59,352 nt of DNA, taken from NCBI GenBank assembly GCA_025060245.1, contig JANXCP010000002.1, positions 1-59,352 of the forward strand, in the 5' to 3' direction. The translations under genes and the position numbers were made by a program. The notes below the pieces were generated by a model. The model ran no database searches and was not told the origin of the DNA. It worked only from the letters and a program-made list of their open reading frames with translations. The DNA is from Thermoanaerobaculum sp. (lineage in GTDB: Bacteria; Acidobacteriota; Thermoanaerobaculia; Thermoanaerobaculales; Thermoanaerobaculaceae). Each line of letters starts with the position of its first letter. Position 1 is the first letter of the stretch. Below are positions 1-59,352 of this stretch, piece by piece.

Positions 1-1367
1 CGGGCCGCTTCCACATTAGGGGACTGGAACCCCACGTCGTAAATGTGAAACCCCAGGTGCATGAACTTTCGCTCCAGGTGGAAAAAGGGTGGGGTGCTAT
101 CCAGGGGCAGGGCGGGAGCCAGCTTCACCACACCGGTGAGCATGAGGGGGGCCACCTCCCCGGCTGCACGCGCCACGGCCAAGATCATGCCGGTGAAGAT
201 GCCTGGCTTGGCATAGGGCAGCACCACATGGCGTAGGGTTTCCCAACGCGTTGCCCCCAGGGCTTGGGCGCCCTCCCGTACCTCGGTGGGGGCGGCCACC
301 ACCACCACCGGCAGCGTGAGGAGGGCCAAGGTGGCCGAAGCCCAGAGGATGCCGCCGGTGCCAAAGGTGGGGGTGGGGAGGGCGTGAGAGAAGAACAGAC
401 GGTCCACCGCCCCGCCCACGGTGTAAACGAAAAAGGCCAAGCCGAAGGCGCCGAAGACAATGGAGGGCACGCCGGCGAGGGTGGAGACGGCCAATCGCAC
501 CGCCCGGGTGAGGCGGTTGTCCCGGGCATACTCGCGCAGGTACACCGCCGTGAGCACCCCCAAGGGCACCACGCCAATGGTCATGAGCAACACCAGCAGC
601 GCCGTGCCAAAAAGGGCGGGAAAAATGCCCCCCTCGGTGTTGGATTCCCGCGGCTCAGCGGTAAGAAACTCCACCCAACGCTGGGCAAAAAGCTTGAGGC
701 GAGCAGGCAGGTGCAGCTGGTTCAACGGCCAGGCGTGGACCACTTGGGCACAGGGGAGGTCACGCTGCTCGCCGGTGACCGTTTTCATGACCAGCCAGCA
801 CTGCTCCTGTTCCCCCTGCAGCACCGCAAGCCGCAACAAATCCTCCTCGCGAGGTTCCAGGGTCTTGGCCAAGCGCTTGCTCAGCCGCTCCGCCTCACGT
901 CGCACCGCCGCCATCCGGGCCAGCTCTTCCCGCATCGCGGTAGCAAAGCGGGGGTCTTCGGCAGCCAGCTGTTCCTGTGGGCGGCGCAGGTGAACCGGGA
1001 AGCCGTAGAAGTTGCCGTACTCCCAACGCTCCACAAGCCACGCGTTGGGGGGCTCCTCAACCCGCAGCACCTCCTCCTGGGGAACAACGCGGAAATCGCT
1101 CCCCCACACATCCCGATTCCCCACCTTGAAGCGCAGGCGGACAGCCCTCTCCGGCCCGACCCGCTCCTCATCCCATTTTTCGCCCAAAATTTGCGTTCCA
1201 TCCCGCAACGTGATGAGCTGCAGCTTTTTCGGCCAAAAGCCCCAGCCGGCGCCCCAAAGCACCAGGACCCCAAGGCCAGCCATGAGTCCCATGGAAACCA
1301 GCAAGGCCGCCGCGGTGAGAAACCGCTTTGGAAGCTCCTCCCCCACCAAAACGCGCGATCCTCTCAT
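1..1367 (-). CDS. pstA: Phosphate ABC transporter permease PstA, long form (3' end cut by window edge)
   Basis: Inner-membrane permease of the high-affinity phosphate importer, pairing with PstC. The frame stays open from an ATG at 1367 to the window edge, about 455 codons, so the C-terminus is missing. After a first membrane segment (about residues 12-32) comes a roughly 180-residue periplasmic insert. The permease core follows, with ALLVLLMTIGVVPLGVLTAVYL, LAGVPSIVFGAFGLAFF and the EAA-loop-like EGAQALGATRWETLRHVVLP. Large N-terminal inserts are known in some PstA proteins. The start overlaps the pstC stop as ATGA, implying translational coupling. pstB is not in the window and probably lies beyond the left edge. 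The family call is firm; the role of the insert is unknown. Confidence 0.93.
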   Translation of the reverse strand, partial: MRGSRVLVGEELPKRFLTAAALLVSMGLMAGLGVLVLWGAGWGFWPKKLQLITLRDGTQILGEKWDEERVGPERAVRLRFKVGNRDVWGSDFRVVPQEEVLRVEEPPNAWLVERWEYGNFYGFPVHLRRPQEQLAAEDPRFATAMREELARMAAVRREAERLSKRLAKTLEPREEDLLRLAVLQGEQEQCWLVMKTVTGEQRDLPCAQVVHAWPLNQLHLPARLKLFAQRWVEFLTAEPRESNTEGGIFPALFGTALLVLLMTIGVVPLGVLTAVYLREYARDNRLTRAVRLAVSTLAGVPSIVFGAFGLAFFVYTVGGAVDRLFFSHALPTPTFGTGGILWASATLALLTLPVVVVAAPTEVREGAQALGATRWETLRHVVLPYAKPGIFTGMILAVARAAGEVAPLMLTGVVKLAPALPLDSTPPFFHLERKFMHLGFHIYDVGFQSPNVEAA

Positions 1368-3460
1368 GGGCTGACTCCAAATCGGGCGCGCAAGGAACGG
1401 GAGATATGATGACCCACCAAGTTGGTGGTAAGGGTAAAGGCAAAGAGCAGGAGGGCCACCAACAGCAGCACCCGGTACAAGGTTTCGCCGTAAGCTGCCT
1501 CAGGCAGCTCCACGGCGATACAGGCGGCCATGGTTCGCATGCCGGAAAAGGGGGAGAGGGAGAGCACTGGGGCATTCCCCGAGGCCATGAGGACGATCAT
1601 GGTTTCCCCCACCGCCCGTCCAAATCCCAAAAGCAACGCCCCCACCAATCCCGGCGTGGCCGCGGGCACCACCACCGTCCACGCCGCCCTGGCCCGCGAG
1701 GCTCCCAGGCTGAGTGCCGCATTGGTCAGGCTTTCCGGAACGTTGCTCAGCGCCTCTTCGGCCAGGGTGAAGATCACCGGCAAAACGGCAAACCCCAGGG
1801 CAAAACCGGTCACCAGGGCGTTCCGCTGGTCATACGCCACTCCCCAGGCACGATGGAGCAGTTCCAAAAGCCCCTGAGGGAACAGCTGACGCTCCAGCCA
1901 GGGGCCCACCAGGGCCGTCAGCACCAGGGCCAAGGCCACCAGAGCCAGGGTGAGCGGCAGTTCCCAACGCCGTTGCAGGCGCAACTGCCAGGGTCGGGGC
2001 TGCAGCTCGCAGAACCAACCCGTCCCCACTAGCACCAGCGGCAGCACCACCAACGCCAACAGCACCGTCCCCAGGTGCTGCGCGACCCAGGGGGCCAACA
2101 CCAGGGCCGCCACGAACCCCACCACCACCGACGGGACCCCCGCCAAAAGCTCCACCACCGGCTTGACCCATCGCCGGAAGCCCGCCGGGGCGAACTGACT
2201 GGTGTACAGGGCCGCCAACAGTCCCAATGGCGCGGAAAAAAGCATGGCATAGAACGCGCCCTTGATGGAGCCAAACAGCAGCGGCACCAGGGAAAACTTA
2301 CCCTCAAAGGCGTTGCTCCCGCCAGTAGACTGCCAGGTCCAACTGCTGTCGCGGTAGCCCTCGTAGCGGACCTTGCCGAAGAGGGTCCTCAAGGTGATCT
2401 CGGGATGACCCAAATCCACCGCCACATGGTGCACAAATCCCGAAGGCGAGACCGCTTGCAGCCGCTCTCCGCGCGGGGCAAAGGCCAGAGCCAGCCGCAC
2501 CTCAGGGGCGATGGACCGTTCGGCCAAGACCTTTCGGCTGGTGAGGTAAGCCACTTGCAGCAGGCCAGGACGTAATACGGCAAAAGCCTTATTGCGCGGT
2601 GAAGGCGCCAGAGCCAGGACCGGGCCAGGACCGGAAAAGCTGGCAAAGCGCTCCACCAAATAGGTGCCCCCCTCCTGGTAAAAGCCAAAGGCGGCCACCT
2701 GACCTGAAGCGTCCCCCACGAGGCAGGTCACATCTCCCAGAAGCAGCGTCAACGCCGTGGCCTCCGCCGAAAGTGGTGCCCGCGCCAAGAGCTCCTGCGT
2801 TTCGGCGTGGTACACCGCCAACTCTCGGCGCAAGGACAACCAAACGCGATCCCCGGCATCAGCCACCACCGCCACCCTGGCCTCCCCCACCCCCAAGGGA
2901 AAGGGGTGCAGGGTGCCTTGGCGCAGCTGCCAGAGGAAGGTGCTCCCGCCCTTGGTACCCACCACCAGGGGCTCCGCTCCACCGCCCACGGCCAGAAGCC
3001 GCACGGCCTCTTCGGAGGCCGCCCCCAGCCTGCTCACTTTAAGGTGCAGACGGCGCTCCTGCCCCACGAAGGTAGGCCGCAGGGTGAGCCGGTAGAGTTG
3101 CAGCCCCTGGCCGTCCACCACTGCCAGGAGCCGGCCCCACCGATCGGCAACCGCCGCCCGAAGTGGTGGGCGGGCCTCAGGCAGCTGAACCTCGTCCCCC
3201 TGGGGCAACACCCGCACCGTGCCGTTGCCACCCACGACCCACAAGCTGTTGGGCAGTTCGGCGGGGAACTGCAGCAAACCCCCGCCCCCATCCACCTGCA
3301 CGGGGGAGCCCAAACGCGCCGGACGCAGGAGCGGGATGACCTCCAGCAAGAGGTAGGCGAAGAGCAGGAACGTAAAACCCAACACTAGGAAGGCAGCGGT
3401 GCGGATGACCCCCGCCGCCCATAGCTCACGCCGCCGCGCCCGCTGCCGTGCCGCCTCCAC
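1364..3460 (-). CDS. pstC: Phosphate ABC transporter permease PstC with large periplasmic domain
   Basis: Second permease subunit of the Pst phosphate importer. About 698 residues, more than twice the classic PstC. One N-terminal membrane segment is followed by some 330 residues rich in short beta-strand-like repeats (for example NSLWVVGGNGTVRVL and EPLVVGTKGGSTFLWQL), which look like WD40/beta-propeller blades. The C-terminal permease domain has LAGVPSVVVGFVAALVLAPW and the EAA-like LSLGASRARAAWTVVVPAATP. A TTG at 3466 is possible, but GTG at 3460 has GAGG seven bases upstream and is preferred. The gene lies 9 bases after pstS and overlaps pstA by 4 bases. Long PstC forms occur in other diderms; the ligand of the extra domain is unknown. 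Confidence 0.93.
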   Translation of the reverse strand: MEAARQRARRRELWAAGVIRTAAFLVLGFTFLLFAYLLLEVIPLLRPARLGSPVQVDGGGGLLQFPAELPNSLWVVGGNGTVRVLPQGDEVQLPEARPPLRAAVADRWGRLLAVVDGQGLQLYRLTLRPTFVGQERRLHLKVSRLGAASEEAVRLLAVGGGAEPLVVGTKGGSTFLWQLRQGTLHPFPLGVGEARVAVVADAGDRVWLSLRRELAVYHAETQELLARAPLSAEATALTLLLGDVTCLVGDASGQVAAFGFYQEGGTYLVERFASFSGPGPVLALAPSPRNKAFAVLRPGLLQVAYLTSRKVLAERSIAPEVRLALAFAPRGERLQAVSPSGFVHHVAVDLGHPEITLRTLFGKVRYEGYRDSSWTWQSTGGSNAFEGKFSLVPLLFGSIKGAFYAMLFSAPLGLLAALYTSQFAPAGFRRWVKPVVELLAGVPSVVVGFVAALVLAPWVAQHLGTVLLALVVLPLVLVGTGWFCELQPRPWQLRLQRRWELPLTLALVALALVLTALVGPWLERQLFPQGLLELLHRAWGVAYDQRNALVTGFALGFAVLPVIFTLAEEALSNVPESLTNAALSLGASRARAAWTVVVPAATPGLVGALLLGFGRAVGETMIVLMASGNAPVLSLSPFSGMRTMAACIAVELPEAAYGETLYRVLLLVALLLFAFTLTTNLVGHHISRSLRARFGVSP

Positions 3461-3469
3461 GCGCAAACC

Positions 3470-4438
3470 TCAGCGGGCGAGCTTGGCGCGCTCCGCCTGG
3501 ACCATGGCTCCGGTCAACGGGAGGTAGCCGTCCTTGATGACGATTTCTTGACCCTGTCGGGAAAGGACGAAGTGGAGGAACTCCTCCACCAGGGGATCTA
3601 CCGGTTTGCGGGGATCTTGCACCACGTAAATGTACAGGGGGCGCGAAAGCGGGTAGGCTTTGCTGAGCGCGTCCTCGTAGTTGGGCGTATAGGCCTTGTC
3701 CCCGGCTTTCTTCGCCAAGGCCAGGGCCTTCACCCCCGTGGTGACGTAGCCAATACCGGAGTAGCCAATCCCGTATCGGTCCTCGCTGATCCCTTGCACC
3801 ACCGAAGCGGAACCGGGCTGCTCCTTCACCGTGTCCTTGAAATCTCCCCCACCCAGGGCGTGGTCCTTAAAGTAACCGTAGGTGCCCGAGGCGGCGTTGC
3901 GGCCGTACAGGGAGATCGGCTTGGTCGCCCACTCACCCCCCAGACCCAGCTGCCCCCAGGTGGTCAAATCCCGCGGAAAGCCCAGGCGACGGGTCTTGGA
4001 GAAGATCGCATCCAATTCGGGCAGGCTCAACGATCGCAGCGGGTTGTCCTTATGGACATAGACCGCGAGGACGTCCAGGGCGGTCACGATGGCCGTAGGC
4101 TCAAAGCCGTACTTGGCCACAATGGCGTCCACCTCTGAATCCTTCATCTCGCGGGACATGGGGCCCAGCTGCGCCGTGCCGGCGATGAGCGCGGCCGGCG
4201 CGGTGGAAGAACCTTTGCCCTCCACCTGGATGCGCACGGCGGGGTGGTGCTTACGAAAAGCCTCGGCCCAAAGGGTCATAAGGTTGTTCATCGTATCCGA
4301 CCCTATGGCGTTGAGATTGCCGGACACGTTGCGTTTCTTGGTGTACGGGGCAATAGCCGGATCCACCGTGACCGGCTGCGCACCTGCCAGCCCCACACCT
4401 AAAGCGGCCACCAGCGCTACCGTGCTCCATCGGTTCAT
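3470..4438 (-). CDS. pstS: Periplasmic phosphate-binding protein PstS
   Basis: Extracytoplasmic receptor that hands phosphate to PstC/PstA. 322 residues with a Sec signal peptide (hydrophobic segment, likely cleavage after GLAGA around residue 20). The phosphate-binding signature is visible as NAIGSDTMNNL near residue 45, EGKGSSTAPAALIAG near 75 and SGTYGYF in the second lobe. ATG at 4438 has GGAGG four bases upstream. It is first in pstS-pstC-pstA and follows a PHO-box-like repeat, so expression is probably induced by phosphate starvation. Length and motifs are normal for the family. Confidence 0.96.
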   Translation of the reverse strand: MNRWSTVALVAALGVGLAGAQPVTVDPAIAPYTKKRNVSGNLNAIGSDTMNNLMTLWAEAFRKHHPAVRIQVEGKGSSTAPAALIAGTAQLGPMSREMKDSEVDAIVAKYGFEPTAIVTALDVLAVYVHKDNPLRSLSLPELDAIFSKTRRLGFPRDLTTWGQLGLGGEWATKPISLYGRNAASGTYGYFKDHALGGGDFKDTVKEQPGSASVVQGISEDRYGIGYSGIGYVTTGVKALALAKKAGDKAYTPNYEDALSKAYPLSRPLYIYVVQDPRKPVDPLVEEFLHFVLSRQGQEIVIKDGYLPLTGAMVQAERAKLAR

Positions 4439-4494
4439 GTTTCCTCCCCCAGGCGCGGCCTCACCGTGCCCCCGCCCCCATTTTCTTCAGACAT

Positions 4495-4512
4495 GTGAAG
4501 ATTCAGTGAAGA
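4495..4512. promoter_or_regulatory. PHO-box-like direct repeat between pstS and divergent phosphatase gene
   Basis: Read on the minus strand: TCTTCAC, spacer TGAA, TCTTCAC, a perfect 7-base direct repeat with a 4-base spacer (period 11). This is the architecture of PhoB/PhoP PHO boxes. A weak -10 (GAAAAT, 4480-4485, minus strand) lies 9 bases downstream toward pstS, the usual PhoB spacing. Toward the plus-strand gene the gap to its -10 is 21 bases. The repeat is seen directly; binding by a PhoB-type regulator is inferred. Confidence 0.7.
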
Positions 4513-4533
4513 GGCCACCTGGGCCAAGCTTGG

Positions 4534-4539
4534 TACACT
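4534..4539 (+). promoter_or_regulatory. Extended -10 (TGG-TACACT) for leaderless phosphatase gene
   Basis: TACACT preceded by TGG (extended -10) ends six bases before the ATG at 4546. There is no purine-rich Shine-Dalgarno between them, so the transcript would start at or next to the start codon. It is one of eight similar arrangements in the window. Confidence 0.6.
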
Positions 4540-4545
4540 GACCCC

Positions 4546-6330
4546 ATGATCCCGCTCCTCGTCCTCCTGGTCACCCTCCTGGCCTGCAGCCCCCGCCCAC
4601 CCCAACCCGTCATCCCCCAAGTCCAACCTCGGCGGGTGGTACTGCTCTCCCTTGACGGGCTGGCGGCCCTGCGCCATGAACACATGTTGGCCTCCCAAGG
4701 CTACGCCGAGCGGGAGGGGCTCGCGAGCTTCGCCCGAGAGGGCTTTTCGGTGCGCCGGGCCATTCCCCCCAACCCCACCCTCACCGCCGTCGGTCACGCC
4801 ACCATTGCCACCGGTCGTCTTCCCCAGGAGCACGGGATCGTGGCCAACCGCTTCCGGCCTGTGGGCGGTGGCCTGGGAGCCACCGTTTCGGGTTTTGACG
4901 CCCCCTGGGAGGCCAAGCCCCTTTGGGCCGCGGCCCGTGCCCAAGGGAAAAAGGTGGGTGTGGTGACCTTTCCCGGCTGCGACGGGACGGACCCCCAGCG
5001 CCAGGCCGATTTTTTCATGGTGTACGTCAACCAGCCGGCGGCTCCGGCACGTACCGTGGTCCTGGAACACCACGCGCCCGAGGAGTCTCTCGCCACCCCA
5101 GCCCTCAAGGTCCTCTTTCACACCGGTCGCAAACCCCGGGAAGTTGCCTTTGCCTGGCGGCCCAGCGCGGCAAACCCCGACGCCGTGGAGTTCCAGCTGG
5201 AAGACGGCAGCTGGAAGGTGGTCTCTGTGGGCCGGTGGTTTCCCCTCACCGTGCGCCAACCCCACCCCGACGGCGGCACCCAGACCCTGGGAGCCTGGTG
5301 CTTGCTTAAAAGCCTAAAGCGCGAACCCTTCCGCGCCCTCCTCTACCAGGGGGCGTTCTACGGCGTGGAGGCGCAGCCCCGCAGCTTCCGTGAACTGGTG
5401 GAGCGGGAAGCTGGGTTCTGGCCAGGACCGCCCGATGACCGCGCCTTGGCAGCGGGCCTGCAGGGCAAGGAGGGGCTCACCCTGGAAGAGTACGGGCAGC
5501 AACTGGAGCGATTTTCGCAGTTTTTTACCGCGGTTACGGTGGCCGCCCTGCGCTCTTTGGAGTTTGACCTCCTCTTGGCCTACCAACCAGTGGTGGACGA
5601 AGCCCAACACGCCTTGCTCTTCGCCGACCCACGCCAGCCGGGGTACAGCGAAGGTTTGGCGGCAACCAGCGAGAAGTTCCTCGCCTGGACCTACCAGGTG
5701 GCAGACCGGGCCGTGGCCAACTTGACCCGCCAGTTGGACCTGACCAAAGATGCCCTCCTGGTGGTCTCGGACCACGGCATTCACCCGGTCTGGGTGCAAG
5801 CCAACCTGCATGCCCTCCTGGAGCGGGAGGGACTGTGCCGCACCGCCCGCCTTGAGGGCAGGGTTGTGCTGGCGCCTGATTGCCGGCTGTGGGCGGTGCA
5901 GGGTGGGGGCGTCGCTCACCTGTACCTGAACCTCACCGCATCTGATCCCACCGGTCTTACGGGCCAGGTGAGCCGCGAACGGCTGCTCCTCCGTGCCACC
6001 GAAGCCCTTTCCCGCCTGGAAGCCGACGGACAACCGGCCATCGAGGCGGTAGCCCCCCGCGAACAGGCCGCTCCCTGGGGCCTGGCTCACCCCGCCAGCG
6101 GCGATCTGGTGGTCTTCCCCACACCAGGGGTCGCCCTCGGCGGCCAACTGGAGAGCCCCCTGTGGGTACCGCCACCCTACCAAGGGATGCACGGGTACCT
6201 CAATCACCACCGCAGTATGGCCGGGGTCTTCCTCGCCCGCGGGGCCGGGGTGCCGCGGAAGCATCTGGAACAGGCCAGCCTCACCCAAGTGGCACCCTTG
6301 GTGGCGCAGCTTCTGGGCTTGACCTGGTAA
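4546..6330 (+). CDS. Lipoprotein alkaline phosphatase-superfamily phosphodiesterase (type I PDE/NPP-like)
   Basis: 594 residues. The N-terminus is a lipoprotein signal with a lipobox ending LLAC (Cys about residue 14), so it is probably anchored in the outer membrane or facing the periplasm. The alkaline-phosphatase superfamily fold of nucleotide pyrophosphatases/phosphodiesterases is visible: metal Asp in VVLLSLDG, nucleophile region NPTLTAVGHATIATG, HGIVANRF, DEAQH mid-protein and the metal-binding VVSDHGIHPV. It probably hydrolyses phosphate mono- or diesters to release phosphate. The substrate cannot be told from sequence. It diverges from pstSCA across a PHO-box-like repeat, which supports a phosphate-scavenging role. 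It starts at the first ATG after the -10. Confidence 0.85.
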   Translation: MIPLLVLLVTLLACSPRPPQPVIPQVQPRRVVLLSLDGLAALRHEHMLASQGYAEREGLASFAREGFSVRRAIPPNPTLTAVGHATIATGRLPQEHGIVANRFRPVGGGLGATVSGFDAPWEAKPLWAAARAQGKKVGVVTFPGCDGTDPQRQADFFMVYVNQPAAPARTVVLEHHAPEESLATPALKVLFHTGRKPREVAFAWRPSAANPDAVEFQLEDGSWKVVSVGRWFPLTVRQPHPDGGTQTLGAWCLLKSLKREPFRALLYQGAFYGVEAQPRSFRELVEREAGFWPGPPDDRALAAGLQGKEGLTLEEYGQQLERFSQFFTAVTVAALRSLEFDLLLAYQPVVDEAQHALLFADPRQPGYSEGLAATSEKFLAWTYQVADRAVANLTRQLDLTKDALLVVSDHGIHPVWVQANLHALLEREGLCRTARLEGRVVLAPDCRLWAVQGGGVAHLYLNLTASDPTGLTGQVSRERLLLRATEALSRLEADGQPAIEAVAPREQAAPWGLAHPASGDLVVFPTPGVALGGQLESPLWVPPPYQGMHGYLNHHRSMAGVFLARGAGVPRKHLEQASLTQVAPLVAQLLGLTW

Positions 6331-6383
6331 AGGTGCTGTTCCGCTGCTTGCCCCCTTCCCCGTCGCACCACACGAGCTCAGGC

Positions 6384-6411
6384 AAAAAAAACGGGGCCCC
6401 GCAGGGCCCCG
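6384..6411 (-). terminator. Rho-independent terminator of the TonB receptor gene
   Basis: On the minus strand an 8-base G+C stem (GGGGCCC / GGGCCCC core plus one closing C-G pair, four-base loop) is followed directly by eight T residues. It lies 21 bases past the TonB receptor stop. On the plus strand there is no T tract, so it should act in the minus direction only. Confidence 0.9.
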
Positions 6412-6432
6412 GATCCTCCTGAACGAGGCGCC

Positions 6433-9291
6433 TTACAGCCGGAACTTCAAGCCCACTTGGTACTGCCGCGGGGCACCGGAAATGTTGGCCCGGCCAAAGT
6501 CGGGGTTGTAGCTGGCCACGTTGCGGGTACGGTCAAACAGCACCATTTGCGTGATGGAGGTGCGGAAGTTGGAGGCGTCAAACAGGTTGAACACCTCCCC
6601 GATGACCTCCAGCTCCATGCCGGCACCAAACCGGAAGATCTTGGACAGGCGCAGGTCCACGTTGCGGAAGTAGGGTTGACGGAAGGAGTTACGCCCGTAG
6701 CGCTTGCCGTTCCAGTAGGCCCGATCGCCCGTGTAGGTGTCGTTGTTGAGATCCCGCCCATCGGTGGGGGTAAAGGGAAACCCGGAGCGAACGGTGGCAA
6801 TGGTGGACAGCTGGATATCAAAGGGCAACAACACCACCGCCGACAGGACAAACTTGTGGGTCAAGTCGTAATCCCCTGGGCCCCAGTTGTCCATGATGTT
6901 CATGTGGTCGTCGCCGGCGCCGTAGGTGCCAATGGACACGGTGCGCTCGTTGGAGTTGTTATCCCGCCACTTGGAGTAGGTGTAGGAGGCGTCAAACATC
7001 CACCGATCCGCCCAGCGCTTACGCGCCTTGAGCACGATGGCCCAGTACCGCGCCTCGGCATCGTCGGTGAACTGCCCGATGCGGCCAAAGTCCCGGTAGT
7101 TCTTGAGGGTGGAGCTGTAGTAGCGGGTGCCGAACTCGGTATAACCCACAGGAACCAAGTTCAAATCCCGCAGGCGCTCCAGGTGGGTGGTGTAGGACCA
7201 AATGAACTCACCACCAAGGGCGTAGTTGCCGCCCAGCTCCTGCTCCACACCCAAAGAAAAGCGCTTGGTCTGGGGGTTTTCGTACCCTGGGGCAAAGACA
7301 AACAGATCCGGGGTGGTGATAGGCAGGGCACCCAAGCTGGGGTAGCGATTGGGGAAGGTGGGGCAAGGTTGAGAGGGGGTGCAGTTCAGGGTCACCCGCA
7401 CCACTCGGATCCCGTTGGTGAGCATGGCGTTTGCCGTCAGGAGGGTGGGGGTGATGTCGTAGAAGTAGCCGAAACCACCCCGCACCACCGTCTTCCCCTC
7501 GCCAAAGGGATCCCACGCAAAGCCAATTCGCGGCGCCCAGTTGTCCTTGTCATCGGGAATCTTACCCGTGGCGGGAAACTTGCTGTTGACCTCCTGAGGC
7601 TTGGGGTTGTCCTGGAAGTCGTAGCGCAAGCCGGCAGTCATGGTCAGGTTCGGCGTGGGCTTCCACTCATCCTGCAGGTAGCCGGCGTAGTAATCGGTGT
7701 CAAACACCACGCGGCCCCCATAGTTGGAGAAGGCTTGGATGTACTGGCTGGGTCGGTTGCTGAAGAAGTCCGACCAGGAACGGTAGAAGTACCGGCCTGC
7801 TTGGTAGCGGTAGAACAGGTCGTCGTAGCTGACCCATTCCACGTTGAAGCCCGCCTTGATCCCGTGCTTGTCCAGGTAATAGCTGAAATTGTTCGCGACC
7901 TGTTTGCGCTCCTCAATCAGGTTGTTGGGCAAGAAGTTGTTCTGCCCAAAGAAGGCGTCGGAGGAGATGGCCACCTCAGGGATGGAGGTGTTGTTCGCCA
8001 ACCGCGGACGCTCCTCGTTGGCGTACTGCAAGATCAACTCGTTGAACATGTTGCTTCCCAGAACGGCGTTGATGTTCAGCACCGAGGAGTGGAACTCGTT
8101 TTTCTCCAGGCCGTTGTTGGAAACGCCGGTGACGATGGAATCCGAGGTGGCGTTCTCCCCTTCGTAGTTGGTGTAGTTGTGGCGGAGCGTAGCCAGCACA
8201 TTTGCCGACAGCTGCCAGTCCAACTTGCCCAGGAGCACGTCCACATCGTTGGTTTGAATGATGGTGCGGTTGGTTTCCTGAGCGAGCTTGAGCCCGGTCC
8301 TGCTCTCAAAGTCGGCCTCTCGCCCCGCAGGGAAGTTACGGAACTGAATGAACAAAGGCATGTCCCGCCGCTGCCCGTCGTAAGAAAGGAAGTAATGCAG
8401 CCGGTCCTTGATCACTGGACCGCCCACCGCCAGACCGTACTGGTGCTGCTCAAAGGCGCGCTTGGGAGCCTGACTGCCTGCCGGCGGCTTCTTCGCCGTT
8501 TCTACCATGGATTCATCGCGGAAGTAGTACCAGGAGTCCAGCTTGAACTGGTTGGTGCCGGACTTGGTGATGGCGTTGATGATGCCCCCTGAGGCGTTGC
8601 CAAACTGCACGTTGTACGAGGACGGGATGACCTGAAACTCCTTGATGGCACCCTGGGAAAAAGTGAAGGCAGGACGGGTGCCGCCGCGTTCCTCACCGAA
8701 GAAGCTGGAGTGGGAGTTGGCCCCGTCAATGTTGAAGTTGTTTTGGATCCCACGCATCCCACCAATGTGCGCACGGCCGTTCTCGTCCACCACCGATTGC
8801 GGGGTGAGGGCGATGAAATCCAAAAAGTCCCGTCCGTTGAGGGGCAGGTTGGCAATTTGGATTTCCCCGACGGCGTTGGCCACATCTGGCCGGGTGGTCT
8901 CCACCAACGGTGCCGCCGCGGTTACCGTTACCTCTTCCGCCAGCGTGCCCACGCTCAAAGAAAACTCAATCCTCACCGAAGCCCCTAGGGAGACCCTGAT
9001 CCCTTGCTTGCTCTCCGGGCGAAAACCGGAAAGCTCAGCGCGGATTTCGTAAGTGCCCACCGGCAAAAATTCAAAGCGGAACGCACCCTGGGCATTGGTG
9101 ACGGCGCGCCGCACCAGGCCGGTTTCGCTGTTCTTGATCTCCACCGTGGCTCCGGGGAGCACCCCTCCCTCGGCGTCCTTCACCGTCCCCAGGACCTCGC
9201 CCGTGGAAACGTTGGACTGAGCCCACAGGGAAGGCGCCACAAGAGCTAGGGCGAAAGCCAAAACCATGGGAAAGCGGAACGTTCCTCTCAT
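6433..9291 (-). CDS. TonB-dependent receptor, Oar-like, with N-terminal carboxypeptidase-regulatory domain
   Basis: Outer-membrane beta-barrel transporter of about 952 residues. ATG at 9291 has AAGGAGG five bases upstream and gives a clean signal peptide ending SLWAQ. An in-frame start 36 bases earlier is less likely. The order is: carboxypeptidase-D-regulatory-like Ig fold (TGEVLGTVKDAEGGVLPGA, then NAQGAFRFEFLPVGTYEI), plug domain (LPLNGRDFLDFIALTPQSV, a near-signature for Oar-like receptors) and a long barrel with many aromatic strands, ending QVGLKFRL. The substrate is unknown; in Acidobacteriota such receptors are abundant and often taken to import carbohydrates or peptides. It follows a glycosyltransferase gene by about 40 bases and ends at a strong terminator. 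Confidence 0.92.
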   Translation of the reverse strand: MRGTFRFPMVLAFALALVAPSLWAQSNVSTGEVLGTVKDAEGGVLPGATVEIKNSETGLVRRAVTNAQGAFRFEFLPVGTYEIRAELSGFRPESKQGIRVSLGASVRIEFSLSVGTLAEEVTVTAAAPLVETTRPDVANAVGEIQIANLPLNGRDFLDFIALTPQSVVDENGRAHIGGMRGIQNNFNIDGANSHSSFFGEERGGTRPAFTFSQGAIKEFQVIPSSYNVQFGNASGGIINAITKSGTNQFKLDSWYYFRDESMVETAKKPPAGSQAPKRAFEQHQYGLAVGGPVIKDRLHYFLSYDGQRRDMPLFIQFRNFPAGREADFESRTGLKLAQETNRTIIQTNDVDVLLGKLDWQLSANVLATLRHNYTNYEGENATSDSIVTGVSNNGLEKNEFHSSVLNINAVLGSNMFNELILQYANEERPRLANNTSIPEVAISSDAFFGQNNFLPNNLIEERKQVANNFSYYLDKHGIKAGFNVEWVSYDDLFYRYQAGRYFYRSWSDFFSNRPSQYIQAFSNYGGRVVFDTDYYAGYLQDEWKPTPNLTMTAGLRYDFQDNPKPQEVNSKFPATGKIPDDKDNWAPRIGFAWDPFGEGKTVVRGGFGYFYDITPTLLTANAMLTNGIRVVRVTLNCTPSQPCPTFPNRYPSLGALPITTPDLFVFAPGYENPQTKRFSLGVEQELGGNYALGGEFIWSYTTHLERLRDLNLVPVGYTEFGTRYYSSTLKNYRDFGRIGQFTDDAEARYWAIVLKARKRWADRWMFDASYTYSKWRDNNSNERTVSIGTYGAGDDHMNIMDNWGPGDYDLTHKFVLSAVVLLPFDIQLSTIATVRSGFPFTPTDGRDLNNDTYTGDRAYWNGKRYGRNSFRQPYFRNVDLRLSKIFRFGAGMELEVIGEVFNLFDASNFRTSITQMVLFDRTRNVASYNPDFGRANISGAPRQYQVGLKFRL

Positions 9292-9331
9292 ACCCTCCTC
9301 CTTGGGTTGGGACCGACCCCCATCCACGGTG

Positions 9332-10543
9332 TCATTCTAATGCGCCAGCGGTGGAGGTGCTAGGGGCACGACGTGAAAGACGCACGAAGAGGCACAACAG
9401 GTGCTGGGTCACCGCAGCGGGAGCATAGGCCTGGAGCGGTGCCACCGGTAGGGATGAAAACGCTGGACGCTCCGCCAACACCCGCAGGAGGGCTGTGGCT
9501 AAAGCTTGCGGATCCTGCGGGGGGACCAGAAGCCCCATACCCGTGCGCTGCACCGGCTCCCGCACCCCTGGCAGGTCACTGGCCACCACCGGCGTGCCTG
9601 CACCCATGGCCTCCAACTGCACCATGCCGAAGGCCTCAGTGCGGTTGACACTGGGGAAGGCCAAAACCGCACAACAGCCGTAGAAGGCCGCCAACTCCTC
9701 CTCGGCCAACGTGCCGACAAACTGCCAGCGCGAACCAAAATCTCGCACCCGCTCCTCCACCTGGCGCAGATACCTCCGTTCACCCGCCACCTCTTCCCGC
9801 GGACCCACGCAGACCACCCGAACCTCTGGCCGAGCTGCCCACACCAGCGGCATGGCGCGGGCTAACACATCCAGCCCCTTTTCCCGTGAAACCCTCCCCA
9901 CCCAACCCACCACCGGCGTCCCCGGCGGGAGTTGGAGCCGCTCCTGCAGGGCGATCACACGGGCGGGGTCAGGGGTCAGGGTTGGTACGGGCGGGGGGAT
10001 CACCGTCACCGTCGCCAGCTGTCGCAAAAGGGGGGAGGTCGCCGCGTACTCATGGCTCAGCGCCACCACCGCATCCGCCCAACCCATTGCCCGGCGATGG
10101 GAAGCTTCCAGCGACTTTTGCACGCACCAAAGCCAGGGCTTCCGTCCCAGGGTCACATCGCACAGGTAGGACACGAGAAGCGGTTTCTTCAGCCTTCGCT
10201 TGGCCAGCCACGCGAGAAGTGCCGATTCCGCTTGCGGCAGCACCAGCCAAACCACCTCCGCTTGCTCCCCTAACTGCCAGAGCTGCCGGGGCAAACCCGG
10301 CGCCACCACGCCTTTGAACGCGCGAAACCAGACCGGGGCCCGCACCACCTTGACCCCCCGGCAAACCTCCTCCCTGGGTGCTTCCACCGGCCATTGGGCG
10401 GTGAGCACGGTAACCTGATGGCCCCATAAGGCCAGGGTTTCCGCCAGGCGCTGCAGGTACACGGTGAGTCCAGAAAGATACGGACGGTAGTAGGTGGCAA
10501 CGGCCAGAATGCGCAGGGGGGACCCCTCCCTTAGGGCTTCCAC
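9332..10543 (-). CDS. Glycosyltransferase family 4
   Basis: Retaining GT-B glycosyltransferase that transfers a sugar from a nucleotide-sugar donor, probably in cell-surface polysaccharide or glycolipid synthesis. N-terminal acceptor domain RILAVATYYRPYLSGLTVYLQRLAETL; C-terminal donor domain GWVGRVSREKGLDVLARAM and the E-x7-E element EAFGMVQLEAMGAGTPVV. The start is uncertain. GTG at 10543 (7 bases past the upstream stop) is used here. A CTG at 10516 lies just after a strong AAGGGAGGGG and would begin exactly at the conserved RILAVATYY. A TTG at 10588 would overlap the upstream gene by 41 bases. Donor and acceptor are unknown. Confidence 0.88.
   Translation of the reverse strand: MEALREGSPLRILAVATYYRPYLSGLTVYLQRLAETLALWGHQVTVLTAQWPVEAPREEVCRGVKVVRAPVWFRAFKGVVAPGLPRQLWQLGEQAEVVWLVLPQAESALLAWLAKRRLKKPLLVSYLCDVTLGRKPWLWCVQKSLEASHRRAMGWADAVVALSHEYAATSPLLRQLATVTVIPPPVPTLTPDPARVIALQERLQLPPGTPVVGWVGRVSREKGLDVLARAMPLVWAARPEVRVVCVGPREEVAGERRYLRQVEERVRDFGSRWQFVGTLAEEELAAFYGCCAVLAFPSVNRTEAFGMVQLEAMGAGTPVVASDLPGVREPVQRTGMGLLVPPQDPQALATALLRVLAERPAFSSLPVAPLQAYAPAAVTQHLLCLFVRLSRRAPSTSTAGALE
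9334..9339 (-). promoter_or_regulatory. Possible -10 (TAGAAT) of the TonB receptor gene
   Basis: TAGAAT overlaps the stop region of the upstream glycosyltransferase gene, 42 bases before the receptor ATG. No convincing -35 is visible, so this is a weak candidate; readthrough from upstream is also possible. Confidence 0.3.
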
Positions 10544-10547
10544 AGTC

Positions 10548-12185
10548 CTAACGTCGCTCCACCGGCGGCAAGACCAGTCTCGGAGCAAAAAACCAGTTGT
10601 TCGTCGCCGCTGGTGCCACCCGACCCAGGGTGCTGAAGTACTCCACCAACAGGTCCACCACCTGGCGGTTGAGCACCTTCACCCGTGGGGCGTCGCGCAG
10701 GAAGGGGTAGCCTCCGCCACCGGCGGCACGGTAGGAGTTCACCACCAGCGTGAAGCTGTCCTCCGGTTCCACCGGTTTGCCTGCCACTTCCAGCCACCGA
10801 ACCCGCTCCCCCAATGGGGCTGTGGGGTCCACCACGTACCGCGCGCCCTCCACGGTGTCGTAGTTATAGGTAGGAAGTTCGGGATCCCGCAGCAGTTCCA
10901 AGGAACCACTTTGGCAGCGAACGCCGGTCCACCCCCGGACGGCGTGCTCCACCACCGCGCGTAGCTGGGCACCGCTTAAGCGAACCACCGCCAAAGTATT
11001 GGGGAACACGTACAACGCGTGGGCCATGCGGGGAGTCACTGGTCCAGCGGCAAACTGGGTTGGCAGGCCAGCTGTGGGCGCCGCCAAGGAAAGCTGGGCG
11101 CCGCTGGCCCATAGCTGCACCCGGTGAATCAGGTCCACGCCGGCGTCGTCTGCTGCCGACAACCCTCCCACCGTCAAGGGCTGCAACAGTTCAGCCAACG
11201 GCCGCGCCAGCTCCGCCCTCACCTGCTCAGCCAAGGGCCGCAGCGCTTCCACCACCCGCGGGCTAGGCGGTAGGGTGTCCACCGGTACATTGGTCCCCCA
11301 CCGTCGCGTGATCCGGTACCTGCCCCCCTCCTTCACCAGGATCAGGTCAAATCGGGTCACCAGCTCCGCCCACCGTCCCGGCTGGGCCACCCAGGTGTTG
11401 CCCACCTCCTTCGGCGGGATGTTGCGGTGGGTGTGGCCGGTGAGGAGGAGATCCACTCCTTTCAACTGGGCCAAGCGCCAGGCAAAGTTTTCCTCCTCGC
11501 TGTCGTTGGGCCTTCCGGAGGACAGATCCCGTTCAAACCCGGTGTGCGCCACCACGATCAACACATCCACCTGGGCACGAAGCCGCTGAATGACCCTTTG
11601 CGCCGCTTCCACAGGAGAGGAAAACACCAGGGGCTGCCAGTGCTCCGGCGGGTCCCAGTAGGGAACGCGAGGGTTGGTAAGCCCCACCACCCCCACGCGC
11701 AGGGGCCCTCGCTGGAGGATGAGGCTAGCCCGCACCGGCAGCTGCACCTTTTCCGCACCCTCCACGTTGGCTGCCAACCAGGGAAAGCGACTTTGCCGTA
11801 AGGCTCGCCGCAGCGGCTCCAACCCGTAGTTGAACTCGTGGTTGCCCAGCACCGCGGCGTCGTAACCCACCAGGTTCATAGCGGTCACCGTGGGGTCCTG
11901 GCCGTTGCCCATTTGCCCTGACAGGACGTAATGGGCCATGGGGGTGCCCTGAATGGCATCGCCGCCATCCAACACCACCGTCAGCGGGTTTTCTCGCCGG
12001 ACCTGCTCCACCAGACTGGCCACCTGGGCCAGGCTGCCGCGGGTGGGACGTTGCTGCACCTCATCAAAAGGCAGCAAGCGCGCGTGCACATCCGAGGTGA
12101 ACAGCACCGTCAGCTGTACTTCCTCGGCCGCCTCGGCCGGCCCGAGGCCAATAAACAGCAAGAGGCCAAGCCACAGCCGTCTCAT
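10548..12185 (-). CDS. Exported 5'-nucleotidase / 2',3'-cyclic nucleotide phosphodiesterase family
   Basis: 545 residues with a signal peptide (cleavage near AEAAEE, about residue 20), so periplasmic. The N-terminal calcineurin-like metallophosphatase has dimetal ligands in [42 protein letters not shown] and [11 protein letters not shown]. The C-terminal 5'-nucleotidase substrate domain contains [21 protein letters not shown] and [14 protein letters not shown]. It hydrolyses extracellular nucleotides to nucleoside plus phosphate. The ATG overlaps the stop of the mutase gene upstream (ATGA), indicating coupling, though no functional link with the mutase is evident. It could contribute to phosphate scavenging alongside the Pst genes. 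Confidence 0.9.
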
Positions 12186-13816
12186 GCCCAGCCCCCTTCC
12201 CGATGCTCGCCGAAAACCCGTGCCAACGTTCCGGCAATTTCCCCCACACTGGCGTACACCTCCACCGCCTGGACGATGGGCAGCATGAGGTTCTCCTCCC
12301 CCGCTGCCGCCTCGGCGAGCTGCGCCAACGCCTGCTTCACCGCCACCTCGTCCCGCTGCCGCCGCACCTGCTGCAGGCGCTCCACCTGGGCTTTTTGCAC
12401 CGCTTCATCCAGGCGAAACACCGGACAGGTGGTGGGCTCCGCGTCCTGGAAACGGTTGACTCCCACCACCACCTGCTCCCCCGCTTCAATGGCCTTTTGC
12501 GTTCGGTAGGCGGCCTCCTGGATCTCCCGTTGCATGAAACCCTGCTCAATGGCTGCCAAGGCCCCACCCATGCCCTCAATGCGCTGGATGTACGCCTCTG
12601 CCTCCTGTTCCATGCGATCGGTCCAGTGCTCCACCACGTAGGCTCCCCCCAGGGGGTCCACCACCTCGGCGAGCCCTGATTCATAGGCAATGATCTGCTG
12701 GGTGCGTAGGGCCAGCAGGGCCGATTCCGCCGTGGGGAGAGCCAACGCCTCATCCTTGGCGTTGGTGTGCAGCGACTGGGTGCCGCCGCAGACCGCTGCC
12801 ATGGCTTGGATGGTCACCCGCACCACGTTGTTATCCGGTTGTTGGGCGGTAAGGGTTGAACCCGCGGTTTGCGTATGGAAGCGCAACAACCACGAACGCG
12901 GATCCTGCGCGCCGAACTCCTCCTTCATGGTGCGCGCCCAAAGCCTGCGGGCGGCGCGGAACTTGGCCACTTCCTCCAGGAAGTTGTTGTGCGCGGCAAA
13001 GAAAAAGGAAAGACGGGGGGCAAAGTCGTCCACTGCTAGACCGCGGGCTTGTGCCCTGCGCACGTACTCGCGGGCGTTGGCCAAGGTAAAAGCCACTTCC
13101 TGCACCGCCGTGGCCCCCGCTTCACGGATGTGGTACCCCGAAATGGAAATGGTGTTCCATTTGGGAACATGCTGTTGACAAAATGCCATGAGATCGGTCA
13201 CCAATCGCAGGGAAGGTCGCGGGGGAAAACGGTACGTGCCCCGGGCAATGTACTCCTTGAGGATGTCGTTTTGCACCGTGCCCGACAACTTGTTCCACGG
13301 AACCCCCTGCTTGCGGGCCACGGCCAACACCATAGCCAGCAGGATGGAGGCGGTGGCGTTGATGGTCATGGAAAGGGAGATGCGGTCCAAAGGGATGCCC
13401 GCCAGCAGCGTTTCCATGTCCGCCAAGGTGTCAATGGCTACCCCCACCCGTCCCACCTCACCCAACGCCAACGGGTGGTCGGAGTCGTAGCCAATTTGCG
13501 TGGGCAAATCAAAGGCCACCGAAAGGCCCGTTTGACCCTGGGACAGGAGGTACCGGTAGCGGCGGTTGGATTCCTCGGCAGTGGCAAATCCCGCGTACTG
13601 CCGCATGGTCCACAGCTTGCCCCGGTAACCGGTGGGGTAAATCCCCCGCGTAAAAGGGTACTCCCCGGGCAACCCCAGCTTTTCCGAGTAATTCCCCGTG
13701 ACGCTCCACGGTCCGTACATGAGCTCTACCGGCAAACCCGACGGAGTACGGACCTCCTTGATCCCACCCTCCTGCTCCACGCGGGAAAGCCAATTCCGGA
13801 AAGACTCTTCGTTCAT
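12182..13816 (-). CDS. Methylmalonyl-CoA mutase large (catalytic) chain, without cobalamin domain
   Basis: 544 residues, matching the stand-alone catalytic chain of the acyl-CoA mutase family. Visible family motifs include [20 protein letters not shown] near residue 55, [48 protein letters not shown] and [15 protein letters not shown]. The protein ends before any B12-binding DxHxxG domain, so a separate small subunit must exist elsewhere. ATG at 13816 has GGAGGGG six bases upstream; an in-frame start at 13900 adds 28 unconserved residues. Methylmalonyl-CoA is the likeliest substrate, but isobutyryl- or ethylmalonyl-CoA mutases look alike. The downstream 5'-nucleotidase overlaps by four bases. 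Confidence 0.9.
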
Positions 13817-13909
13817 GGCCAGCCCCTCCGCCGGCAGTATAGCCTTTGCCTCCCGCTCACGCCGCCGGGACAGGGCACCCGTTCTGCCGAGGTGAAGCAA
13901 GGTCTATGG

Positions 13910-13915
13910 CATACT
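13910..13915 (+). promoter_or_regulatory. Extended -10 (TGG-CATACT) for leaderless DUF4388 gene
   Basis: CATACT preceded by TGG, seven bases before the ATG at 13923. The AGGGG between them is only two bases from the ATG, too close to work as a Shine-Dalgarno, so a leaderless message is likely. Confidence 0.55.
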
Positions 13916-13922
13916 AGGGGCG

Positions 13923-15287
13923 ATGCTGGCGCTTTCCGGCACCCTGGATCCCCTACACCTGAACGACCTTCTGGAATGGTTGCACATGACCCGAGCCACA
14001 GGGCGCCTGTTCCTTGCCACGGGCGTGGTCACCCGAACCTTTGACTTTGCCGGGGGGAAGGTGATTTTTTCCTCCTCTTCCCGTGCAGCTGAGCGCCTGG
14101 CCTCGTGGCTGTTGCGCAAGCGCCTGGTGAGCCGACCCGTGCTGCTGAAGTGCTTGGCGGTGTCGCAGATCCAGGGGGAGCCTTTTACCACCGTCATGCT
14201 CCGCGAAGGGCATGTGGGCAAGGATGAGCTGGTGGCGGCGGGAACTTCCCTGGCTATCGCCCTGGCCAGCCGCGTCCTCAGGGAGGAACGAGTCCTGTTC
14301 CGTTTTGACCCTCACTACCCGGTGCGCCTAGGCGAACCGGTGAACCTGGAGCTGGCTTGTTCCCAGCTGATCATGGAGGCGGCGGTGAGCGCCGACAGTC
14401 GCACCCCCACCGATCATGGGGAAAACGTACCCCCCACCAGTCTGGAACCGCCGGCTTTAGAAGCGCTTTTTTGGAGCACCCTGCAGGACCTTAGCGGGAC
14501 TCCGGTAGACCCGATGGAAGTAGTCGCAGCCCACGAGACCCTGCTGCGCGTGGGTGAGCTCCTTGCCCGTTGGGTGGGGCAGGGGCCTCCCCTTTTGCCC
14601 CTCCCCCCACGGGAAGTGAACCTAGTGAGCCAGGACCTCCAGGAGGGGCGAAAGCCCCCAGTGGAGCAGGCGCCAACCCTGGCTTGGGACTTCCTGGCGC
14701 TGGTCAACGGCCTGGACGCCCCGGGCTCCTCCCGCGCCGCCTCATTCCACGAGGCATGGGTCATGGCAGGCGGGGACGCCCTGCTGCTGGCTAAGCTACT
14801 GCTTGAAAACTCTCGCTGGCGGCGGGAGCGGGACGAGCCTTTAGACGAGACCGTCCAGCGCTTGGCCATGGCCCGAGCGGCGGCGGCGCGAGCCCTGGCA
14901 CCCAGCTTGGGTCTTCCCGAGGAAACCGCCGCCACGGCTGCCGTGCTGCCCTTGGTGCTGTTGGCCCTGGTACTCACCGCTCTGAGCGGGGGTGCCGGTC
15001 CTTCAGCCGCCTTGCAACGGGCCACGGTGCGCCGCCTCTTGCCGCTGGTGGGTCAAGCTGCCGGCACCGCCTCCGGGCTGCCTGAGGTGCTGCACGCCGC
15101 GTTAACGGGCTTGCCGGCCCATCACCCTGGGGCACAGGTGGCAGAGTTGGCGGCCATGGCCTCCGGCGAATCGGGTAGTGGCGAATGTGCCAGCTTGTTG
15201 GAGGATAACCCCGCAGTGGCTGGAGCCTTTGCGCACGCGCGGGAAGCGGCGCAAAAGGCCTTGGAACAACCAGGAATGGGTAGGTAA
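13923..15287 (+). CDS. DUF4388 (PATAN-like) domain protein
   Basis: 454 residues. The first 115 or so resemble DUF4388: LSGTLDPLHLNDLLEWLHMT, then a short beta-rich part (GRLFLATGVVTRTFDFAGGKVIFSSS) and helices. DUF4388 domains are often linked to two-component or gliding/motility signalling. The remaining 330 residues are Ala/Leu-rich, mostly helical and unrecognised; the helical pattern after residue 250 might be a degenerate HDOD-like fold, which is a guess. No signal peptide or clear membrane segment. The SDR gene starts 9 bases downstream, so they are probably co-transcribed. Molecular function unknown. Confidence 0.75.
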   Translation: MLALSGTLDPLHLNDLLEWLHMTRATGRLFLATGVVTRTFDFAGGKVIFSSSSRAAERLASWLLRKRLVSRPVLLKCLAVSQIQGEPFTTVMLREGHVGKDELVAAGTSLAIALASRVLREERVLFRFDPHYPVRLGEPVNLELACSQLIMEAAVSADSRTPTDHGENVPPTSLEPPALEALFWSTLQDLSGTPVDPMEVVAAHETLLRVGELLARWVGQGPPLLPLPPREVNLVSQDLQEGRKPPVEQAPTLAWDFLALVNGLDAPGSSRAASFHEAWVMAGGDALLLAKLLLENSRWRRERDEPLDETVQRLAMARAAAARALAPSLGLPEETAATAAVLPLVLLALVLTALSGGAGPSAALQRATVRRLLPLVGQAAGTASGLPEVLHAALTGLPAHHPGAQVAELAAMASGESGSGECASLLEDNPAVAGAFAHAREAAQKALEQPGMGR

Positions 15288-15296
15288 GGTGCGGCC

Positions 15297-16340
15297 ATGC
15301 ATGTGCTGGTGATCGGTGGCAGCCGTTTCATAGGCCGAGCGGTGGTGCAGCGTTTGCTCCTGGAGGGTCACAGGGTCACCCTCCTCAACCGTGGAAAAAG
15401 CCCAGACCCCTTTGGCACGCGGGTTTCCCGGGTGATTGGGGATCGCTCGGACCCGGAGACCATTAAGCGGGCCGTTTCCCGGAGGGAGTTTGACGCGGTG
15501 GTGGATATGGTGGCCTTCCGCGAGGAGGATACCAAGGCTGCTGTGGCGGCCTTTTCAGGGCGCATCGGGCACTTCATCCACATCTCCACCGCCGCCGTGT
15601 ACCTCATCCGCGACGGCATCTACTGCCCCTTCCGCGAAGAGGACTTCGCCGGCCGGCTGCAGCCGAAAAGCGAGGGGACCACCTCCACCTGGTTATACGC
15701 CTACCACAAGCGGCGGTGCGAGATTGCCCTGCAACACGCCTGGGAAAGCCAGCAGTTTCCCTACACCTCCCTGCGCCTGCCCATGGTGGTGGGTCCCGAC
15801 GATTACACCGCACGCACCCAGGCCTACTTTGAGCGACTGCTGGACGGCGGACCCATCGTGCTGCCCGACGGCGGCCTGAATTCCTGGGGTTTCCTGTGGG
15901 TGCACGACGTGGCCGAGGTGGTGGTGTCAAACCTGGCCAATGCCAACGCCTTTGGCAACGCCTACAACATTGCCCAGCGGGAAGTGGTGAGCCTACGCCA
16001 GTTCGTGGAGCTGGCAGCGGCCCACTTGGGCCGGCGACCCGTTTTGGTTTCCGTTCCCAGCGACTGGCTGCGCGCGGTGCATTTGGGGACCAATTTCTCC
16101 CCCTACAGCCACGACCACGACATCATCCTGGACATTACCGCCGCCCAGAGGGACCTGCTCTTTCGCCCCACCCCCTTTGCCGCGTGGTGCGAGCAACTGG
16201 CGCAGCACTTCCGCAACACCTGGGATGGGAACCCCTCTAAGCTGTACCAGACCCGACCCTTGGAGCTGAAGCTGGTGGAGGAGTTTGCCCGCCTGCGGCT
16301 GCCTACGCTGAGCCCCTCGGTGTCGGTGGCTTCAGCCTAA
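15297..16340 (+). CDS. NAD-dependent epimerase/dehydratase (extended SDR)
   Basis: 347 residues with an N-terminal Rossmann fold (MHVLVIGGSRFIGRAVVQRL, GxxGxxG form) and the SDR active site: Ser/Thr in HISTAAVY and a YxxxK within WLYAYHKRRCE. SLRLPMVVGPDD and WVHDVAE are typical of extended SDRs acting on nucleotide sugars or of isoflavone-reductase-like relatives. It binds NAD(P); the substrate is not deducible. ATG at 15297 has AAGG five bases upstream. The 3' end overlaps the convergent rnc gene by four bases. Confidence 0.88.
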   Translation: MHVLVIGGSRFIGRAVVQRLLLEGHRVTLLNRGKSPDPFGTRVSRVIGDRSDPETIKRAVSRREFDAVVDMVAFREEDTKAAVAAFSGRIGHFIHISTAAVYLIRDGIYCPFREEDFAGRLQPKSEGTTSTWLYAYHKRRCEIALQHAWESQQFPYTSLRLPMVVGPDDYTARTQAYFERLLDGGPIVLPDGGLNSWGFLWVHDVAEVVVSNLANANAFGNAYNIAQREVVSLRQFVELAAAHLGRRPVLVSVPSDWLRAVHLGTNFSPYSHDHDIILDITAAQRDLLFRPTPFAAWCEQLAQHFRNTWDGNPSKLYQTRPLELKLVEEFARLRLPTLSPSVSVASA

Positions 16341-17059
16341 GGCTCGCTGCCCTCCTGCAAGTACAGGAGGGCTTCACGGGCTGCGGCCCGCTGGGCCAGT
16401 TTTTTTGAGCTCCCTTCCCCCCGCCCGTAAACCCTTCCTCCCACCTCCACCTCAAAGACGTAGATGCGTTGATGTTCCGGCCCGCGCACTTCCACTTGAC
16501 GGTACACCGGGAGTTCCCACCCGCGCTTCTGACTGAGTTCCTGCAAGGCCGACTTGGGCTCCAAATCCAGCAATTCCTTGCGGGACAGCTGCAACACGGC
16601 CGGAGCCAACAGCTTCTGGACAAAAAGGGCAAAACGGCGAAAGCCTAGCTCCAAACTCATGGCCCCCAGGACCGCCTCCAGCGCATCCGCCAGGAGGGCC
16701 TCACCCGGTTCCACCCCCTCGGTCCTCTCCAGCGCCTCCCCAAGGCCCAAGGAAAGGGCCAGGCCAGCCAGCGTCTCCCTCCTCACCAGGGCTGCCCGCG
16801 CCCGGGTGAGCTCCCCCTCCCGCGCCTGCGGCCAGCGGGCAAACAGTAGCTCCGCCACAGCGTGGGAGAGGGCCGCATCGCCGAGGAACTCCAGCCGTTC
16901 ATTGCTAGGCAACCCGCGGGCTGCCGCCGCCGAACGGTGCCGCAGGGCCTCCTCCAACAACTCTGGGCGGCGGAAGCGGTACCCGAGTCGTGCTTCCACC
17001 TGGCGCAACCGGTCCTGAACTTCCACCGTCTGCGACTCCTGCTTGACCTGGGTGCTCAT
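16337..17059 (-). CDS. rnc: Ribonuclease III
   Basis: Double-strand-specific endoribonuclease for rRNA and mRNA processing. About 240 residues from ATG at 17059, the normal length. The catalytic domain has the signature NERLEFLGDAALSHAVAELL and the second acidic cluster LLADALEAVLGAM. The C-terminal dsRNA-binding domain includes PKSALQELSQKRGWELPVYR and GEGSSKKLAQRAAAREALLYL. An in-frame start at 17143 would run into murA and adds nothing conserved. GGAGGG lies about ten bases upstream. It diverges from murA with only 20 bases between the start codons. Confidence 0.95.
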   Translation of the reverse strand: MSTQVKQESQTVEVQDRLRQVEARLGYRFRRPELLEEALRHRSAAAARGLPSNERLEFLGDAALSHAVAELLFARWPQAREGELTRARAALVRRETLAGLALSLGLGEALERTEGVEPGEALLADALEAVLGAMSLELGFRRFALFVQKLLAPAVLQLSRKELLDLEPKSALQELSQKRGWELPVYRQVEVRGPEHQRIYVFEVEVGGRVYGRGEGSSKKLAQRAAAREALLYLQEGSEP

Positions 17060-17079
17060 GGGCGCCAAACTCCCTCCCC

Positions 17080-18351
17080 GTGGAGAAGTTTCGCATTTTC
17101 GGCGGCGCCCGTCTTGCCGGAACCGTGACCATCTCCGGAGCAAAAAACGCCGCCCTGCCGTGCCTTGCCGCCACCTTGCTCACCGCCGAGCCGGTCTACC
17201 TCCTGGGCTTGCCGCGGGTGCGGGACATCCTCACCATGGAAAAAGTGTTGGCCATCCTCGGTGAGCATTGCGAGCATCAAAACGGCACCACCACGGTGGT
17301 CATGGGAAGGGCAACGGAAACCCATGCGCCCTACGAGTTGGTGCGCACCATGAGGGCTTCGGTGCTGGTCCTGGGTCCTCTGGTGGCCGCCCGCCAGCGC
17401 GCGCGGGTGGCCTTGCCCGGAGGTTGCGCCATCGGTGCTCGGCCCATTGACTTCCACCTGGCGGCCCTGGCGCAACTGGGGGCGGACATCCGCCTGGAGC
17501 ACGGCGACGTGGTGGCGGAAGCCCCGAACGGCCTTCGCGGGGCGGAGATCACGTTCCCCAAGGTAACCGTGACCGGGACGGAAAACCTCCTCATGGCCGC
17601 AAGCCTAGCCGTGGGCCGCACGGTGCTGCGCGGCTGCGCCCGCGAGCCCGAGGTGTGCGATCTGGCGGCCATGCTCCAGGCCATGGGGGCGAGGATTTCC
17701 GGCGCCGGAACCGACACCATTGAGGTGGAGGGGGTGGGGGAACTGGGCGGGTGCACCCACCGGGTGATCCCCGACCGCATCGAAGCGGGAACGTACCTCA
17801 TGGCTGCCCTCCTCCTGGGGGATGGGGTGCGCATTGAAGGGTGCGTGCCCGCACACCTGGCGGCGGTTTTGGAGCTCTTGGCCGCCGCTGGTGCCACCTT
17901 CACCACCGAGGAGCACGCCCTGGTGGTGCCCAGGCAGGACCGCCCTTTATCCGGCTTTTCCCTCACCACCCGGGAATACCCGGGTTTTCCCACCGACCTA
18001 CAGGCCCAGGCCATGGCCCTGGCCACCCAAGCCCAGGGTCGGTCAGAGGTGGTGGAGACCATCTTTGAGAACCGCTTTCACCACGTCCTGGAACTCAAAC
18101 GTCTGGGCGCCGAGATTACCGTGGAGGGGCATCGCGCCATCGTTCAGGGACCCCGGCGGCTGCAGGGGACCACGGTCATGGCCTCGGATCTTCGTGCCTC
18201 TGCCGCGCTGGTCCTCGCCGGTTTGGTGGCCGAGGGAGAGACCATCGTGGATCGCATCTACCACCTAGACCGGGGGTACGAGGCGATGGAGGCCAAGCTT
18301 GCCCGGCTGGGGGCGCGCATCGCCCGCTTCAACCCTGGGCCTTTCGTGTAA
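17080..18351 (+). CDS. murA: UDP-N-acetylglucosamine 1-carboxyvinyltransferase
   Basis: First committed step of peptidoglycan synthesis: transfers enolpyruvate from PEP to UDP-GlcNAc in the cytoplasm. 423 residues, full length. FRIFGGARLAGTVTISGAKNAALP at the N-terminus carries the substrate-binding Lys-Asn. LPGGCAIGARPIDFHL holds the catalytic Cys, so it is the fosfomycin-sensitive Cys type. IPDRIEAGTYLMA and TTREYPGFPTDLQAQ are family motifs. Starts with GTG at 17080 without a visible Shine-Dalgarno; a CAAACT eight bases upstream is a weak leaderless -10 candidate. Ends three bases before the convergent GGDEF gene. Confidence 0.96.
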   Translation: MEKFRIFGGARLAGTVTISGAKNAALPCLAATLLTAEPVYLLGLPRVRDILTMEKVLAILGEHCEHQNGTTTVVMGRATETHAPYELVRTMRASVLVLGPLVAARQRARVALPGGCAIGARPIDFHLAALAQLGADIRLEHGDVVAEAPNGLRGAEITFPKVTVTGTENLLMAASLAVGRTVLRGCAREPEVCDLAAMLQAMGARISGAGTDTIEVEGVGELGGCTHRVIPDRIEAGTYLMAALLLGDGVRIEGCVPAHLAAVLELLAAAGATFTTEEHALVVPRQDRPLSGFSLTTREYPGFPTDLQAQAMALATQAQGRSEVVETIFENRFHHVLELKRLGAEITVEGHRAIVQGPRRLQGTTVMASDLRASAALVLAGLVAEGETIVDRIYHLDRGYEAMEAKLARLGARIARFNPGPFV

Positions 18352-18354
18352 GGT

Positions 18355-20604
18355 TCAAGATTCCACACGGTTGCGCCCCAAGGACTTGGCCTGCAGCAGC
18401 CGGCGGTCGGCCAAATCCACCAGCTCTCGCCAGGTGGAACAGCCCGGGCTCTCAGGCACCCAGGCGGCAACCCCAAAGGAAGCGGTCACCCGCACCTCCC
18501 CGCCTTGTTCCAAGTTCACCACCCCAGCCTCGGCCACCCGCTGGCGCAGCTTTTCCGCCACCGCCTTGGCCCCCACCAGGTCGGTCTCGGGGAACACCAG
18601 GAGGAACTCCTCGCCCCCGTAACGCCCCACCAAATCGGAGGCCCGGACTTCCTGCTGCAACAACAGGGCCACCCGCTTGAGCAACGCATCCCCCACGAGG
18701 TGCCCGTAGCGGTCGTTCACCGCCTTAAAAAAATCCACATCGGCCATGGCCACCGCCAGGGGGCGCCCGTAGCGAGTTGCCCGCAACCATTCCCGGTCCA
18801 ACTGGTCCAGGATTGTCTCCCGGCGCAGTAACCCGGTGAGGCTGTCCACGGTGGCCGCCTCAAACAGCCGGGCATTTTCCAACACCGCCCCCACGTGGTG
18901 GCACAGCAACGTGGCCAACTCCAGCTCCTCCGGCCCCCAGCTTTCGCCACGCCCCCCCAGGAGCAGCAAACCCACCAAGTCCCGCGGGCCCAATACCGGC
19001 ACCACCAGGTCCGCACCAAAAATTGCCAGGCGCTGGGCCATGGAAGCGGAAAGGGGTGCCAGTTCAGTCGCCGGAAGGGGGGTCCCCGCCTGTCCCAGTA
19101 CGTTCACCGCCCGATCTTCCCGGGAAAGGAGGAACGCCGAATCAAATTCAGTGGCCAGGTCTAGGGTCGTGGAGGCCGTGGCCACCAAGAGCTGGTTGGT
19201 GCTGTCCACCAGCAACACGGTCACGCGAGGGGCGGCGAAGACCTCGCTAATCTTCGCCACCAAATGGGCGCTCATGGTCTGTACCTTGCCAAACCGCGGC
19301 AACTCCGCCGCCAGCTGCACCAGCTGCTGCCGTTGGGCGTAGCGCTCGGGGAAAAACCGCTGGTCAATGATGCGCTGCAGCCATGCCCGCAGCGGAGAAA
19401 AGAGCAGACCCAAGGCCAGCGTCGCCCCGGAAACCAACACCACAGACACCCCTCCGCCGATCCATTCGGACAGCAGCACGGAACCCGTTCCCAGAAGGAG
19501 GTAAAAAACCAACACCAAAGCCCCCGTGAGGGCGGTGTAGAGCAAGGTCCGGCGCACCAGGTGCTCAAAGTCCAGGAACTGGTAGCGGTATACGGCAACA
19601 AAAACCGCCACGGGAAACGCCAACAGGCACAGGGACTGGAGGTAGTCGCTCCACCGAGGCAAACTTACCCCTAAAAGCTGCAACACCCCACTCACGATCA
19701 CGAAACCGGCCCACGGTGCGCTGCCCACCAGGACCAACAGCGCCTGCTGCCGTCCCAGGGGGGAAAGCGCCTGCTGTGCCTGATGCCACAGCACACCCAC
19801 CACCGCCACTGCCCATCCCGGTAGCACCAGAAAATTCAGCAGCTGGAAGGGCAGCTGCGGCGACAAACCCAGCCCGCCAGGCTGCCACCGCGAGAGGACC
19901 AGCACCAGGGCCAGCACCAAACCAACCCCCAACCCCACCAACGTCAGCCCCTGCGCCCACTGGGGCCGGCGGATGAGCCAGCTGGCCCGTTGGGGGATGA
20001 GGGAGACCAACCGCAATTCCAACGCCATTTGGGCGCCGGTGAGGAGGAAAAACACGGCGTACCGGCCAGCGTCCAAACCCGGTGGGCCAAAGGGAAACGA
20101 GGGTAGAGCAAGTTCCAGGGCCACAGCCAACACAAACAGCACCAGCGGCGCCCGGCGCGGGTCCTCAGCCGGAGCGTACAGGCCCAGCACTCCCACCAGG
20201 AAGTAGGCCAACACTCCCAACAGGTTCAAGACCAGGGGAAGCCAATCGGGGGGCATCCCGGGCCGTACGGTGAGCTCCACCACGCGCCCCTGGCGCAGCA
20301 CCGCCACAGCCACTGGCACCCCCCGCTGGAAGGCGCGCGCCTGTCGGTCGTACTCGGGAAGGCTCGCCACCGGAGCCTCGTTCACCCGCACGATTACATC
20401 CCCCGCCCGCAACCCCGCCGCTGCCGCCGGTCCCTCGGGTGCGACGGAGGTCACCAACACCCCCCCTTGGGCGGCTTCAAGGCTTATTCCCACTCGCCGA
20501 TCGGCAGTGGCCAGATGTTGGCGTACCTGCCAGCCGAACAGCAGCAGCAGCGCCCCCGCCCATACTGCTGCCTGCAACCCCCTCGGCCAACGCCACCAGC
20601 TCAT
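18355..20604 (-). CDS. PDZ - multi-TM - GAF - GGDEF membrane diguanylate cyclase
   Basis: 749 residues. After one membrane segment comes a PDZ domain (about 36-115: GVLVTSVAPEGPAAAAGLRAGDVIVRVNE). Several membrane segments follow between about 120 and 390, then a GAF-like domain (about 430-570) and a C-terminal GGDEF domain. The active motif is GGEEF (663-667), and the I-site RASD lies five residues before it, so a product-inhibited active enzyme making cyclic di-GMP is expected. ADVDFFKAVNDRYGHLVGD carries the metal/nucleotide contacts. The PDZ should face the periplasm. ATG at 20604 has GGAAGAG upstream. Signal and targets are unknown. Confidence 0.9.
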   Translation of the reverse strand: MSWWRWPRGLQAAVWAGALLLLFGWQVRQHLATADRRVGISLEAAQGGVLVTSVAPEGPAAAAGLRAGDVIVRVNEAPVASLPEYDRQARAFQRGVPVAVAVLRQGRVVELTVRPGMPPDWLPLVLNLLGVLAYFLVGVLGLYAPAEDPRRAPLVLFVLAVALELALPSFPFGPPGLDAGRYAVFFLLTGAQMALELRLVSLIPQRASWLIRRPQWAQGLTLVGLGVGLVLALVLVLSRWQPGGLGLSPQLPFQLLNFLVLPGWAVAVVGVLWHQAQQALSPLGRQQALLVLVGSAPWAGFVIVSGVLQLLGVSLPRWSDYLQSLCLLAFPVAVFVAVYRYQFLDFEHLVRRTLLYTALTGALVLVFYLLLGTGSVLLSEWIGGGVSVVLVSGATLALGLLFSPLRAWLQRIIDQRFFPERYAQRQQLVQLAAELPRFGKVQTMSAHLVAKISEVFAAPRVTVLLVDSTNQLLVATASTTLDLATEFDSAFLLSREDRAVNVLGQAGTPLPATELAPLSASMAQRLAIFGADLVVPVLGPRDLVGLLLLGGRGESWGPEELELATLLCHHVGAVLENARLFEAATVDSLTGLLRRETILDQLDREWLRATRYGRPLAVAMADVDFFKAVNDRYGHLVGDALLKRVALLLQQEVRASDLVGRYGGEEFLLVFPETDLVGAKAVAEKLRQRVAEAGVVNLEQGGEVRVTASFGVAAWVPESPGCSTWRELVDLADRRLLQAKSLGRNRVES

Positions 20605-20697
20605 GGAGGTCTCTTCCTTCGCCCGCTCACACGTCGGTGAGTTTACGCCACAAGGACCCAGCCACGGTCATCCGTTGCCGCACCAGCTCTGCACCGC

Positions 20698-20703
20698 TAA
20701 ACT
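20698..20703 (+). promoter_or_regulatory. -10 (TAAACT) for leaderless HIT gene
   Basis: TAAACT lies seven bases before the GTG at 20711, with no Shine-Dalgarno in the seven-base spacer. It fits the window-wide leaderless pattern. Confidence 0.45.
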
Positions 20704-20710
20704 GCTCCGC

Positions 20711-21052
20711 GTGAACGACTGCGTCTTTTGCCGCATCGCTGCCCATCAGGCACCCGCGCAGATGCTGTTTGAGGATGAAGAGGTGCTGGCCTTTCACGAC
20801 ATTGCCCCGCGCGCACCTGTGCACGTGCTGGTGATTCCCCGCAAGCACATCGTGTCCTTGGCCGATGCCCGGCCGGAGGATGCGCTCCTCTTAGGCAAGT
20901 TGCTCTTGGCGGTGCAGCGGGTTGCCCGCGAAACCGGGGTGGCCTCCGCTTTCCGCGTGGTCGCCAACTGTGGTGCCGGGGCCGGCCAGTCGGTGTTCCA
21001 CCTCCACTTCCACGTTTTAGCAGGGCGCCGCTTGGCATGGCCCCCGGGGTAG
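20711..21052 (+). CDS. HIT (HINT-like) family nucleotide hydrolase
   Basis: 113 residues from GTG at 20711, the usual length for bacterial HINT proteins. CVFC near the N-terminus matches the zinc-binding pair common in the family; DIAPRAPVHVLVIPRKHI is the core and FHLHFHVLAG carries the histidine triad HxHxH. HIT proteins hydrolyse phosphoramidates or AMP conjugates in the cytoplasm; the exact substrate is unknown. The frame stays open far upstream, but the conserved protein begins at NDCVFCRI. The last 16 bases overlap the lytic transglycosylase gene. Confidence 0.92.
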   Translation: MNDCVFCRIAAHQAPAQMLFEDEEVLAFHDIAPRAPVHVLVIPRKHIVSLADARPEDALLLGKLLLAVQRVARETGVASAFRVVANCGAGAGQSVFHLHFHVLAGRRLAWPPG

Positions 21053-22995
21053 TGCTCACCCTCCTCGCGGCGACGCTCCTCCCCACGCCCACCCCTCCGT
21101 CGCTGCCCCCGGAAGACGCCTGGGTGGCAGCAAAGGTGGAGCTTGCCCAGAACAACACGGAGAGGGCTTTGACCCTGGTCGTCCGAGCCTTGCCCCAGGG
21201 AGGCCCGCTGGCACCGCTCTTGCGGCTTGAGGCGGCGGCCATTGCCCTGCGCCTCGGTCGCGACCCCTACCGGTACCTGGCACCGCTCTTGCGGGGACCC
21301 GTTCCCCCAAACATAGCCAGGAGGGCGCAAGAGCTGTTGCTGCAGGGGGCGGAGGTGCTGCCGCTGGGGCAAGTGGCCGGGTGGCTGAAGCAGCCCTTGC
21401 CGGCCTTCCTCCGGAGGCAGCTACGAGGGGTGCTGGCGCTGCGCACCCAAGACCGTGCCCAAGCCTTGCAACTGTTAGAGGAAAAAGCCAACGACGCCCT
21501 CGCCGGCAGGTTGGCCCAGTGGCTGGTGGCGACCCCGTTGCAGCGGCAAGAGGCCGCAATGGTGGCGGGCGCCTTGCTGCAAACTGGCCATTGGCAGGAA
21601 GCCTTTGACCTGCTGCGCACCGTACCCTATCACCCCGAGGAAGGGTTCCCCATCACGTTCCTTCGCGCCCGGACAGCGTACCGCCTGGCCCGGTGGGAAG
21701 AAGCGCTGCAGTGGTTCCAGCTGGCCAAGGCCTCCGCCCCTACGGCAGACGACTGGCGACGCAGCGCCCTGTTTGCCGCCAGGGCCTGGGAGCAGCTGGG
21801 CCAGGAGGATTGCGCTGAGGAAACCTACCGGGAGCAGACCCGTGCCTACCCAGACGAGCTGGATGGGTGGCACGGCCTGCTCATGGTGCTGGCGCGACGG
21901 GGAAAAGGGTTCATGGCGGTCCAGACCCTGGAGCGAGCCCCCCGGGGGGTTCGCCAGAGCTTGGCGCCGCGCCTGTGCGCCATGTTGGTCATACACGGCC
22001 ACCTGGCCGAGGCCCGGCAGGCGCTTCGGTTGACTCGGTTCGCGGATCCTGCCCTGCTGTTCTGCCAGGCCTATCTGGATTTCCTAGACCATCGGGGGGA
22101 ACAAGCGAAAGAGGCGTTGGTGCGGCTGCTGGTTCACCCGGAAGCCGGGGCGCTGCGGGAACTGGCGGTACTGCTGCTGCCCGCGGGCACCGGAGGGGAG
22201 GCCAAACCCACGCGCCAACTGGAGGATTTAGCCCGGTTGGCGGCCTGGGAGGGGGTGGAGGTGGCGCGCCAAGGACTGTACGCCGCCTTACTAGCCGATC
22301 CACCCTTCGCCCCCCTCCTTTCCGGCAGCCCGGAACCGGCCCTACCCCACCCGCTTAGGTACCTCATTGGTTCTGGGTATGCTCGGGAGGTGGCCCTCTT
22401 TTTGCCCCACCTCCTGCCCCAGGACTCCCCCAGGGCCCTGAGTTGGTCGGCGGGATTCTTGGCGAAGGCGGGCAACTACAGCGACGCTTTGGCCATGGGG
22501 GAGCGCCTTTGGCGCGCGATTGGTCCCATCCCCGCCTTTCTCCTCCCGGAGCCACTGCTCCCGCACCTGGTGCCCCCATCCTTTCTCCAGGTCCTGCCCG
22601 CAGCCCCCCGCCAGCAGATGCCGTTGCTCTTCGCCCTGGCCCGCCAGGAATCGCGGTTCCACAGCACTGCCTTTTCCGCCGCGGGGGCGCGAGGGCTCTG
22701 GCAGATCATGCCCACCACCGCTCGCCGGCTCGGCGGTGATCCCGAGGAGTTGGACCAACCGGCGCCGTCCGGCTTGTTGGCCGTGCGGCTGTTGCAGACC
22801 CTGGAGCGCCGCCTAGGGCAGGACCCGCTGGTGCTGGCGGCGGCCTACAACGCCGGGGAGGGGTGGGTGGAGCTGTGGCTGGCGGGAGCAGATGGTCCTC
22901 ACCCGCTGTTCCCCTTGGTGGTGCCCTACGGGGAGACGCGGGCGTACATCCTGAAGGTGGCGGAGGGCATGTCCCTGGCCCGTCACCTAAAGTAG
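21037..22995 (+). CDS. Soluble-type lytic transglycosylase (SLT domain with TPR-like superhelix)
   Basis: 652 residues. A hydrophobic N-terminus (VVLTLLAATLLPTP) suggests export to the periplasm. Residues about 30-500 are helical, Leu/Ala-rich TPR-like repeats, as in the Slt70 superhelix. The C-terminal SLT domain has ALARQESRFHSTAFSAAGARGLWQIMPTTA with the catalytic Glu in ARQESRF, and AAAYNAGEGWV. It cleaves the MurNAc-GlcNAc bond in peptidoglycan, forming 1,6-anhydro ends. ATG at 21037 overlaps the HIT gene; a GTG five codons in is an alternative. The 3' end overlaps the convergent SurA-like gene by 13 bases. Confidence 0.92.
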   Translation: MAPGVVLTLLAATLLPTPTPPSLPPEDAWVAAKVELAQNNTERALTLVVRALPQGGPLAPLLRLEAAAIALRLGRDPYRYLAPLLRGPVPPNIARRAQELLLQGAEVLPLGQVAGWLKQPLPAFLRRQLRGVLALRTQDRAQALQLLEEKANDALAGRLAQWLVATPLQRQEAAMVAGALLQTGHWQEAFDLLRTVPYHPEEGFPITFLRARTAYRLARWEEALQWFQLAKASAPTADDWRRSALFAARAWEQLGQEDCAEETYREQTRAYPDELDGWHGLLMVLARRGKGFMAVQTLERAPRGVRQSLAPRLCAMLVIHGHLAEARQALRLTRFADPALLFCQAYLDFLDHRGEQAKEALVRLLVHPEAGALRELAVLLLPAGTGGEAKPTRQLEDLARLAAWEGVEVARQGLYAALLADPPFAPLLSGSPEPALPHPLRYLIGSGYAREVALFLPHLLPQDSPRALSWSAGFLAKAGNYSDALAMGERLWRAIGPIPAFLLPEPLLPHLVPPSFLQVLPAAPRQQMPLLFALARQESRFHSTAFSAAGARGLWQIMPTTARRLGGDPEELDQPAPSGLLAVRLLQTLERRLGQDPLVLAAAYNAGEGWVELWLAGADGPHPLFPLVVPYGETRAYILKVAEGMSLARHLK

Positions 22996-23612
22996 CGGAT
23001 CACTTCCCCCCGTTGGGCCAGCTCCTGGGTCCAGCGCTGCACCTCCTGGGTGAGTTTACGCTCTTTCAGTGCCGCCTCCAATGGACCCCTCACCTGCTCC
23101 AGGGGGGGAGGGGGGCCCTGGTGGGGAGGCCAGGAGGGCAGAAACTCCTGCACGTAAAAGGCTTGCAGTTCCGCCTGGCTGACCCGCACGGCGGCGGCAA
23201 AACGCTTGGCCACATAGGCCTCCACCAGGGCAGCCCGGCGCACCAAGCGAGCCAAGTCCCCCTGGGACAAGCCTGCTTGGGCAAGCTTTTCCTCCAACGC
23301 CTGCGGCCCTCCCGCCTGCTCCACGGCCTTTTGCCAGGCCCGCTGCCAATCGTAGGCAACTCGCTGGCTGATCCGCGCTTCCGCCAGGTCCTGGTAGCGC
23401 AGCTCCAAAGCCACCAGCGCCTCCACCACGGCCCTCCGGTACGCCTCCTCCTCCTCCTGGGGCAGGCGCGGGACCAGTTGGGCGATGGAGGCCAACTCCA
23501 CATCCGAAGCCAAAATGGGGACGCCGTTCACCAGGGCCAGGACCCGCTCCACCTCCTCCGCCACCCCCGCGGGGACAACCAGCAAAAGCGCCAGCACAAG
23601 CCCGAAGCGCAT
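22983..23612 (-). CDS. SurA N-terminal-domain protein lacking a PPIase domain
   Basis: 209 residues with a signal peptide (cleavage near GVAEE, about residue 18), so periplasmic. VLALVNGVPILASDVELASI is the characteristic start of the SurA/PpiD chaperone domain, followed by long helices with ALVALELRYQDLAEARIS. The protein ends without a parvulin domain, so it has at most chaperone activity for outer-membrane proteins. The ATG lies 23 bases from the divergent NAD-synthetase glutaminase gene, with a TAGCAT hexamer six bases upstream and no Shine-Dalgarno. Confidence 0.8.
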   Translation of the reverse strand: MRFGLVLALLLVVPAGVAEEVERVLALVNGVPILASDVELASIAQLVPRLPQEEEEAYRRAVVEALVALELRYQDLAEARISQRVAYDWQRAWQKAVEQAGGPQALEEKLAQAGLSQGDLARLVRRAALVEAYVAKRFAAAVRVSQAELQAFYVQEFLPSWPPHQGPPPPLEQVRGPLEAALKERKLTQEVQRWTQELAQRGEVIRYFR

Positions 23613-23618
23613 GGCCCC

Positions 23619-23628
23619 ATGCTACACT
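23619..23628. promoter_or_regulatory. Interlocked divergent -10 elements
   Basis: Plus strand: TACACT at 23623-23628, preceded by TGC (extended -10), seven bases before GTG 23636. Minus strand: TAGCAT at 23619-23624, six bases before ATG 23612. The two hexamers share two base pairs inside a 23-base intergenic stretch, so both transcripts would be leaderless and the two promoters could not be occupied together. Confidence 0.5.
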
Positions 23629-23635
23629 GCCTTCG

Positions 23636-24502
23636 GTGACGGTTTCGGGGACACGACAGAGGCACACGGTGCGGGTGGGTTTGGCGCAAATTGCCACCTG
23701 CCCCGGCCAGCTCTCCCATAACTGGCAGGCCCACCTCTGGGCCATCCAGGAAGCAAAAAAGGCAGACGCGGATCTGGTGGTGTTCCCCGAACTTTCTCTC
23801 TCAGGCTACCTGGTGGGGCATGGGGTGCTGGAGCTGGCCATGGACCTGGAGGATCCCCGACTGGACCCGGTCAGGGAGGCATCACGAGAGGTGGCACTCT
23901 TGGTGGGGTTGCCGCTGCGCCTCCCCCAAGGGGGCATTGCCAACGCCGCGGTCCTGTGGGAGCAAGGGCAGGTGGTGGGGGTGCACCACAAGCTGTATTT
24001 GCCCACCTACGGCATGTTTGACGAAGGCCGGTACTTCGTGCCGGGCCAGCGGTTGGTGCCACTGCCCTGGGGAAAGGGCAAGCTGGGGGTGCTCATCTGC
24101 GAGGATGCCTGGCACCCCTCCTGCGCCAGCCTGCTGGTCCACCGCGGAACGGACCTGTTGCTGATCATGGCCGGGGGTCCGTCGGAAGTGGGGGACGACC
24201 ATGTCCCCTTGGGCATGAGACGCTGGCATTGGCTGGTGGGAGCCACCGCCATCACCACCGTCACCCCCACCCTTTTTGCCAACCGCTGTGGGTGGGAAGA
24301 GGGGATCCTCTTTTCGGGTGGGTCCTGGGCCTTGGACGGGCGTGGCCGCACGTTGGCGGGTCCGGCACCGGTGGGTGAACCGGCGCTGTTGGTGGCCACC
24401 GTGGACCTGGCCGCCGCGCGCCGCCATCGCAGCCTCGCCCCCATCCCGCAGGGGGAACGGTGGGAACTGTGGCAGGCCCATGGGGAGCGATCCGCATGCT
24501 GA
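23636..24502 (+). CDS. Glutaminase (nitrilase-fold) subunit of split glutamine-dependent NAD synthetase
   Basis: 288 residues of carbon-nitrogen hydrolase fold. The catalytic triad is complete: Glu52 in FPELSLSGY, Lys119 in HHKLYLPTYGMFDEGRYF and Cys155 in GVLICEDAWHP. HHKLYLPTYGMFDE is typical of the glutaminase domain of NadE, which feeds ammonia to the synthetase. In most glutamine-using NAD synthetases this domain is fused to the N-terminus of NadE; here it is a separate gene that overlaps nadE by seven bases. GTG at 23636 fits the leaderless -10 upstream. Other nitrilase functions are possible, but the context makes the NAD role very likely. Confidence 0.88.
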   Translation: MTVSGTRQRHTVRVGLAQIATCPGQLSHNWQAHLWAIQEAKKADADLVVFPELSLSGYLVGHGVLELAMDLEDPRLDPVREASREVALLVGLPLRLPQGGIANAAVLWEQGQVVGVHHKLYLPTYGMFDEGRYFVPGQRLVPLPWGKGKLGVLICEDAWHPSCASLLVHRGTDLLLIMAGGPSEVGDDHVPLGMRRWHWLVGATAITTVTPTLFANRCGWEEGILFSGGSWALDGRGRTLAGPAPVGEPALLVATVDLAAARRHRSLAPIPQGERWELWQAHGERSAC

Positions 24503-25323
24503 AGCTTCCCGCCGTGGACGTTCCCCTGCTGGCCCAGGCCCTTGCCGCCTTCTTGGCGGAGGAGCTGCGAGCCTCGGGTCTTTCGCGCTACGTATTGGGA
24601 CTGTCCGGGGGATTGGATTCCGCGGTGGTGGCAGCCCTGGCGGTGCGAGGGGTAGGCCCAAAAAGGATCCTCCCCTTCGCCCTTCCCGGTCCCACTTCCA
24701 GCGTGGAGAGCACTCAGCACGCCATCCAGGTGGCGGAACAGCTCGGGTTGGCCTTGCGCCTTTTGGACCTGGGCGCGCCGGCACAGGTGTTGGCGCAGAC
24801 CCTAGGGTGCGAAGGGGACCGGCTGCGTTTCGGAAACCTCATGGCCCGTTTGCGCATGACCGCCCTCTTTGACCAAGCGCGAGCGGAAAGCGCTTTGGTG
24901 TTGGGCACTTCCAACAAGAGCGAGATCCTCCTGGGCTACTGCACCCTGTTCGGGGATCAAGCGGCTTCGGTCCAACCCCTAGGGGACGTGTGGAAGACCC
25001 ACGTCTACGCCCTTGGGGAATTCTTGGGCATTCCCCAGGCCATCCTGCGCAAGAACCCCACCGCCGATCTCTGGCCAGGGCAAACGGACGCGGGGGAGTT
25101 GGGGTTTGACTACCTGGAGGCCGACCCCATCCTCTACTACCACCACGATCAGGGTTTGGGGGAGGGGGAGTTGGTGGCCCTTGGTTTTCCCCAACCCTTG
25201 GTGGGGCAGGTCCTCGCCACCTACCGCCGCAACCGCTTCAAGTGGCGGCCCACGGTGATCGCCCGGGTTTCCGCCTCCTGCGTCAACGTGGACCGTATCC
25301 TCCCGCGCAACCCTCGGCCATGA
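24496..25323 (+). CDS. nadE: NAD(+) synthetase, synthetase subunit
   Basis: 275 residues from ATG at 24496. Amidates nicotinic-acid adenine dinucleotide to NAD using ATP, in the cytoplasm. The PP-loop is YVLGLSGGLDSAVVAALAV; further motifs are GTSNKSEILLGYCTLFGD, DVWKTHVYALGEFLGIP and KNPTADLWPGQTDAGELGFDY (the usual Asp-Glu is Asp-Ala here). Length matches ammonia-type NadE, but the overlapping glutaminase gene indicates glutamine use through a two-subunit enzyme. It overlaps rsmI downstream as ATGA. nadD is also in the window, on the other strand. Confidence 0.93.
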   Translation: MLKLPAVDVPLLAQALAAFLAEELRASGLSRYVLGLSGGLDSAVVAALAVRGVGPKRILPFALPGPTSSVESTQHAIQVAEQLGLALRLLDLGAPAQVLAQTLGCEGDRLRFGNLMARLRMTALFDQARAESALVLGTSNKSEILLGYCTLFGDQAASVQPLGDVWKTHVYALGEFLGIPQAILRKNPTADLWPGQTDAGELGFDYLEADPILYYHHDQGLGEGELVALGFPQPLVGQVLATYRRNRFKWRPTVIARVSASCVNVDRILPRNPRP

Positions 25324-26183
25324 CCGAGGCGGCAACCCAACCTCAAACCGGCACTCTCTTTGTCGTGGCCACCCCCATTGGCAACCTGGGGGACCTGACG
25401 CCGCGCGCCCTCCAGGTGCTGGGATCGGTGCAGGCGATCCTGGCCGAAGATACGCGGCGCACCCGCAAACTCTTGGCCTTCTATGGCCTTGCCACGCCCC
25501 TCTGGTCGTTTCACGAGCACAACGAGCGCACCGTCCTCTCCCGAGTCCTGCGCGGCTTGCAAGGGGGCAAGAACTTCGCCCTGGTTTCCGATGCCGGCAC
25601 CCCTCTCCTCTGCGACCCCGGGTTCCGCCTGGTGCGCGCTTGCCGGGAAAGGGGGCTGGCGGTGGCGGCGGTTCCCGGTCCCTCGGCCATTACCGCAGCT
25701 TTGAGCGTGGCCGGGCTTCCCCCATACCCCTTCACGTTCCTCGGTTTTCTCCCTGCCAAGACCCAGGGACGGCAGCACTTCTTGCAGCGCTTTGCAGCGC
25801 TGGAGCACACCTTGGTCATGTTCCTCTCCCCTCACCGGCTATCGGCCGAGCTGGCGGATTGCCGGGAGGTGTTGGGCCCGCAGCGGGAAGCAGCCCTCCT
25901 GGCCGAGCTTTCCAAAGCCAACGAACGTTGCCTTTGGGGGAGCTTGGGCAGCCTGGCCGGGGCAGCGGTGACAGCAAGGGGGGAGTTTACTCTGGTGGTG
26001 GGACCACCGCAGGCCGAAGCCAGCAGCCGTCAGCCCACTTCGGAGCAGGCCCGGGCCCTGATGGCCGACCTTCAGGCCCAGGGGCTCTCCCTGGCCGAGG
26101 CCAGGCAGAGGGCGGCGCGCACCTTGGGCATTAGCCGGCGCGCCCTCTATCAGCTCTTGCAGGCAGCAAAAAGGGAAGCGTAG
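25320..26183 (+). CDS. rsmI: 16S rRNA (cytidine1402-2'-O)-methyltransferase RsmI
   Basis: 287 residues. SAM-dependent tetrapyrrole-methylase fold that methylates C1402 in the ribosomal decoding centre. TLFVVATPIGNLGDLTPRA, AILAEDTRRTRKLL, LVSDAGTPLLCDPG and VPGPSAITAALSVAGLP are all RsmI signatures. The C-terminal tail GISRRALYQLL resembles a small helix-turn-helix, as in other RsmI. The start overlaps the nadE stop as ATGA. The last 34 bases overlap the convergent holA. A perfect 10-base tandem repeat lies inside the gene (25782-25801). Confidence 0.96.
   Translation: MTEAATQPQTGTLFVVATPIGNLGDLTPRALQVLGSVQAILAEDTRRTRKLLAFYGLATPLWSFHEHNERTVLSRVLRGLQGGKNFALVSDAGTPLLCDPGFRLVRACRERGLAVAAVPGPSAITAALSVAGLPPYPFTFLGFLPAKTQGRQHFLQRFAALEHTLVMFLSPHRLSAELADCREVLGPQREAALLAELSKANERCLWGSLGSLAGAAVTARGEFTLVVGPPQAEASSRQPTSEQARALMADLQAQGLSLAEARQRAARTLGISRRALYQLLQAAKREA
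25782..25801 (+). repeat. Perfect 10-base tandem repeat inside rsmI
   Basis: TTGCAGCGCT occurs twice in direct succession. The unit is not a multiple of three, so gain or loss of one copy would shift the rsmI frame. Confidence 0.9.
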
Positions 26184-27277
26184 GCGAGGACCAGGGGTGC
26201 CCAGGGTGCGGCGCTTTCCCCCCGCAGCGCCCCGCCAAACAACAGCTTGTGAACCGTGTTCACCAACTGGCGGGTAGAACAATGGGCGGCCCAACGGAAA
26301 CTGGCCTGCAGGGCCCAGGGGGAACGCTCCCCAACCCCCAGCTCCGGCATTTCCCCCGCCGCCGACAATAACTTGGGATAGATCCGCCGCTTGAAGTCCC
26401 GCGGGTACCAAGCAGGTTGGGCAACCCGCCGCGGATCCAGGTCCGTCGCCAATCCGGCCCTCTCGGCCAACAACCGCACGGTGAGGGCGGCCACACAGGC
26501 CCTCGCCAACATACCCGCTGCCAAGTCCGCCGCCCGGCGACCGGAAGCCTGCTCACCGCGAAAGCTTTCCAGCACTGCGCCGTCGGCGAGCTGGCCCAAA
26601 AGGTAGGCCAGGCGGGGCCAATTGGCGCTCTGGCCTGCCTGCTCCAGCTCACTGGCAGAGCAGGTCCACGCCGCCGCAGTTTGCCGCGCTGCTTGGGCGG
26701 TGAGCTCACCGGACTGCCAGAGACTCCGTGCCGCCTGCACCAGCTGTCCCGGGGCAAATCCGTGGGCGGCAAAAAGCGCCTCCAGGACCTCCGGCTGCGC
26801 CAAAAGGTCTGGCGCCGCCTCCGCCACCAACTGGGTGAGGAGGGCCTTTTGCTCCCCGGACAACCTCACCTCCTCCCAAGGCTTTGGGGGTGGGGGTAAA
26901 GCCAGATGCTCCAGTTCCGCCACCGCAGCCAAAACCTCCACCAAAGGACCCGCAGGGGGTTGGGAGAGGACGGCAAAAAGCCCCACCCACAGGACCTCGC
27001 CCGCCGGGTTGGCCAACGCCTGGCCCAGGGCCCGCGCCGCGGCGGGGCCCAAGGCAAAGTAGGGCTCACCGTGGGGGATGAGGAGGAGGCGCTGGCTGGC
27101 AAAAAGGGAGGGCGTTTGCACCTCTTCGCACAACCGCGCCACCTCCCAGGGCGGATCGCACACCTCCTGTTGCCCTTCCGGGAAGTGGCGGAAAAACTCC
27201 TGCACAAAGGTGTTCTTGGCTCGTTCTAAGAGGTACTCGTCAGGGGTGGAAACGACGCGAACCCGAAACCGCTTCAG
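26150..27277 (-). CDS. holA: DNA polymerase III delta subunit HolA
   Basis: Clamp-loader delta subunit that opens the sliding clamp; divergent as usual for the family. The frame is open from a stop at 27281-27283. Residues encoded by 27277-27206 (KRFRVRVVSTPDEYLLERAK) match the start of the delta domain (a VYG-E-YLL-E pattern), so translation likely begins at the CTG at 27277, which overlaps the dksA-like stop as CTGA and follows AGGTGAG. The first ordinary start codon is GTG at 27205, which would cut 24 residues. The C-terminal WYPRDFKRRIYPKLLSAA and QLVNTVHKLLFGG fit the delta collar domain. The 3' end overlaps rsmI by 34 bases. Confidence 0.82.
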   Translation of the reverse strand: MKRFRVRVVSTPDEYLLERAKNTFVQEFFRHFPEGQQEVCDPPWEVARLCEEVQTPSLFASQRLLLIPHGEPYFALGPAAARALGQALANPAGEVLWVGLFAVLSQPPAGPLVEVLAAVAELEHLALPPPPKPWEEVRLSGEQKALLTQLVAEAAPDLLAQPEVLEALFAAHGFAPGQLVQAARSLWQSGELTAQAARQTAAAWTCSASELEQAGQSANWPRLAYLLGQLADGAVLESFRGEQASGRRAADLAAGMLARACVAALTVRLLAERAGLATDLDPRRVAQPAWYPRDFKRRIYPKLLSAAGEMPELGVGERSPWALQASFRWAAHCSTRQLVNTVHKLLFGGALRGESAAPWAPLVLAYASLFAACKS

Positions 27278-27627
27278 AGCTCACCTCGGTCCTGGAGCTC
27301 CTGACAGCTCAGGCAGTGACGAGCCCAGGGGACGGCGGCCAAGCGGGCCGCCTCAATGGGTTGGCCACAGTGAACGCAGAGGCCGTACTTGCCGTTGGCC
27401 AGCCGCACGAGGGCCTCATCAATGAGCTTCAGCAGCTTGCCTTCATTTTCCGTGAGGGAAAAGGAAAACTCCCGCTGCAGAGCAAAAGCTGCGCGGTCGG
27501 CAATGTCAGGGGCCCCGGTCTCACCCTCCACCTGCCCCAAGGCCCGCGCCCGGGCCATCCCCTCGAGGATCTCCTGACGCTTGGCCTCCAGTTCTCGCTT
27601 GACCGCCTCCAGGTTCGTGATGCTCAC
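27274..27627 (-). CDS. TraR/DksA-family C4 zinc-finger protein
   Basis: 117 residues: an N-terminal helical hairpin (LEAVKRELEAKRQEILEGM, then ALQREFSFSLTENEGKLLKLIDEAL) and a C-terminal zinc finger CVHCGQ...CLSCQE with Cys-x2-Cys pairs. DksA-type proteins insert into the RNA polymerase secondary channel, often with ppGpp, to adjust rRNA and biosynthetic transcription. Whether this is a true DksA or a paralogue is unclear. GTG at 27627 has GGAGG five bases upstream. A TATAAT lies just upstream, so it may be transcribed separately from rlmH. Confidence 0.88.
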   Translation of the reverse strand: MSITNLEAVKRELEAKRQEILEGMARARALGQVEGETGAPDIADRAAFALQREFSFSLTENEGKLLKLIDEALVRLANGKYGLCVHCGQPIEAARLAAVPWARHCLSCQELQDRGEL

Positions 27628-27646
27628 CCATGCCTCCAGCGCGCGG

Positions 27647-27652
27647 ATTATA
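27647..27652 (-). promoter_or_regulatory. Consensus -10 (TATAAT) before the dksA-like gene
   Basis: A perfect TATAAT 19 bases before the GTG; its TAA is the stop codon of rlmH. No good -35 is visible. It would give a short leader containing the GGAGG. Confidence 0.5.
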
Positions 27653-28133
27653 CCCTACGGTGGGGCTCGCCCCGGTGGTAGGAGCCTCCCTCCAACCAAT
27701 CCAGCGCCCGGTAAAGTTGCTCCAACACCAAAAGCCGCACCAGGGGATGGGGCAGGGTCAAGGGGGACAGGGACCAACGGGCCACAGCCCGGTCCAAGAC
27801 CTGCGGGTGCAACCCCAAGTCGGAACCAATGACGAAGGCCAAAGGACCCATGGGCAAATGGGTACCCACGAACTCCGCCAGCTCCCTGGTGCTCCACAGC
27901 TCCCCCTGGACATCTAAGGCCACCATCCGGCCAGCGCCCTCCGTGGCTTGGAGGATGCTGACCGCTTCCCGGCGCAAGGCCCCCTGGGGGTCGGTTCGCC
28001 GCCCGATTGCCAGGGGAATCCTGCGCTCCTCAAAGGTGAGGAGGCGGCGCAAGCGGAGACGATAGCGCTGGCAGAGGGTTTCCCACTCCTCCTCTGGCCG
28101 CGAGCCTACGTAAAGCAGCAGGATCCGCCTCAC
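27648..28133 (-). CDS. rlmH: 23S rRNA (pseudouridine1915-N3)-methyltransferase RlmH
   Basis: About 161 residues, normal for this SPOUT methyltransferase. The start [23 protein letters not shown] is followed by the SAM-binding knot [41 protein letters not shown] and the terminal GGSYHR. It modifies helix 69 of 23S rRNA. GTG at 28133 overlaps the upstream activator gene's stop as GTGA; the frame stays open for another 110 codons upstream but carries no RlmH sequence there. It ends inside the TATAAT of the next gene. Confidence 0.95.
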
Positions 28134-29029
28134 GAGGGGCGCCTCCAGCGAATCAAGGTGCGGCGCGAGATGCCCAAAGTTCGCGCGGCGCGCGACACGT
28201 TGCCCTTTTCCCTTGCCAGCACGAACAGGGCGTACACCCGCATGGCTTGCGCCAGGGGGATGGGTCCCAGGTGGGGCACCAGCTCCTCCCACCGCCACTG
28301 GGCAAAATCCAGCGCTTCCACCCCCACCTCGGACCCCCGCTGAACCACGAGCGCCCGTTCCAGAACCGCCACCAGCTCGCGAAAGTTCCCCGGCCAGTGG
28401 TAGTGGAGCAAGAGCTCCTCCGCCTCGCGGGTCAGGTGGAGCGCCGGGTCTTTTCTGGCGAGCCATCGGCGTGCCGTGGGGAGGATGTCCTCACGACGCT
28501 GGCGCAGGGGCAGCAGCACCGCGTGCCAGCCGGCCAGGCGATGGTAAAGGTCGCGGCGGAACTCCCCGCGTTCCATTTTTCCCAAGAGGTCAGGCCCCAC
28601 CAGGGCCAAGACGCGGGCGCGGCAGCTCCGGGCTTGGGTGGCCCCCAGGGGAACGTATTGCCCCTCTTCCAAGACCCGCAAGAGGGCAGCTTGGGAAGCC
28701 GGCGACAGGGCGTCCACGCGGTCCAGAACTAGCGTCCCCTCCCTCACCTGTTGCAAAAACCCAGGCCGAGAGCGGGTGGCATCGGTGAAGGCGCCGGCCG
28801 TATGACCGAAGAGCTCCGCGGGAAACAGCGTTTCGGGAATCGCTGCGCAATCCACCACCACCAGGGGCTGACCGGGCCGCGAGCGACGATGGATGCGGCG
28901 GGCCAAAAAGCTTTTGCCGGTGCCGGTCTCACCTTCCAAAAGCAAGGGGAGCGAGGTCGGCGCGAACCGCGCCAACTCCTTGGCCAGCCTGGCCGCCTCT
29001 GGGTTGGCGCTGGCGTACAGCGGCGTCAT
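28130..29029 (-). CDS. Sigma-54 activator-like AAA+ protein with altered GAFTGA and Walker B motifs
   Basis: 299 residues: AAA+ domain plus a C-terminal Fis-type helix-turn-helix ([19 protein letters not shown]), with no N-terminal receiver or sensor domain. Walker A GETGTGKS (33-40), FRRDLYHRL (arginine fingers kept) and WPGNFREL (sensor II kept) are normal. However, GAFTGA is GAFTDA (79-84), Walker B reads LVLDRVD (Asp103-Arg104 in place of Asp-Glu), and sensor I is changed (ALVGPDL). It may therefore bind ATP without normal hydrolysis or sigma-54 contact. It overlaps rsfS and rlmH by four bases each, so it is embedded in the ribosome-maturation operon. Target genes unknown. Confidence 0.85.
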
Positions 29030-29394
29030 GGCACAGCGACGGCTCGCAGCGCACCGGTGATGTCAGGGGCATCCCCCCACAGCCGCTCCAGGGCGTAGTA
29101 CTCCCGGCGCTCCTCCTGAAAGATGTGCAGGACGAAATCCCCGTAATCCATGAGGATCCACGTCCCGAGGGTGTAGCCCTCCACCGACAGGGCGTGAACC
29201 CCCCTCTGGGACAAGGTGCGGTCCACCTCATCGGCCACCGCTTGTGCTTGACGGGGGGAGGCCACGGAGCAGATGACGAAGGCATCGGCAATGGAGGTCT
29301 TCCCAGAAACGTCCAAGGCCAGGAGGTGGAACGCCTTTTTCGCCTCCATGGCTGCCACCACCTGCTGCAGGCGAGCCCAAATCTCAGCATCCAT
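29026..29394 (-). CDS. rsfS: Ribosomal silencing factor RsfS
   Basis: 122 residues. Binds L14 on the 50S subunit and blocks subunit joining when nutrients are short. KKAFHLLALDVSGKTSIADAFVICS and GYTLGTWILMDYGDFVLHIFQEERREYYALERLW are the family signature (usual wording: W.L.D.GDVVVHIF). It overlaps nadD by 11 bases and the activator-like gene by four. The nadD-rsfS-rlmH order is widely conserved. Confidence 0.96.
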   Translation of the reverse strand: MDAEIWARLQQVVAAMEAKKAFHLLALDVSGKTSIADAFVICSVASPRQAQAVADEVDRTLSQRGVHALSVEGYTLGTWILMDYGDFVLHIFQEERREYYALERLWGDAPDITGALRAVAVP

Positions 29395-30052
29395 GGGACA
29401 CCTGGTGGTACAAGCCGTACTTCACCACCCACCGGTGCACTTCCGGTGGCACCAACTCGGAAATGGTTTGTCCCGCCTGCAGACGCTGGCGGATGAGACT
29501 GGCCGAGACGGGAAAAGGCTCGTGCTCCAAAAGGTAGATCAACTTGGCGGCAGGGGGCGGGTCGGGAACCTGCTGGAACAGTGTCACCGACACCAGCCGG
29601 CCACGCAGCACCTCCGGGGTACAGGCCAAGAGCTCCTCCCCCCAAATGGTAGCCCGCCGCAGTACCACCAAGTGGGCCAGGTCCACCAGCTCCTCCCAGC
29701 GATGCCAAGTGGTGAGTTGGGAAAAAGAGTCGCTCCCCATGAGGAAGTAGAGGGTGTCATTGGGATGGTGACGGGCAAACTCCCGCAGGGTATCCACCGT
29801 GTAGGTAGGCCTGGAACGCCCCAACTCCAGGTCGGAGACAAAAAAGCGGTCGTAGGGTTGGGTCGCCAAGGCCAACATGGCGAAGCGGTGGGAGTACGGG
29901 GCCATGACCGAGCCCTGCTTGTGCGGGGGGTCATAGGCCGGTACGAAGACCACTTGGGAAAAGCCAAAGGTTTCCGCCGCACCCACCGTGGGGATCAGGT
30001 GACCCAGGTGCACCGGATCAAAGGTCCCACCGAGGATGGCCACACGCCTCAC
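29384..30052 (-). CDS. nadD: Nicotinate-nucleotide adenylyltransferase NadD
   Basis: 222 residues. Transfers AMP from ATP to nicotinate mononucleotide, the step before NadE. The nucleotidyltransferase motif is [17 protein letters not shown], followed by [11 protein letters not shown] and the C-terminal [11 protein letters not shown] (the usual ISSTxIR). GTG at 30052 overlaps the obgE stop as GTGA. NAD synthesis is represented twice in the window, here and at the split nadE. Confidence 0.96.
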
Positions 30053-31038
30053 GGTTTCCCCAGCCGGTCAAACACCTGGCGCAAGAGCTCCTCCAACCCG
30101 CTACCCGTCACGGCGGAGATCACCACATAGTTTACGCCCAGTTCCCTGGCGAGCAAGGCCAACTCTTCCGTACGGCTCGGGGAGCTGATCGCGTCCGCTT
30201 TGGTGCCCACCAGCAGCGCCGCACGGTCCACCAGGGTGGGGTTGAACAGCTCCAGCTCCTGACGCAGCACCCTTGCCTGCTCAGCTGGCGGTACCTGCGA
30301 GGCCAGGTCCACCAGGTGGAGCAGCATCCTGCACCGCTCAACGTGTTTGAGGAAACGGTGGCCCAGGCCAGCGCCCATGGAGGCACCGGCAATGAGCCCT
30401 GGGATATCGGCAAAAACCAGCGAGCGCTCGCCCCAGGTCACCACCCCGAGGTGGGGTTCCAGAGTGGTGAAGGGGTAGTCGGCGATCTTCGGCCGAGCGG
30501 CAGAAAGCCTTGAGAGGAGGGTGGATTTTCCGGCGTTGGGCAAGCCCACCAACCCCACGTCGGCGATGAGCTTGAGCTCCAACTGGAGATGGCGCTCCTC
30601 ACCTTTTTCTCCCGCCTCCGCAAAGCGCGGGGCTTGTTGGGTAGGTGTGGCAAAGTGTTGGTTGCCCCGGCCACCCCGACCCCCTCGCGCCACGATCACC
30701 TCCTGACCCGCAGCCACCAAATCCGCCAACACCTCCCCCGTGGCCAAGTCGCGCACCACCGTACCGCAGGGCACCAGCACCACCACGTCTGCGCCCGCGG
30801 CCCCGGCTTGGTTGGATCCGCGACCGTGTTCTCCCTTCCTCGCTTTGATCACGTGCTTGTGGTAGAGGTGGGCCAGGGTGTTGTACTCCGGGGTGGCGCG
30901 GAAGATCACGTGCCCGCCGCGGCCACCATCCCCTCCGCTGGGCCCTCCCCGGGGGACGAACTTCTCCCGGCGAAATGCCACGCAGCCGTTGCCACCGTCC
31001 CCTGCCCTCACCACGAGGCGCACTTCGTCCAAGAACAT
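30049..31038 (-). CDS. obgE: Obg-family GTPase (ObgE/CgtA)
   Basis: 329 residues. Essential GTPase for late 50S assembly and growth control. The glycine-rich Obg fold covers about residues 1-158 ([30 protein letters not shown]). The G domain has G1 [21 protein letters not shown] and a G4-like VGTKAD. There is no C-terminal OCT extension. It lies in the usual rplU-rpmA-obg order, 103 bases after rpmA, and is translationally coupled to nadD. Confidence 0.97.
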
Positions 31039-31141
31039 GGGCAGCTAGCCGGCGCCACAGCCGAACAGGGCAGAGAAAACCCCAGGACCGGAGGGCCTAC
31101 CCGCCGCTGTCCGGACTACCTGGTAGGGGTGAAAAATGGCC

Positions 31142-31399
31142 TTAATGGGTGGGTTCAACCGAGACAAACTTCCCCAGCCTGCCCCGGTCGCGGAAGCGTA
31201 CCCGGCCGGCGATGGCGGCGTACAGGGTATCGTCCCCTCCCCGGCGAACCCCCGTCCCTGGCTTCCAACGGGTTCCCCGCTGGCGAACGATGATGGTCCC
31301 GGGCAGGACCAGTTGCCCGTCTCCCCGTTTCACACCAAGTCGCTGGGCGTGGGAGTCGCGACCGTTGCGGCTTGAACCCTGTCCTTTCTTGTGCGCCAT
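31142..31399 (-). CDS. rpmA: 50S ribosomal protein L27
   Basis: 85 residues. [29 protein letters not shown] is the conserved start that reaches the peptidyl-transferase centre; no N-terminal cleavable extension of the Firmicutes type. ATG at 31399 has GGAGGGG three bases upstream. Second gene of the rplU operon, nine bases after rplU. Confidence 0.98.
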
Positions 31400-31408
31400 G
31401 TCCCCTCC

Positions 31409-31726
31409 TCACGCCTCAATGGCGTCAATGCGAACCTCGTACAGCTCCTGCCGATGGCCCTTGGTCCGGCGGTACTGCTTCCGGCGCTTCTTCTTGAAGA
31501 CGATGATTTTCTCGCCCCGCAGGGAACGCAGGACCGTCCCCTTCACCGCGGCACCGGCCACCGTAGGGGTCCCCAGGCGAACCGCTTGTTCGCTGCGTAC
31601 CAGCACCACCCGATCAAAGACCACCTGGGTGCCCGGTTGGGCATTGGGCCACACCCGTTCCACGAGCACCCGCTGGCCCACTTCCACCTTGTGTTGCTTG
31701 CCTCCAGCTTCCACAATGGCGTACAT
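31409..31726 (-). CDS. rplU: 50S ribosomal protein L21
   Basis: 105 residues from ATG at 31726 (GGGGTG upstream). MYAIVEAGGKQHKVEVGQRVLVER is the family start and KRRKQYRRTKGHRQELYEVRI the basic, 23S-binding end. The frame is open 72 codons further upstream, but that part is unconserved and would cross the promoter. First gene of the operon that continues through rpmA to holA. Confidence 0.98.
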   Translation of the reverse strand: MYAIVEAGGKQHKVEVGQRVLVERVWPNAQPGTQVVFDRVVLVRSEQAVRLGTPTVAGAAVKGTVLRSLRGEKIIVFKKKRRKQYRRTKGHRQELYEVRIDAIEA

Positions 31727-31740
31727 GCGCACCCCACACA

Positions 31741-31753
31741 CCCCGTCACGGGG
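31741..31753 (-). promoter_or_regulatory. Short hairpin at the 5' end of the rplU leader
   Basis: CCCCG-TGA-CGGGG forms a five-pair stem at the predicted transcript start, just before the rplU Shine-Dalgarno. It might be an L21 autoregulatory or stabilising element; only the hairpin is seen. Confidence 0.3.
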
Positions 31754-31760
31754 AACTGTG

Positions 31761-31789
31761 TTTTTACCATGAGGGCTGAGCGCTGTCAA
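31761..31789 (-). promoter_or_regulatory. Promoter of rplU-rpmA-obgE operon
   Basis: -35 TTGACA (31784-31789) and -10 TAAAAA (31761-31766, preceded by TGG) with a 17-base spacer. The leader is only about 28 bases. This is one of the few near-consensus housekeeping promoters in the window. Confidence 0.8.
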
Positions 31790-31830
31790 ACCGGAGTGGG
31801 ATCCCCTCGGCCCCTTAAGGGGTCCGGTTT
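31785..31830 (-). terminator. Possible terminator of the GT2 gene, merging with the rplU promoter
   Basis: Inverted repeat AAACCGGA (31788-31795) and TCCGGTTT (31823-31830), enclosing the palindrome CCCCTTAAGGGG that contains the GT2 stop codon. On the minus strand the T run is short (TTT) and is part of the rplU -35. Plausible but weak. Confidence 0.4.
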
Positions 31831-32672
31831 TTGACCAAGAGATCAGCCAAGAGCCCCAGGATGAAGACTTCCAGAGCGGAGAGGGAGGTGAGAACGGTCT
31901 TATCGGTGAGGTTGTGCTCCCAAAAAAGGTCCCACAGGGCAAAGGCCACTGCCCAGACCCCTAAACCCAAGCTAACCGGCAAGAAAAAGCGCAGGGGGTC
32001 AAAGTACACCACCGCCCGCGCCAGGCTCAGGAGCAGTCGCCAGGTGTCGCGCACGGCACGAAACTTGGACTGGCCAATGCGCTTGTGGTAGCCAATGGGA
32101 ACCCAGCGCACCGCCCAGCTATCCAAGACCCCTGCTACGGTGAGGGTCGTGGTGAGGGAAAAGCCATCGGGCAGGAGCCGCCACAGGGCAAGCACCCGGC
32201 TGCGGCGCAGCACCCGCATGCCTGAGTTGAGATCGGGAATTCGGCTACCCAGGAGCAGCTCGGCTACCTTCTTCACCACCCACTTGGCCGGCCGACGCAG
32301 GAGGGGCACCTCCGCTCCCGGGGCCACCCGCGCTCCCACCACCTGATCCGCCCCCTGACGTACCGCCACGAGCAGCTCTGGCAAAGCCGCTGCAGGATAG
32401 GAGCCATCGGCGTCCAAGAGGGCGACGAACTCCGCCTGGGTCTGACGCAAGGCCCATTTCACCGCTGCCCCATACCCGCAGGGTGCGTCCAAAACCAGCA
32501 CCCGAGCACCCGCCTGCTGAGCCGCGCGGGCGGTACCGTCCCTGGACCCATCGTCCACCACGAGGATTTCAAAGGAGACAGGCTCCGCGGCCCGCTCCAA
32601 GGCATGGGAAACCTCGCGCACCACCTGGGCGACCGAAGCCTCCTCGTCGCGGGCAGGGATAATGACGGCCAA
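31815..32672 (-). CDS. Glycosyltransferase family 2, dolichyl-phosphate-sugar-synthase-like, with C-terminal membrane segments
   Basis: 285 residues. GT-A domain with AVIIPARDEEASVAQVV, EILVVDDGSRDGTA and the metal-binding ALLDADGSYP (DxD-like). RIPDLNSGMRVLRRSRV and the two C-terminal hydrophobic segments (about 225-250 and 260-280) resemble polyprenyl-phosphate glycosyltransferases. It probably makes a lipid-linked sugar on the cytoplasmic side, which the GT-C protein encoded just upstream could use. Start is TTG at 32672, 14 bases after the upstream stop, with only a weak Shine-Dalgarno. Confidence 0.88.
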   Translation of the reverse strand: MAVIIPARDEEASVAQVVREVSHALERAAEPVSFEILVVDDGSRDGTARAAQQAGARVLVLDAPCGYGAAVKWALRQTQAEFVALLDADGSYPAAALPELLVAVRQGADQVVGARVAPGAEVPLLRRPAKWVVKKVAELLLGSRIPDLNSGMRVLRRSRVLALWRLLPDGFSLTTTLTVAGVLDSWAVRWVPIGYHKRIGQSKFRAVRDTWRLLLSLARAVVYFDPLRFFLPVSLGLGVWAVAFALWDLFWEHNLTDKTVLTSLSALEVFILGLLADLLVKNRTP

Positions 32673-32686
32673 CGTTGGGTCACCCG

Positions 32687-34675
32687 TTACCAGGAGCCAC
32701 CTCCTCTTTCCTGCGGCGTTCGCAGGCGGTAGAGCTCCACGTTCCCCTCCCGCAGCAGCAATTCCAGGAAGCCACGAAAAAACTCGCGCAGGTTGGTTTC
32801 AGCTTGCTGGCTTTGCGGGGCAAAGTACTGGCTACGCCGGTTTAAGGCTGCGATGCGCTCCGCCTCGCGCCAGTTCACCAACAGGTGCGTCACCCCCATG
32901 GCCCGCAGCTCCTGGGCCATCGCCTGCGGGGTTGGCGACGCCTCGGCCAGCTCCGTGAGCAACGGCGGCTTAAAAGGGTCCTCCACCATCACCTCACGCT
33001 CAATGTACAAGCTCCTCGCCTCGGCCACCAGGAGCAGGCGCGCCTTAAGGGGAAGGGACTGGTTGACAAACTGGGCGGCGGGCCAGTAGTCCACCGCCGT
33101 TCGTAGCCACTGGGCGCGATCCATTTGTCCCAGGGCCACGCCCACCCGCATCATCACTTCCGGAGACAGACCCCCCAACGCCCCCCAGAGCACCGCAGCC
33201 GCTAGGAATCCGGACAACCAGCGCGCCGCTGCTGGCCTCCAGGCTTGCATCAGCTGGGCCCACGCCACCCCCATCACCGCCGCCGCCGGCACCAGGGCCG
33301 CCAGAAGATAGCGCGGGAGCTGTGGGAGCAGGCTCCACCCCACCACACCGGCGGCAAAACCCGCCATCAACAGCAGGCCGTCCCGTGGCCGCCGCTGCCA
33401 CAACCACAGCAGCGCCACGGGAAGCAGCATGAGGTATGCAGGGCCCACCAAACCCGCCGCACCCTGGGGGTTAAAGGTGCCCAAGAGCAAACCGGCAAGC
33501 GTCCTTTTGACCGTGGCCAGGAGGGCTTCCACCGTGAGCTCCCCACCCAGGAGAGCTGAAGAAGCGCCAGCGCCCACCGGTGAGGAGGAAAAGGCTGGGT
33601 ACAGGGGATTACCGGTGAGGACCCAGGCTCGTACAAGCCATGGCGCAAAGCTTGCCAAAAGACCTGTGAAAAACAGCGCGATGCCCACCGCCCCGCGGCG
33701 CCACCAGAGGCGCCTAGGGTAAACCACCACGGCGGAACCAACCACCACCAAGGCGGCAGGGGCCACCAGGGTCGCCACTACCAGTAGCTTGCACCCCATC
33801 GCTAGCCCAGCAAGCCCCCCTGCCAAGACCCAAAAACGCGGGTCCTGCTGCCGGTGCACGGCCACCAGCACAGAAAGCCAAGTGGCGGCAGCAAAGGCGG
33901 CCCCTCCCAGGTCACTGGCCGCCCAGGTGGCGGAGAGGACCACCGCAGGGGTGGTGGCAAACACCGCCGCTGCCCAACCACTGGGGGCACCCAGTTGCTT
34001 GGCCAAGGCCGCCACCCCAGCGGTGGCCAAGGCGCCCATCCACCAGTGCAGCAGTTGCGCTGACCACGGTGGGAGGATTGCTAAGCCGTAGGTAAACAGG
34101 GAGCTCATGGTGGCCGGCAGCAGGGAGTAGTCGTGGCGGGGAAAGACCACCAGTCGATGCCTGCGTAACCAGTGGAACGGCAGGGCCAAGTGGTAGTTCA
34201 GCTGGTCGTAAAAGGCGGAGTCCACCAGGGCAGCGAGAAACGCCAAAAGGGCCCCGGGGAGCAAGAGCACCCACGGCAAGCTCCACCAAAGCCGCGGGGA
34301 GGGGAACTGCGCCGACGCACGCCACAGCTGGAACGCCCCGAGGGCCGCCAAGCCAAGGGCGATCAACGCCACCAGCCAGCTGTACAAGAGGCTGGCCAGG
34401 CCGAGGAGCGTCGCCAGCAAAGCCAGAACGCCGCTGCCGGCGGCCAGGCGCAGCACCGCGGCGGTCAAGAAGGCTTCACCCACCAGGCACGGCCTGAGCC
34501 ATCCCCCCGCCCCCCAAGCGGCCAAGGTGAACATCGCCAGCCAGCCCAGCGCCACACCCGCCAGCACCAAAGGGGTCGGCGAGGAAACTTTTTGGTAGGA
34601 CCAAAGCACAGGCCCGGAAAGGGCGAGAAACGCTAGGGTCACAAGCCGCCAAAACCTTGGCGAGGCCGGCTCCAT
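32687..34675 (-). CDS. Polytopic GT-C-type glycosyltransferase
   Basis: About 662 residues with roughly a dozen membrane segments. LVDSAFYDQLNYHLALPFHWLRRH after the first segments is the acidic loop expected in GT-C enzymes using polyprenyl-phosphate sugars (ArnT/PMT-like). A soluble C-terminal part of about 150 residues follows. It probably transfers a lipid-linked sugar on the periplasmic side, with the GT2 gene downstream supplying the donor. The ATG at 34675 lies seven bases after TACAAT, fitting the leaderless pattern; another ATG nine bases earlier overlaps that hexamer. Acceptor unknown. Confidence 0.78.
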   Translation of the reverse strand: MEPASPRFWRLVTLAFLALSGPVLWSYQKVSSPTPLVLAGVALGWLAMFTLAAWGAGGWLRPCLVGEAFLTAAVLRLAAGSGVLALLATLLGLASLLYSWLVALIALGLAALGAFQLWRASAQFPSPRLWWSLPWVLLLPGALLAFLAALVDSAFYDQLNYHLALPFHWLRRHRLVVFPRHDYSLLPATMSSLFTYGLAILPPWSAQLLHWWMGALATAGVAALAKQLGAPSGWAAAVFATTPAVVLSATWAASDLGGAAFAAATWLSVLVAVHRQQDPRFWVLAGGLAGLAMGCKLLVVATLVAPAALVVVGSAVVVYPRRLWWRRGAVGIALFFTGLLASFAPWLVRAWVLTGNPLYPAFSSSPVGAGASSALLGGELTVEALLATVKRTLAGLLLGTFNPQGAAGLVGPAYLMLLPVALLWLWQRRPRDGLLLMAGFAAGVVGWSLLPQLPRYLLAALVPAAAVMGVAWAQLMQAWRPAAARWLSGFLAAAVLWGALGGLSPEVMMRVGVALGQMDRAQWLRTAVDYWPAAQFVNQSLPLKARLLLVAEARSLYIEREVMVEDPFKPPLLTELAEASPTPQAMAQELRAMGVTHLLVNWREAERIAALNRRSQYFAPQSQQAETNLREFFRGFLELLLREGNVELYRLRTPQERGGGSW

Positions 34676-34682
34676 GGGGGTC

Positions 34683-34688
34683 ATTGTA
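34683..34688 (-). promoter_or_regulatory. -10 (TACAAT) for leaderless GT-C gene
   Basis: TACAAT ends seven bases before the ATG at 34675 with GACCCCC in between, so there is no Shine-Dalgarno. It overlaps the alternative ATG at 34684. Confidence 0.55.
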
Positions 34689-34777
34689 ACGATTGGGTCC
34701 GCGAGCCGTCCGTTCCTGTGGGCGGGAGTCGGCGGCGGGAGCTGGATGCACCGACCCTCAGAGGAGGTGGGGCGAAC

Positions 34778-35848
34778 TCACAGGGGCTCGTAGAGGGTCC
34801 GACGCTGGCGGGGGGTAAAACCTGCATCCCGAATCAGCGCTTCCATGGTCCTTTGATCCAACCGGTGGTGCACCCCCGCCGCGGCCACCACGTTTTCCTC
34901 CAGCATGATCGAGCCCAGGTCGTCGGCACCAAAAAACAGGGAAAGCTGCCCAATCTTCGTCCCTTGGGTTAGCCACGACCCCTGAACGTGCTGGACGTTG
35001 TCCAAAGCCAACCGGCTGATGGCCAACGTGCGCAGGTAGTCGTATCCGCCCGAGGTCTCCACCTGTCCCTCCAGGGCCGTGTTCTCCTCCTGAAAGGTCC
35101 ACGGGATAAAGGCGGTAAACCCGCCGGTGACGTCCTGCAGCTCCCGCACCCGGAGCAAGTGTTCCACGCGGGCCGCGTAGCTCTCTCCGACGCCAAACAT
35201 CATGGTGGCGGTGGTGCGCAGGCCCAGCTGATGAGCCTCCCGGTGCACCTCCAACCACTCCGCCGTGGACGCCTTGCTATGTGACCAAATGGCCTTGCGT
35301 ACACCGTCTTCCAGGATCTCCGCGCCCCCACCGGGGATCGAGGCGAGCCCCGCCTCCATCAGCCGCTGAATCACCTCCCGCACCGGAAGGCGGTGGACTC
35401 GGGCGAGGAAGGCAATTTCCGGAGCCGAAAAGGCGTGGAGATGCACCTGGGGAAACCGTTGCCGGAGGAAGCGCAGCATCCCCTCGTAGAAGTCCAAGCG
35501 CAAGGCGGGGTGTACGCCCCCCTGCAGCAGAATCCCAGTGCCCCCTGCCGCCAGGGTTTCCTCTACTTTTCGCGCCAGCTCCTCGAGGGGGAGCACGTAG
35601 GCATCGGCGTCCACCGGCTTGCGGTAAAAGGCGCAAAACTTGCAGCGGTACACGCACACGTTGGTGTAGTTGATGTTGCGGTCAACGATGTAGGTCACCA
35701 CGGGTTGAGGGTTATGGCGGAAACGCACCGTCTGGGCAGCTTGGCCCAGATCAAACAACGGAGCATGGTGGAAAAGACAAAGGAGGGCTTCTCGGTTGAG
35801 CCGCTGGCCATCTTCCACCCGCTGGAGGATCTCCCGCACCTCAGTCAT
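34778..35848 (-). CDS. mqnC: Dehypoxanthine futalosine cyclase MqnC (radical SAM)
   Basis: 356 residues. Radical-SAM step of the futalosine menaquinone pathway, making cyclic dehypoxanthine futalosine. The [4Fe-4S] motif is Cys65-x3-Cys69-x2-Cys72 in NVCVYRCKFCAFYR. DRNINYTNVC, LQGGVHPALRLDFYEGML and SIPGGGAEIL are MqnC-type (MqnE and CofH are relatives). Overlaps mqnA by eight bases. mqnB, mqnD and mqnE are not in the window. Confidence 0.93.
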   Translation of the reverse strand: MTEVREILQRVEDGQRLNREALLCLFHHAPLFDLGQAAQTVRFRHNPQPVVTYIVDRNINYTNVCVYRCKFCAFYRKPVDADAYVLPLEELARKVEETLAAGGTGILLQGGVHPALRLDFYEGMLRFLRQRFPQVHLHAFSAPEIAFLARVHRLPVREVIQRLMEAGLASIPGGGAEILEDGVRKAIWSHSKASTAEWLEVHREAHQLGLRTTATMMFGVGESYAARVEHLLRVRELQDVTGGFTAFIPWTFQEENTALEGQVETSGGYDYLRTLAISRLALDNVQHVQGSWLTQGTKIGQLSLFFGADDLGSIMLEENVVAAAGVHHRLDQRTMEALIRDAGFTPRQRRTLYEPL

Positions 35849-36638
35849 GGCACCACAACGCCCCTCGTGGCGGAAGCAAACCCACCTCGTTGGCCAAACG
35901 CAAAAAGTCCTCCACCGCCCGTCGTTCCCCCTCCCCTAACTGAAAGCGCAGGAGCCCGCCTAAATACTCCCGGGCGCGCTGCAGGCTCGTACCGTGGCTA
36001 GCCGCCCAGCGGGGCAGGAGCTCGGCAAAATGCTCTTGGGCGTAACGAAAGGAGGCCTCCAACAGGGAGAAGACTTCCCGGGGCACCGCCGGTCGCACCC
36101 CCCAGAGGGCGAAGACGAACGGTTGTCCCCGCCAGGCCAGCCACTCAGCCGCCAAGTCGCAACGGAACAACCCCTCCGCCCCGTTCACCGCCATGGCCGG
36201 ATCGCCAATGACCACAGCGGCATCAGCGGTGGCCAGCATCGCCTCCACCGGTGGGTTGGCGGAGAGGACCCGCGGCTCCACGCCATATCGCGCTTTCAAA
36301 AGCAGCCGGGCCAACAGAACCGAGGTGCGGGAGGCGGTATGGGCCGCCAAAATCCGAACTTGCTCCAGGGGTACCCGGGACACCAACAGCACAGAGGTGG
36401 TTTCCCCCTGGGCTGCAATGCCCAAAAAAGGGTACGCCTGCACCGCAGGGAGCCACGGCAGCGCCGCCACGGGAACCAAGCCCACCTGGGCTTGCCCTCC
36501 CCCCAGCAAATCGGCGCAGCGGGCCGGCTCCGCCACGGAGAAGGTGTAGGGAAAGGGGGCGTCAATGCCCGCCTCCAGGCCTGCCAAGAGCGGGCGGGCG
36601 TTGAGGAACTTCACGCCCACAATGGAAACGGAGAACAA
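35841..36638 (-). CDS. mqnA: Chorismate dehydratase MqnA
   Basis: 265 residues. Dehydrates chorismate to 3-enolpyruvylbenzoate, entry step of the futalosine route. SIVGVKFLNARPLLAGLE, AQVGLVPVAALPWL and TSVLLARLLLKARYGVEP match the periplasmic-binding-like MqnA/MqnD fold; the order with mqnC supports MqnA. Start is TTG at 36638, only six bases past the rho stop, with AGGCGGG upstream. It sits at the end of the tig-lon-rho run. Confidence 0.92.
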   Translation of the reverse strand: MFSVSIVGVKFLNARPLLAGLEAGIDAPFPYTFSVAEPARCADLLGGGQAQVGLVPVAALPWLPAVQAYPFLGIAAQGETTSVLLVSRVPLEQVRILAAHTASRTSVLLARLLLKARYGVEPRVLSANPPVEAMLATADAAVVIGDPAMAVNGAEGLFRCDLAAEWLAWRGQPFVFALWGVRPAVPREVFSLLEASFRYAQEHFAELLPRWAASHGTSLQRAREYLGGLLRFQLGEGERRAVEDFLRLANEVGLLPPRGALWCHD

Positions 36639-36643
36639 CCCGC

Positions 36644-38029
36644 CTACCCCCCCTGGGACATGGATTCAAGAAACTCGCGGTTGGTGCGGGTGCGCTCCAG
36701 CCGCTCCAGTAACAGCTCCATTGCCTCCACCGTGGACAGGGGCGTGAGGACCTTGCGCAGCACCCACACCCGCTTCAACTCCCAGGGCTCCAAAAGCAGC
36801 TCTTCCTTCCGGGTGCCCGACTTGTTGATGTCAATGGCGGGGAAGATCCTCTTTTCCACCAACTTGCGGTCCAGGTGAACCTCCATATTGCCGGTACCCT
36901 TGAACTCTTCAAAGATGACGTCGTCCATGCGCGAGCCGGTGTCAATGAGGGCGGTGCCGATGATGGTCAGAGAGCCGCCCTCTTCAATGTTGCGCGCCGC
37001 GCCAAAAAAGCGCTTGGGTTTTTGCAAGGCGTTGGAGTCCACACCACCCGAAAGCACCTTTCCGGAAGGCGGAACGACGGTGTTGTAGGCGCGGGCCAAC
37101 CGGGTGATGGAGTCCAGCAGGATCACCACATCGCGCTTGTGCTCCACCAGCCGTTTGGCCTTTTCCAATACCATCTCCGCCACCTGCACGTGGCGATAGG
37201 CCGGCTCATCAAAGGTGGAAGAAATCACCTCGCCCTTCACCGACCGCTGCATGTCCGTCACCTCTTCCGGCCGCTCGTCAATCAGCAAGACGATGAGGAC
37301 AACTTCCGGATGGTTGGTGGTGACGGCGTTGGCAATGGCCTGCAGCATCATGGTTTTGCCTGTGCGCGGCGGTGCCACAATGAGCCCGCGCTGACCCTTG
37401 CCAATGGGGGTGAGGAGGTTCATGACCCGGCAGGTCATGTTCCCTTCCACCTCCAGGTTAATGCGTTGCATGGGGTACAGCGGGGTGAGGTTGTCAAAGA
37501 GGATCTTCTCCTGCGCCACCTCTGGCGGCTCAAAGTTCACCGCCTCCACCTTGATCAGGGCGAAGTACCGTTCTCCCTCCCTGGGCGGCCGAATTTGCCC
37601 CGAAACCGTGTCACCGGTGCGCAAGTTAAACCGTCGGATTTGCGACGGTGAGACGTAGATGTCGTCGGGCCCGGGGAGGTAGTTGTAATCCGGCGCACGG
37701 AGAAAACCGTACCCGTCGGGGAGAATTTCCAGCACCCCTTCGCCAAAGATCAGTCCTTCCCGCTCCGTTTGCGCTTGCAAGATCTTGAAGATCAGCTCTT
37801 GTTTGCGCATTCCCGCGGGGTGCTCCACCCCCAGCTCCCTCGCCACGTCGGTGAGTTGGGCGATGGACATATCCTGCAGGGTGCGGATATTAAGGCGCTC
37901 CCCCTCCTCGGAAACCTCCTCCGCCTCCAGGGCCTCCTCGTCCACCACCACCGGCAGACCCTCGGGGTTGGAGTCCTCTCGCCGACGGCGACCCCGTCGG
38001 GAGCTGTTGGCTTTTTCTTCTCGGGCCAT
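36644..38029 (-). CDS. rho: Transcription termination factor Rho
   Basis: 461 residues. Hexameric RNA-dependent helicase/ATPase. A short basic and acidic N-terminal tail (residues 1-45) precedes the Rho N domain ([23 protein letters not shown]), the cold-shock RNA-binding domain ([21 protein letters not shown]), Walker [22 protein letters not shown] (Walker B region) and Q/R loop residues [16 protein letters not shown] at 38029 has AAGGAGC upstream. 27 bases after engB. Confidence 0.98.
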
Positions 38030-38056
38030 GATCGTTGCTCCTTTTCCCTGTGATTT

Positions 38057-38638
38057 CTAACCAAAAAGCGGCGTTTGCAGCCGCCGAGCTATCTGCTGCA
38101 CCAGTTCCCTTTTCCCTTCACCGCTTTTGGCGGAAAAGATCAAGGGTGGCTCGCTCAACTGAAGATCACGCTGCACCCGCGCGCGCTCCTGCACTAGGGC
38201 ATGGCGTGGTAAGGCGTCCGCCTTGGTGAGCACCACCAGCACCGGTTTCGCCGCGTGGTAGCACAGCTGGAGCAGAGCCTGATCCAGGGGGGATGTGGGG
38301 ACCCGTGGGTCTACCAGCGCCACCACGAGGCGCAGGCGCTCCTCCTTCAGGATGTATTCCGTGACGTGTTCCCCCCAGGCTTGGCGTTGGCTCTTGTCCA
38401 CGGCGGCAAACCCGTAGCCGGGGAGGTCAACAAAGAAACAGCGGCCGTTCACCAAGAAGTAATTGAGGGTTTTCGTCTTCCCCGGTGTCTTGCTCACCTT
38501 GGCCAGCTTTCGCCCAAAGACGGCATTGAGCAAGCTGGACTTGCCCACGTTAGAGCGGCCAGCAAAGGCCACCTGCGGCAGGGGCTCCCGCGGCCCCTGG
38601 CGGAAATCCGCAACGCAGGCGCGCAAATCCACGTGCAC
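38057..38638 (-). CDS. engB: Ribosome biogenesis GTP-binding protein YihA/EngB
   Basis: 193 residues, the usual size. GTPase for 50S assembly: G1 GRSNVGKSSLLN, PGKTKTLNYFLVN (switch I/G2), DLPGYGFA (G3), LTKAD (G4) and FSAKSGEG (G5). GTG at 38638 with GAGGGG upstream, 12 bases after lon; lon-engB adjacency is common. Confidence 0.97.
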   Translation of the reverse strand: MHVDLRACVADFRQGPREPLPQVAFAGRSNVGKSSLLNAVFGRKLAKVSKTPGKTKTLNYFLVNGRCFFVDLPGYGFAAVDKSQRQAWGEHVTEYILKEERLRLVVALVDPRVPTSPLDQALLQLCYHAAKPVLVVLTKADALPRHALVQERARVQRDLQLSEPPLIFSAKSGEGKRELVQQIARRLQTPLFG

Positions 38639-38650
38639 CTCTTGGTCCCC

Positions 38651-41050
<2,400 letters not shown>

Positions 41051-41085
41051 AACTGCTCCTTTGGCAGATCAGGGAACCAGAGCCG

Positions 41086-42330
41086 CTACCCGGCTTTGCG
41101 GATGGAGGCCAGCGGGGTCACCCGCCGCTCCACCACCTCGCGCGTGATCACGATTTCCGTGATGTCGTTGCGCGAGGGGACCTGATACATCACATCTAAC
41201 ATCAGCTCTTCCAAAATAATTTTCAAGCCCCTGGCCCCCACGTTGCGCGCCAAGGCCTCTGCCGCAATGGCCTCCAGGGCATCCTGGGTAAAACGGAGGG
41301 TCACCCCTTCCATGCCCAGCATGGTCTCGTACTGCTTGACCAGAGAGTTCTTCGGCTCGGTGAGGATGCGCACCAGCGCCTTGCGGTCCAGCTCGTGCAG
41401 GGCCGCCACCACGGGGACCCGCCCCACGAACTCGGGGATCATGCCAAACTTGATGAGGTCATCGGGGTGGACTTGCTGCAGCAGCTCAGAAACGGATTTT
41501 TCCTCCCGCGTAAGGATTTTGGCCTCAAAGCCCAGCGCCTTTTGGTTCAGCCGCCGGGCCACGATATCCTCCAGCCCCACGAAGGCCCCGCCGCAGATGA
41601 ACAAGATGTTGGTGGTATCAATTTGCAAAAACTCCTGGTGGGGGTGCTTGCGTCCCCCCTGGGGAGGCACGTTGGCGATGGTTCCCTCCAGGATCTTCAG
41701 CAACGCCTGCTGCACCCCTTCCCCGGAGACGTCCCGGGTGATGGAGGGCGAGTCCTGTTTGCGGGCAATCTTGTCAATTTCATCAATGTAGACGATCCCC
41801 CGCTCGCAGCGCTCGCGGTCCCCATCCGCCGCTTGGTACAGGCGCAACAGGATGTTCTCCACATCCTCCCCCACGTATCCCGCCTCGGTGAGGGTGGTGG
41901 CGTCCACGATGGTGAAGGGGACGTCCAAAAGTCGCGCCAGGGTCTGCGCCAGCAGCGTCTTCCCGGTTCCCGTGGGGCCAATGAGCAGGATGTTGGACTT
42001 GGACAGCTCCACCTCGGGGCGGGGGGTGGAGGAAAAGTAATCCACCCGCCGGTAGTGGTTGTACACCGCCACCGCCAGCTTCTTCTTGGCCTGCTCCTGG
42101 CCGATGACGTACTGATCCAAAAAGGCCTTGATTTCCTCCGGCTTGGGTAAGCCACGTTGGGCTTCTCGCGCCTCCCGGGCACGGTCCTCGGCAATGATGT
42201 CAAGGCACACATCCACGCACTCGTCGCAGATATACACATTTGGACCGGCGATGAGCTTGCGCACTTCCCGCTGGGATTTGTTGCAAAAGCTGCAGCGCAG
42301 CAAGTGTTCACGGCCTTCCCGACTGACCAT
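41086..42330 (-). CDS. clpX: ATP-dependent Clp protease ATP-binding subunit ClpX
   Basis: 414 residues. Unfoldase that feeds ClpP. N-terminal zinc finger ([19 protein letters not shown], then [11 protein letters not shown]), Walker [16 protein letters not shown], Walker [13 protein letters not shown], a pore loop within [11 protein letters not shown], and the ClpP-binding loop region near [16 protein letters not shown] (the usual IGFG loop is read here as ALGFEAK). ATG at 42330 has GGAG eight bases upstream. Confidence 0.98.
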
Positions 42331-42351
42331 TAGGGTATCTCCACGGGCATT

Positions 42352-42966
42352 CTACACCTTTTTCCCTGCCGTGCCCTCTGGGGCCTCCCGGTGCGCGATG
42401 ACCCGGTCGATCAAACCGTATTCCAGCGCCTCCTTTGCCTCCAAAATGAAGTCCCGGTCCGTATCGGCGTTGATCTTTTCCAGCGGCTGGCCGGTGTGGG
42501 CTGCTAGGATCTCATTGAGGCGCTGGCGCAGGCGCAGGATATCCTTGGCGTGGATGTCTATATCTGTGGCCTGACCCCCCAAGCCGAAGGCCAAGGGCTG
42601 GTGCAACAACACCCGCGCATGGGGTAACGCCATCCTCTTTCCCCTCGTGCCCCCGGCTAGCAACACGGCGGCCATGGAGGAGGCCTGCCCGACGCAAATG
42701 GTGGCCACATCTGGCTTCACGTACTGCATGGTATCGTAAATGGCCAACCCTGCCGAAATGGAACCGCCCGGGGAGTTGATGTACAGCGAAATATCCCGGT
42801 TGGGGTTTTCCGCCTCAAGGAACAGCATCTGCGCGATGACCAGGGAGGCCACATGGTCGTCAATGGGCTCGCCGAGAAAAATCACGTGATCCTTCAGCAA
42901 ACGGGAGAAGATATCGTAGGCCCGCTCCCCTCTGGGGGTTTGCTCCACCACAATGGGCACCAGCAT
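42352..42966 (-). CDS. clpP: ATP-dependent Clp protease proteolytic subunit ClpP
   Basis: 204 residues from ATG at 42966 (AAGGG upstream), two bases after the tig stop. Catalytic Ser98 in [15 protein letters not shown] and His122 in [11 protein letters not shown], with Asp in the NADTDRDF segment; [18 protein letters not shown] is the oxyanion-side signature. Self-compartmentalised serine protease partner of ClpX. An in-frame start 21 bases earlier lies inside tig and is not preferred. Confidence 0.97.
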
Positions 42967-42968
42967 GG

Positions 42969-44231
42969 CTACCCTTCCCCGAGCCAAGGCCCCAGCACTT
43001 GGGCCAAGGCCCGCTCTCTGCGAAGGATACCTTGAATCTTCTCCAGCCCACCCCTTTTTGCCAAGTTGCCCTTCAGCTCGGCAAAGGGAACCCCGGTCTC
43101 TTGTGCTTCGCGCCGGATCACCTCGTCCACCTCTGCCTCGGCCACTTCCACCCCCAACTGCTCGGCCAAACGGTCCAGCAGCAGCTCCTCCCGCAGCCGT
43201 TGTTCCACCGAGGCGCGCAACCGCGGCGCCAGCTCTTGCCAGTTCAACTGTCCCACATCCACCCCTTGCCGGTGTAACGACTCCGCGTACCGCACCGCTG
43301 CCTTCTGGGTTTCCTCCTCCACCAGACGCTGAGGGAGCGGGAGCGCCCCGTCACCCGCCAGGTAGGCCAAAAACGCTTGCCGGATGGCCTTGGCCCGTTC
43401 CCTTTTCTTACCCTGGCGCAGGGCCACTCGCGCTTGTTCCCGCAGCCCCTCCAGGCCACCTTCCACACCCACCCGAACGGCCAGCTCATCATCCAAAGCT
43501 GGCACCACTTTGCGCCGCAAGCCCTTAACCCGCAAGGTGTACTGCACCGGCACGGCTCCTTTTTCGCCCTCCCTTACCACCTCACGGCGGGCTTTGGTCT
43601 CCTCACCCACGGCGAGTCCACGCACCGCCGCTTCAATTTCCGGGAATACCTCACCGGCGCCCAGGCGAAACATGGCCAGCTCCTCGCGAAATGGGTCGCC
43701 GCCCCCCTCGGGAAAGTGCCCCTCCACCTCCGCTTCCACCAACATGCCGTCCTCCGCACGCCCCTCCTCAATCCCTTCCCAAGTGGCCTGGCGCTCAGCA
43801 AGGCCTTGCAGGAACGCCTCCACCTCTTCTTCCGTCGGCTCCACGGAAACCTGTGGCGGCTGGAAACCTTCCAGAGCTGGAAGGGTCACCGGGGGGTAAA
43901 TTTCAAACTCGCCGGTGAAGCTCAAACCGCCGCCCTCCTCCCAACGCGCTTCCAAAACCCCCAGGGGTCCCGCCACACGGAAACCCTCCTGGGCCACCGC
44001 TTGATCCCACAGCTGGCGGAACAGGCGCTCTTCCGTCTCCCGGCGGATCTCCTCGGAAAAGCGCGTGGCGACCAGCGGCAACGGCGCCTTTCCCGGGCGA
44101 AACCCTGGCAAGACCGCATGCCTGGCCAACCCGCGGATGACCTCCTGGCGTACTTTTTCGGCCGTGGCTGCGGAAACTGTTCCCTTAAGCCTGACCAGGC
44201 AAGGGGATGGGCGTTCCAATTCGTAGGTCAT
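42969..44231 (-). CDS. tig: Trigger factor (ribosome-associated chaperone / PPIase)
   Basis: 420 residues from ATG at 44231, which has GAGG six bases upstream. TF N-terminal ribosome-binding domain including [17 protein letters not shown] (usual GFRxGKxP signature), a central FKBP-like part ([35 protein letters not shown]) and the helical C-domain. The PPIase part looks divergent. An ATG at 44243 shares its A with the tRNA-Leu CCA end and is unlikely. It follows two tRNA genes directly and precedes clpP. Confidence 0.95.
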
Positions 44232-44242
44232 GGGGATCCTCA

Positions 44243-44328
44243 TGGTGCGAAAGGGGGGACTCGAACCCCCACGGGTGGTGCCCACGAGATCCTAAGTCTC
44301 GCGCGTCTACCAGTTCCGCCACTTTCGC
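44243..44328 (-). tRNA. tRNA-Leu (anticodon TAG)
   Basis: Acceptor GCGAAAG pairs with CTTTCGC. D-arm GCGGAACTGGTAGACGC, anticodon loop CTTAGGA (TAG), a long variable arm as in class II tRNAs, T-arm GGGGGTTCGAGTCCCCC and an encoded CCA. Reads CUA and related Leu codons. Twelve bases separate its end from the tig ATG. Confidence 0.97.
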
Positions 44329-44339
44329 GGCAGCAAACC

Positions 44340-44415
44340 TGGTGAGCCGCGTAGGAGTCGAACCTACAACCTAGGGATTAAGAGTCCCTTGCTCTGCCAG
44401 TTGAGCTAGCGGCCC
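44340..44415 (-). tRNA. tRNA-Lys (anticodon CTT)
   Basis: Acceptor GGGCCGC pairs with GCGGCTC (one G-U). D-arm GCTCAACTGGCAGAGC, anticodon stem AGGGA/TCCCT with loop CTCTTAA (CTT), T-arm GTAGGTTCGACTCCTAC and an encoded CCA. The 5' ten bases overlap the end of the GT9 gene, whose TAG stop lies within the tRNA. Eleven bases separate it from tRNA-Leu. Confidence 0.97.
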
Positions 44416-45362
44416 ACCGCCGTGCTAATACTACCCGTGCCAGGGTGGTCGTGCAAGTCCCCACCGAGGAGCAGATCAATGGCGGCCAAGACGCGCTCTG
44501 GGGGCAAGCCTGCCCACCCGCGTGAGGAAAAGTGGGGAGCTTGCAGGACGAGACCTGAGCTGGGCCCGGTCCGCGCTGGGGAAGTGGGCCCAAAGAGCGC
44601 CACCGTGGGGCAACCCACCGCCGCCGCCAGATGCGTCAGACCGGAATCGTTACCCACCGCCAGGCAACTTCCAGCCAAAAGCTCCATCACCTGGCCCAAG
44701 TCCGCCTGGGGAGGGAACAGCGCTCCTCCCCCGCGTTGGGCCAGCCAAACACCCACCTCGGCGTCACCCTGGCCCACCACGAGGGTGACGGCATACCCGG
44801 CCCGCTGAAGCTTTTGGCTCACGTGTAAAAAGTGCTCTTTCGGATAGCGCTTGGCCCGCAGACCCAGGGAGCCCGGCAGGAGCACCACGGAGCGTCCCCG
44901 GGGCATTGCCGGGGCGCGGTTCCACCACGCGGAAGACTGACCGTTCACCGGCACTAAGCCCAAGGAAACCAGGGCCTGGTCAAAGTCATGGCGTTGGTGC
45001 CTGGTCCGATCCACGTAGAAGGTGTGCAGCCCCAGAAGCTTTGCCCCCCTACCGCAGCTCGCCCAGGCTTCACCGGCTGGCAGGGCACGCAGGAGCAATT
45101 TGGCCCGGGTGGAGTGGCGAAAAGTGATGGCCAAATCGTACCGCCCCAAGCTTCGGGCAAAAAGGGGACCCGCCCGCGGCGGGCGCTCACAAAGAAAAAC
45201 AGCTTGCCCCTGCAGCAAGGGTCGGTGCTGCGGCGGTGCCAAAAGCGTCGTGTGCCCTTCCCGGTTGGCGGCGATGAGCTTTGCCAAAGCCGGTTGGCTG
45301 TGGATTAAGTCGCCCAACCAGTTCGGCAGATCCACCAAGAGCTGACAGGGAAACCTCCCCAC
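44406..45362 (-). CDS. Glycosyltransferase family 9 (heptosyltransferase-like)
   Basis: 318 residues. GT-B enzyme of the ADP-heptose:LPS heptosyltransferase family, acting on the LPS inner core at the cytoplasmic face. DLPNWLGDLIHSQPALAKL at the start (usual NWLGD element), SVVLLPGSLGLRAKRYP and the donor-site CLAVGNDSGLTHLAAAVGCPTVALFGPT. Starts with GTG at 45362, three bases past the GT2 stop, with a weak Shine-Dalgarno. Its TAG stop lies inside tRNA-Lys. Confidence 0.92.
   Translation of the reverse strand: MGRFPCQLLVDLPNWLGDLIHSQPALAKLIAANREGHTTLLAPPQHRPLLQGQAVFLCERPPRAGPLFARSLGRYDLAITFRHSTRAKLLLRALPAGEAWASCGRGAKLLGLHTFYVDRTRHQRHDFDQALVSLGLVPVNGQSSAWWNRAPAMPRGRSVVLLPGSLGLRAKRYPKEHFLHVSQKLQRAGYAVTLVVGQGDAEVGVWLAQRGGGALFPPQADLGQVMELLAGSCLAVGNDSGLTHLAAAVGCPTVALFGPTSPARTGPSSGLVLQAPHFSSRGWAGLPPERVLAAIDLLLGGDLHDHPGTGSISTAVGR
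44428..44456 (-). promoter_or_regulatory. Promoter of tRNA-Lys/tRNA-Leu (and probably tig-clpPX-lon) inside the GT9 gene
   Basis: -35 TTGCAC (44451-44456) and -10 TAGTAT (44428-44433) with a 17-base spacer. The predicted start is a few bases before the mature tRNA-Lys 5' end, followed by a G+C-rich discriminator as in stable-RNA promoters. It lies within the last codons of the GT9 gene. Confidence 0.7.
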
Positions 45363-45365
45363 GTG

Positions 45366-46148
45366 TTACTCTACGGAACCCAGGGCCGCTTCGTCTGCCC
45401 CTGCTGCCACCGACGCCCATTTGAGGAAGGTGCCGTAGGCGGCCAGGACGGCAAGGATCAACCCGACCCGGCCGTCCAAAAAGCCCAGGCGCAAGAGGTA
45501 GGAACGCACGAACCGCCACTCCGCCCGCGCCACCGCCATGCCCAGGCTGCAGCGCTTCCCCTCCCTGCGGGCTTGCTGCGCCCCCCGCAGGGCGTAGGCC
45601 ACCACCTTGGGCAGGTACTGGGAAAAGGAGCGAAAGGTGAGATGGTGCAAAGGTCCGGGAAGCCGCGCCGCCCCTTTCACCTCAGCCACCCCGTGGACCC
45701 ACCGGTCAGCAAACCGCACCCGCTGCCGCCGCACCACCCGCACAACCCAGTCCCACCCCCAGTCGCCAAACCGTACTCGCCGACCCAACGCCCAATTGAG
45801 CCGGCGCACCGCATAGGCATCTCCCTGGGGGTTTTTCAGCGCGTTCGTCAACGCCGCCGCCAGGGGCGGGCTGACCCGTTCGTCGGCGTCCAAGACCAGA
45901 ACCCAAGGGCAGGTGCACAACTCAAGGCCCCAGTTGATCTGCTGTGCCGAGCTGACAAACGGATGGCGAAACACCCTGGCCCCCGCTTGTCGCGCCAGGT
46001 CTTCGGTGGCATCGGTGGAGGCCGCATCCACCACCACCACCACTTCCCCCGCCACCTCGGCCACGGAGGCCAAGGCCCCCGGAAGCATCTCCTCTTCGTT
46101 CTTGGCGGTGATCAGCACCGACAGGGCCGGGCGGTCAGACTGGGGCAT
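45366..46148 (-). CDS. Glycosyltransferase family 2, WaaE/KdtX-like
   Basis: 260 residues. LSVLITAKNEEEMLPGALASV, EVVVVVDAASTDATEDLA and the DxD motif LVLDADERVSPPL match the LPS-core beta-1,4-glucosyltransferase-like group. WVHGVAEV and the C-terminal FLDGRVGLILAVLAAYGTFLKW are also shared. Neighbouring GT9 supports a role in LPS core assembly; exact sugar unknown. Overlaps ymdB by 14 bases. Confidence 0.88.
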   Translation of the reverse strand: MPQSDRPALSVLITAKNEEEMLPGALASVAEVAGEVVVVVDAASTDATEDLARQAGARVFRHPFVSSAQQINWGLELCTCPWVLVLDADERVSPPLAAALTNALKNPQGDAYAVRRLNWALGRRVRFGDWGWDWVVRVVRRQRVRFADRWVHGVAEVKGAARLPGPLHHLTFRSFSQYLPKVVAYALRGAQQARREGKRCSLGMAVARAEWRFVRSYLLRLGFLDGRVGLILAVLAAYGTFLKWASVAAGADEAALGSVE

Positions 46149-46944
46149 GGGGTTGGCCCTCCTTTTCCCAGCGAAAGACCCGGCGCACGGTCAAGGCCTT
46201 GCCCGATGGCGGGTCCACCTCTACCAAGACGGCCGCCAGAGCCCCCCCTTGGGTAGCCGGCTCCAACGCCCGCGGGGTGGCCAACAGGAAGCGTTCCAGC
46301 ACCTCTTTAGGTTTGAAGCCAATGATCCCCTGGTAAGGCCCGGTCATGCCCACGTCGGTAATAAAAGCAGTCCCCAGGGGGAGGATGCGCTCGTCCGCCG
46401 TAGGCACGTGGGTGTGAGTGCCCAAGACGGCGCTGACGCGCCCATCCAGGTACCATCCCATCGCTTGCTTTTCCGAGGTAGCCTCGGCGTGCATGTCCAC
46501 CAGCACCACCTTCACCTCGGGAGGGAGGGTGGCCAGGAGCCTGTCGGCGGTGCGGAAGGGCGATTCCATAGGGGTCATGAAGGTCAACCCTTGCAGGTTC
46601 AACACCGCCACCGGCACCCCCTGGCGGCGCGAGGTCATCACGCACAGGCCGCGCCCAGGGTTGCCCTCGGGGTAATTGGCCGGGCGCAGGAGGCGCGGTT
46701 CACGGTCAAGGAGGGGACCCGTTTCCTTCTTATCCCACACGTGGTTTCCCGAGGTGAACACATCCACCGGCAGGGCTGACAGCTCTGCCCACACCTCGGC
46801 GGTCAAACCAAACCCCCCCGCGGCGTTTTCCACGTTGGCCACGACAAAATCGGGCTGCAATTCTCCCACCACCTTGGGCAAGAGCTGCCGCAAGATCCGA
46901 CGTCCCACGCGACCTACCACGTCACCAATGAAAAGCAGCCTCAT
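46135..46944 (-). CDS. YmdB-type metallophosphoesterase (TIGR00282 family)
   Basis: 269 residues. Dimetal phosphodiesterase; the Bacillus YmdB acts on 2',3'-cyclic nucleotides. Metal ligands are visible in LLFIGDVVGRVGRR, VANVENAAGGFG, SGNHVWDKKE, VVLVDMHAEATSEK and GTHTHVPTADE. Cytoplasmic, full length. ATG at 46944 has GGAGGGG upstream. Its job next to LPS transferases is not evident. Confidence 0.93.
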   Translation of the reverse strand: MRLLFIGDVVGRVGRRILRQLLPKVVGELQPDFVVANVENAAGGFGLTAEVWAELSALPVDVFTSGNHVWDKKETGPLLDREPRLLRPANYPEGNPGRGLCVMTSRRQGVPVAVLNLQGLTFMTPMESPFRTADRLLATLPPEVKVVLVDMHAEATSEKQAMGWYLDGRVSAVLGTHTHVPTADERILPLGTAFITDVGMTGPYQGIIGFKPKEVLERFLLATPRALEPATQGGALAAVLVEVDPPSGKALTVRRVFRWEKEGQPHAPV

Positions 46945-47000
46945 CGCCCCTCCGCGCTTAGGTTACCCCAAAGGGGACGCGGCCGGTTCTGAGTCAGCCC

Positions 47001-47028
47001 TTGACAACACCTTCGCACACCTAATAAT
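47001..47028 (+). promoter_or_regulatory. Promoter of the bc-complex operon
   Basis: -35 TTGACA (47001-47006) and -10 AATAAT (47023-47028, within TAATAAT) with a 16-base spacer, 28 bases before the Rieske ATG. It is an ordinary housekeeping-type promoter with a short leader containing GGGGGGAG. Confidence 0.8.
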
Positions 47029-47056
47029 GCTCGGCAGTGGTTGACGGGGGGAGCCC

Positions 47057-47500
47057 ATGAGCAGCCATCAGCGGATCAGCCGAAAAAGCTTCCTCAACTG
47101 GTTCTTGGGCACATCCTTAGGGGCTACCATCCTGGCCACGTTGTACCCCATCTTCCGCTACGTACTGCCCCCTGAAGTGGCAGAAGCCCCCACCAACCGC
47201 GTGTTGGCGGGCAAGCTGTCCGAGCTGCCACCGAATACCGGAAAGGTGTTTCGCTTCGGCGCCAAGCCGGGCATCCTCGTGCGCACCCCCAGTGGCGAAG
47301 TGCGCGCCTTTTCCGGGATCTGTACGCACCTCAACTGCACTGTGCAGTACCGGCCTGACTTCCAGCACATTTGGTGCGCGTGCCATAACGGCCACTACGA
47401 TTTGCAGGGGAAAAACATTCAGGGACCACCCCCGCGCCCGTTGGAAGCGTACCGAGTGGATATCGTGGGTGACGAGATCTACGTCACACGGGGAGCCTAG
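47057..47500 (+). CDS. Rieske iron-sulfur protein of a bc-type complex
   Basis: 147 residues. An N-terminal SRKSFLNWFLGTSLGATILATL combines a twin-arginine-like motif (Arg-Lys) with the membrane anchor. The [2Fe-2S] cluster ligands are in ICTHLNCTVQY (Cys, His) and WCACHNGHYDLQG (Cys, His), with the disulfide cysteines present. It passes electrons from menaquinol at the Qo site to the cytochrome c partner. Shine-Dalgarno GGGGGGAG. Three bases before the cytochrome b gene. Confidence 0.96.
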   Translation: MSSHQRISRKSFLNWFLGTSLGATILATLYPIFRYVLPPEVAEAPTNRVLAGKLSELPPNTGKVFRFGAKPGILVRTPSGEVRAFSGICTHLNCTVQYRPDFQHIWCACHNGHYDLQGKNIQGPPPRPLEAYRVDIVGDEIYVTRGA

Positions 47501-47503
47501 GCC

Positions 47504-48574
47504 ATGAGACTGGGGGAACGCATTTGGCACGCGCTGGACAGTCGCCTAAACTTGCAACCCCTGGTGCAGTTTGCCAAGGAGAAAAGCGTCCCCAGACATC
47601 GCCACGACTGGATGTACTACTTTGGCGGCTTGACCCTGTTCTTCTTTGGCGTGCAAGTGATCACCGGCATCCTTTTGTTGTTGTACTACCGGCCCACGGC
47701 GGAGGCCGCCTTTGAGAGCGTGCAGTTCATCATGAGCCGCGTTCCCTTCGGCTGGCTCATCCGCTCCATCCACTCCTGGTCGGCCAACCTCATGATCGCC
47801 GCCGCGTTCGTCCACATGTTCACGGTGTTCTTCTCCGGGGCTTACGTCAAGCCCCGCGAGTTGACCTGGTGGACCGGCGCCGCCCTTTTGCTTCTGGCAC
47901 TGGGATTTGGTTTCTCGGGTTACCTGCTGCCTTGGAACGAGTTGGCCTTTTTTGCCACCCGCGTGGGTACGGACATGGTCTCCAAGGTGCCCCTGGTGGG
48001 GGATTGGCTGCTCAAAGTCCTGCGTGGCGGAGAGGACGTGACCGGAGCCACCCTGACTCGCTTTTTTGGCATTCATGTGGCCATCTTGCCCATGCTCACC
48101 AGCCTGCTCATCCTGTTACACCTGGCCCTCATCCAACGGCAGGGGATGCACGAACCGCAGGAAAAGCCCCCGCTGCCCCCCCGCCCTTTCTTCCCCAACT
48201 TCGTGTTGCGGGAGCTCATGGTGTGGCTGGTGGGCTTGGCCGCTCTCGCGGCCCTGGCGGCGTTTTTTCCGTGGGAGTTGGGCAAAAAGGCTGATCCCTT
48301 TGCCCCGGCCCCCGCAGGCATTAAACCCGAATGGTATTTCCTTTTCATGTTCGAAACCCTAAAGCTTCTGCCCGCCAAAATCTTTGGCCTGGACGGTGAG
48401 GTCGTAGGCTTGGCCGCCTTCACCGCCGGTGGGCTCTTCTGGTTCCTCGCCCCCCTTTGGGACCGCAAACGGGCTCGGGGGGAGAAAAGCCTCTTCGCCT
48501 TGCTGGTGGGGTGGGGGGTTTTGCTCTACATCCTCTCCTTCACCGCCCTGTCCTACCTGGGGGTGTTCCAATGA
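47504..48574 (+). CDS. Cytochrome b subunit (N- and C-domains fused) of the bc-type complex
   Basis: 356 residues, about eight membrane segments. Haem ligands: His-x13-His in [18 protein letters not shown] and His-x14-His in [23 protein letters not shown]; the x14 spacing is that of b6f/menaquinol types. The Qo motif is [13 protein letters not shown]. Both halves are in one polypeptide, shorter than mitochondrial cytochrome b. The stop overlaps the next gene as ATGA. Menaquinol is the likely donor, in line with mqnA and mqnC. Confidence 0.95.
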
Positions 48575-49842
48575 CCCGCCTTCTCTCCCTCGCCGCCCTT
48601 GCCTGCGCCGCCCTGGCGTTGGCCGCTCCGCCACCGAGGACGGTGGGGGCACCCGGCAAACCCGCTCAGGACCAGTGCACCCTCTGCCACAGGGAGCTGG
48701 AGGAGGCGCGGCTGCGCCAGCCGGCGTTGTTGGCCGCCGAAGACGTCCACCACCGGCAAGGGATCACCTGCGCTGGGTGCCACGGGGGAGACCCCGCGGC
48801 CACCGAGCCTGAGGTGGCCATGGACCCAAGCAAGGGCTTTGTGGGCAAGATTCCCCCGCAGAAGGTCCCTGAGGTTTGCGCGGCCTGCCACAGCGACACC
48901 AGCTTCATGCTGCGCTACGACCCCAACATCCCCACTGATCAGCTGGCCCAGTACCGCACCTCCAAACACGGCCTGGGACTGGCGAAGGGGGATCAGCGGG
49001 TGGCGACCTGTGCGTCGTGCCATGGGGCGCATGGGATCTTGCCCGCCAGTGATGCCCGCTCCCCCGTTTACCCGAGCCGCATTGTGGAGACCTGCGCCCG
49101 CTGCCACGCCGACCGTTCTCTGATGGCCCAGTACGGCATTCCGGGAAATGAAATCGAGGACTACCAGCAGTCGGTGCACTACCAGGCGCTGACCGTGAAG
49201 AACGACCTTTCCGCCCCGACCTGCAACGATTGTCACGGAGCCCACGGGGCCACGCCCCCTGGCGTTTCCTCGGTGTCCAACGTCTGCGGCACCTGCCACC
49301 TTACCCAACGGGAGGCCTTTGACCTGTCTCCCCACAAGGACGCTTTCGCCACCATGGAGCAGCCAGCCTGTGAGGCCTGCCACTCCAACCACAAGGTCGT
49401 CCCGCCCCAGGACCAGTGGATTGGAGTAGAGGAGGGCCAAGTTTGCGGCACCTGCCACAGTGCCGGGGACCCCGGCGCGGAGGCGGCGGAGAAGATCAGG
49501 CACGCATTGCTGGAAACGGTGCAGCGCAGCGAGGCGGTCCGGCAACGAGTGGAGCGGGCGGAGCAGCGTGGCATGCTGATGGATGAGGCTCTGGTGAAGT
49601 TGGAGGAAGCCCACCAAGCCCTGGTGCTGGCCCGCAACGACGTGCATACCGTGGACCCCGCCCGGGTACAGGCGAGGACCGAGGAGGCGCAAATGGTGTT
49701 GGCGAAAGCCGAGGCGGACGCCGCCGCCGCTGAAGAAGAACTGGCTTTCCGCCACCGAGGGCTCAAAGTTTCCCTGCTGGTCATTCTCCTGGCGGTGGTA
49801 GCCCTAGGTTTGAAGATTCGCGAGCTGGAAAAGCAGAGCTAG
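48571..49842 (+). CDS. Membrane-anchored nine-haem cytochrome c, third subunit of the bc-type complex
   Basis: 423 residues with a signal peptide (cleavage about residue 20-25). Nine CxxCH motifs: at 36-40, 67-71, 103-107, 147-151, 175-179, 218-222, 239-243, 267-271 and 292-296, with many extra His as sixth ligands (for example SVHYQ, SKHGLG). A charged coiled coil follows (about 305-395) and one C-terminal membrane segment (about 398-415). It presumably replaces the mono- or dihaem cytochrome c1 and wires menaquinol oxidation to periplasmic acceptors. It overlaps the cytochrome b gene as ATGA and, at its 3' end, the convergent NapH-like gene by 62 bases. Acceptor unknown. Confidence 0.92.
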
Positions 49843-50890
49843 CCGGACCTGGCGCCCTCACCGCGGGTTCTTTTTCCGGCGGCGCCATCCCCCCCACATG
49901 CGTGTACAAAGGGGAGTGGATTTCCCGCAGGCGCCGTGCGTACTCCTCCTCGCTGACCACGCCGCGCCAGTGGCCTGCCAGGCGGAAGCCCCAGGTCACT
50001 GCCAAGTACACCCCCACCGCCAAGAGCACCCCGTGGGCCGGGCGCAGGCGACGCCGAGCCGCGGCCAGCCGTAAACACCCCTCCACCGGGCAGGAGGCGA
50101 CGCAGTCCTGGCAGCCCGTGCACTCCACCGAGCGGACGCGGGCCAGCCGGTGCACCGGCAGGCGAGCCGGGCAAACCTTGCTGCAGACCTTGCAGTTGGT
50201 GCAGCGTTTCGGGTCGCGCACCACCTTCCACGGCGCCAAAAGACCCATGAGCCCCACCAAAGCGCCGTAGGGGCAAAAGTACCGGCACCACAGGTCCCGC
50301 ACCAGCACCGAGCCCACCACCAGCACACCCACCACCGCCACCGTAAGCCGCGAAGGCTGGGCAAAGAACAGCAACATCTTCACGTCAGCGACGCGGTTGT
50401 AGGGGCTGTCCAGAAAGGAACGTACTTGGGCCAGGTCCATGGCCACCAGCACCGCCCAGAGGAAAAAGGCCAACAGGAGCCACTTGACGCTTCGCAGGAA
50501 CCAGTCCAGCACACGGGGGAGCTCCCAAGTGCTTCCCAAAAGCCTTCGTCCCAGCCGGCCCAACCATTCCGATACGGCCCCCACGGGGCACAGGTGGGAG
50601 CAAAAGGATCGGGCTACCGTGGCACTCATCAGCAGCGCCCCCACCAGGATGGCCAAGCCTGCGGGGTGAACCGGGTGCACTCCCTCGCCGGCCAGCCACA
50701 GGCGCAAGGACATGAGGGCGGAAATGGGCAAGAACCCCTCCACCCCCGGGGGGCGGTTCACCGCAGGGGTCTGGCCGCGCAGGTGGGCAAAGGCCCAAAG
50801 GGTGAAGAGGACGCCCACCAAAAGCGTCCAAAGGAAAAACAAGACCTGCCAACAACGGCGCCAGCGCACCACCTTAAAAAGTCTCGCCAT
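49781..50890 (-). CDS. NapH/NosR-like membrane iron-sulfur protein
   Basis: 369 residues, about five or six membrane segments. Two CxxxCP-type motifs in FCSHLCPVGAVSE and WCRYFCPYGALVG, then two [4Fe-4S] motifs CTNCKVCSKVCP and CTGCQDCVASCP, as in NapH/NosR/CcoG-type quinol-linked electron carriers. A last membrane segment and a long Pro-rich tail follow. It may transfer electrons between quinones and periplasmic or cytoplasmic partners. The start has GGGGGGAG upstream. The 3' end overlaps the nine-haem cytochrome gene by 62 bases on the opposite strand; a functional link with that complex is only suggested by position. Confidence 0.88.
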   Translation of the reverse strand: MARLFKVVRWRRCWQVLFFLWTLLVGVLFTLWAFAHLRGQTPAVNRPPGVEGFLPISALMSLRLWLAGEGVHPVHPAGLAILVGALLMSATVARSFCSHLCPVGAVSEWLGRLGRRLLGSTWELPRVLDWFLRSVKWLLLAFFLWAVLVAMDLAQVRSFLDSPYNRVADVKMLLFFAQPSRLTVAVVGVLVVGSVLVRDLWCRYFCPYGALVGLMGLLAPWKVVRDPKRCTNCKVCSKVCPARLPVHRLARVRSVECTGCQDCVASCPVEGCLRLAAARRRLRPAHGVLLAVGVYLAVTWGFRLAGHWRGVVSEEEYARRLREIHSPLYTHVGGMAPPEKEPAVRAPGPASSAFPARESSNLGLPPPGE

Positions 50891-50954
50891 TGCGCTCCCC
50901 CCGCGTGCAACTTAAGGTCTGAGAAAGGGGTCTTCTTTGCGCTGGCGCAAGAAG

Positions 50955-52217
50955 CTACCGGCCGCTCTCGAAACGGGCCCAGGACCAGCGCTCCACGATG
51001 GAGGCAGTCACCAGATCGCCGGTGACGTTGAGGGTGGTGCGGCACATATCCAGGAGCCGGTCCACGCCAAAGACCACCGCGATGCCCTCCGGCGGCACGC
51101 CGACCGTGGCCAGGACCATCATGAGCAAGGGCAGGGAACCGCCCGGGACCCCCGCCGTGCCGATGGCGGTCACCACCGCCAACAACACCACCAGCACCTG
51201 GGCCTTCAGCGACAAGGGCACGCCGAACACCTGCGCCAGGAACAGCACGGTGGCACCTTCAAACAGCGCCGTCCCGTTCATATTCAAGGTGGCCCCCAAA
51301 GGAAGGACAAACCCCGCCACCTCCCGGGAGATCCCCAGCTCATCCTGGGCCACCCGCATGGTGGTGGGGAGCGTGGCGTTGGAAGAGGAGGTGGAGAAGG
51401 CGGTGACCATCACCAGGCGAATACGCCGCAAAAACTCCAGCGGGGCGCGCCCGGCCACCAAGCGCACCACCAGCGGGTACACCACGAACTGGAACACGGC
51501 GAGCGCACCCACCACCGTGACCACGAAGGAGGAAAGGGTGAGCAACAGGCGCCAGCCAAACCGAGCGCTCACGGAAAAAATCAGGCAAAACACCCCCACC
51601 GGCGCCACGCGCATCACCAGGTTGATGATGGCCACCGTGGTGTGGGCTAAGCCCTCCAGTACCGACCCCAGCGCCCCAGCTTTCTCCCCCGCCGTGGCAA
51701 GGCCCACACCCAAGAACAGAGCAAAGACGATCACCGCCAACATATCCCCTGCGGCTGCTGCTTGCACGGGATTCCGGGGAATCAACTTCACCACCAACTC
51801 CGGCCACAGGGAGCGTCCAGCCATTTCCGCCGCCGAGCCCACCTCCCCGGCGTAGGCCGCTAAGAGTTGCTGCTTCACCTCTGCCGCGAGGGCTGCCCCG
51901 GGGCGGAGCAGGTTCATGGTAAAGATCCCCAAGGCGGACGAGGTTGTGGTGAGGAACAAGAAACAGAGCAAGGTGAGCGCTCCCAACCGGCCCACCTCGC
52001 GCAGGCTGCCCAAGGCCGCCACCCCCGTGGACAGGGTGGAGAGGATGAGGGGGATGACCACCATGATGAGGGCCGAAAGCCACATGCGACCCAAAGGTTC
52101 GGAGAGGTTGCGCACGAACCAGACAAGGATTGGGTGGTTCGGGGCCAGGGTTTGGGCGAGGATGCCCATGCCCGCTCCCGCTAAGAGAGCGGCAAAGATC
52201 CGGTTGGGCAGGCTCAA
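50955..52217 (-). CDS. Dicarboxylate/amino acid:cation symporter (DAACS family)
   Basis: 420 residues, eight-segment glutamate-transporter fold. The HP1 serine-rich tip STSSSNATLP and the NMNGTALFEG element (usual NMDGT) are present, with VPGGSLPLLMMVLATVG and DRLLDMCRTTLNVTGD in HP2/TM8, where Asp-Arg positions bind the substrate. Imports dicarboxylates or acidic amino acids with Na+ or H+. TTG at 52217 has GGGGGG four bases upstream. Nine bases after rsgA. Confidence 0.94.
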   Translation of the reverse strand: MSLPNRIFAALLAGAGMGILAQTLAPNHPILVWFVRNLSEPLGRMWLSALIMVVIPLILSTLSTGVAALGSLREVGRLGALTLLCFLFLTTTSSALGIFTMNLLRPGAALAAEVKQQLLAAYAGEVGSAAEMAGRSLWPELVVKLIPRNPVQAAAAGDMLAVIVFALFLGVGLATAGEKAGALGSVLEGLAHTTVAIINLVMRVAPVGVFCLIFSVSARFGWRLLLTLSSFVVTVVGALAVFQFVVYPLVVRLVAGRAPLEFLRRIRLVMVTAFSTSSSNATLPTTMRVAQDELGISREVAGFVLPLGATLNMNGTALFEGATVLFLAQVFGVPLSLKAQVLVVLLAVVTAIGTAGVPGGSLPLLMMVLATVGVPPEGIAVVFGVDRLLDMCRTTLNVTGDLVTASIVERWSWARFESGR

Positions 52218-52226
52218 GGTCCCCCC

Positions 52227-53144
52227 TTAACTCCGGTAAAGGCCAGCGGCCAGCTCGCCGCGCAGCTTGAGGTAGGAAGCGTACCGCCGCGAGGACACCT
52301 TGCCATCCTCCACCGCCCGCCGCACCTGGCAATCGGGCTCACGGTCGTGACTGCAGTTGGCAAAGGCGCACTGAGCGGCGAGGGTCTGCAGCTCGGGAAA
52401 GCAGGAAGAGAGCTCTTCGGGCTTCAAGTCCCACAGGCCGAACTCCTTGACCCCTGGGGTATCTACCACGAACCCCCCGCCGGGCAGGGGCAGCAGCTGG
52501 GCGGTGGTGGTGGTGTGTCGCCCCTTCCCTGTGGCATCGGAAATGGAACCCTCCTGCAGCCGGTACCCGGGGTGGATGGCGTTCAAAAGCGCCGATTTCC
52601 CTACCCCCGAAGGGCCACAGAAAAGGGTGGTCCTGCCGGCGAGGGCCCGCTTCAGGTTGCCCATGCCACGGGCCGTGCGAGCCGAGGTCAAAAAGATCTC
52701 GTACCCCGCGTCCTGGTAGTCGCCAATCCACGGTTCCACCAGCTCTAGGCCCTGATCCACCTTGTTGACGCACACGATGGGGCGAATCCCGGCGTGGTGG
52801 CACGCCACCAGGAGGCGATCTAAAAGACGCGGGTTGGGCTCGGGGAGCTTGGCCGCCAATACCACCACCGCTTGGTCCACGTTGGCGGCAATGACCCGCG
52901 GCCGTTCCTCCCCGGGGGACTTGCGCATGAGGGTGGTGCGCCGCGGCAGCACCTCCGCCACCACCGCACCGCCCCTTTCCCGAAGGACCTTCACCCGGTC
53001 CCCCACCACCAGACGCCGGTCCTGGGTATCTTCATGCCACAGCAGCCGGCGGCGGAACGGCACCACCAGATTTTCTTCTCCCAGCTGTACCCGCACCAAG
53101 GGACCGAATACGGCGGTGACGACGGCTTCCTGGGCTTCCGTCAC
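52227..53144 (-). CDS. rsgA: Ribosome small subunit-dependent GTPase A
   Basis: 305 residues from GTG at 53144. OB-fold, then a circularly permuted GTPase (G4 NKVD, G5 SA, G1 GPSGVGKSALLN, G3 DTPGVKEFGL) and the C-terminal zinc region CFPELQTLAAQCAFANCSHDREPDC. Helps 30S maturation. GTG at 53159 is also in frame but overlaps the -10; the inner GTG six bases past TATACT fits the leaderless pattern. Starts 18 bases after the htrA stop. Confidence 0.95.
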   Translation of the reverse strand: MTEAQEAVVTAVFGPLVRVQLGEENLVVPFRRRLLWHEDTQDRRLVVGDRVKVLRERGGAVVAEVLPRRTTLMRKSPGEERPRVIAANVDQAVVVLAAKLPEPNPRLLDRLLVACHHAGIRPIVCVNKVDQGLELVEPWIGDYQDAGYEIFLTSARTARGMGNLKRALAGRTTLFCGPSGVGKSALLNAIHPGYRLQEGSISDATGKGRHTTTTAQLLPLPGGGFVVDTPGVKEFGLWDLKPEELSSCFPELQTLAAQCAFANCSHDREPDCQVRRAVEDGKVSSRRYASYLKLRGELAAGLYRS

Positions 53145-53150
53145 GAGGCA

Positions 53151-53156
53151 AGTATA
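53151..53156 (-). promoter_or_regulatory. -10 (TATACT) for leaderless rsgA
   Basis: TATACT is six bases before the GTG at 53144 (spacer TGCCTC) and lies in the 17-base gap after the htrA stop. No Shine-Dalgarno is present. Confidence 0.6.
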
Positions 53157-53161
53157 CACAC

Positions 53162-54448
53162 CTAGGGCGCCAGCCTAAAGGTAAAGTGGTACTGGAACCC
53201 TTCGTGGCCAATGACCAGCAACACGGAAGAGCGGAGGTAGTCCCGCGTCAGGATCTGGTTCACCTCCTGCAGGCTCTGCACCCGTTGGCCGTTGACCGCC
53301 AAGAGCACCACCCCCGCGGTAAACCCCGCCTCTTCCGCAGGCGTGTTGGGCAGCACCTTTTGCACCACCACCCAGCCTCGCCGAGCAGTCAAGCGCACCC
53401 CCACGTAGCGCAGAAGCAATTGCTCGCCCAAGTTTTCCGGTGGGGTGGTGGCACGCAAGCTCAGCCGCCGTGAGGAAGCCCCTTCCGCCAGTTCCAGCTC
53501 CACCCGCTCGCCTGGGGCCACCTGCGCCAGGAGCGTGGCAAAGTCGTCCCGGGAAGCCAGGGCGCGACCGTTGCCGGAGAGGATCACGTCGCCCACCGCC
53601 AGCTTGCCATCGGCGGGAGAAGCGGGAAACACATCCACCACGCGAATGCCTGCGCCGTTGCGGCCTTTTTGCGCAAGGGGCAAGTCCCGCACAAAGATCC
53701 CGAGCCAGGCGGGTTGCACCCGCCCGTAGCGCAACAGATCAGCCACCACACGGCGCACCCGCTTGGCAGGGATGGCGAAACCGATGCCCTGGGCCTCGCC
53801 CACGATGGCGGTGTTGATCCCGATGAGGCGGCCGTCCAAATCCACCAGAGCCCCACCGGAGTTACCCGGGTTAATGGAGGCGTCGGTTTGCAGGAAGTCG
53901 GTGTACACGCGGTTGGTACGCGGGGAGGAAACGGTGCGGTCACGGGCCGAAAGCACCCCCACCGTGACCGTGTTTTCCAACCCCAAGGGGTTGCCGATGG
54001 CCAGGACCGTTTCCCCGATCATCAGGTCATCCTGCTCCGCCACCGGTAAGAACGGCAGTCCCTTGGCGTTGACCCGCAGCAGGGCCAAATCCGAGTCGGC
54101 ATCGGAGCCCACCACCTCCGCTTGTTCCTGCCTGCCCGAAAGGAAGCGGACGGAAATTTCCGCGGCCCCGGCGATGACGTGCTCGTTGGTGACGATGAGG
54201 CCATCGGGGCTGATGACCACTCCAGAGCCCAAGGACTGCGTCTCGTACTCCCGCGGCGGGGCAAACTCCGGGAAGAGCTGGTCAAAGAGCGTTCGGCCGC
54301 GCAGTCGGACCACTTGTTTTGCCGTGAGGTTCACCACCGCGGGCCTGACCTTTTCCACCACTTGCACCACCGGCGTGCGCCGGTTGGTTTGGGCGGCACC
54401 GGGCTCCACCAGCAAAACCAGACAAAGGAGCACACCCCATCTGCCCAT
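53162..54448 (-). CDS. HtrA/DegP-like periplasmic serine protease with two PDZ domains
   Basis: 428 residues from ATG at 54448 (GGGAGGGGG five bases upstream), giving a signal peptide ending EPGAAQ. The trypsin-like triad is complete: His90 (VTNEHVIAG), Asp120 (DADSDLALL), Ser197 (INPGNSGGALVD). PDZ1 lies near ARNGAGIRVVDVFPASPADGKL region and PDZ2 near KVLPNTPAEEAGFTAGVVL. Degrades or refolds misfolded envelope proteins. The frame is open 38 codons further upstream, but this part is unconserved. A pseudo-start at 54562 would overlap the divergent amidase. Confidence 0.94.
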   Translation of the reverse strand: MGRWGVLLCLVLLVEPGAAQTNRRTPVVQVVEKVRPAVVNLTAKQVVRLRGRTLFDQLFPEFAPPREYETQSLGSGVVISPDGLIVTNEHVIAGAAEISVRFLSGRQEQAEVVGSDADSDLALLRVNAKGLPFLPVAEQDDLMIGETVLAIGNPLGLENTVTVGVLSARDRTVSSPRTNRVYTDFLQTDASINPGNSGGALVDLDGRLIGINTAIVGEAQGIGFAIPAKRVRRVVADLLRYGRVQPAWLGIFVRDLPLAQKGRNGAGIRVVDVFPASPADGKLAVGDVILSGNGRALASRDDFATLLAQVAPGERVELELAEGASSRRLSLRATTPPENLGEQLLLRYVGVRLTARRGWVVVQKVLPNTPAEEAGFTAGVVLLAVNGQRVQSLQEVNQILTRDYLRSSVLLVIGHEGFQYHFTFRLAP

Positions 54449-54494
54449 CGCAACCCCCTCCCCGAAAAGCTTAAACCGTGAGGTGGACCAGGCG

Positions 54495-54500
54495 TACACT
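54495..54500 (+). promoter_or_regulatory. -10 (TACACT) before the amidase gene, short leader
   Basis: TACACT 18 bases before the ATG at 54519; GAGGTG lies in between at Shine-Dalgarno distance, so this message has a short leader and is not leaderless. Confidence 0.4.
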
Positions 54501-54518
54501 TTGGTCGCGAGGTGCCCC

Positions 54519-56147
54519 ATGAGCAACGACCAAGCTACCCTGACCCGTCGGCAAGCGGCCAAGCTCCTCGGGTTTGCGGCCGCGGCAGCTGCCGCCCCAC
54601 CCTTGGCTTCCTCTGCCGTGGGAGCCGCTTCTCAACCCGTTGAGGACCGGCCGTTTTCTTGGCTTGAGGCGAGCGTCCGGCAACTGCAAAAGGCCATGGA
54701 GGAAGGAGCGGTCACCGCGGAGACTCTTTGCCAGGCTTACTTGGAGCGCATTGCCCACCTAGACCCGTTCCTGCGGTCGGTGGTGGAGACCAACCCAGAT
54801 GCCGTGGCCCAGGCGCGGGAGCTGGACCGGGAGCGGCGCCACAAAGGTCCCCGAGGGCCGCTGCACGGGATCCCGGTCCTGTTGAAGGACAACATTGCCA
54901 CCTCCGATGCCATGGAAACCACCGCCGGTTCGCTAGCCTTGGTGGGCCACAAACCTCCCCGCGACGCCTTCCTGGTGGCGCGGTTGCGCCAGGCGGGCGC
55001 AGTGCTGTTAGGCAAGACCAACCTTTCCGAGTGGGCAAACTTTCGCTCCACGCACTCGTCCTCGGGGTGGAGCGCGAGGGGGGGACAGGGCGCCAACCCC
55101 TACGTGCTGGACCGCAACCCCTGCGGTTCCTCCTCCGGCACCGGCGCAGCCATTGCCGCCAACCTGGGCGCGGTGGGAGTGGGCACAGAAACCGATGGCT
55201 CCATCGTGTGCCCCTCCAACGCCTGTGGCTTGGTGGGGGTTAAACCCACCCTGGGTTTGGTGAGCCGATCGGGGATCATCCCCATTGCCGCCTCCCAGGA
55301 CACCGCCGGCCCCATGACTCGGTGGGTGGAAGATGCGGCGCTGCTGTTGGCAGCCATGGCCGGTGCGGATCCCGCGGATCCCGCCACCGTCCGTGCCCCG
55401 CGCCCGGGGGATCTCCTCTCCGGGCTGCGCCAGGACGCCCTTCGGGGTGCCCGGCTGGGGGTGCCGCGGGCAAAGCTAACCGGCTACCACCCGAAGGTGG
55501 ACCAGGTTTTCCAACAGGCCTTGGAGGTCTTGAAGGAGCTGGGGGCTGTGCTGGTGGACCCGGCGGACATCCCCCACCTGGGGGCCTACGACGAGGCGGA
55601 GTTTGAGGTGTTGCTGTACGAGTTCAAATGGCAGTTGGCCGACTACCTGGCCCACTGGGCTCCCAGTTGCCCTTACAAGGACTTGCCCTCCCTCATGGCG
55701 TTCAACGAGGAACACCGCGACCGGGAAATGCCCTTTTTTGGCCAAGAGATCTTTGAGATGGCGGCAAAGAAGGGGCCACTGACGGAAAAGGCCTACCGGA
55801 AGGCCAAAGCCACCTGCCGCAAGCTGGCTGACACTCAAGGCCTGGCCGCCACCTTTGCCAAGTATCGCCTGGATGCCCTGGTCGCCCCAACGGGCGGACC
55901 GGCCTGGGTCACTGACCTGGTCAATGGGGATCACTTCCTGGGCGGCTGCTCCACGGCCCCGGCGGTGGCTGGCTACCCCCACGTAACCGTACCCATGGGC
56001 TGGGTGCACGGCCTTCCCGTGGGCTTGAGCTTCATTGGCAAGCCCTGGCAGGAAGGCCGTTTGCTGGGGTACGCCTTTGCCTTTGAGCAGGCGACGCGCG
56101 TGCGCCGGCCACCGCGGTTTCTCTCCACCTTGAGCGCGGCCGGCTAA
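54519..56147 (+). CDS. Tat-exported amidase-signature family amidase
   Basis: 542 residues. The N-terminus TRRQAAKLLGFAAAAAAAPP is a twin-arginine signal, so it acts in the periplasm after folding. Amidase-signature triad Ser-cisSer-Lys: Lys123 in VLLKDNIAT, the Ser of NPCGSSSGTGAAIA (about 204-205) and Ser228 in GTETDGSIVCPS. Resembles exported amidases (peptide or aryl amide hydrolases) rather than GatA, which is cytoplasmic and lacks the signal. Substrate unknown. ATG at 54519 has GAGG upstream. The reading frame is open much further upstream, antisense to htrA, without conserved sequence. Confidence 0.93.
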   Translation: MSNDQATLTRRQAAKLLGFAAAAAAAPPLASSAVGAASQPVEDRPFSWLEASVRQLQKAMEEGAVTAETLCQAYLERIAHLDPFLRSVVETNPDAVAQARELDRERRHKGPRGPLHGIPVLLKDNIATSDAMETTAGSLALVGHKPPRDAFLVARLRQAGAVLLGKTNLSEWANFRSTHSSSGWSARGGQGANPYVLDRNPCGSSSGTGAAIAANLGAVGVGTETDGSIVCPSNACGLVGVKPTLGLVSRSGIIPIAASQDTAGPMTRWVEDAALLLAAMAGADPADPATVRAPRPGDLLSGLRQDALRGARLGVPRAKLTGYHPKVDQVFQQALEVLKELGAVLVDPADIPHLGAYDEAEFEVLLYEFKWQLADYLAHWAPSCPYKDLPSLMAFNEEHRDREMPFFGQEIFEMAAKKGPLTEKAYRKAKATCRKLADTQGLAATFAKYRLDALVAPTGGPAWVTDLVNGDHFLGGCSTAPAVAGYPHVTVPMGWVHGLPVGLSFIGKPWQEGRLLGYAFAFEQATRVRRPPRFLSTLSAAG

Positions 56148-56229
56148 GCCGACGTGGCAGCCGCGAACCCCCGCGGCAAACCCAGCGGTTCTTCCAGCAG
56201 GCCTGCCCGCTACCGGCGGTGAGGGGCGC

Positions 56230-56235
56230 TACCAT
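56230..56235 (+). promoter_or_regulatory. -10 (TACCAT) for leaderless CPBP-like gene
   Basis: TACCAT six bases before GTG 56242 (spacer GGCACC), no Shine-Dalgarno. Weakest hexamer of the leaderless set. Confidence 0.35.
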
Positions 56236-56241
56236 GGCACC

Positions 56242-56865
56242 GTGAACTCCAGGGTTCTGGTGCGGCGCTGGGAGCTGCCCTTGACGCTGGGCTTAGGCAC
56301 TGCCAACGTGGCCGCGGAGCTAGCAGGGGAGGGCAAAGGGGTCGTGCTCGTGGTAGGTGGTTGCCTGTGGGGTTGGTACTTTTTGCTCCGCCAGCAGGCT
56401 GAACCTGGCTTTTGGCATTCTTGGTTTGTGGTTCACCAGCCGCGGGGGGCGGGGATGTGGCTTCTGGTTCTCGGCACCACCGTGGCTGTGGCCTTGTGCC
56501 TGGCGGTTGGTGTGGTCACCGGCGGAGGACGGCTCGAGCCTTGGCTTGTGGCGATGCTCGCGGTGTACACCCCCTGGGGTCTCGTGCAACAGTTTTTCTT
56601 ACAGGAGGTCTTGGCCCGGCAACTGGACGCCCACCTGCCGCGCCGGGGAAAGGCCTTGGCTGTGGGCCTCTTTGCCGCAGCCCACCTGCCCGATGCCGCG
56701 GTGGCGGCGGTCGTGCTCCCCGCTGCCGCCTTTTGGGTTTGGGTCTACCCCAAAGTGGGTTCCCTGCTCCCCCTGGCCCTCAGCCACGCCCTGATGGGCA
56801 CCGCGTTTTTTGCTGGGGTTCAAGGGAGAACCTGGCACGAGGCGGTGGTCCTCACCCTCCGCTAA
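56242..56865 (+). CDS. CPBP-like polytopic membrane protein with altered catalytic motif
   Basis: 207 residues with six or so membrane segments. The layout resembles CPBP (Abi/Rce1-like) glutamic intramembrane proteases: motif 1 region [14 protein letters not shown], motif 2 LFAAAHLPD and motif 3 [13 protein letters not shown]. The Glu-Glu of motif 1 (EExxxR) is Gln-Gln here, while the two His are kept. Either a relative without protease activity or a different subfamily. Its last bases overlap the convergent clpB by four. GTG start chosen from the -10 spacing. Confidence 0.65.
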
Positions 56866-59352
56866 GGGGAGGGGACGGGCTCTGAGGCCACCACAGGCTC
56901 CAGAACCAGCCGGCCTTCGCGGACGGTGAGGAGCACCGTGTCCCCCTCCTGCACCCGACCGGCCAGCAGCATGCGGGCTAACGGGTCCTGGACCAAGCGT
57001 TGGATGGTGCGCTTGAGGGGACGCGCGCCGTATTCTGGGTCGTACCCTTCGCGGGCCAAGAACTCCAAGGCCTCCCCATCCGCCTGGATCTGCACTCGCC
57101 GGTCAGCCAGAAGCTGCGACAGGCGATCCAGCTGCAGGCGGACGATCTGGCGCAAGTGGTCCAGGGTGAGCTGGCGGAAGAGGAGGATCTCGTCCACCCG
57201 GTTGAGGAACTCAGGGCGGAAGGTGCGCTTGAGCTCCGCCTGCACAGCGGCCCAGAGCCGTTCCCGGTCCTGCTGACCGAGGGCGGCAATGGTCTGGGAG
57301 GCGATGTTGGAGGTCATGATCACCACCGTGTTCCGAAAGTCCACGGTGCGGCCTTTGCCGTCGGTGAGGCGGCCATCGTCCAAGATCTGCAGCAGGATGT
57401 TGAACACATCGGGGTGCGCCTTTTCCACCTCATCCAGCAGCACCACCGAATAGGGTCGGCGCCGTACCGCTTCGGTGAGTTGGCCTCCTTCCTCGTGGCC
57501 CACATACCCGGGAGGGGCACCGATCATCCGGGCTACGGAATGCTTTTCCATGTACTCCGACATGTCCAACCGCACCATGGCGCGCTCGTCATCAAAGAGA
57601 AACTCCGCCAATGCCCGGGCCAACTCGGTCTTTCCCACCCCCGTGGGCCCCAGGAAGAGGAAGGAACCCACAGGGCGGTTGGGGTCCTTCAGGCCAGCGC
57701 GGGCCCGCCGCACCGCTTCCGACACCGCCGCGATCGCCTCATCCTGACCCACGACCCGTTGGCGCAACCGCTCCTCCATGGCCAAGAGCTTGCTCTTCTC
57801 GCTTTCCAATAGCTTAGCCACCGGAATGCCCGTCCACTTGGCCACCACCTGGGCCACCGCCTCTTCCGTCACCTCCTCCGCCAGGAAGGTCCCGTGGGCC
57901 TGCTGGTGCGCCTTCAACTCCTCACTGGCCTGGGCCAGCTCCCTTCCTAGGGCGGGCATTTCCCCGTACCGCAGTTGGGCTGCCCGCTCCAGTTCACCCT
58001 CCCGTTCGGCGCGTTCGGCTGCCTCCCGCACCGCCTCCAATCGCTCCTTGAGCTGGCGAATCCGGCCAATGAGCTGCTTTTCCCGCTGCCACGAGGCCTT
58101 CATGCGGGCGATCTCCTCGGACAACTCGGCCACTGCTGCCTCCACCTGGGCCAAGCGTTCCTTGGCGTGGGGATCGGTCTCCTTGGCCAAAGCCCTTCTC
58201 TCAATTTCTAACTTGACCAGGGCTCGCTCCTTCTGGTCAATCTCCGTGGGCAGGGAGTCAATCTCAATGCGCAACCGGGAGGCCGCCTCGTCAATGAGGT
58301 CAATGGCCTTGTCGGGGAGGAAACGGTCGGTGATGTAGCGGTGGGAAAGCTGAGCTGCCGCCACCAAAGCCCCATCGGTGATGCGCACCCCGTGGTGCAC
58401 CTCGTAGCGCTCTTTCAGGCCGCGGAGGATGGCAATGGTCTCCTCCACCGTCGGCTCGCCCACCAGCACCGGCTGAAAGCGTCGCTCCAAGGCGGCATCC
58501 TTTTCAATGTACTTGCGGTACTCCGACAAGGTGGTGGCGCCAATGCACCGCAGTTCCCCCCGCGCCAGGGCCGGTTTGAGGAGGTTGGCCGCATCCATGG
58601 CCCCCTCCGCCGCTCCCGCGCCCACCAAGGTATGGATCTCATCGATGAACAGGATCACCTCACCTTCGGAGTCCACCACCTCTTTGATCACGGCTTTCAG
58701 GCGGTCCTCAAACTCGCCGCGGTACTTGGTCCCGGCGATGAGAGCCCCCATATCCAAGGCCACGATGCGCCTGTTTTTCAATACCTCGGGCACATCACCC
58801 GCGGCGATGCGCTGGGCCAAACCCTCAGCGATGGCGGTCTTGCCCACCCCCGGCTCCCCCAGCAGGACCGGGTTATTCTTCGTACGCCGTGTGAGCACCT
58901 GCATCACCCGGCGGATCTCCTCATCTCGCCCGATGACCGGGTCCAGCTTGCCGGCCTTGGCCAGCTCGGTGAGGTCGCGGCTGTACTGCCGCAGCGCTTC
59001 GTATTTCGCCTCAGGCTGGTCATCGGTAACGCGATGGGAGCCGCGAATTTCCCGCAGGGCCGCCAGCAGCGCTTCTTGGGTGACCCCGTACCGCTGCAGA
59101 AGTTCTTGGGCAGAAGAGCCCTTCACCATCGTCAGGGCGAGGAGCAAGTGCTCCACCGACACGAACTGATCCTGAAACTGGGGTGCCAGTTTGCTGGCCG
59201 CTTCCATCACCTGACGGAATTCCCGAGATAGCTGCGGTTCTGCGCCGCCGGAAATGGTGGGCAAGCGTTGCAAATCACGTTTCGCCTCCGCCATGAGGGG
59301 TGAAAGGGGTACGCCAATCTTGGCCATGAGGCGAGGTGCCAAGCCCTCCTCC
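56862..59352 (-). CDS. clpB: ATP-dependent disaggregase ClpB (5' end cut by window edge)
   Basis: About 830 residues are inside the window; the frame continues open to the right edge (EEGLAPRL...), so the first N-terminal residues and the start lie beyond. Hsp100 disaggregase working with DnaK. The partial N domain ([19 protein letters not shown]) precedes NBD1 with [15 protein letters not shown] and [25 protein letters not shown], the coiled-coil middle domain (about 390-500) that marks ClpB, and NBD2 with [21 protein letters not shown] near the edge could be read as a start, but the upstream residues match the family. Confidence 0.97.

Follow-up and report, generated by a model that had tools for sequence, protein, structure and literature searches.

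Two tRNA genes lie directly ahead of tig, the gene for trigger factor, in the stretch of DNA studied here (59,352 nt, hereafter the window), and the question raised by this locus is whether the promoter of these tRNAs also serves tig and the protease genes behind it, and whether such an arrangement is a local matter or an old one. From the sequence comparisons reported below, we consider it likely (a probability of roughly 80%) that a transcript from the tRNA promoter runs through both tRNAs into tig and, judging by the spacing of the genes, through clpP, clpX and lon, and that the linkage of tRNA-Leu(UAG) with tig is old.

The tRNA-tig locus and its promoter

All features of the locus lie on the minus strand. 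tRNA-Lys (anticodon CUU; 44340..44415) and tRNA-Leu (anticodon UAG, CCA encoded; 44243..44328) were called by ARAGORN and matched Rfam RF00005 with 67.3 and 58.7 bits, respectively; they stand directly upstream of tig and on its strand, which is the layout of a tRNA-led operon. The gaps from tRNA-Lys to tRNA-Leu and from tRNA-Leu to tig are 11 nt each. After the CCA end of tRNA-Leu at 44243 come the 11 nt TGAGGATCCCC, and then the ATG of tig at 44231. The Shine-Dalgarno sequence of tig, GAGGA (44237..44241), starts 2 nt past the CCA, in agreement with the earlier note, according to which the Shine-Dalgarno sequence begins right past the CCA.

The tig gene (42969..44231) encodes a trigger factor of 420 aa (PF05697/PF05698; TIGR00115 with 230.7 bits, cut-off 180.2), and the trigger-factor match of close relatives opens at the Met that corresponds to its start. 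It is followed, 2 nt past its stop, by clpP (42352..42966; PF00574, E 1.4e-81), and then by clpX (41086..42330; PF06689, PF07724), lon (38651..41050; PF05362, PF02190), a GTPase gene of the engB/yihA type (38057..38638; PF01926), which we take to be engB as the earlier note named it, and rho (36644..38029; PF07497, PF07498), with gaps of 2, 21, 35, 12 and 27 nt in that order. For the four genes tig-clpP-clpX-lon, the gene order, the single strand and the short gaps are all those expected of the cluster. On the other side, the upstream neighbours on the tRNA strand are YmdB, GT2 and GT9 genes spaced at -14, 3 and -10 nt, the last value being the distance into tRNA-Lys: the heptosyltransferase-type GT9 gene (44406..45362; PF01075) has its stop inside tRNA-Lys, with a 10-nt overlap, and the tRNA-Lys promoter is carried within its 3' end (44406-44456). 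An ORF of the relative G008 that resembles, by eye, the glycosyltransferase of the window likewise ends 10 nt inside tRNA-Lys.

The -35 hexamer TTGCAC (44451..44456) and the -10 hexamer TAGTAT (44428..44433), with a 17-nt spacer and 12 nt ahead of tRNA-Lys, were found where the earlier note had placed them. That note also called this the only clear promoter for many kilobases, but taken as a single sequence the site is weak. It matches the sigma-70 consensus TTGACA/TATAAT at 7 of 12 positions; a consensus scan of 41000-52000 (at least 9/12) returned no minus-strand promoter, the tRNA-Lys site included; and with a matrix built from 17 of the 18 other tRNA promoters of its own genome (one, Arg, was left out), the site came 32nd among 10425 minus-strand positions (36.6-47.06 kb). 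A matrix from ten other family promoters, with the window excluded, placed it 1st of 10425, which only restates its conservation, because those promoters are homologous.

It is the comparison within the order, and not the scoring of a single sequence, that makes a convincing case from sequence for a real tRNA-Lys promoter. In each of the 28 family and order loci that have both tRNAs, which come from 14 genera, the motif TTGNNN-N17-TANNNT is found 11-13 nt ahead of tRNA-Lys; among the controls, shifted anchors gave 0/1120 and shuffles 14/5600. In 14 genus representatives, the sequence from -150 to -56 is unconserved (mean pairwise identity 0.29), and the stretch -38..-13 taken whole, with an identity of 0.31, is no better conserved, so what is kept is the spaced hexamers. 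A column-by-column test on the 14 genus representatives singled out one column of the -35 box, three bases nearer the tRNA (-6, -2 and -1) and zero -10 columns, the latter because the spacing to the tRNA differs by 1-2 nt between loci. Besides the -35 T, the columns to emerge upstream are a G at -6 and GT at -2/-1 before tRNA-Lys, for which RNase P processing is perhaps the reason. Beyond the order, the motif was present at the same place in one of the 16 class loci with both tRNAs; the position of the promoter is therefore conserved in the order and not in the class, and this slightly reduces our confidence in a tRNA-led operon.

Breadth of the linkage and its breaks

Of the 56 loci in the own-class set, 46 have an intact tRNA-Leu(UAG) ahead of tig on its strand, five have the 3' part only, and in five the gene is absent or reversed. 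This set uses 56 of 58 Trigger_N places (the second places of G033 and G015 were omitted) from a search in which three of the 59 genomes gave no Trigger_N match, and one of its loci, L011, has just 424 nt upstream. In L010 (G041), tRNA-Leu(UAG) lies directly upstream of tig on the opposite strand, and the tRNA-Leu called by ARAGORN in L033 (G016) was read as a remnant and excluded from the intact count. In the sample of the phylum, Acidobacteriota, tRNA-Leu(UAG) was upstream of tig in 44/68 loci; here 115 genomes matched, 12 of them already in the class set, and 68 of the remaining 103 were examined (28 by score and 40 hand-picked, one or two per family).

Five further phylum sets, each built around a named genome whose label supplies the phylum name used here, were examined for tRNA-Leu(UAG) within 800 nt of tig and gave 21/30 for the set centred on Halorhodospira, 21/28 for Desulfobacterales, 17/29 for Nitrospira, 10/30 for Peptococcaceae and 16/30 for a Chlorobi-labelled genome; the Bacillota and Bacteroidota sets include 30 of 31 loci each, and five loci with scant upstream sequence (L314, L323, L326, L354 and L359) were scored as misses. 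Among named loci anchored on ClpP, tig was present in 79/80, and tRNA-Leu(UAG) lay within 600 nt in 40 of the 74 that extend 300 nt or more upstream. The positives carry labels that include Nitrospira, Desulfobacterales, Methylomirabilota, Aquificaceae, Rokubacteria, Chlorobi, Halorhodospira and Xanthomonadales; in the 12 enterobacterial loci of this collection, tRNA-Leu(UAG) was found within 600 nt in none. The named and class sets are not independent, since L161-L164 are contigs of G015, G014, G007 and G009.

The isoacceptor at tig is UAG in every set (L303 alone has an extra Leu(UAA)), and a rough estimate by hand, from the 37 tRNA genes present in 2.35 Mb, puts the chance of any same-strand tRNA at this place at about 0.6%. 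Longer tRNA arrays with Leu-tig at their end occur at several loci, one example being L305 with Pro(UGG)-Arg(UCU)-His(GUG)-Arg-Lys-Leu, and in the genome of the window, Pro-Arg-His-Arg tRNA genes stand together on another contig, as if an ancestral array had split. Because the linkage is found across the phylum sets, often at the end of a longer tRNA array, it is probably ancestral, and the tRNA pair before tig looks like an old arrangement rather than a local oddity.

The linkage has also been broken. Just the 3' part of tRNA-Leu(UAG) lies ahead of tig in five family genomes: L115 (G008), L116 (G015), L117 (G014), L118 (G016) and L119 (G011). In G008, tig abuts a second tRNA-Leu 3' part, an intact tRNA-Lys-tRNA-Leu pair stands about 15 kb farther upstream, and no integrase was seen by eye in the ORF list of this stretch of about 15 kb; in G016, a phage-type tyrosine integrase (PF00589; PHROG integrase) adjoins the fragment. 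A split tRNA-Leu with an intron was considered as well, and was rejected for G008 on account of the intact pair about 15 kb away from the 3' copy, and for G016 on account of the integrase beside the fragment. Read most simply, these cases point to mobile elements that integrate at tRNA-Leu and cut tig off from the tRNA promoter, with an element presumed in G011, G014 and G015 by likeness only, and tRNA-Leu(UAG) at tig looks like a recurrent integration site. Since these five genomes have only a tRNA-Leu fragment before tig, tig can live without the tRNA promoter. A TTGTAT/TATGCT site is present 234 nt upstream of tig in G008 and G015, and no match to the promoter motif was found within 400 nt upstream of tig in G011, G014 and G016.

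Co-transcription, processing and rival readings

To put the proposed operon together, a sigma-70-type promoter just ahead of tRNA-Lys would start a transcript that passes tRNA-Lys and tRNA-Leu(UAG) straight into tig and, as the spacing suggests, onward to clpP, clpX and lon; engB and rho may belong to it as well, the same-strand spacing being the sole argument for these two. RNase P would release the 5' ends of the tRNAs, and the 3' end of tRNA-Leu would be cut, or else tig would be translated off the uncut tRNA-mRNA. As the CCA and the ribosome-binding site of tig adjoin each other, a 30S subunit loading at tig and the enzyme maturing the 3' end of tRNA-Leu would either compete or act in a set order. 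The linkage itself would be old and mostly vertically inherited across bacteria. What is observed directly is the anatomy of the locus, a promoter conserved in the order, the lack of a comparable internal site and the widespread linkage; from these we infer that there is one transcript, how far it runs, in which order it is processed and that the linkage is ancestral. Co-transcription appears likely in this order because the promoter is kept in 28/28 loci and the motif TTGNNN-N16..18-TANNNT occurs between the 5' end of tRNA-Lys and the tig start in 0/28, and the 11 nt between tRNA-Leu and tig are too few to hold an intrinsic terminator or a promoter for tig alone. Together with the breadth of the linkage, this supports the suggestion of the earlier note that transcription continues from the tRNAs into tig. 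Two further proposals of that note, a tie of protein-quality-control output to stable-RNA control and a tig mRNA 5' end made by 3' processing of tRNA-Leu, are hypotheses that go beyond this support.

Terminator-like sites between tRNA-Leu and tig were found in 0/47 class-set loci, although the power of this test is low in the genome of the window; one of 24 tRNA genes tested there (37 in total) has such a site at most 90 nt past the tRNA. Elsewhere they were seen between tRNA-Leu and tig in 1/44 of the phylum sample, 1/21 in Pseudomonadota, 0/21 in Desulfobacterota and 0/17 in Nitrospirota, and in 3/10 pairs of the Bacillota set and 6/16 pairs of the Bacteroidota set. In three class loci (L003, L005 and L008), tRNA-Lys and tRNA-Leu are separated by a terminator-like hairpin with a T run, which is a possible attenuator for tRNA-Leu and tig. 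Since the Bacillota and Bacteroidota pairs and these three loci carry terminator-like sites, adjacency is not always co-transcription. A fold of the whole region (z -1.75) did not recover the tRNA cloverleaves.

It seems unlikely that tRNA-Leu and tig are adjacent in the window without co-transcription, with tRNA-Leu terminated (e.g., by Rho) and tig read from a weak promoter of its own inside the tRNA genes. Rho-type ends are conceivable, given how rare intrinsic terminators are past the tRNAs of this genome, and a site starting at 44264, inside tRNA-Leu, scores 5.04 with the own-genome matrix, the same as the tRNA-Lys promoter; yet the -10 of that site (GAGGAT) would overlap the Shine-Dalgarno sequence, its sequence is limited to three genus members among the family and order gaps, and the spaced motif is missing between the 5' end of tRNA-Lys and tig in all 28 family and order loci. 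For a promoter in the tRNA-Leu/tig region, which the earlier note had proposed looking for, the motif thus speaks against one and the matrix leaves one candidate level with the tRNA-Lys site. Read-through from the same-strand glycosyltransferase genes, which overlap tRNA-Lys, may be an additional input, but that YmdB-GT2-GT9, closely spaced as they are, should be the main one, with the tRNAs and tig merely their distal part, we regard as very improbable: the motif is kept near tRNA-Lys in 28/28 loci while the sequence farther upstream is unconserved, and the minus strand of the divergent region 46945-47056 scores poorly (best scores 1.8 and 2.4 with the two matrices).

A reading that is compatible with co-transcription, and that we hold for a serious possibility at somewhat less than even odds, is that the locus is a frozen relic of ancestral gene order without regulatory meaning. 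The constancy of the UAG isoacceptor, the longer Lys-Leu-tig arrays in other phyla next to the Pro-Arg-His-Arg genes on another contig here, the repeated losses of the linkage and the terminators in some phyla would all suit a relic; on the other hand, the class set has kept its gaps short, the order has kept the promoter, and gene order over such distances usually decays unless it is selected.

The gaps deserve a closer description. Of the 11 genus and family loci that have both tRNAs, 10 leave 11-12 nt between tRNA-Leu and tig, and the remaining one, G005, leaves 252 nt; the distance is 13-35 nt in 17/17 order loci and larger in many others, with a median of 20 nt in the class set, and the short gaps of family and order relatives contain a GGAG or GAGG motif. 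Going by the size of the 30S footprint, a 30S subunit bound at tig across an 11-nt gap would reach over the acceptor-stem end of the tRNA, and cleavage a few bases beyond the CCA would damage the ribosome-binding site of tig. CCA is encoded in 30 of the 33 ARAGORN-called tRNAs of the examined loci. RNase E/G is present in this genome; for RNase Z, no match above the TIGR02651 cut-off was found in this incomplete assembly and 20 relatives, with weaker matches existing and the cut-off being passed in only 9 of 14 control genomes.

To hypothesize further, the coupling of tRNA-Leu(UAG) with tig could be ancient and selected, perhaps as old as the last bacterial common ancestor, with the maturation of a single essential pre-tRNA gating the synthesis of trigger factor and ClpXP/Lon, which we think rather unlikely. 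If such gating were true, 30S binding and 3' maturation would be mutually exclusive at a gap of about 11 nt, an excess of unprocessed tRNA would lead to more trigger factor, and efficient processing would lead to less.

Other tRNA genes of the same genome stand close to protein genes as well. tRNA-Glu(CUC) ends 6 nt before truA (TIGR00071), with GAGG directly past the CCA (L076:664-1572; G000:C175), which is a second very tight tRNA-mRNA fusion; a tRNA with a CAU anticodon, which may be either elongator Met or Ile2, the substrate of TilS, lies 5 nt before tilS (TIGR02432; L078:130-1550; G000:C38); and tRNA-Val(CAC) is followed by a terminator-like hairpin and then by an ORF that resembles, by eye, a threonyl-tRNA synthetase (L072; G000:C171:927-1002 and downstream).

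Significance and comparison with known systems

The fate of newly made proteins depends on trigger factor, ClpXP and Lon. If the linkage means a shared promoter, the supply of a decoding tRNA and that of the nascent-chain chaperone would be joined in many bacteria, with the 12 enterobacterial loci as an exception. The linkage is real, conserved and probably old, its regulatory meaning is unproven, and a conserved tRNA-tig locus makes tRNA-mRNA processing testable.

In Escherichia coli, the array thrU-tyrU-glyT-thrT-tufB leads from tRNA genes into a gene for EF-Tu. The present locus is similar in that a tRNA array would be read into a highly expressed, translation-related gene, but differs in that tRNA-Lys and tRNA-Leu lead trigger factor and ClpXP/Lon, with an 11-nt gap. 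The tuf gene of this genome itself starts 79 nt past the last of its Thr-Tyr-Gly-Thr tRNA genes.

The metY-rimP-nusA-infB operon of E. coli is a further case with a tRNA as the leader of a protein operon. According to PMC5371410, the metY-nusA-infB transcript is cleaved by RNase III, with the cut in a rimP-metY spacer, and an internal promoter P2 is mentioned; the 11-nt gap found here is too small for either. A 1989 title cited in the same article has RNase III freeing the tRNA and thereby setting off breakdown of the mRNA behind it, which, going by that title, is the opposite of a productive new 5' end.

Clustering of tig with clpPX in many bacteria, together with a functional link between trigger factor and ClpXP, is reported in PMC7804408, where tig of E. 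coli is given as its own operon; the word "tRNA" has 0 occurrences in the main text of that article. A full-text literature search, judged on titles and the openings of abstracts and covering few subscription papers, gave no description of tRNA-Leu(UAG) ahead of tig. Operons led by tRNAs and the proximity of tig to clpPX are already known, and what is new is the breadth of the linkage between tRNA-Leu(UAG) and tig.
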